Source: an uncultured Desulfuromonadales bacterium
GTDB taxonomy: Bacteria > Desulfobacterota > Desulfuromonadia > Geobacterales > CAIOGM01
Direction of reading: 5' to 3'
Assembly (NCBI GenBank): GCA_903929485.1
Contig: CAIYUY010000306.1
Span: 1 to 33,091, forward strand
DNA length: 33,091 nucleotides
Position numbers and translations under genes: made by a program. A model generated the notes under the pieces. That model ran no database searches. It saw nothing but the letters and a program-made list of their open reading frames with translations, and was not told the origin of the DNA. Shown in pieces: positions 1 through 33,091 of this stretch (its first letter is position 1; the number at the start of each line of letters is the position of its first letter).

Positions 1-1317
1 ATCCCGGGGATTGGTCAGCATCTCCTTGTACTCGGAAATCTGTTTGATCAGGTCCTGGGAGAAATCAAGCTGCTGCTCCAGCGCCTTCCGGCTGAACCCC
101 AGCTTTTCCAGCTTCTCGATATAGGTCTGTTGCTCGATGAGGACCTTTTGTCCGATGATCCGAAAAACATTCCCCTTGGCGTCTCCCCCCGGCGCCTTCA
201 GGTGTGCCAGCCGGATCTCCAGCGACGTGAACTCCAGCGCCTGGTTGATCTCCCAGGTGGCGTAATCCACCGCATCCGCCTGCAACCGCCGAATCTCCCG
301 CTTCCGGTCCCCCTCGAACCCCTTCAGATACGAATCGGGATCATCCTCCGCCTTGCCGTAGACGATCACCTTCACCGTGGCGTCTTTCAAGGCACGACAG
401 ATCTTGCGGATATAGGTCCGGCCCGCGCCGTCGTTATCCGTCCAGAGATACAGATGCTTTCCCTTGCACCGGGTAAACAGCCCCTTCACCTGGTCGTCCG
501 ATATCTGGCCGATCATGGCGATGACATAGGGGATACCGGCGTTCAGCAGTTGTAGCCGGTCATTCTCCCCCTCCACGAGAATCACCTCGTCATGGCGGTC
601 CAGAACATCCTGACCATAGAACAGCCACTTCTTGTCCCGCTTCTCGTTGGGGAGCTGGTAGGCGTACTTCTTGTTGGGGTCCTTCATGGTGAAGTGCAGC
701 ACCTTCCCCTGGGACATATGAGGGAAGACCACAAACCCCTTCCCGAAGAAATCACGCAACACCTTGCGCCCTTCGATCTCCGATTCCTTCACCAGACCGG
801 ACTCCAGGATCTCCATGTCAGGAAACCCCTTGCTCCGCAAATGATCCAGGAGTCGGCCATCGGAGAATCCCACCTGTTCCAGCTCCAGAGTCTTCAGAGT
901 ATGACAGCGGGTATCGGTCAGATACGCCTTGCCGCCGTTCTCCAGCATGGCGCCATGATAATACGCCGCGGCATCCAGCCGGAGCTGGTCAGCCACCGCC
1001 GGCGGCTTCCTGGCCCGACCCCGTTGCTCCAGCGTGATCCCCGCCAGCTTCGCCCCCCGCTCCAGCGCCCCCTTCCTGTCCGTCTTGCCGTACTCCTCCA
1101 GAAAGGTGAACAGATCACCCTTCTTATCGTCGTCGCACTGAAAGCATTTCCAACCGCCTCCCTGGACATTGAAACAATCATGGCCACCGCAGAACGGGCA
1201 TTCATCCAGCATCCGCTGGGCGCCTACATTCTTCACTGTCCGGCCCGCCTCGGCGGCGATGATCTCCGCCAGGCGCGGGTTCAGGATATCCTTGATACGA
1301 GAGAAGTCGTCAGCCAT
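1..1317 (-). CDS. Phage/plasmid-type DNA primase, CHC2 zinc finger + TOPRIM, 3' end outside window
   Basis: Minus-strand translation from ATG at 1317 is open to the window edge: MADDFSRIKDILNPRLAEIIAAEAG...CPFCGGHDCFNVQGGGWKCFQCDDDKKGD (CHC2-like) and DEVILVEGENDRLQLLNAG...LWTDNDGAGR (TOPRIM-like). Not in the supplied ORF track. Confidence 0.85.
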   Translation of the reverse strand, partial: MADDFSRIKDILNPRLAEIIAAEAGRTVKNVGAQRMLDECPFCGGHDCFNVQGGGWKCFQCDDDKKGDLFTFLEEYGKTDRKGALERGAKLAGITLEQRGRARKPPAVADQLRLDAAAYYHGAMLENGGKAYLTDTRCHTLKTLELEQVGFSDGRLLDHLRSKGFPDMEILESGLVKESEIEGRKVLRDFFGKGFVVFPHMSQGKVLHFTMKDPNKKYAYQLPNEKRDKKWLFYGQDVLDRHDEVILVEGENDRLQLLNAGIPYVIAMIGQISDDQVKGLFTRCKGKHLYLWTDNDGAGRTYIRKICRALKDATVKVIVYGKAEDDPDSYLKGFEGDRKREIRRLQADAVDYATWEINQALEFTSLEIRLAHLKAPGGDAKGNVFRIIGQKVLIEQQTYIEKLEKLGFSRKALEQQLDFSQDLIKQISEYKEMLTNPRD

Positions 1318-1463
1318 CAGAAGGTCACCACTGTTGTCAATACCGCCGCCGCCAGCCAATACACCACCTTGCGCCACTCGCCGTCCCCGCCTATGCCATA
1401 CCCCACCGCCGCCAAGACATCCAGGCAGATCAGCAGAGCAGGGAAAATTTTATAAGAATGCAT
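1317..1463 (-). CDS. Small membrane protein, 48 aa, coupled to the primase
   Basis: ATG at 1463 with GAGG upstream: MHSYKIFPALLICLDVLAAVGYGIGGDGEWRKVVYWLAAAVLTTVVTF*. Its TGA overlaps the primase ATG (TGATG). Two hydrophobic segments. Confidence 0.55.
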   Translation of the reverse strand: MHSYKIFPALLICLDVLAAVGYGIGGDGEWRKVVYWLAAAVLTTVVTF

Positions 1464-1512
1464 GTTATACCTCGACCGGTAATTGTGTCTTATTTTGTAG
1501 TAACTTTTTTAG

Positions 1513-1541
1513 TTGACAGTGATTGATTTTGTTGTTACAAA
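1513..1541 (+). promoter_or_regulatory. Candidate brnTA promoter overlapping an inverted repeat
   Basis: TTGACA (1513-1518), 17-bp spacer, TACAAA (1536-1541); TTTGT-TGTT-ACAAA inverted repeat at 1528-1541 covers the -10. Confidence 0.5.
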
Positions 1542-1548
1542 TACAATC

Positions 1549-1821
1549 ATGAACATTGAATTCGATCAGACAAAACGGGATAAAACATTACTCGAACGAG
1601 GTCTTGACTTTGCCGAATCGGGTTTGGTCTTCGCCGGCAGGCACTGCACCGCCCCCGATCTCCGGGTTGACTATGGAGAAGATCGTTTTATAAGTATCGG
1701 TATCCTTTCCGGCAGAACCGTGGTGCTGGTCTGGACAGAGCGCCGCTCCGCGCGACGTATTATTTCCATGAGGTATGCCAATGAACGCGAAATCAGCAGA
1801 TACAAGCAGTACGTGGGTTGA
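1549..1821 (+). CDS. brnT: BrnT family type II toxin
   Basis: MNIEFDQTKRDKTLLERGLDFAESGLVFAG...DYGEDRFISIGILSGRTVVLVWTERRSARRIISMRYANEREISRYKQYVG matches the BrnT pattern; overlaps the brnA start. Confidence 0.88.
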   Translation: MNIEFDQTKRDKTLLERGLDFAESGLVFAGRHCTAPDLRVDYGEDRFISIGILSGRTVVLVWTERRSARRIISMRYANEREISRYKQYVG

Positions 1822-2056
1822 TCCTGATGATGCTCCCGAACTAACCGATTCCTGGTTTGAATCGGCAACCTTGATGCAGGGAGCAAAAGTTATTCGTCCT
1901 GGTAGGGTGTTGGGCAGCGGGGTCAAAGCATCACAGACAGTACGTTTTGATGTCTCCATCCTGGATGCGTTCAAGGCCACCGGCAAAGGGTGGCAGACGA
2001 GGATGAATGACGCTCTCCGTCAGTGGCTGGAGGAACATCCCCTGAATCAGCCATAA
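1781..2056 (+). CDS. brnA: BrnA family antitoxin
   Basis: Follows and overlaps brnT; C-terminal VRFDVSILDAFKATGKGWQTRMNDALRQWLEEH is BrnA/RHH-like. Confidence 0.85.
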   Translation: MNAKSADTSSTWVDPDDAPELTDSWFESATLMQGAKVIRPGRVLGSGVKASQTVRFDVSILDAFKATGKGWQTRMNDALRQWLEEHPLNQP

Positions 2057-2093
2057 CAACATTGATACGTTGGGGTTCGTACCTCACTCCAAC

Positions 2094-2321
2094 CTACGAC
2101 TCAACATCTCTCGCCATAAAATGCGGATCGTTCTTGATGCAGTCGTACATGATCCCGCTGCACTCTTCCAGCGCCTCAAACGCCTGCTTCAACGCCGTGC
2201 GGGTCTCAAAGAGCGCGATGAAGTTATCAGTACCGGAGCGGTGGGCAATCTCGAAGTGTCGCTCCAGCTCGGCCACCCTGATCTCCAGCTTCCTGACATA
2301 CCTCGCTTCCTTGGCGGTCAT
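2094..2321 (-). CDS. Hypothetical phage-element protein
   Basis: 75-aa ORF in a same-strand overlapping gene string. Confidence 0.5.
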   Translation of the reverse strand: MTAKEARYVRKLEIRVAELERHFEIAHRSGTDNFIALFETRTALKQAFEALEECSGIMYDCIKNDPHFMARDVES

Positions 2322-2602
2322 CGGTTCAGTACCTCACAGTTATAACTCCCCCTTGTTGTCAGCTTCTTGATATGCGCCTGAAACTGGTCTTCCAGCCACC
2401 CTGGCCCCTTGCGCCCTTCCAGCTGCCGCAAATACGTTTCCGCTGCCTGCATCACGTCTAGAGCCTCCGAGGCCTTCCGCTCATCAGACTCCAGATGCAG
2501 ATGAGCATAGTCCAGCTCCAGAGCCTCATCGAAAATCTTGTGGGCCTGAACACGTTCATTAACCGTGTCCACAAACCGCGTTTTCGGAAAAAGAAACCTC
2601 AT
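2318..2602 (-). CDS. Hypothetical phage-element protein
   Basis: Start trimmed to MRFLFPKTRFVDTVNERVQ (ATG 2602), giving a 4-bp overlap with the upstream ORF. Confidence 0.5.
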   Translation of the reverse strand: MRFLFPKTRFVDTVNERVQAHKIFDEALELDYAHLHLESDERKASEALDVMQAAETYLRQLEGRKGPGWLEDQFQAHIKKLTTRGSYNCEVLNR

Positions 2603-2877
2603 GCTCCCCCCAGAATCTTCCCGCTGAACGCCCGGGCCAACTCCAGATACAGCTTCCCCCAGACCTGACAAAACGGTTTCGCCTTCTCTCCCTCGCCATT
2701 GTTTAACAACTCGTCCATCTCCTTCTCCGCCGCCTTAAACCGGACATGCACAGCAGCCTGCTCCGTCGTGCAAAATTCCCAGAAGAACACCGGATCGCGC
2801 AGGCAGTGGGGGAACTTATCCCGCAACACCGCCTCCAGTCGCTTGGCCATCTCCAGCACCACCGCCTCACCCGACAT
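2599..2877 (-). CDS. Hypothetical phage-element protein
   Basis: 92-aa ORF overlapping both neighbours. Confidence 0.5.
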   Translation of the reverse strand: MSGEAVVLEMAKRLEAVLRDKFPHCLRDPVFFWEFCTTEQAAVHVRFKAAEKEMDELLNNGEGEKAKPFCQVWGKLYLELARAFSGKILGGA

Positions 2878-3307
2878 GCTGTAAACTCCTGGCCGGGTTC
2901 AACATCAGCATTTCCGCTACATCAGGATGCGGCACAAACGGGACAGCTTTCGTGCTCGAGCTCCGTCCCCAGATCTCCATCTTCTTTGCGCAATGGGCGC
3001 AGAGGCCGCTGACAGAGTAATAAACCACTCGGTTGCCGCACTCCACCACCCGGCAGGGCTTAGTTGATCGTGGTGCGCGTGGCTCGGCAGGAGCGGCATA
3101 ATTGCCGTTATGCTGCCGCATCTCCTCCATGGATATCACCCGCAACGCCGGAAGAAGCTTCACCTGGGCGAACCGCCGGCTGCAATTCATGCAGACCGCC
3201 TCATCCTCCACCGCATACATCTCATCTCCCCCCACGATACAGGTTTCGAACTTCAAAGCCCCGCCGCACCGGGGACACCGGGGATTTCTCTCCCGCGCCT
3301 CACTCAT
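2867..3307 (-). CDS. Double zinc-ribbon protein
   Basis: CPRCGG...CMNC and CRVVECGN...CAHC cysteine pairs. Confidence 0.6.
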   Translation of the reverse strand: MSEARERNPRCPRCGGALKFETCIVGGDEMYAVEDEAVCMNCSRRFAQVKLLPALRVISMEEMRQHNGNYAAPAEPRAPRSTKPCRVVECGNRVVYYSVSGLCAHCAKKMEIWGRSSSTKAVPFVPHPDVAEMLMLNPARSLQHVG

Positions 3308-3333
3308 AACCCCTCCCGTAAACCCGCACAGAT

Positions 3334-3382
3334 AACGTAGAACGTAGAACGTAGAACGTAGAACATGGAACCTAGAACCTAG
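3334..3382. repeat. Heptanucleotide tandem array, 7 units (AACGTAG/AACCTAG)
   Basis: AACGTAG x4, AACATGG, AACCTAG x2, exact 7-bp period. Confidence 0.95.
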
Positions 3383-4017
3383 AACGGGGAAAGGATCTTC
3401 AGCTTATCCACATACGCCCGCACCGGACCATCTCCGCCGCCATAGAAATCGTCAACTTCCCCCTGGCGGATCATCCCCTTCACCTCGATATCCTGACCGG
3501 CCGCCACGGCGTCGAACAACTTCTCACCCTGCAGCCAGAGCTCAAACAGCTCCGAAGACTCCTGATAAGCATCCTTCGCCTCCCGGATCACCCGGAGCAG
3601 CACCCGTTGCCCGCCATCCGTCGTCGCCGTGACCTGGTCAACCTCACCCCGCAGGATGAACACCGCCCGCGCCTCCGCCGTCGTCGCCTCCGCCGAAAAG
3701 CAGGTAAAGTTGTTATAGAAAATATTCTTCTCGTCATCGCAATAGCTGGTCATCATCCCCCGCAGCACCAGCGCCGCCGGCTTCGTCTTGAACAGCCCCA
3801 TGAAATCCTGGCACCGCTTTTCTCCCCAGACCCGGCAAAACGCCGTAGCCTGTCCCGACTTCGCCCCGCTCACATTCATCTTGATGGAGAGATACGGCTT
3901 CCCGCCGCTGCTCAGTAACTCCTCCACTTCCGTCACCCGACCAAACACATGCCCGCTGTTAAAATGCCCGTTACCGCTCACCACTGCACCTCCTGCAGTT
4001 CCCGTTGTTTCGCCCAC
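3379..4017 (-). CDS. Hypothetical phage-element protein, possible OB-fold/ssDNA-binding-like
   Basis: 212 aa; beta-rich segments such as YLSIKMNVSGAKSGQATAFCRVWG. Function is inference only. Confidence 0.55.
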   Translation of the reverse strand: MGETTGTAGGAVVSGNGHFNSGHVFGRVTEVEELLSSGGKPYLSIKMNVSGAKSGQATAFCRVWGEKRCQDFMGLFKTKPAALVLRGMMTSYCDDEKNIFYNNFTCFSAEATTAEARAVFILRGEVDQVTATTDGGQRVLLRVIREAKDAYQESSELFELWLQGEKLFDAVAAGQDIEVKGMIRQGEVDDFYGGGDGPVRAYVDKLKILSPF

Positions 4018-4262
4018 TCCTCCACGATCTTCAGCAGCCGGTCCGGATCAGTGCTGGGTTGATACTTCGCCAACTGAGAGCTGTTCAACTTCTTCCGGGC
4101 GCCGTTCTCCTTGATATGCCCCACGATCCAGCTGTCCCCGAGCCCCTGCAGCACTCCGATCTTGATCTTACCCGTCGGCCCGAACCACCACCACGCCCGC
4201 TCCCGGTGAAAAGCCTGTCGCCGCCTCTCCTTCATCTCCGCCTGCAACTCCATCAACGTCAT
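3978..4262 (-). CDS. Hypothetical protein
   Basis: 94-aa ORF overlapping its neighbours. Confidence 0.5.
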   Translation of the reverse strand: MTLMELQAEMKERRRQAFHRERAWWWFGPTGKIKIGVLQGLGDSWIVGHIKENGARKKLNSSQLAKYQPSTDPDRLLKIVEEWAKQRELQEVQW

Positions 4263-4450
4263 GATCCGCTCCCCGTCACCACTTTCCTGAGGGTCTCACT
4301 GGCCAACCCGCAATAAGTAATGGTCCTCAGTAGTTGCGTCTTGAACTGCTCCTCATATTCCGCGTAGCAGAATCCGCAATGCTCCCCGCACCCCACCGGC
4401 TTCTTGAAGAGCGGGCAATCAATCCTCCCTACCGCTTCCTTCCGGCTCAT
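4259..4450 (-). CDS. Small Cys-rich protein
   Basis: 63 aa; CPLFKKPVGCGEHCGFCYAEYEE; 4-bp overlaps on both sides. Confidence 0.5.
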   Translation of the reverse strand: MSRKEAVGRIDCPLFKKPVGCGEHCGFCYAEYEEQFKTQLLRTITYCGLASETLRKVVTGSGS

Positions 4451-4647
4451 CGCCCCATCTCCCGCTTGTTCAGTTTCGCCCTGACCCCCAAGTTCCCGTC
4501 CTGTGGATAAACCGTCCGGGTGTGCCGGTAGAGAGGGATACTGTTCACCGGAGTGATGCTGTGGGCCACGGCGTTAATTTCGTCCTGAGTGTAGATCTTC
4601 ACTTTACCGGAACCTGCCGTATCCAGCGGAGGGGCCGAACCTCTCAT
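4447..4647 (-). CDS. Hypothetical protein
   Basis: Start trimmed to MRGSAPPLDTAGSGKVKIY (ATG 4647) preceded by GGAGG. Confidence 0.5.
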   Translation of the reverse strand: MRGSAPPLDTAGSGKVKIYTQDEINAVAHSITPVNSIPLYRHTRTVYPQDGNLGVRAKLNKREMGR

Positions 4648-4648
4648 G

Positions 4649-5851
4649 TCACCCTCCTTGTGTCGTAAACATTGAACCCTGTGACCATCCAGACACAGAA
4701 TCTCTCTCATCAAATGGTGCGTTGGCATTCTGCTCATCACCTGTCCATTTCTGCGGCCATGTGTTGGCGGATATCATTTCCTCTATGGCAGCCTTCTCTT
4801 CCGCATTTATCAGGAAATATTCAGGGTCTCCTGCTGCCCTTGCGCCTACGTTGACTGCCTCTTGTATGCTGATAACCTCGTCCATGCCCCACCGGCGGGC
4901 ATCCATGGTGAGCGGTCCCATGCGGCCCTGATTTTTAGACAGTGCCCCGCTTTTGGTGCGCTCGTTGATTTTTCTGAGACGGTTATGGGGTTTCTTGAGT
5001 TCCGCATACAGTGGCCGTAATCTCATCAATGGGCGGAGATACGCCCATCTAGGCTCTTTCAAGAGAGTTTCCAGCGCTGTGTCCTTGCTAGCCAGATTGC
5101 AGCCTACACACCCCGTCCGCGCGTTAACCTCTTCGGCCTCGTCTCCCCCATAAGAATCCGCTACCCGCTCCGTGGGGAATCCTCCTATGGGCGCCCATTG
5201 CCTGAGCCACTTCCACACAAAACAAACCCGCCAGTGAAGTATCGGCGCTAACGTGTCGGCTACCTTCTCTGGGGTGGTGGCCTGAAACCACCCTTGGCCA
5301 CATTCGGCCCCGTTTTTCCCACATGATAGCGCAATGCGTGCATCCCTCTGCGCCGACTCGCCCACCCTAACACCGGTGAGCATCAAGAATTTCTTGCCAT
5401 ACTTTCCTCTCAACTCTGCCAGTGCTTCCATCATCGGTTCTATTTTTATCTGAGACGTGCACCAGCGAAATGTGTTTGACGGTGGAGGTACTCCCTTGCC
5501 GAACATGTAAACAAAAAATCTATCCTTCATTGGCGGGAGAACCACCCGGCAATCTGCCCCGATATCTCTGAGCCGATCCATTACGGCCATTGCTGAGTTT
5601 TGCAAAGGCGGCAACTCCATGCGAGTGTCTGCGTAGAGGACTGTCAGAGATTTAGGTTTAGGGATATTTCCATTTTCAATCAATTGAGGAATCAGTGTAG
5701 CCACACACGACGAATCCTTGCCCCCTGAGTATGCAATTACCCAATGGTCATATTTTGCACCGTACTCCTGCATGGATACGGTGGTCATATTGATAGCCTC
5801 GGTCATCGTCTGTCGGTATTCCTCGAAAAGTGTTGGTGTTTTACTACTCAT
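4649..5851 (-). CDS. PAPS reductase-family (DndC-like) protein
   Basis: 400 aa with YSGGKDSS PP-loop, FRWCTSQIKIEP motif, TGCVGC cysteine pair. Confidence 0.82.
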   Translation of the reverse strand: MSSKTPTLFEEYRQTMTEAINMTTVSMQEYGAKYDHWVIAYSGGKDSSCVATLIPQLIENGNIPKPKSLTVLYADTRMELPPLQNSAMAVMDRLRDIGADCRVVLPPMKDRFFVYMFGKGVPPPSNTFRWCTSQIKIEPMMEALAELRGKYGKKFLMLTGVRVGESAQRDARIALSCGKNGAECGQGWFQATTPEKVADTLAPILHWRVCFVWKWLRQWAPIGGFPTERVADSYGGDEAEEVNARTGCVGCNLASKDTALETLLKEPRWAYLRPLMRLRPLYAELKKPHNRLRKINERTKSGALSKNQGRMGPLTMDARRWGMDEVISIQEAVNVGARAAGDPEYFLINAEEKAAIEEMISANTWPQKWTGDEQNANAPFDERDSVSGWSQGSMFTTQGG

Positions 5852-5940
5852 TTCTCCACCTGACAGGCCAAGGCAACCATGACCACAAACGCCAAGAACA
5901 ACACGAAGACGCCACCGTAGACAATCAGCGCCAGGGTCAT
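5848..5940 (-). CDS. 30-aa single-TM micropeptide
   Basis: MTLALIVYGGVFVLFLAFVVMVALACQVEK*; start overlaps the upstream stop (TGATG), stop overlaps the downstream ATG (ATGA). Confidence 0.5.
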   Translation of the reverse strand: MTLALIVYGGVFVLFLAFVVMVALACQVEK

Positions 5941-6254
5941 CACCGCTCCCCCGCTATTTTGCCGTACTCCCGGGCGATGGCTTCTTCCTGCATGGCGCTC
6001 CAGTCCCGCCGCGTCACCGGATAATCACCGGATAACTGCACTGCATCCGCCGTCGGCTGCCTCCGCCAGGCCGCCTGCGCCTCATGGCCCCGGTGGCAAC
6101 TATCCATCGCCCCCGCCGCCACCGTCGCGATGATGAGCGCATACCAGACGCAGCGCATGGATGCCACCCGCTTCACCGGCTCCACCTGCCGCTGCATCAG
6201 CCGCCGAATCTCCTGGACGTTCATCTTTTGCGCTTCCTCCAGACGTGGTCCCAT
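5940..6254 (-). CDS. Hypothetical protein with one TM segment
   Basis: 104 aa; GGAGG upstream of ATG 6254; CVWYALIIATVAAGAMDS. Confidence 0.5.
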   Translation of the reverse strand: MGPRLEEAQKMNVQEIRRLMQRQVEPVKRVASMRCVWYALIIATVAAGAMDSCHRGHEAQAAWRRQPTADAVQLSGDYPVTRRDWSAMQEEAIAREYGKIAGER

Positions 6255-6255
6255 C

Positions 6256-6441
6256 TTAAACCTCCCCCTGACTCCGCTTGATAAAACTCAGACACCGCTT
6301 GCAAGTCACCTCGGACACCGAAATAGTCAGCCGCAAACTACCCATCGGCTTGACCACATCCATGCACATGGCCACATCCATCGTCGCTGACAAACTCCTA
6401 TCTGTCGTGCTGACCCTCTTGCCGTAATGAATCGCCATCAT
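6256..6441 (-). CDS. Hypothetical protein
   Basis: 61-aa ORF in the overlapping string; CKRC motif. Confidence 0.4.
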   Translation of the reverse strand: MMAIHYGKRVSTTDRSLSATMDVAMCMDVVKPMGSLRLTISVSEVTCKRCLSFIKRSQGEV

Positions 6442-6749
6442 AATCGCTCCCCTTTGCCGTCATATAGAACCGTGGCCACCGCCATAACTAACCACAACAG
6501 TATCCGCGCCACCTCAGCCTTGCTCCGTTTGGTCCGCTTCTTCACCGCGCTCAAGGGGTCCTGATTTGCGATCACCGTCAACAGTTCCTGCTGGCTCATC
6601 AGGCCGCTCTTCTTGGGGGTCGTCGTCAATAGCCCCTCCACCTGGCGCAACGTCTTGTCCGTCTCCGCCAGCTTCCCGTGGAGCAGCTCCATCAGCGCAT
6701 CCACCTTGCGCTCCAACCGTTCCAACTGTAGAGATTCGCCAACCGTCAC
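6438..6749 (-). CDS. Coiled-coil plus C-terminal TM protein
   Basis: 103 aa; LERLERKVDALMELLHGKLAETDKTLRQVEGLL, then VARILLWLVMAVATVLY. Confidence 0.5.
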   Translation of the reverse strand: MTVGESLQLERLERKVDALMELLHGKLAETDKTLRQVEGLLTTTPKKSGLMSQQELLTVIANQDPLSAVKKRTKRSKAEVARILLWLVMAVATVLYDGKGERL

Positions 6750-6800
6750 TATGCGCCCCTTAAAAGTAAAAAAAATACATTGACGTTGAACAACTTAAAG

Positions 6801-7058
6801 TTAAGCTTCTGACGGGCGCTTGCTATCCGCTTTCCGCACTCTCACCGAAATAAGGCCATCGGCCAACGCCGCCTCGATAACCGCATCCCCGCGCTTGCCG
6901 TTAGCCTGGCCCAGCCAATATCCGGCGGCCAGATTGTAGACCGATGACATTGCCAGACCATGCTCTTCAGCCCAGGCCTTCACGCTGATACCCCTATCCC
7001 TCAGAATTTTAAGAAACTGAGACCAGTCATATTCATCGCGATGAAGAACGTTTGACAT
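6801..7058 (-). CDS. Small HTH DNA-binding regulator
   Basis: 85 aa; LKILRDRGISVKAWAEEHGLAMSSVYNLAAGYWLGQANGKRGDAVIEAAL; first gene of the minus-strand operon. Confidence 0.6.
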   Translation of the reverse strand: MSNVLHRDEYDWSQFLKILRDRGISVKAWAEEHGLAMSSVYNLAAGYWLGQANGKRGDAVIEAALADGLISVRVRKADSKRPSEA

Positions 7059-7125
7059 GTGATGCTCCTTTAGATACTGTGCTAAGAATATTGATGATTG
7101 CTAAAAAGTGTGAGGAGTCGCAGTA

Positions 7126-7353
7126 ATGAGTGAAGAGTTGCCACCGACGAAGTGCCCGGAGTGTGAAGAAGTCATGATCCTGCATCCTGATGGTCTTCGT
7201 TGCCCTGGCTGCGGGTGTTATTTGAAGTTGAGCAAGACTGAGGCGAAGACAGTGGCAACCTTCGCAGCCGGTCGACAAGCAAGCGCCGCATACGCGGAGA
7301 AACTCCAAGACGACGTAACTCGAATAAAAAGAAAGAATAAACCTTGCCCATAG
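7126..7353 (+). CDS. Zinc-ribbon protein
   Basis: 75 aa; MSEELPPTKCPECEEVMILHPDGLRCPGCGCYLKL. Confidence 0.6.
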   Translation: MSEELPPTKCPECEEVMILHPDGLRCPGCGCYLKLSKTEAKTVATFAAGRQASAAYAEKLQDDVTRIKRKNKPCP

Positions 7354-7684
7354 CCATAAGCGAAGGGTTAAGAGAATATTTTTGTGCCGAGTCGGCATCG
7401 GCTAGCCACAAACCTCTTTCAATAATATCTTGGCGGAAAGGTTGTATTTTTTTAAAATAGTCATCTCTGGCATCAAGAGCTTTGACCAAGATTTCGTCAG
7501 CCTGTGGTGAAACCTGCGTAATTGGGGTCACCATTAAATCGGGCAACTTGATCTGGAGTACCTGAAAGAGTCTCAGCAGTTCATCAACAGCGTCCTCGGT
7601 GGCTCCGTTGAGGATTACCGCTTGCTGCACCATCAGCAGACGTTGCAGGAGAACTGGACAGCGTTTGAACTTGGTTTCTTCCAT
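7172..7684 (-). CDS. Hypothetical protein, C-terminal third antisense to the zinc-ribbon ORF
   Basis: 170 aa; region 7353-7684 lies outside the overlap; AAGGAG upstream of the start. Confidence 0.5.
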   Translation of the reverse strand: MEETKFKRCPVLLQRLLMVQQAVILNGATEDAVDELLRLFQVLQIKLPDLMVTPITQVSPQADEILVKALDARDDYFKKIQPFRQDIIERGLWLADADSAQKYSLNPSLMAMGKVYSFFLFELRRLGVSPRMRRLLVDRLRRLPLSSPQSCSTSNNTRSQGNEDHQDAGS

Positions 7685-7700
7685 GGCGGCACTCCTTTAA

Positions 7701-7922
7701 CTACTCGACCTGAGAGAAGGGTGTGAGTACCGTAAAAATTGAAATGAGACGGTCATCAAGTTGACCCGTGAGAAAGGGCTTGAACTCGGAGATATCACCG
7801 ACATCGTCCGTTGCTTCCACATTGAAACCAGAGTTACGGAGTGCTTCACCAATAATATTGAGGATTCTGGTTTTTCCGGACATAGTTGCACCGCTGATAA
7901 CAATTTTTACACTCTTAGGCAT
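7701..7922 (-). CDS. Minimal P-loop protein, 73 aa
   Basis: MPKSVKIVISGATMSGKTRILNIIGEALRNSGFNVEATDDV; Walker A GATMSGKT. Confidence 0.65.
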   Translation of the reverse strand: MPKSVKIVISGATMSGKTRILNIIGEALRNSGFNVEATDDVGDISEFKPFLTGQLDDRLISIFTVLTPFSQVE

Positions 7923-7933
7923 AGGAGACTCCT
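7923..7933. promoter_or_regulatory. Palindromic bidirectional Shine-Dalgarno AGGAGACTCCT
   Basis: AGGAG is 9 nt before the + ATG (7937); its complement gives AGGAG 6 nt before the - ATG (7922). Confidence 0.75.
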
Positions 7934-7936
7934 TTC

Positions 7937-8224
7937 ATGTTGACTAAAAAAGAATTTAAAATAATTGACACAGCATTTGATGCAGGTTTCACCGACAATG
8001 TAGGTACTGCCTTGAGAAACCTCTTTGTCTTGGGTTGCTATCTGCATGCTACCGGTAAAACATTAGAAGGTAAAAAGGCTATTAGGTCGGCGCTAATGAC
8101 AACAACCATCTATGAAAGGACTGACAATCTTTTTGATAAAATATTTTCTAACTTGGCGGGCAACGAAAAAGATTTTGCTCAAGAAATACATGCGCACTCT
8201 GAATTACTCGGGCTTCTCAAGTAG
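7937..8224 (+). CDS. Hypothetical protein
   Basis: 95-aa ORF, divergent from the P-loop gene with a 14-bp gap. Confidence 0.6.
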   Translation: MLTKKEFKIIDTAFDAGFTDNVGTALRNLFVLGCYLHATGKTLEGKKAIRSALMTTTIYERTDNLFDKIFSNLAGNEKDFAQEIHAHSELLGLLK

Positions 8225-8304
8225 TAGTTCCGTCTTGCTCCTTTGAAGTGGTGTTGTTTCCCCCGTCCCTGTGTGGTGTGCTAAGAATACTCGGAAACAG
8301 AGAT

Positions 8305-8727
8305 ATGTCAACAGAAAAAAGTTCTGAAAAAGAGATTTCTTTGCTTCGGCTCTACGATGCTCTTGATAGTGTCGGGATTAAAGAGTGGGGTAGAGTTACT
8401 GAAGTTATTAAAATTACTGGATATTCTAACGGTAGAGCTAGTGATTTGTTGTCAGGAAAGGCGTCACTTAATACTCGTTTTCTGAAATCTTTGTGCGCTC
8501 CTCTCGGTATCAGAGAAGAATGGGTTATGACTGGCGAAGGGGAGATGAAGCGGGGTGAGGGAGCTGGTTCGAGCGGGGAGGGGCAGGCGGTGGTGTTGTC
8601 GGCGATGGACTTGAAGATCTATCAACAAACCAAGGACCTGAGCGAAGACGAAAAACGAGCTGTGGAAAATATTATTGAAGACTACAAACTGCTTCAAGAG
8701 CTGAAAAAAGAACGGAAAGCCGCCTGA
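8305..8727 (+). CDS. CI-like HTH repressor
   Basis: ITGYSNGRASDLLSGKASLNTRFLKSLCAPLGIREEWVMTGEGEM, HTH plus linker; start trimmed to MSTEKSS. Confidence 0.7.
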   Translation: MSTEKSSEKEISLLRLYDALDSVGIKEWGRVTEVIKITGYSNGRASDLLSGKASLNTRFLKSLCAPLGIREEWVMTGEGEMKRGEGAGSSGEGQAVVLSAMDLKIYQQTKDLSEDEKRAVENIIEDYKLLQELKKERKAA

Positions 8728-8805
8728 ACGCACCAAACTATCGCTTTACAGCCCCCGCTCTTGCTTGCTACTCTGCTAAGAGATGTGTAGAGAGAGGAGA
8801 AAACC

Positions 8806-9054
8806 ATGGCAACCATCACGTTTGATACCTTGAAGTTCGTCACCAGGCTTAAAGAATCAGGGCTGAGCGAAAATCAGGCCATAGCCATCACCGAAGCCTT
8901 CCGGGACGCACATTCCGAAGCCGAAGTCGCGACTAAAGCTGATTTACGCGAGACGGAAATGCGTCTGGCATCGGAGATAACCCTGCTGAAATGGATGAAT
9001 GGCTTGATTATCAGCGGGGTCGTCGCCCTGATCGTCAAGACGTTTTTCGCCTAA
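8806..9054 (+). CDS. DUF1640-like coiled-coil/TM protein
   Basis: TLKFVTRLKESGLSENQAIAITEAFRDAHSE...TKADLRETEMRLASEITLLKWMNGLIISGVVALIVKTFFA. Confidence 0.65.
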   Translation: MATITFDTLKFVTRLKESGLSENQAIAITEAFRDAHSEAEVATKADLRETEMRLASEITLLKWMNGLIISGVVALIVKTFFA

Positions 9055-9156
9055 ATGAGCGGAGACCTCGCAACCAAGGGTGATATTGATTACCAGAGCG
9101 ACACCATCACCGTCCTCGTCGTCAAGATAGGCAACCGACGCGAAGTCTATCGCTAG
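9055..9156 (+). pseudogene. RelE/ParE-toxin C-terminal remnant, 33-codon ORF
   Basis: MSGDLATKGDIDYQSDTITVLVVKIGNRREVYR*; the ITVLVVKIGNRREVYR tail is characteristic of RelE-family toxins. Confidence 0.65.
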
Positions 9157-9164
9157 AGCCCGCC

Positions 9165-10286
9165 ATGTCCGTCCGCCCCTACCGCGACAAGAAAACCGGC
9201 GACATCGTCCCCAACAAATTCATTCTCGATTTTTACCCCAAGGGCCGCAAGGGGAAACAGGTCAAAGTAGTTGTCGATGACGTTACCGAAGCCCAGGCCC
9301 ACACCCTGGAGCTGGCCTGCCGCCGCCAGGCGAACAACACCCCCGTCGGTCACGATCCCAAGGTAATAGACGTCTGGCCCGACTTCCTTATCCATTACGC
9401 ACGGGATCATACCGAAAGCACCATCATCGATATCCAATACGCCGCCGTCAAACTCATGGCCCATTTCGGCGACTGGCATCTCTCCCGGTTGACCCTGCCC
9501 CTCTGTGAACAGTACCTGGACAGCCGGAGCAAAGACCTATGGCGACCACCCATCACCGGCAAGCGTGATCCCAACAAGATCTACGCCCCAGCCAAACCCA
9601 TCTCCAAGGGGCGCATCAACACCGAACTGAAGTATTTCTCTGCATTTCTGACCTACTGTGTCGCCAAGGCACACATGCTCCCCCTGATGTTTCCGCTGCC
9701 CAAATTCAAGCGTCTACCCAAGGTTCACCCGATTCTTCCTTCCCTGGACGAAATAGACCGGCTCTTGCCCCTTCTTCACGACGCGGCCTACTTGGCCCTG
9801 CTCCTCTACCATGACGCAGGCCTGCGCCGCGATGAAGCGCTCAATCTACAAACCAAGGATGTAATGCTTGACGATAGCGCCATGTCGGTGATAGGAAAGG
9901 GGCGCAAACAGCGGTTTGTCATCATCAAGACCGATCGCTTGCGTCAAGCACTGGAAAAGCGGCTGGCCGAAGTCAAGAGCGGGGGGCTCCTGGTCAATCC
10001 GGATACCGGGCAACCCTATAAAGACCTTAGCAAAGCCATCAAGAACGCCGCCGAAAAAGCCGGGATATCCCTGCGTATTTACAACCATCTCTTCCGGCAT
10101 GCCCACGCCACCCGCTCCCTGGAAGCCGGTGAAAGCCTGGAAAACGTAAGACAAGACCTGGGCCATGCCGACATCGGCACCACCCAAGGATACCTCCATG
10201 TAATGCTGGAATCCCGGCGCAAAGACGCGGAAAAGTTCGAAGAGTTTCTTGCAGCCAAGAAATTAATGAGAGACAAAGGCAAGTAA
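9165..10286 (+). CDS. Tyrosine recombinase (integrase)
   Basis: 373 aa with DAGLRRDEALNL, HLFRHAHATRSLEAG and LGHADIGTTQGYLHV catalytic blocks. Confidence 0.93.
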   Translation: MSVRPYRDKKTGDIVPNKFILDFYPKGRKGKQVKVVVDDVTEAQAHTLELACRRQANNTPVGHDPKVIDVWPDFLIHYARDHTESTIIDIQYAAVKLMAHFGDWHLSRLTLPLCEQYLDSRSKDLWRPPITGKRDPNKIYAPAKPISKGRINTELKYFSAFLTYCVAKAHMLPLMFPLPKFKRLPKVHPILPSLDEIDRLLPLLHDAAYLALLLYHDAGLRRDEALNLQTKDVMLDDSAMSVIGKGRKQRFVIIKTDRLRQALEKRLAEVKSGGLLVNPDTGQPYKDLSKAIKNAAEKAGISLRIYNHLFRHAHATRSLEAGESLENVRQDLGHADIGTTQGYLHVMLESRRKDAEKFEEFLAAKKLMRDKGK

Positions 10287-10324
10287 TTGTTAGTGGTTAT
10301 GGTCAAAAGTGCCCTCCTGGGGGT

Positions 10325-10361
10325 CTAGTGGTCGCAAGTTCGAATCTTGTCGCCCCGACCA
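10325..10361 (+). other. 3' tRNA fragment, attR-like integration site
   Basis: GCAAG-TTCGAAT-CTTGT T-arm, CGCCCCG acceptor 3' strand, A, CCA; no matching CGGGGCG 5' half upstream; 30-40 bp after the integrase stop. Confidence 0.8.
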
Positions 10362-10371
10362 ATTACACTGC

Positions 10372-10412
10372 ACAAAAACAGCCACTTGTCATATGACGGT
10401 GGCTGTTTTTGT
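10372..10412. terminator. Bidirectional intrinsic terminator
   Basis: ACAAAAACAGCCAC / GTGGCTGTTTTTGT, perfect 14-bp stem, 13-nt loop. Confidence 0.85.
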
Positions 10413-10595
10413 ATTTTGCGTTCCGGCCGTGAAAGCGCGCCGGCGTGGCGTGGAGCGGTATCTGTCGTGAAAAATGTTGCAAGGGATGTTTTTCCCGTGT
10501 ATGTTGCCAAAAACTAACAGAACGCCCCTGACACAGAGCCTGTTTCATGCAGTTGTCATCCCGTTGCTCCCATTCCTTGATTGTGTGAGGTGCAG

Positions 10596-11432
10596 ATGAG
10601 TTTCGCCGAAAGTTTCAGATCCCACCGTGTTCTCTTTTTTCTTCTGCTGCCGTTGTTTGTGTTGATGTACTATAACATCGTGCCGTCCATGGTGGAACAG
10701 TGGTATAACGACCCCAATTACTCTCATGGATTTATCGTGCCGATCATCGCCGCCTATTTTCTCTATGAACGGCGCGAAGAGTTGATGAAGACAGAGTCGG
10801 CGCCGTCCGCTTTCGGAATTCTTCTCCTTATCTTCGGCCTGCTGCAACTTTGCGCCGGGTATCTGGCCTTCGAATTGTATACCATGCGATCATCCCTTAT
10901 CGTGCTTCTTGCCGGGATGATTCTCTATTTTTTCGGTATGAAGGTGTTCCGGATCATGTTGTTGCCGGTGCTCTACCTCTTTTTCATGGTTCCGCTCCCC
11001 TATATTGTTTACGACTCCATTGCATTCCCTCTCAAACAGTTGGTCGCCAAATACTCAGTGGATGCCCTGCAGCTCATGGGGGTGATCATCATTCGCGAGG
11101 GAAATATCCTTATTCTACCCGAGACGACGCTGGAGGTGGCCGACGCCTGTAGCGGCATCCGGTCGCTGGTCTCCTTGCTGGCCCTGGCCGCTGCGTTTGC
11201 CCTCATTACCCAAAAGGGAACCATTAAAAGGGTCATCATTATTGTCGCCGCTATTCCCATTGCCATCCTGACCAACGGAGTAAGGGTCATGGGAACCGGG
11301 ATTCTTGCCCAGTACTGGGGAGCCAAAGCTGCCGAGGGTTTTTTTCATGAATTCGCAGGGTTGGCTGTCTTTGCCGTGGCGCTTCTGCTCATGGCCGGAC
11401 TGGGAGCGCTTTTGAACAGGGGGGGAAAATGA
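10596..11432 (+). CDS. Exosortase (EpsH/Xrt family)
   Basis: Multi-TM protein; NYSHGFIVP, EVADACSGIRSLVSLLALAAAFA, NGVRVMGTG, FHEFAGLAVF. Confidence 0.92.
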   Translation: MSFAESFRSHRVLFFLLLPLFVLMYYNIVPSMVEQWYNDPNYSHGFIVPIIAAYFLYERREELMKTESAPSAFGILLLIFGLLQLCAGYLAFELYTMRSSLIVLLAGMILYFFGMKVFRIMLLPVLYLFFMVPLPYIVYDSIAFPLKQLVAKYSVDALQLMGVIIIREGNILILPETTLEVADACSGIRSLVSLLALAAAFALITQKGTIKRVIIIVAAIPIAILTNGVRVMGTGILAQYWGAKAAEGFFHEFAGLAVFAVALLLMAGLGALLNRGGK

Positions 11433-12064
11433 TCAAGTCATGGCGATTCATGGTAGTCTATCTACTCATGGCTGTCGCGGGGCTCTATGTTACCCTGCAC
11501 AAGGATCTCATGGTTCCGGCAACTATTCCCCTGGGGGAATTTCCCGTGACCAACGGTCCATGGCGCCAGCTATCACGGGGAGAATTCAGCAAGGAAATCC
11601 TTGAGGTGCTCAAGCCCACCGATTATCTCTCCGCCGAGTATGTGAACGGTCAGGGGGAGAAGGTGGAACTCTATCTTGGATATCACGGTGGCGGTAAGGG
11701 TGGGGGAGAGATTCACTCACCCAAGCACTGTCTTCCCGGAGGGGGATGGCTCAAATTGTCGGAGCGGGTTGTCTCCTTGAAAGTCGGGGGGAAGGAGATT
11801 CCCACTGTTCAGGCGGTGTACCAGAAAGGGGGGAAGAGGGAGCTCTTCGTCTACTGGTTTCGTGCCCCGGGAGACGAGGCGATTGCCAGTGAGATTGGTC
11901 TGAAGCTGGCCCAGATCCGGAGTTCCATTACCTCCCGTCGGCGGGACGCCACTTTTATCAGGATATCTATTGCTTTCGAGGGTGACGAGCAGGGGAAGCT
12001 GGCCGCCGCGAATACGTTTATTCAGGATTTTTATCCGTTGTTCCAAAAATTTCTACCCTCATGA
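11429..12064 (+). CDS. epsI: Exosortase-associated EpsI family protein
   Basis: 211 aa; LGYHGGGKGGGEIHSPKHCLPGGGW; 4-bp overlap with the exosortase gene. Confidence 0.9.
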   Translation: MIKSWRFMVVYLLMAVAGLYVTLHKDLMVPATIPLGEFPVTNGPWRQLSRGEFSKEILEVLKPTDYLSAEYVNGQGEKVELYLGYHGGGKGGGEIHSPKHCLPGGGWLKLSERVVSLKVGGKEIPTVQAVYQKGGKRELFVYWFRAPGDEAIASEIGLKLAQIRSSITSRRRDATFIRISIAFEGDEQGKLAAANTFIQDFYPLFQKFLPS

Positions 12065-12122
12065 AAGTGGTGGCCACCATGTGGGGCGGATGTGTCGGAA
12101 TAATGAGGAGGAAGGTGATTCT

Positions 12123-13409
12123 ATGAGCATGGATCGAATTATTTCAGTGGTGGGGTTGGGGTATGTGGGTTTGCCTGTGGCGATTGCCTTCGGTAAGGTT
12201 CGTCGGACGGTGGGGTTCGACATCAACCCGGTGAGGATCCAGGAGCTTCGTAGCGGCTACGACCGGACCGGCGAGGTAACCTCGGAAGATCTGGCCGGCG
12301 CCGACATACTCTTCACCGACCAGATTGACGATCTCCGAAGCGCCGACTTTCATATTGTGGCGGTCCCGACACCGGTGGATGAGGCCCATGTGCCGGACCT
12401 GGGGCTGGTCTTGAAGGCTTCGGAAACCGTAGCGAAGGCGCTTAAACCTGGAGCTATCGTTGTCTACGAGTCGACGGTTTATCCAGGCGCCACGGAAGAA
12501 GAGTGCGTCCCCGTTCTGGAGAAGGTTTCGGGGTTGAAGTGCGGATCGGATTTTACGGTGGGTTACAGCCCGGAGCGGATCAATCCCGGTGATAAGGAAC
12601 ACACCTTTACGACTATAATGAAGGTGGTCTCGGGCCAGGACGTTGCCACGCTGGAAACCGTGGCTCAGGTCTACGAATCGGTGGTCACCGCCGGTGTTCA
12701 CCGGGCCGGCTCCATCAAGGTGGCTGAGGCTGCCAAGGTCATCGAGAATACCCAGCGGGATCTGAATATCGCTCTCATGAACGAACTGGCGCTTATCTTT
12801 GACCGGTTGGGGATCGACACCAACGAGGTCCTGGATGCGGCGGGGACCAAGTGGAACTTCCTCAAGTTTCGGCCGGGTTTGGTGGGGGGGCATTGCATCG
12901 GTGTCGACCCCTACTATCTGACCCACAAGGCTGAAAAAGTCGGTTATATCCCCCAGGTGATCCTGGCCGGTCGCCGGATCAACGACAGCATGGGGACCTT
13001 TATCGCCCGCCAGACCATCAAGGAGATGATCCGCGCCGGTCATAACATCGTGGGGTGCCGGGTCACCATGCTGGGGCTTACCTTCAAGGAGGACTGCCCC
13101 GACGTGCGAAATACCCGGGTGGTGGATATCATCAGGGAACTGGAAGAGTACGGCATTCAGGTGCAGACCTGTGATCCCCAGGCGGATCCGGATGAGGCAA
13201 AGCATGAATACGGGGTGACATTGATACCGTTCACTGCGTTGAAGCCCGCGGTGGCGGTAGTTGTGGCGGTGGCTCATGCCCAGTTCAGGGCGCTGACCGT
13301 TCACGACATCTGCCATCTCACCTATGCTAATCCGGTTCTCATCGATGTCAAGGGGATCTATGGCCGTGATGAGTTCGTGAACAACGGAGTGCAGATCTGG
13401 AGGCTGTAA
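12123..13409 (+). CDS. Nucleotide-sugar (UDP-HexNAc-type) dehydrogenase, TviB/WbpO-like
   Basis: [25 protein letters not shown]...[22 protein letters not shown]; start trimmed. Confidence 0.9.
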
Positions 13410-13414
13410 AGGCC

Positions 13415-13452
13415 GGAAAGGCCGGTCCCCGGTCCCCGGTCCCGGCTTTTCC
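13415..13452. repeat. GGTCCCC heptad array in the loop of a hairpin
   Basis: GGTCCCC GGTCCCC GGTCCCG (13424-13444), flanked by GGAAAGGCCGG / CCGGCTTTTCC. Confidence 0.9.
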
Positions 13453-13477
13453 TGTCCCCGACTGTGGAGGTGGCGTT

Positions 13478-14518
13478 TTGAGCAGATATGATGAGGTGCA
13501 AAGAGAGTTGCGGGGGGCGCCCAAAAGGTGGCTGGTTACCGGTTGCGCCGGGTTCATCGGTTCGAACCTGCTGGAGCAGCTCCTCCGTTTGGATCAGACG
13601 GTGGCGGGGTTGGATAATTTTTCCACCGGGAAGCAGAGCAACCTGGAGCAGGTCAAAAACCTGGTGACCCCGGAGCAGTGGGGACGGTTCACCTTTGCCC
13701 GGGGGGATATTCGGGAGCTGGAGTTCTGCCGGAGTCTCTGTCGCGGGGTCGACTACGTACTCCATGAGGCGGCTCTCGGCTCGGTTCCTCGCTCATTGGA
13801 AGATCCACTTACTACCAACGACAACAACGTCAACGGCACCCTGAACATGCTGGTGGCGGTGCGGGACGAAGGGGTGAAACGGATGGTCTACGCGGCCAGC
13901 AGTTCCACCTATGGGGACCATCCGGGGCTTCCCAAGGTTGAGGATGTCATCGGTAAGCCGCTCTCCCCTTATGCCGTGACCAAGTACGTGAACGAACTGT
14001 ATGCCGACGTCTTTGCCCGGAGTTACGGTATCCAGACGATTGGTCTCCGTTATTTCAACGTCTTCGGTCCCCGTCAGGACCCGGACGGAGCCTACGCCGC
14101 CGTCATCCCCCGCTGGATAGCGGCGCTTATCAAGGGGGAGCAGGTTTACATTAACGGCACCGGAGAGACCAGCCGGGATTTCTGTTTCGTGAAGAACGTG
14201 GTTCAGATGAATATCCTGGCCGCCACGGCCGGCGAACCCGAGGCGGTGAACCAGGTTTATAATACTGCGTTGAACGCTCGGACCTCCCTTAACGAACTGT
14301 ACGCCATGCTTCGGGAGCGGCTCCTCCCTCATTACCCTCATCTGGCCGGAGCCCGGCCGATTCACCGCGACTTCCGCCAGGGGGATGTGCTTCACTCCCA
14401 GGCTGACATCGGCAAAGGGCGCAGACTACTGGGGTATGACCCTACCCACACTATTAATCAGGGGCTGGACGCCGCCCTTCAATGGTACATCAGCAATGTT
14501 GGAGCGTCGCCGGCATGA
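13478..14518 (+). CDS. NAD-dependent UDP-HexNAc 4-epimerase, TviC/WbpP-like (TTG start)
   Basis: [59 protein letters not shown]. Confidence 0.9.
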
Positions 14519-14546
14519 TCCAATTAATCCTACGAAGGAGTAGATC

Positions 14547-15137
14547 ATGAAAATAATCACCCTCTTGGGGAGCCCTCGCTCCCAGGGAAATAGCTGCACC
14601 ATCGCCCGCCGTTTTCAGGCGACGGCGGCCGCCCTGGGCGCGGAGATCAAGAGTTTCGAGCTGAACAGACTTACCTATCGGGGATGCCAGGGGTGCTACG
14701 CCTGCAAGCAGGGGCAGGAAAACTGTATCCTCAACGACGACCTCACCGAGGTGCTTGCCGCGGTGGCGGAGGCTGACGTACTGCTCCTGGCGACGCCGGT
14801 TTACTACGGTGACATGACCGCCCAGCTTAAAGGTTTCATGGACCGGACCTATTCCTATCTGAAGGCGGATTATCTGACCAATCCCAGCCCCAGCCGCCTT
14901 TCCCCCAAGAAGCTGGTTTTCGTCATCACCCAGGGGCATCCGGATGAGACACTCTTCGCCGATATCTTTCCCCGTTACGACGCCTTTCTCAAGTGGCTCG
15001 GCTTCGGCGAAAGTCACCTGCTTCGCGTCTGCGGCGTCGGACCTTCCATGGACGCTCTTCCCGAGACGACCCTGCTTCAGGCCGACGACCTGGCCCGGCA
15101 ATTGGTGGGGGGGAAGAACAACCTCCTTGCCTTTTAA
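14547..15137 (+). CDS. Flavodoxin-family NAD(P)H reductase / Fe-S flavoprotein-like
   Basis: MKIITLLGSPRSQGNSCTIA...CQGCYACKQGQENCILNDDL...LLATPVYYGDMTAQLKGFMDR. Confidence 0.88.
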   Translation: MKIITLLGSPRSQGNSCTIARRFQATAAALGAEIKSFELNRLTYRGCQGCYACKQGQENCILNDDLTEVLAAVAEADVLLLATPVYYGDMTAQLKGFMDRTYSYLKADYLTNPSPSRLSPKKLVFVITQGHPDETLFADIFPRYDAFLKWLGFGESHLLRVCGVGPSMDALPETTLLQADDLARQLVGGKNNLLAF

Positions 15138-15359
15138 TCGAGCAGACTGTTTTCTTTGTGTGATTCAATCTCGGCCGCACCCTCCTTTCTCAATTCGAGG
15201 ACCAGCGAGAGTGCGTGAAAAGCGCTTTCTCGCTGATTCTCATTCTATTTATTCTCCTTCTATTTTTCAGTGAACAGTCTTACCCTTTCGGATGTTGAAT
15301 CGAGCATCGGATACTTGTTGTAGAAATCCTCGGTAGCATAATTAAAAAAAAAGTTGACT

Positions 15360-15387
15360 GGGCAGGCTAACCGCGTGCCCTTTTTTT
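15360..15387 (+). terminator. Intrinsic terminator
   Basis: GGGCA-GGCTAACCGCG-TGCCC followed by T7. Confidence 0.6.
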
Positions 15388-15431
15388 AATTCTCCATTGC
15401 TTCTGCTACGTCAATGGCGTATGGTAGAGTC

Positions 15432-15752
15432 ATGGTCATCATCGAAACCCCAATATTTACCAAGCAGCTTTTATCCAATCTCTCCGACGAGGAATATCGT
15501 CTGTTTCAGGCAACCCTGCTGAAGCGACCTGATGTCGGAAAAGTCATTCCCGGCGGCGGTGGACTCCGCAAAGTGAGATGGGGTTTGGAAGGGCGAGGCA
15601 AAAGCGGGGGCGCAAGGGTAATTTACTACTGGTTTACGGAGAAAGGTACTATTCTGCTGTTGTTCATATATCCAAAATACGTGCAGGAGACCCTTACTCA
15701 GGATCAACTTAAACAACTCAAGAAGATCGTCGAGGAGGAATATCATGGATGA
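15432..15752 (+). CDS. RelE/HigB-family toxin
   Basis: IPGGGGLRKVRWGLEGRGKSGGARVIYYWFTEKGTILLLFIYPK. Confidence 0.85.
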   Translation: MVIIETPIFTKQLLSNLSDEEYRLFQATLLKRPDVGKVIPGGGGLRKVRWGLEGRGKSGGARVIYYWFTEKGTILLLFIYPKYVQETLTQDQLKQLKKIVEEEYHG

Positions 15753-16104
15753 AGAACTTTTTCAGGAACTGTTGGCAAGCGTGAAGCAAGGCGCAGAGAT
15801 AATGAAAGGTGCAATGCAGCCATCTCGATCATTTGAGTTCCCGGAAACCGAAGTTCGTGCTCTACGTGAGCAATTCGGTCTCTCACAAGATAAGTTCGCA
15901 GACCTTGTGGGTATCAGCGTAGGAACATTAAGAAACTGGGAACAAGGCCGACGTAAACCGGAAGGCCCCGCACGTGTTCTTTTGCAGGTTGCCTCCCGCC
16001 ACCCGGAGGCGCTTCTGGACATTGGAAGGGAACAGCCAAAACGAGCAGACCGCGCAGCATCATCCCCTTCAACCGGACGAACTAAAAAGGTTCTCGTCGG
16101 TTAA
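15745..16104 (+). CDS. HTH antitoxin, HigA/NadS-like
   Basis: LREQFGLSQDKFADLVGISVGTLRNWEQGRRKPEGPARVLLQVA; 8-bp overlap with the toxin gene. Confidence 0.87.
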   Translation: MDEELFQELLASVKQGAEIMKGAMQPSRSFEFPETEVRALREQFGLSQDKFADLVGISVGTLRNWEQGRRKPEGPARVLLQVASRHPEALLDIGREQPKRADRAASSPSTGRTKKVLVG

Positions 16105-16318
16105 ACCTCTATCGGACTCCCTGCGCAAGGCAACAATGAAAACAAATGAAATTCTAACCGGAAAATTGGCGCCGTCATAAGTTACGATCATTAATGATTC
16201 CATAACTCAGTGTCTGCTGAAATGGATCTCCTTGCCACTGTTCGGAGGTGCTTTTTTCATTAGGTGATTCGCGATAAAGACAATACCACCTCAATATATT
16301 TACCCTGTATGATTGTAG

Positions 16319-16430
16319 GGATACCCCTTGCGGGTATCCTGTTCTTAAATCGTTAATCACGGGCGCCAGCAAGGAGCGCCCCCCTGGTAACTCGGAGGTT
16401 TTTACCGCACCGGGGAGTTCCGGGATGAAC
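16319..16430 (+). promoter_or_regulatory. Run of four hairpins upstream of the GNAT-kinase gene
   Basis: GGATACCCCTTGCGGGTATCC (16319-16339); GGGCGC/GCGCCC (16361/16376); CCCC..GGTAA/TTACC..GGGG (16381-16415); GTTC/GAAC (16417-16430). Confidence 0.6.
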
Positions 16431-16462
16431 GTGAAATCTTGTCACGACCCAGTGACTGTGCT

Positions 16463-16476
16463 AACGTGATCACATT
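16463..16476. promoter_or_regulatory. Near-perfect palindrome, candidate operator
   Basis: AACGTGATCACATT, overlapping the -10 of a TTGTCA-N17-TAACGT candidate promoter (16439-16467). Confidence 0.4.
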
Positions 16477-16534
16477 GTAACGCTGCCGGAAGTAATTCAG
16501 AAAATGACCTATCCATTAAAGGCGGTGTCACCAG

Positions 16535-18508
16535 ATGGAATGGCAAAGCGATCAATTCCCGTACATAAAAAGGCTTACCCCCGATTACGAAAAGGCGATC
16601 GCGAACCTCCCCCTCCTCAATATCGACTCGCTGCTGATCCCGTCTCCCTATATCCTGGACAAGGCCCTGGACATCGACTACGGGCACAGTTTCGTCTGGG
16701 ATGAAAAGGGTGAACTGCTGGGGTATATGCTGGTGTATGCCATGCCGGATCGGAGCAAGTTCCATATCTACCGTCAGGTTACCAGTCCTTTCGGAAGGGG
16801 GAAAGGAATCGGCACGGCCTTTATTCGCTATCTTGCCCAGACGGTGGCGCCGGATTCCCTTATCTACCTGTATGTCTGGGATAAGCTGATCAGCTCCATC
16901 GACTTTTTCAGAAGCAAGGGTTTCACCGTGGAGGATCTCACGGTCTACCGGAAGATGAAGTTCCACCTCATGTCGGTAACTGCTTCCAGGCTCAGGGAAA
17001 AGGTGGTCTCAACCAGCCGTCCGGATGTCTCCATGGTTGAAGAGTTCTCCAAGGTGCGCCATGACGTGAAAAAATCAGTGAAGGTCCTCTTTGACATGTG
17101 CGCCATAATGTCGGAAGACAATATCAATAAGGTTGCCGAGGATATAAACAGGGAGACTACCGCGCTTCTCAACACCCTGAACATGTACGAGGATACGACT
17201 CACACTTCACACAAGGTCTCCCTCAAGGATCTGATTACGGAACGACTCCTCCCCTTTGTGGAAGCGGTGGATAGTTCCTGCCAGGTTAGACTGATCCTTA
17301 AAGGGAGGATTGCGCCGGTAACCGGCAGTTACACAAATTTCAGTCGCGCCTTGATAAATATCGTGGCAAACGCCATGGATGCCATAAAGTCGGCGGAGAG
17401 ACGAGGCTTGATCGAATTCACCCTGGAGCAGCAGGATGATACGGTCACCCTTGTCATAATGGACAATGGTATCGGTATTGCTCCCGGTAGGCTCATCCGG
17501 GGAGCGGATCGGGCGCCGCTCTTTGTCGGCATCTCCACTAAATCCAGCATGGCCGGCGAGGGGATCGGGACGAAACAGGTCTACTCGACTTTTGGCGCGG
17601 ATAACCTTGTCGTGGAAAGCAAGGAAGGTGAATTCACCCGGTGGACCATCTCCCTGAAAAGAACTGTCGCCAAGGAGACGGCGCTGCTGGCGGATCTGAG
17701 CACCCGGTATGTCAGGTTCATCAAGTCAACCCAAAAAATAGGAATTTCCAGGGGGAGCAGCAGGACCGATATCGCCGGCTTCATCTGGCAGCTCAGACAG
17801 ATGGAACTGTTCAGCTACGATCTCCTCTACCACTTCAGCAGGTATAACAACATCCGGGATATCTTCCACTCTGTTCTTCTGTACCGGTTCGGCGGTAAAC
17901 CGTTCGATTACCTCAAGGACGAGGTGAGGAAGTGCCGCATCCATGACAGCTCCATCGGATCGTGGCTGCTGGGAATGATCAAGCGGATCAGCAGGAATGA
18001 GAGCTACCTGGCGGAGCTTGTGCCGTTTCAGGAGTACAAGGATGTCCTGTTCCAGAGTTATGGCCAGGCCGTCGGCCGCACCATGATCTTCACTCTTGAC
18101 CCTGAAAGCGGTCATTTTTTCACCACTGATCGAAAGTTTGCGGAACATCTGGACTTTGTGCCGTATCTTCGCCGCACCAGGGATGAACTGCTACGGGGAG
18201 AACTTGTCGGCGATGTCAGGAATGTCGGCAGCCCTATCTACCTGGGGGTCTGGAGCGTAACGGATATTCAGGATCTGAACAAGAAATTGCAGTTGATCCG
18301 GAGAGGGGCGGAGCAACTGCTGAAGATGGGGCTCAACAGGGAAAAGAGGATCGCCTTCTACTCCACCACGTATAATAGCTGTGACAAAGAGATCGATACC
18401 CAGAAGAGTGTGACGCTGGGGGAGATGGCAGCTCTTGATGCAGTGGAGATGGGTCGGTTCATCAGGGACGCCGACAACGAGATGATGGGGGTTCTCCTCA
18501 CCACCTGA
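16535..18508 (+). CDS. GNAT acetyltransferase-histidine kinase fusion with C-terminal unknown domain
   Basis: N-term GNAT (VTSPFGRGKGIGTAFIRYLAQTV...SIDFFRSKGFT); KVRHDVKKSVKVLFDM H-box-like; N box NIVANAMDAIKSA; IMDNGIGIAPG; GEGIGTKQVYSTFGA; ~280-aa C-terminal extension. Confidence 0.82.
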   Translation: MEWQSDQFPYIKRLTPDYEKAIANLPLLNIDSLLIPSPYILDKALDIDYGHSFVWDEKGELLGYMLVYAMPDRSKFHIYRQVTSPFGRGKGIGTAFIRYLAQTVAPDSLIYLYVWDKLISSIDFFRSKGFTVEDLTVYRKMKFHLMSVTASRLREKVVSTSRPDVSMVEEFSKVRHDVKKSVKVLFDMCAIMSEDNINKVAEDINRETTALLNTLNMYEDTTHTSHKVSLKDLITERLLPFVEAVDSSCQVRLILKGRIAPVTGSYTNFSRALINIVANAMDAIKSAERRGLIEFTLEQQDDTVTLVIMDNGIGIAPGRLIRGADRAPLFVGISTKSSMAGEGIGTKQVYSTFGADNLVVESKEGEFTRWTISLKRTVAKETALLADLSTRYVRFIKSTQKIGISRGSSRTDIAGFIWQLRQMELFSYDLLYHFSRYNNIRDIFHSVLLYRFGGKPFDYLKDEVRKCRIHDSSIGSWLLGMIKRISRNESYLAELVPFQEYKDVLFQSYGQAVGRTMIFTLDPESGHFFTTDRKFAEHLDFVPYLRRTRDELLRGELVGDVRNVGSPIYLGVWSVTDIQDLNKKLQLIRRGAEQLLKMGLNREKRIAFYSTTYNSCDKEIDTQKSVTLGEMAALDAVEMGRFIRDADNEMMGVLLTT

Positions 18509-18529
18509 GCCGCCGGCGCGGTCATCACC

Positions 18530-19639
18530 TTACCTTGTTTGGGTGGCTGAAGTTACAATGACCGGGGTAACCGGTTTACTGTCCGTTGCGGAAACCGGGA
18601 CCGCTTCAATCGCCTTTACGATATCAAACCCCTGGATGACACTCCCGAATGCCGCATATCCGCCGGAGCCGGCGTCAAGGGAGGAGTTGTTAACCGTATT
18701 GAAAAAAAACTGGGTCGTTGCGGAATTAACATCGGTTGTCCGGGCCATGGCAATGGTCCCTTGCAAGTTGGTAAGCCCTGTCGCCGATGGCAGCTCCAGG
18801 GCTATCGCCCCATGAGTTGGACTCTTTTGTACGCCGTCGATGCCGAAGCCCCCTCCCTGAACCACAAAGCCCGTAACTACGCGATGAAAAATCGTACCGG
18901 CGTAGAATCCCTCGTTCACATAGCGCAGAAAGTTGTTGACGGTTATGGGCGCGTTTGTAGGATAAAACTCCACGACAATAGTTCCCATGCTGGTGACGAA
19001 GGTTACTTGAGGGGGCGGAACCGGAAATGAGATCTGTTTCAGGGCGGTTCCATCACTGGTTACGAAAATAGTCACTGTCCCTACCGAAGTCGGCGTACAT
19101 GAAAAAGTCCGCGTTGTTGCCGATCCCCCGGCTGCTTCCGTCAGGCTGGAGCAGGCGCCCACCGCCGTCACCGTGGCGTTTCCCAGATCAGCGCCGCTCA
19201 CGGTAAAGCTGCTCTGTTTCGAATACATCACCGTGGGAGAGGTGATTGAGGTCACCGCCGGGGAGAGGCAGAAGAGAGGCAATGGTGCGCCACCGGCACG
19301 TACTGCGTCGCATATTCCCGGCAGCGTGAGCAGGCTGCTTCCCGAGACCCCCTGGGGCCCCAGCGGCAGGGTCAGGTTCAGAACCTGATTGGGTGCAACC
19401 CCCGTAATGGTTGCCCCCGCCGTTGTCCCGGAACTCACCGTCCCCATGGCCATGGTAGTGGCGGGACCGGCCGGTCCCTGGAGCTGAGCTTTACTTTGAA
19501 CGCTCCCATCGGAGAAAACAAGATCTCCGCCATCCCTGATGCTCAGGTCTCCGCTGACAATGGTTGTGGCTCTAACCTCTCCGGAATAAAAGAGAACCGT
19601 GATCATGGCGACATACGGAATGGAACGGATCCAGCTCAT
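18530..19639 (-). CDS. Secreted cyclophilin-type peptidyl-prolyl isomerase with collagen-like N-terminal region
   Basis: Hydrophobic N-terminus; GPAGPA...GPQGVSG; PPIase IFHRVVTGFVVQGG...GTIAMARTTDVNSATTQFFFN. Confidence 0.87.
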   Translation of the reverse strand: MSWIRSIPYVAMITVLFYSGEVRATTIVSGDLSIRDGGDLVFSDGSVQSKAQLQGPAGPATTMAMGTVSSGTTAGATITGVAPNQVLNLTLPLGPQGVSGSSLLTLPGICDAVRAGGAPLPLFCLSPAVTSITSPTVMYSKQSSFTVSGADLGNATVTAVGACSSLTEAAGGSATTRTFSCTPTSVGTVTIFVTSDGTALKQISFPVPPPQVTFVTSMGTIVVEFYPTNAPITVNNFLRYVNEGFYAGTIFHRVVTGFVVQGGGFGIDGVQKSPTHGAIALELPSATGLTNLQGTIAMARTTDVNSATTQFFFNTVNNSSLDAGSGGYAAFGSVIQGFDIVKAIEAVPVSATDSKPVTPVIVTSATQTR

Positions 19640-19732
19640 TGCTACCTCCCTACCTTCGGTTGTCGTTGGATGAAACAGCAGAGGCGAGGCCCTTTAAGCC
19701 CCGCCTCCGCCTGCGTCAGGTATCTATTTTGC

Positions 19733-21789
19733 TTATCCCAGTCGCCCGAAGTCGGCGATTCCTCCCACCAGGCGGGCGATCCCCGTGAGGAGCGCCAGGC
19801 GGTTGGCCCGGACTTGCAGGTTCTCATCCATGACCATGACCTTCTGGAAGAAGGTGTCGATGGGGGCGCGGAGGGTGGCGATCTGGGTGAGGGCGTCCAG
19901 GTAGGCGTGAGCCGCCACCTTTTCCTCCACCGAGCTCTTCACTCCGGCGAAGGCGTCGCAGAGTTCCCCTTCCGCCGGATCGGTGAAGAGGGTCGGGTCA
20001 ACGGCTGTATCAACCCCCTCCTTGACGATGTTGGCCGCCCGTTTGAATCCCACCGCCAGAGACTGGAAATCGGGGTGATTCTTGAACCGGGCCAGGGCGG
20101 CGATCCGTTCCTTGGCGTCCACCAGGTCGTCGCACCCCACGGCCACGGCCGCCTCCACGGCGTCACCGGGGAATTCTCCGCTCTGCAGGTTGACGAAGCG
20201 GCCCCGGAAGAATTCACGCACATCGGCGGCCACCTCTTCCTTGGGACGGATCAGCTTCGGTTCCAGGAGCGTGAGGCTCTGGCTGATAATGTCGGAAAGG
20301 GAGAGACGGTACCCCCGGTTGAGGATGATGGCGATGATCCCCAGGGCCGCCCGGCGGAGGGCATAGGGGTCGGCGGCTCCCGTGGGGACCAGTCCCACGC
20401 CGAAGCAGCCGCAGATACTGTCCAGCTTGTCGGCCATGGAGACGATGGCCCCGATATCCGAGGTGGGGAGGACGCCTCCCGCCTGATTGGGGAGGTAATG
20501 CTCGGCGATGGCCTGAGCTACCTCGGGCGCCTCCCCCTGGAGCAGGGCGTATTCCCTCCCCATGATCCCCTGGACTTCGGGGAATTCCCCCACCATTCCG
20601 GTGACCAGGTCGGCCTTGCTGAGCCAGGCGGCCCTTGATACCTGGGGCTTTACCGCCGGGGCGAGCTGCTGTGCCAACTCTTCGGCTATGGCCCGGAACC
20701 GCTCCATCTTTTCATGGGATGTTCCCAGCTTCTGCTGATAAACCACCGATTTGAGTGCTTCAACTCGCTGGGAAAGGGGAACTTTCTTGTCCTCTTCGAA
20801 GAAGAAGCGGGCGTCGGAGAGCCGCGCCCGGAGAACCCGTTCGTTCCCCTTCACCACCACGTCGGGATTCTCGGTGAGGGTGTTGTTGACGGTGATGAAG
20901 CCGGGCATGAGCTTGCCGGAAGAGTCCACGATGGAGAAGTAGCGCTGGTGGCTCCGCATGGAGGTGATGAGCACCTCCTTGGGGACCTCCAGGAAGCCGG
21001 CGTCAAAGGTTCCCCGCACCACGCTGGGATATTCCACCAGGTAGGTCACCTCATCCAGGAGCCCTTCATCGGGGAGGAGTTCACCGCCGGCGGCCACCGC
21101 CGCCAGTTCCACCAGGCTTTGGATGATCTCCCGTCGCTCTTGGGGATCGGGGATGACGAAGTTTTGCCGGCACTCCTCCTGGTACTGGGCAAAATTTCGC
21201 ACAGGGAAGGTGACGTCGGCCATGAACCGGTGTCCCCGGGAACTGTTGCCGCTCCGGATGGGGCCGAAGGAGAAGGGGACCACGACCCCGTCGAAGAGAG
21301 CCACGATCCAGTGGATGGGACGGGCGAAGCGGACGTCAAAGTCCCCCCAGTGCATGGACTTCTTGAAGGGGATGTTTCCCATGAGCCGGGGGAGGATGGC
21401 CGGGAGGAGTTCCGCCGTGGGGCGTCCCGTCTCCTTCTTCACCGCGGCGATGTACTCCCCCTTTTCCGTTGTAATGATCCGGAGGGAGGTCACGTCAACC
21501 CCTTGTCCCCGGGCGAACCCTTGGGCTGCCTTGGTGGGAACGCCGTCGGGGCCGAAGGCGATGCTTCTGGCCGGTCCCATGGCGGTGAGTTCGGCGTCGG
21601 GCTGCTCCGCCGCCACGCCGGACACCACCAGGATCAGACGGCGGGGGGTCGCCATGGTCCTGACCCCGGTGAAGGGGATCCGGGCCTGCTCCAGCTCCCT
21701 GGTGATGAGCACCTTCATGTCGGCCATGGCCTTGGGGAGGAACCCGGCGGGGATCTCCTCGGTGCCGATTTCCAGAAACAGTTCCTTGC

Positions 21790-21793
<4 letters not shown>
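19733..21793 (-). CDS. glyS: Glycine-tRNA ligase beta subunit
   Basis: [23 protein letters not shown]...; start trimmed to the ATG overlapping the glyQ stop. Confidence 0.97.
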
Positions 21794-22668
<875 letters not shown>

Positions 22669-22797
22669 CGGATGATCCTCCTGTTGCGAGAAGAGCTGTC
22701 ATGAGGAACGAATATACAAAAGAGACGGTGTAATTGCAAGGAGTTCGGCGCTTGGCGGGTGGAATTGAAGAAGGAGGCGTAACTTCAACGGAAAACA

Positions 22798-22818
22798 GGA
22801 TACCCGCGTGGGGTATCC
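22798..22818. repeat. Second copy (inverted) of the GGATACCC palindrome
   Basis: GGATACCCGCGTGGGGTATCC; its reverse complement matches 16319-16339 at 19/21. Confidence 0.8.
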
Positions 22819-22851
22819 GTACACTTTTGTCGCGTGATTCCGGACGTAAAA

Positions 22852-22871
22852 GGGGAGCCTTTCGGCTCCCC
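22852..22871 (-). terminator. Intrinsic terminator of the malic enzyme gene
   Basis: GGGGAGCC-TTTC-GGCTCCCC; minus-strand T tail (TTTTAC). Confidence 0.8.
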
Positions 22872-22899
22872 CCGTTTGTTTCGTTCTCTTCTCCGATGG

Positions 22900-25155
<2,256 letters not shown>

Positions 25156-25381
25156 TCGTTTCTCCTTTGGCATGTTTATTTTTGGTAAAATGCACAGTGT
25201 GTAACCGATTGATTCTGAACGAAATAAGAATGCTTCTATTTTATGACCGCTAAATACGATAATGATTGATTACGGTAAAGTCAATAACGTTTTAAGACTT
25301 CTCAAACTTTTCAGCATGTTCCGTCATGTCGGCCGGCGCTGGGCGCATTCTGATTTTGTCTCCCCTCGGACGCTGCAACTC

Positions 25382-25410
25382 ATGACAAAGGTGATGAATA
25401 CTGCTATAAT
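25382..25410 (+). promoter_or_regulatory. Sigma70-type promoter for the HIT gene
   Basis: ATGACA-N17-TATAAT, 67 bp upstream of the ORF. Confidence 0.6.
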
Positions 25411-25476
25411 CACCCTTTCTAAATCTATTACCGAGTTCACCTCCCCATTTTTCCGGGGGAGAGAGCTCCGAAAGGG

Positions 25477-25980
25477 ATGAACCGGATGGAACGACTCTGG
25501 GCGCCGTGGCGCATGGAATACCTGCTGGAGGAGAAACCGGATGGCTGTATTTTCTGCCGTGGCCGGGACGGGGACGATGACCGGAAGAGTCTTGTTCTGC
25601 ATAAAACCGCCTCTGCCGTGGTGATGATGAACCGCTATCCCTATGTCAACGGGCACCTGATGGTTGCGCCTCGTCTCCATACCGGTTCGCTCCACGATCT
25701 CTCCTCCGGGGAACTTCTGGATCTCATGGAGACGACTCGTCTCTGCCAGACTGTGCTGACGGCGGATATGAAACCCGCCGGGTTCAACATCGGGCTCAAT
25801 CTGGGGAGCGCCGCCGGAGCCGGGATCGCGGACCATCTTCATATGCATATCGTTCCCCGCTGGCCGGGGGACACCAACTTCATGACGGTACTGGGGGATG
25901 TCCGGGTTCTGCCGGAGGCGCTGAAGGTCCGGTACGATCGGCTGCTGTCGCTGTTTAAAGGTGTGAAAAGTGAAAGGTGA
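25477..25980 (+). CDS. HIT-domain nucleotide hydrolase/transferase
   Basis: RLWAPWRMEYL; HLMVAPRLHTGSL; HLHMHIVPRWPGD. Confidence 0.93.
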   Translation: MNRMERLWAPWRMEYLLEEKPDGCIFCRGRDGDDDRKSLVLHKTASAVVMMNRYPYVNGHLMVAPRLHTGSLHDLSSGELLDLMETTRLCQTVLTADMKPAGFNIGLNLGSAAGAGIADHLHMHIVPRWPGDTNFMTVLGDVRVLPEALKVRYDRLLSLFKGVKSER

Positions 25981-26047
25981 AAGGTGAAAAAACATGAAGG
26001 GTGAATCAGGTCTTTGACCTTTTCACCATTCACCATTCACCTTTCAC
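25963..26047. repeat. Inverted pair of heptad arrays (GTGAAAG / TTCACCA)
   Basis: GTGAAAA GTGAAAG GTGAAAG GTGAAAA (25963-25990) opposite TTCACCA TTCACCA TTCACCT TTCAC (26022-26047). Confidence 0.92.
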
Positions 26048-26068
26048 AGGTTTAATGGGGGTGAACCA

Positions 26069-28063
26069 GTGCTCAACATACGCTATATGCCGCATACCCG
26101 CGCCCTGCTCTACCTGGTGGGCGGGTTTTTTCTCGGAGGCGGAGCTCCTCTCACCTGGAGCGGTATCCGTCTGGTTCTGTTTCGCGAGCCATCCCTTTCC
26201 CCCTGGGCGCAGCTCCTCTCGGATCTCACCCGGAGCTCCCAGAACATGGCGCTCTACGCCTACATGGGGTTCGGCACCGCCATGGTCATGGGGACCCTCG
26301 GCTTCATCGTGGGGAAAGCCGCCGATCAGCTTCGGGAACGGGGTGACGAGTTGTCCCGGCTTAATCTCCATATCGCTGCCCAGAAGGAGCTCTTCGAAAA
26401 CCGCTACAAGGTTCTTGACAACAATATCAAAAACTTTCATCAGATCAGCAGCAGGATTCAGCGCTCCATCAACGGCCGGGAGGTTCTGCAGCTCTGCGCC
26501 GAGGGGCTGCATGACATCCTGGGATATGAGAGGATTAATATCCTCATGGCCTCCGAGGATCGCCGGACCCTCCATTTCGTTACCGCCACCGGTACGCAGG
26601 ATTTTGATCCCAGAGGGGTCACCATCCCCCTGGACAGCCGCAGCGGAGTCATCTTCAAATGCTTTGCCGACCGAAAACTCTATTTTATCGAAGATATCGG
26701 GCGCTATCCCTATGACTACCATCTTCAACCCCCTTACGATACCATCAAGCCTCTCCGTTCGCGCAGCTTCGTAATCTGCCCCATCGTGGTCAAGGGAGAG
26801 TCCGTGGGACTCTTCGGCATCGACAACCGTTTCAGTTACCGTTCCCTCAATGACACGGATGTGGATACCATTCGGCTTTTTGCGGACCAGGCCGCCTCCG
26901 CCCTCACCAAGATCGACCTCATAGGCGCCATAGATACCCTGACGGTGGAACTGGAAAACAGTTTTGCCGGGCTCCTGAAAAACCGGGCGAACTATACCGT
27001 TACCCTGGAGCGGTTGCAGCAGGCAGTGGGGAGCGTGGCGGAAGGGACCGCCCATATCGTCGGCGCCGCGGGGAGTGTCATGACCTCCGTGGATGATACG
27101 GGAAGCGAAGTCTCGGGGATTTCGTCCGCGGTTGATCAGGCCGCCCGGAACCTGGATGACCTCTCCCGCACCATCGCCACCTCTGCGTCCGCCGTGGAGG
27201 AGATCAACGTCTCCATCGGAACGGTGGAACGGTTGACGGAGGAATCCCACGAACGTTCCAGCCAGGTCAAGGTTCAGGCGGATCAGGGGCGGCTGGTGGT
27301 TGCCGAGGCGATCGACGCCCTTGACGAGCTTCATCGAGCGGTGGAGCTTTCCTATAAAGGGATCACTGCCTTGAACGAAAACAGCGGCCGGATCGAAGGG
27401 ATCATCACGGTGATCAATGAGGTTACCAAGCGGACCAACCTGTTGGCGCTCAATGCCTCCATCATCGCGGCCCAGGCCGGTGACCAGGGGGCCGGCTTCG
27501 GAGTGGTTTCCCAGGAGATACGGAACCTCTCCCTGAAGACCGGAGCGTCCACGGGGGAAATTACCGCCATCATTCAGCAGGTTCGTACCGAATCCCGGCA
27601 GGCGGCGGAGCAGATTGCTTGCACCAAGGCGCTTGTTCACCGGGGAGTTGCTTCCGGTCAGTTGATGGCCACGGCCCTGGAGATGATCCATGTCCGTTCG
27701 GAAGAGTCCATGGATATGACACGGGAGATCAGGAATGTCACTCGGGACGAGGTGAAGAATGTTCAGGTCGTGACCCGCTCCATGGAGCAGGTGAGCGCCA
27801 TGACGGCCCGCATCGCCGACGCCTTGCAGGAGCAGAACGGCTCGCTGAAGCGGATCGTCCACGCCATGGAGGTGATCAAGGGGCTCTCCCTGGAAATGGC
27901 TCGCTCCACCAACCGGCAGGCGGAAGGTGGTCATGAGATCGGCCGGTCGCTGGAGTCGGTGAGCGCCATGGTGGAGGAGATGCTGGACACCATGGAGAAG
28001 CGGCGGGTGCAGAGCGCCCAGGTGGTGGCCGAACTGGAGCTGCTCCGGAAGTCGGCGGAATGA
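26069..28063 (+). CDS. GAF-domain methyl-accepting chemotaxis-type transducer (GTG start)
   Basis: N-terminal hydrophobic segments, GAF-like region, MCP tip TKRTNLLALNASIIAAQAGDQGAGFGVVSQEIRNLS. Confidence 0.87.
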   Translation: MLNIRYMPHTRALLYLVGGFFLGGGAPLTWSGIRLVLFREPSLSPWAQLLSDLTRSSQNMALYAYMGFGTAMVMGTLGFIVGKAADQLRERGDELSRLNLHIAAQKELFENRYKVLDNNIKNFHQISSRIQRSINGREVLQLCAEGLHDILGYERINILMASEDRRTLHFVTATGTQDFDPRGVTIPLDSRSGVIFKCFADRKLYFIEDIGRYPYDYHLQPPYDTIKPLRSRSFVICPIVVKGESVGLFGIDNRFSYRSLNDTDVDTIRLFADQAASALTKIDLIGAIDTLTVELENSFAGLLKNRANYTVTLERLQQAVGSVAEGTAHIVGAAGSVMTSVDDTGSEVSGISSAVDQAARNLDDLSRTIATSASAVEEINVSIGTVERLTEESHERSSQVKVQADQGRLVVAEAIDALDELHRAVELSYKGITALNENSGRIEGIITVINEVTKRTNLLALNASIIAAQAGDQGAGFGVVSQEIRNLSLKTGASTGEITAIIQQVRTESRQAAEQIACTKALVHRGVASGQLMATALEMIHVRSEESMDMTREIRNVTRDEVKNVQVVTRSMEQVSAMTARIADALQEQNGSLKRIVHAMEVIKGLSLEMARSTNRQAEGGHEIGRSLESVSAMVEEMLDTMEKRRVQSAQVVAELELLRKSAE

Positions 28064-28072
28064 TAACGGCAA

Positions 28073-28112
28073 GGGTGAAGGGTGAAAGGGGCAAGTTCGG
28101 TCCCCGGTCCCC
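28073..28112. repeat. Two heptad arrays (GGGTGAA x2; GGTCCCC x2)
   Basis: GGGTGAA GGGTGAA (28073-28086); GGTCCCC GGTCCCC (28099-28112). Confidence 0.85.
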
Positions 28113-28121
28113 GGTTTTCCC

Positions 28122-28150
28122 TTGTCTTGCCGGTTGCTCTGTGCTATAGA
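28122..28150 (+). promoter_or_regulatory. Sigma70-type promoter for the structured RNA
   Basis: TTGTCT-N17-TATAGA. Confidence 0.6.
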
Positions 28151-28156
28151 GTTTTC

Positions 28157-28325
28157 GCGAACGGCCCGCTACGTGATTGAGCGGAGCCGGTTTACCGACA
28201 GTCCCGACTTCATACCGCCTGGATTCATTTTATGAACCGGGACGGGAGGCAATAGCCGCTCATGCCAATGGCCACGTCGCCGTCGGCTGACGTATATGCG
28301 CTCTCCCATTCCGGGGCGCTTTTTT
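28157..28325 (+). ncRNA. Structured ncRNA upstream of panB, 6S RNA-like
   Basis: Nested stems ACGTG/CACGT, GAGCGG/CCGCTC, GTCCCG/CGGGAC, TTCATA/TATGAA; GCGC..GCGC + T6 terminator; own promoter; ~170 nt. Confidence 0.55.
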
Positions 28326-28343
28326 CGTTTCAGGGAGCAATGG

Positions 28344-29144
28344 GTGAAAAAGAAGAGTATCCCCTCGATTCTGGCCATGAAGGCCGACGGCCGGCGGATT
28401 ACCGTCCTGACAAGTTATGACTATCCATTGACCCGGATCATGGACGGCTGTGGGGTTGATATCATTCTGGTGGGTGATTCCGTGGGGGTAGTGGTGGCGG
28501 GACACGCCACCACCCTTCCGGTGACCATGGAAGAGATGATCTATCATACCCGTTCGGTGGTGCGGGCCGCCCCTCTGGCGCTGGTTGTGGCCGACCTTCC
28601 CTTTCTTTCCTATCAGGTGAGTCAGGAGGAGGCCAGACGCAACGCGGGGCGTCTCGTGAAGGAAGGGGGGGCCGAAGCGGTGAAGCTGGAAGGGGGGATT
28701 AACTGCGCGGCGACGATCAGGGCCATCACCCTCATGGATATCCCGGTCATGGGGCATATCGGTCTGACCCCCCAGTCGATTCATCGGATGGGGGGGTACA
28801 AGGTTCAGGGGCGGGGTGATGAGCAGGCCCGGCGCCTTCTGGCCGACGCCCGGGCCGTGGAGGAAGCCGGAGCCTTCGCCCTGGTGCTGGAGGGGATTCC
28901 CACTCCCCTGGCCGGGGAGATCACCGCCGCCGCGGGTATCCCCACCATCGGCATCGGCGCCGGCCCGTGCTGTGACGGTCAGGTGCTGGTGATCCATGAC
29001 ATCCTGGGGCTCTGCGAGAAGTACTCCCCCAAGTTCGTGAAAAAATACGTGGATCTCAGGCCGATCATCACCGACGCCGTCAACCGGTATCTGGATGAAG
29101 TCCGTTCCGGAGAGTTTCCAACTGAGGAGCATTCGTTCCGGTGA
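28344..29144 (+). CDS. panB: 3-methyl-2-oxobutanoate hydroxymethyltransferase (GTG start)
   Basis: [50 protein letters not shown] upstream of GTG. Confidence 0.95.
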
Positions 29145-29992
29145 GAGTCATCCAGTCGATTTCCGAGATGCAGCAGATCGCCCAGGCCGCGCGGCGGGCA
29201 GGGGAACGGATCGCCTTTGTCCCCACCATGGGCTTTCTTCACGAGGGGCATGCCTCACTCATGCGGGAAGGACGCCTCCGGAGCGAACTGCTGGTCACCA
29301 GCATCTTCGTTAATCCGACCCAGTTCGGCGCGGGGGATGATTTTGATTGCTACCCCCGGGATCCGGAGCGGGATTGTACCCTTGCCGCCGCCGCCGGGGT
29401 GGATCTCATCTTCGCCCCGACGTCCCGGGAGATGTATCCTGCCGGCTACCAGAGCTGGGTGGATCTGGAGCGGATAACCCTCCCGCTCTGCGGGGCCAGT
29501 CGCCCCGGCCACTTCCGGGGGGTCACCACGGTGGTGACCAAGCTGTTCAACGCGGTCCTCCCCCATCTGGCGCTCTTCGGCAAGAAGGATTTTCAGCAGT
29601 TGGCCGTTATTCGCCGGATGACCCTTGACCTGAACCTGCCGGTGGAGATCGTGGGGATGCCCATCGTCCGCGAAGCCGACGGGCTCGCCATGAGCTCCCG
29701 TAACGCGTATCTTTCCCCCGGAGAGCGCCACAGCGCCCTCTGTCTCAGCCGGGCGATCGGCGGCGCACGGGAGCAGTACCGGCAGGGGGTGGACGATGTC
29801 TCCCGGTTGCGCGCCGGGGTGCTGGCGATGTTGAAGGGGGAGGCCGCGGCGGTGGTGGAGTACGCGGAATTTCGTCATGGAGAGACACTGGAAGAGGTAA
29901 CAACCGCCGGAGATAATACCCTGCTGGCCCTGGCGGTGCGGATAGGGACGACACGACTCATCGACAACTGCCTGCTGGGAGAGGAGAATTAA
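29141..29992 (+). CDS. panC: Pantoate-beta-alanine ligase
   Basis: [41 protein letters not shown]. Confidence 0.96.
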
Positions 29993-29994
29993 CG

Positions 29995-30393
29995 ATGCAC
30001 CGCAAGATGCTGAAGAGCAAAATTCACCGGGCCACGGTTACCGGGGCCGACCTCCACTACGAGGGGAGCATTACCATCGACCAGGATCTCCTGGAAGCAT
30101 CGGACATCATCCCTTACGAGGCGGTGGCTGTCTGGAACGTGACCAACGGTAACCGTTTTGAGACCTACGCCATTGAGGGGGAGCGGGGGTCGGGGGTCAT
30201 CTGTATCAACGGCGCGGCGGCCCGCCTGGTCTCTCCCCGGGACCTGGTGATTATCGCCAGCTTTGTGGATATGGAAAACAGCGAGGCGCTGAAGCACGAG
30301 CCGAAGCTGGTTTTCGTGGATGACAAGAACCGGATGCTCCCCACCAGGAGCGAGGTCGCCGGTCAGGGGAAACTCAAACGGGTCACCTGGTAA
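29995..30393 (+). CDS. panD: Aspartate 1-decarboxylase
   Basis: [41 protein letters not shown]. Confidence 0.96.
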
Positions 30394-30398
30394 CCGCC

Positions 30399-31646
30399 AT
30401 GCATCTCTATGCCGCGTCATACCTTTTGCCGGTGGAAGGGCCTCCCATAGCCGGAGGCGCCATGGCGGTGGAAGAGGGGGAGATCGTCGCCGTGGGAACC
30501 CTGGATCTCCTCAAGGCTGTCTGTCCCGGGGAGGTGACTGAATTTCCCGGCTGCGTCATCATGCCGGGGTTGGTCAATGCTCATAGCCACCTGGAGTTGA
30601 CTCACTTCCCCGCCTGGAAGATTCACCAGGGGGTGGAATACTCCCCACGAAGTTTTGTCGATTGGCTGATCCAGGTCATCAAGGTCAAGCGGGGGGTGGG
30701 CGCCGAGGAGATTCGGCATTCGGTGCGGGAAGGGATGAGGATCTCCCTGGAGTCGGGGACCACGGCGCTGGGGGATGTTCTCGGCCGGCGGGAGCTGATT
30801 CCCCTTTACGGCCAATCGCCGCTGGCCGGCCGGCTCTACCTGGAAGCTCTTGGTCAGGAACCGGGGCTCTGCCGGGGACTCCCGGCGGAACTGGAGCGGG
30901 CCATGGCGCTTCCCCTGGGGGATTTTCTCCCGGGAATATCTCCCCATTCGCCTTACACGTTTTCGGAGGCGTTAGGCAGGGAGTTGGGAAGTAAGGCCCT
31001 GCTCTGGGACGTGCCCTGCGCCATTCACTGCGCTGAATCGGCGGCGGAGGTGGCGTTTCTTTTTGATACGTCCGGCCCCCTGGCGGAGCTCTTTTATCCT
31101 CATGTTCACTGGGAGCAGTATCTTCCCCCCCCTCGTGGTATCTCTCCCGTTCGGTATCTTGACGGGTTGGGGCTCCTGACACCGGGATCGGCGGTTATTC
31201 ATTGCGTCCACGTAATCCCTGCCGACGCCGAAATCCTGAGAGATCGGGAGGTTTCCATCGTTCTCTGTCCCCGGAGCAATGAGAGGTTGAACGTGGGGAG
31301 AGCCCCGGCGGAACTGTACCGAAAACTCGGTATTCCTTTGGCGCTGGGGACCGATTCCCTGGCAAGTAACGATTCCCTTTCCCTCTTTGAAGAGGCGCGT
31401 TTCGCCGCCGCCTGTTGGCCGGGACTTTTTCTTCCGGAGGAGCTCCTCTACATGATAACCTTGGGAGGGGCGCGAGCCTTGGGTCTTGACGATCTGACCG
31501 GTTCCCTGGTTCCGGGAAAGCGGGCCGACTTCCTGGTGGTGGAGGCGGCGGGGACGCCGGAACAGCTCCCCGGGCGGATTATTCAAGAAGGGAAACTGCG
31601 GGAGGTTTTTGCCAAGGGAACCCTCTTCACCGGCATAATTTCCTGA
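30399..31646 (+). CDS. Amidohydrolase family protein (deaminase-like)
   Basis: MPGLVNAHSHLELTHFPAW; GISPHSPYTFS; ALGTDSLASNDSLSLFEE. Confidence 0.87.
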   Translation: MHLYAASYLLPVEGPPIAGGAMAVEEGEIVAVGTLDLLKAVCPGEVTEFPGCVIMPGLVNAHSHLELTHFPAWKIHQGVEYSPRSFVDWLIQVIKVKRGVGAEEIRHSVREGMRISLESGTTALGDVLGRRELIPLYGQSPLAGRLYLEALGQEPGLCRGLPAELERAMALPLGDFLPGISPHSPYTFSEALGRELGSKALLWDVPCAIHCAESAAEVAFLFDTSGPLAELFYPHVHWEQYLPPPRGISPVRYLDGLGLLTPGSAVIHCVHVIPADAEILRDREVSIVLCPRSNERLNVGRAPAELYRKLGIPLALGTDSLASNDSLSLFEEARFAAACWPGLFLPEELLYMITLGGARALGLDDLTGSLVPGKRADFLVVEAAGTPEQLPGRIIQEGKLREVFAKGTLFTGIIS

Positions 31647-31697
31647 CTCTTTTCTTTTCTTCTCTTTTTTCTTCCGCTCTGGTAGTATGGTGCTACC

Positions 31698-32156
31698 ATG
31701 GGTGAAAAGCTGATCTGCAATAACAAAAAGGCGTACCACGACTACTTCATCGAGGAGAAGTTCGAGGCGGGGATGGTTCTTAAGGGGACCGAGGTCAAGT
31801 CGTTACGTAACGGCAAGGCCAACCTGAACGATGCTTTTGCACTTGTCAAGGGTGGCGAGGCGTTTCTTCACAATCTGCATATTTCTCCCTATGCCTTTGG
31901 CAACCGAGAAAACCACGATCCCGACCGGATGCGGAAGCTGCTCCTGCACAAGGCGCAGATAGTCAAACTCTTTGCCAAGATTCGCGAGCAGGGATATTCA
32001 TTTATCCCGCTCCGGATCTACTTCAAGGAGGGGCTGGTCAAGGTGGAGCTGGGGCTGGCCAAGGGGAAGAAGCTCTACGACAAGCGGGAAGACATGAAGG
32101 AAAAGGATCACAAACGCGACATGGCCCAGGCGATGAAACAGCGGGGCAGGGATTAA
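31698..32156 (+). CDS. smpB: SsrA-binding protein
   Basis: [43 protein letters not shown]. Confidence 0.97.
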
Positions 32157-32163
32157 AAAACAA

Positions 32164-32211
32164 GTTCTAAGTTCTAAGTTCTACGTTATATGTTAACCTA
32201 GAACCTAGAAC
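32164..32211. repeat. Heptad array with inverted halves (GTTCTAA / AACCTAG)
   Basis: GTTCTAA GTTCTAA GTTCTAC GTTATAT GTT, then AACCTAG AACCTAG AAC. Confidence 0.92.
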
Positions 32212-32230
32212 AGTTTTTAAGGGTTTACAA

Positions 32231-32642
<412 letters not shown>

Positions 32643-32674
32643 ATTCATGATTCAACGTAGTCCGGCAAAATCCG

Positions 32675-32702
32675 AAACCCCTTGAGAAATCAGGGGGTTT
32701 TT
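32675..32702 (+). terminator. Intrinsic terminator downstream of tmRNA
   Basis: AAACCCC / GGGGTTT with T5 tail. Confidence 0.75.
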
Positions 32703-33091
32703 GTTGTTCTGCGTCCTAGGTAGTCCGGTACGGTATAGCTGAATCCTAGGTTTTTGGTGGTATGTGTGTTGGTATACCCCCAAACGCCAAGGGTGGATAC
32801 CCCCCCAAAGGAGAAAAGCGCCATGCTAAACGAGTCGAGCCTAACGCGGTTTTTTCTTCTATGGTTTCCGCAACCTGGGTGAATTCCGGGGAGAGTATAT
32901 TTAATTCGGATCGACGGGATACGCGGTTAACAGTAACGAGATGTTCACATTAGAATGCTGGCAAGGTAGCGGTTGCTGTGACATAATGCCTTGAAAACAA
33001 CGGGTATCCGGGTTTTAGAGACCTATCCGAAACCGGTGGATCACGGCATGGTGGGGTTGACGCATGGCGACGGAAAACCAGATAGAACAAA

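Follow-up and report, generated by a model that had tools for sequence, protein, structure and literature searches.

A conserved fusion of a GNAT domain, a histidine kinase core, and an unassigned C-terminal domain in Geobacter-like bacteria

Geobacter-like bacteria carry a genuine single protein, well conserved among them, in which an N-terminal GNAT domain, a histidine kinase core, and a large C-terminal domain are joined in one chain. The copy described here has 657 amino acids and is encoded on the forward strand (positions 16535..18508, stop codon included) of a 33,091-nucleotide contig (C306) from an uncultured Desulfuromonadales bacterium; we refer to this whole stretch as the window. 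The kinase and GNAT parts are of known kinds, and what is new is their arrangement and the C-terminal domain. The open-access literature that we searched, most subscription papers lying outside it, gave no account of a GNAT joined to a histidine kinase, and similar architectures may be present in domain databases. The fusion probably serves as a so far unstudied sensor that connects carbon metabolism with signaling. The most economical model for it, which we advance tentatively and at a little short of an even chance, is a soluble orphan histidine kinase that receives an acyl-CoA input through its GNAT-derived domain and carries a further module at the C terminus.

The open reading frame (ORF) begins with ATG, 9 nucleotides downstream of a ribosome-binding-site-like AGGCGG (16520..16525, +), and occurs once in its 5.36-Mb, 99%-complete source genome. 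Neither a known RNA motif in its leader nor a sigma-54 promoter signature 5' of it was found. The preliminary description of this DNA had read the ORF as one protein made of these three parts while allowing that two ORFs might have been joined artificially. Pfam and comparison with orthologues bear out the single protein. Joining by frameshift or misassembly is excluded: a scan of 85,462 species genomes recovered 38 related loci with the same architecture, and 244 Desulfuromonadia genomes yielded 44 full-length or near-full-length copies without internal stops, some of them on single-contig chromosomes.

A survey of the architecture across genomes, suggested at the outset, places the three-part protein in 45 of these 244 sampled Desulfuromonadia genomes, with one copy in each and a contig-end fragment only in one of the 45. 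The 38 related loci are 53-85% identical, match over the whole length barring contig ends, and bear record titles that are all Geobacterales, Desulfuromonadales, or unspecified Deltaproteobacteria; within the genomes searched, the fusion is confined to one class. A profile of the GNAT domain and the DHp segment of the kinase core retrieves the family at E < 1e-111 and one truncated remnant at 9e-18, with nothing else at E <= 1e-4, and a sample of 346 genomes from across the phylum gave just weak GNAT-like matches beyond the family. The C-terminal profile found the domain in no other architecture among those 346 genomes, and the class sample of 244 held no C-terminal-only matches except contig-end pieces. 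Given this sharp gap in E values and the results of the phylum sample, the three modules travel together. Plasmid and phage relatives are partial matches only, covering the HATPase core or slightly beyond. Membership in a defense system was considered and rejected, the sole match (Cas7d, E 0.008) being spurious.

Conservation along the chain follows the pattern of folded modules and flexible linkers. Mean pairwise identity is 0.69 for the GNAT domain, 0.73 for DHp, 0.62 for the CA domain, and 0.64-0.65 for the C-terminal domain, and it falls to 0.41 and 0.49 in the two linkers; the linker between the GNAT domain and the kinase core (residues 143-167; 16961..17035, +), at 41%, has no invariant column. 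In nine sequence pairs, dN/dS ranges from about 0.02 to 0.17 in GNAT, from 0.00 to 0.05 in DHp, from 0.04 to 0.17 in CA, and from 0.035 to 0.17 in the C-terminal domain. Every module is under purifying selection, and DHp is the most constrained. The gene tree departs in part from family-level taxonomy. One locus (L071, positions 2960-3200, genome G021) retains the first ~58 codons of the gene as a remnant, preceded by a ferredoxin gene and followed by stops, and is a visible case of gene loss. Because of the mismatch between tree and taxonomy, the lack of conserved synteny, and this remnant, we explain the patchy distribution by loss, possibly with transfer.

The GNAT domain spans residues ~10-145 (16562..16969, +) by AF2 secondary structure. 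The Acetyltransf_1 model (PF00583) matches residues 46-130 (E 1.3e-8, 35.6 bits against a cutoff of 20.7) and also 35 of 36 orthologues at E <= 0.01. The string GRGKGIGTAF, which the preliminary description had read as an acetyl-CoA motif, is indeed a proper GNAT P-loop: R88-G-K-G-I-G93 (16796..16813, +) follows the acyl-CoA pyrophosphate-binding consensus Q/R-x-x-G-x-G/A (PMC4964394). Loss of this motif in homologues, then named as a weakness to look for, is not what the relatives display, since K90, G91, I92, and G93 are present in 36/36 and R88 in 34/36, the other two having Lys, with rare changes at positions 87 and 89. The NxxAxxxY segment is altered throughout the family. When the NxxAxxxY...GF region is aligned by profile with the solved GNATs 6yzz, 3ld2, and 5icv, L118 falls at the position of the Asn and F125 at that of the Tyr (L118...F125; 16886..16909, +). 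Position 118 is Leu in 35 of the 36 relatives and Ile in one, and position 125 is Phe in all, so that the Asn and Tyr, usual in active GNATs without being strictly diagnostic of them, are both replaced; three ordinary GNATs (L082, L087, and L088) keep the two residues. The free-standing GNAT nearest to the family profile (L089, genome G275) has FF instead of the Tyr and is also missing the Asn.

These replacements bear on whether the domain is an active acetyltransferase, either regulated by the kinase core or acetylating the kinase or a response regulator, with cross-talk between acetylation and phosphorylation in one protein. We consider this reading possible, if somewhat unlikely. It is consistent with the nearly invariant P-loop and the strong purifying selection on the GNAT domain, and it draws on the co-transcription of the Porphyromonas gingivalis GNAT Pat with the response regulator RprY (PMC5706477). 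Moreover, although the Tyr has been proposed as the general acid of several GNATs, others have no assigned general acid, and the residue is dispensable in some (PMC4964394). Against it stand L/I118 and F125 in every relative, along with the absence of a conserved neighboring substrate gene over 34 loci. The substitutions would favor a ligand-binding over a catalytic GNAT, an argument that falls short of proof because some GNATs lack the Tyr acid and L089 shares the FF. Of the two forms of signaling first suggested, one linked to acetyl-CoA stays plausible; for one coupled to acetylation the support is weaker, given Leu/Ile118 and Phe125 at the Asn and Tyr positions of NxxAxxxY in 36/36.

In the kinase core, a DHp-like two-helix segment (residues 167-222; 17033..17200, +), supported by conservation, dN/dS, and alignment, precedes a CA/HATPase_c domain (residues 233-376; 17231..17662, +) identified by Pfam PF02518, Foldseek, and the orthologues. 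The HATPase_c model covers residues 269-376 (E 9.6e-9, 36.1 bits against a cutoff of 26.4) and matches 36/36 orthologues. The full set of N, G1, and G2 motifs noted earlier is present and its residues are invariant: N275 and N279 of the N box (17357..17371, +), D310, G312, and G314 of the G1 box D310-N-G-x-G314 (17462..17476, +), and G341, G343, G345, and T346 of the G2 box G341-x-G-x-G-T346 (17555..17572, +). Ordinary kinases, AtoS and HK853 among them, make up the NCBIfam and PDB sequence matches, and the DHp-CA structures of HK853 and ZraS rank first in Foldseek (E 5e-9).

Upstream of the CA domain, the putative phosphoacceptor motif H176-D-V-K-K180 (17060..17074, +) lies within KVRHDVKKSV, and the earlier view of this string as H-box-like holds. 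H176 and D177 are invariant, and in the family profile H176 aligns with the H-box His of four ordinary kinases of the same class (L076, L078, L079, and L080), whose H boxes are of the types VVHELNTPL-, GVRHEIGNPL-, and NIAHQWRQPL-. The phosphatase motif E/DxxT/N has T or N at H+4 (PMC11502775); here H+4 is Lys180 in 36/36, and D177-V-K-K180 thus departs from this motif, which is optional in a histidine kinase. Two observations count against a sensor kinase: no HisKA-type Pfam model matches (at E <= 1 for the query and E <= 0.01 for 36 orthologues), and AF2, while predicting helices at 167-190 and 194-222, gives a pLDDT of about 34-56 over residues 159-225, mostly below 50.

A GHKL ATPase without His-Asp phosphotransfer, in which ATP binding or turnover would drive a conformational change read by the C-terminal domain, could account for the unmatched HisKA model, for the invariant Lys in place of T or N, for the absence of a conserved linked receiver, and for a C-terminal domain that is never separate from the other modules in the genomes searched. 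It accords poorly with an invariant H176-D177 pair aligned with phosphoacceptor H boxes, with the exceptional constraint on DHp, and with a fold like that of DHp-CA kinases, and we regard it as quite doubtful. The noncanonical GHKL enzyme mentioned in the preliminary description is possible, yet the invariance of the H-box His and of every N, G1, and G2 residue makes a histidine kinase the likelier reading.

The C-terminal region had been described as some 280 residues that could not be assigned, and at about 275 residues it remains so. The domain-by-domain search with family and structure models that was then proposed recognized GNAT and HATPase_c and left this region without a match: Pfam found no credible family in residues 377-657; PDB sequences gave none even at E 10; and with the predicted structure Foldseek returned nothing at E <= 0.001 from the PDB (best 0.17, with TM-scores < 0.35 among the matches listed) or from BFVD (best 0.18). 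A cellular relative may exist among predicted structures beyond the PDB and BFVD. Modeled alone from 36 sequences, the region folds with a mean pLDDT of 90.1 and a pTM of 0.85 into a part of six helices (residues 382-509; 17678..18061, +) and an alpha/beta part (residues 515-645; 18077..18469, +). A roadblock/LC7-like reading of the alpha/beta part, prompted by its order of strands and helices, was set aside, as the host genome has no member of that family and the top Foldseek matches listed do not include it. Forty-seven residues of the domain are invariant, many of them polar or charged (7 R, 5 D, 3 E, and 1 H), and the invariant Arg and Asp would fit ligand or phosphate binding, or catalysis.

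Such residues could point to an enzymatic output, which would count against the sensor-kinase model. If the domain were an effector, the pathway would be complete in one chain: the ligand of the GNAT and the state of the kinase would govern an enzymatic or binding activity of residues 382-657, and no response regulator would take part. Its compact, confidently modeled fold, its conserved polar residues, and its constant covalent tie to the kinase agree with such a role, whereas neither homology nor fold matches hint at an activity, and many kinases with added C-terminal modules nevertheless work through a separate response regulator. We think this reading improbable. A related version, in which the protein is self-contained, a noncatalytic GNAT senses acetyl-CoA or CoA and gates the kinase core, and a C-terminal domain of undescribed fold is the output, would make it a class of acyl-CoA sensor with GNAT as the sensory domain; this version is unlikely, if slightly less so.

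The absence of an adjacent receiver or response regulator, reported earlier, was confirmed for the window, where the neighbors are, directly upstream, genes for a RelE-type toxin and then an HTH antitoxin in overlapping frames (15414-16104, +) and, downstream, a cyclophilin-type prolyl isomerase whose N terminus carries a long extension (18530-19639, -). At one other locus (L033) the orthologue likewise has a cyclophilin gene downstream, there on its own strand. Over about 34-35 loci, taken up to about 7 kb per side where the contig allows, there is no conserved neighbor, the most recurrent one being found at <=4/35 loci. The gap on the upstream side commonly measures a few hundred bases, in 18/33 cases the gene downstream lies on the opposite strand, and the neighbors scanned with Pfam show no relation to one another (pyridoxamine oxidase, IMPDH, GST, resolvase, cyclophilin, and others). 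A conserved operon or partner was rejected, as no neighbor recurs over 34 loci. The ORF is a stand-alone gene; without a conserved neighbor, any response regulator or partner would therefore act in trans.

Receiver-domain proteins are encoded by 2 of 10 scanned upstream genes. At L024, a hybrid PAS-histidine kinase-receiver gene (2309-4207, +) ends 57 bp before the orthologue, and a similar receiver end is visible upstream at L060 and L070; in one genome, an acetate kinase-family gene (L023, 6809-7978, +) ends 23 bp before it. The receiver-domain and acetate kinase neighbors look incidental. Within the window, a fusion of malic enzyme and phosphotransacetylase domains (22900-25173, -), belonging to acetyl-CoA metabolism, lies ~4.4 kb from the ORF, a linkage that is not conserved. 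The window also holds an exosortase gene of the EpsH family (10581-11432, +), with an integrase (9165-10286) and nucleotide-sugar genes (11970-14518) nearby, a pan motif RNA (RF01749; 28163-28249, +; 46.2 bits), and a tmRNA gene (RF00023; 32231-32642, +).

On the sequence evidence, an acyl-CoA-sensing kinase whose partner is unlinked seems to us a better reading than an active acetyltransferase, given the replaced Asn and Tyr of NxxAxxxY and the invariant Lys at H+4. The GNAT domain also occupies the usual place of a sensor domain, N-terminal to DHp-CA. The N-terminal GNAT would bind an acyl-CoA or CoA-type ligand, with acyl transfer probably poor or nil; the ligand state would pass through the variable linker to the DHp hairpin; the CA domain, with ATP, would phosphorylate H176; and the phosphoryl group would move to a response regulator whose gene lies elsewhere. 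The C-terminal domain would be a fixed extra module, serving as a second input or as a docking or output part. The architecture, its conservation, the ATP-site residues, the alignment of H176 with known phosphoacceptors, and the lack of a linked partner are observed; the direction of signaling, the phosphotransfer in trans, and the C-terminal role are inferred, as are CoA binding, autophosphorylation, and the partner, which limits our confidence.

If the GNAT domain is a sensor, the fusion would connect acetyl-CoA status, the center of acetate-based metabolism in Geobacter-type metal reducers, directly with phospho-signaling at the molecular level, and an acyltransferase fold would be in use as a sensory domain. 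The C-terminal domain, as a confidently modeled module, is open to structure solution and testing. Because the gene is present in one copy per genome and is patchily distributed, knockouts in culturable carriers, of which Geomonas sp. Red32 (locus L019) is one, should be easily interpretable.

Among known systems, the DHp-CA kinases HK853, ZraS, and AtoS resemble the fusion most, having a CA domain with N, G1, and G2 boxes, a His in the preceding two-helix segment, and an N-terminal input domain, and providing the best sequence and fold matches. The fusion differs from them in its N-terminal GNAT, where they have a PAS, HAMP, or membrane sensor, in lacking a HisKA match and a linked response regulator, and in its Lys at H+4 and large C-terminal domain. 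With GNATs (PF00583; NAA50 and NAA60) it shares the elements of the fold and the acyl-CoA P-loop RGKGIG, but it has L/I118 and F125 for the Asn and Tyr of NxxAxxxY and is joined to a kinase core. Multidomain regulated protein acetyltransferases combine a GNAT with a cyclic-nucleotide or ACT domain in one chain, whereas here a histidine kinase is the partner, and the GNAT resembles an input more than an output. In P. gingivalis, Pat is a separate GNAT whose gene adjoins that of RprY and is co-transcribed with it (PMC5706477); there, as here, a GNAT is genetically tied to two-component signaling, but as separate proteins, whereas the present protein is a fusion on the kinase side with a nonstandard GNAT site.
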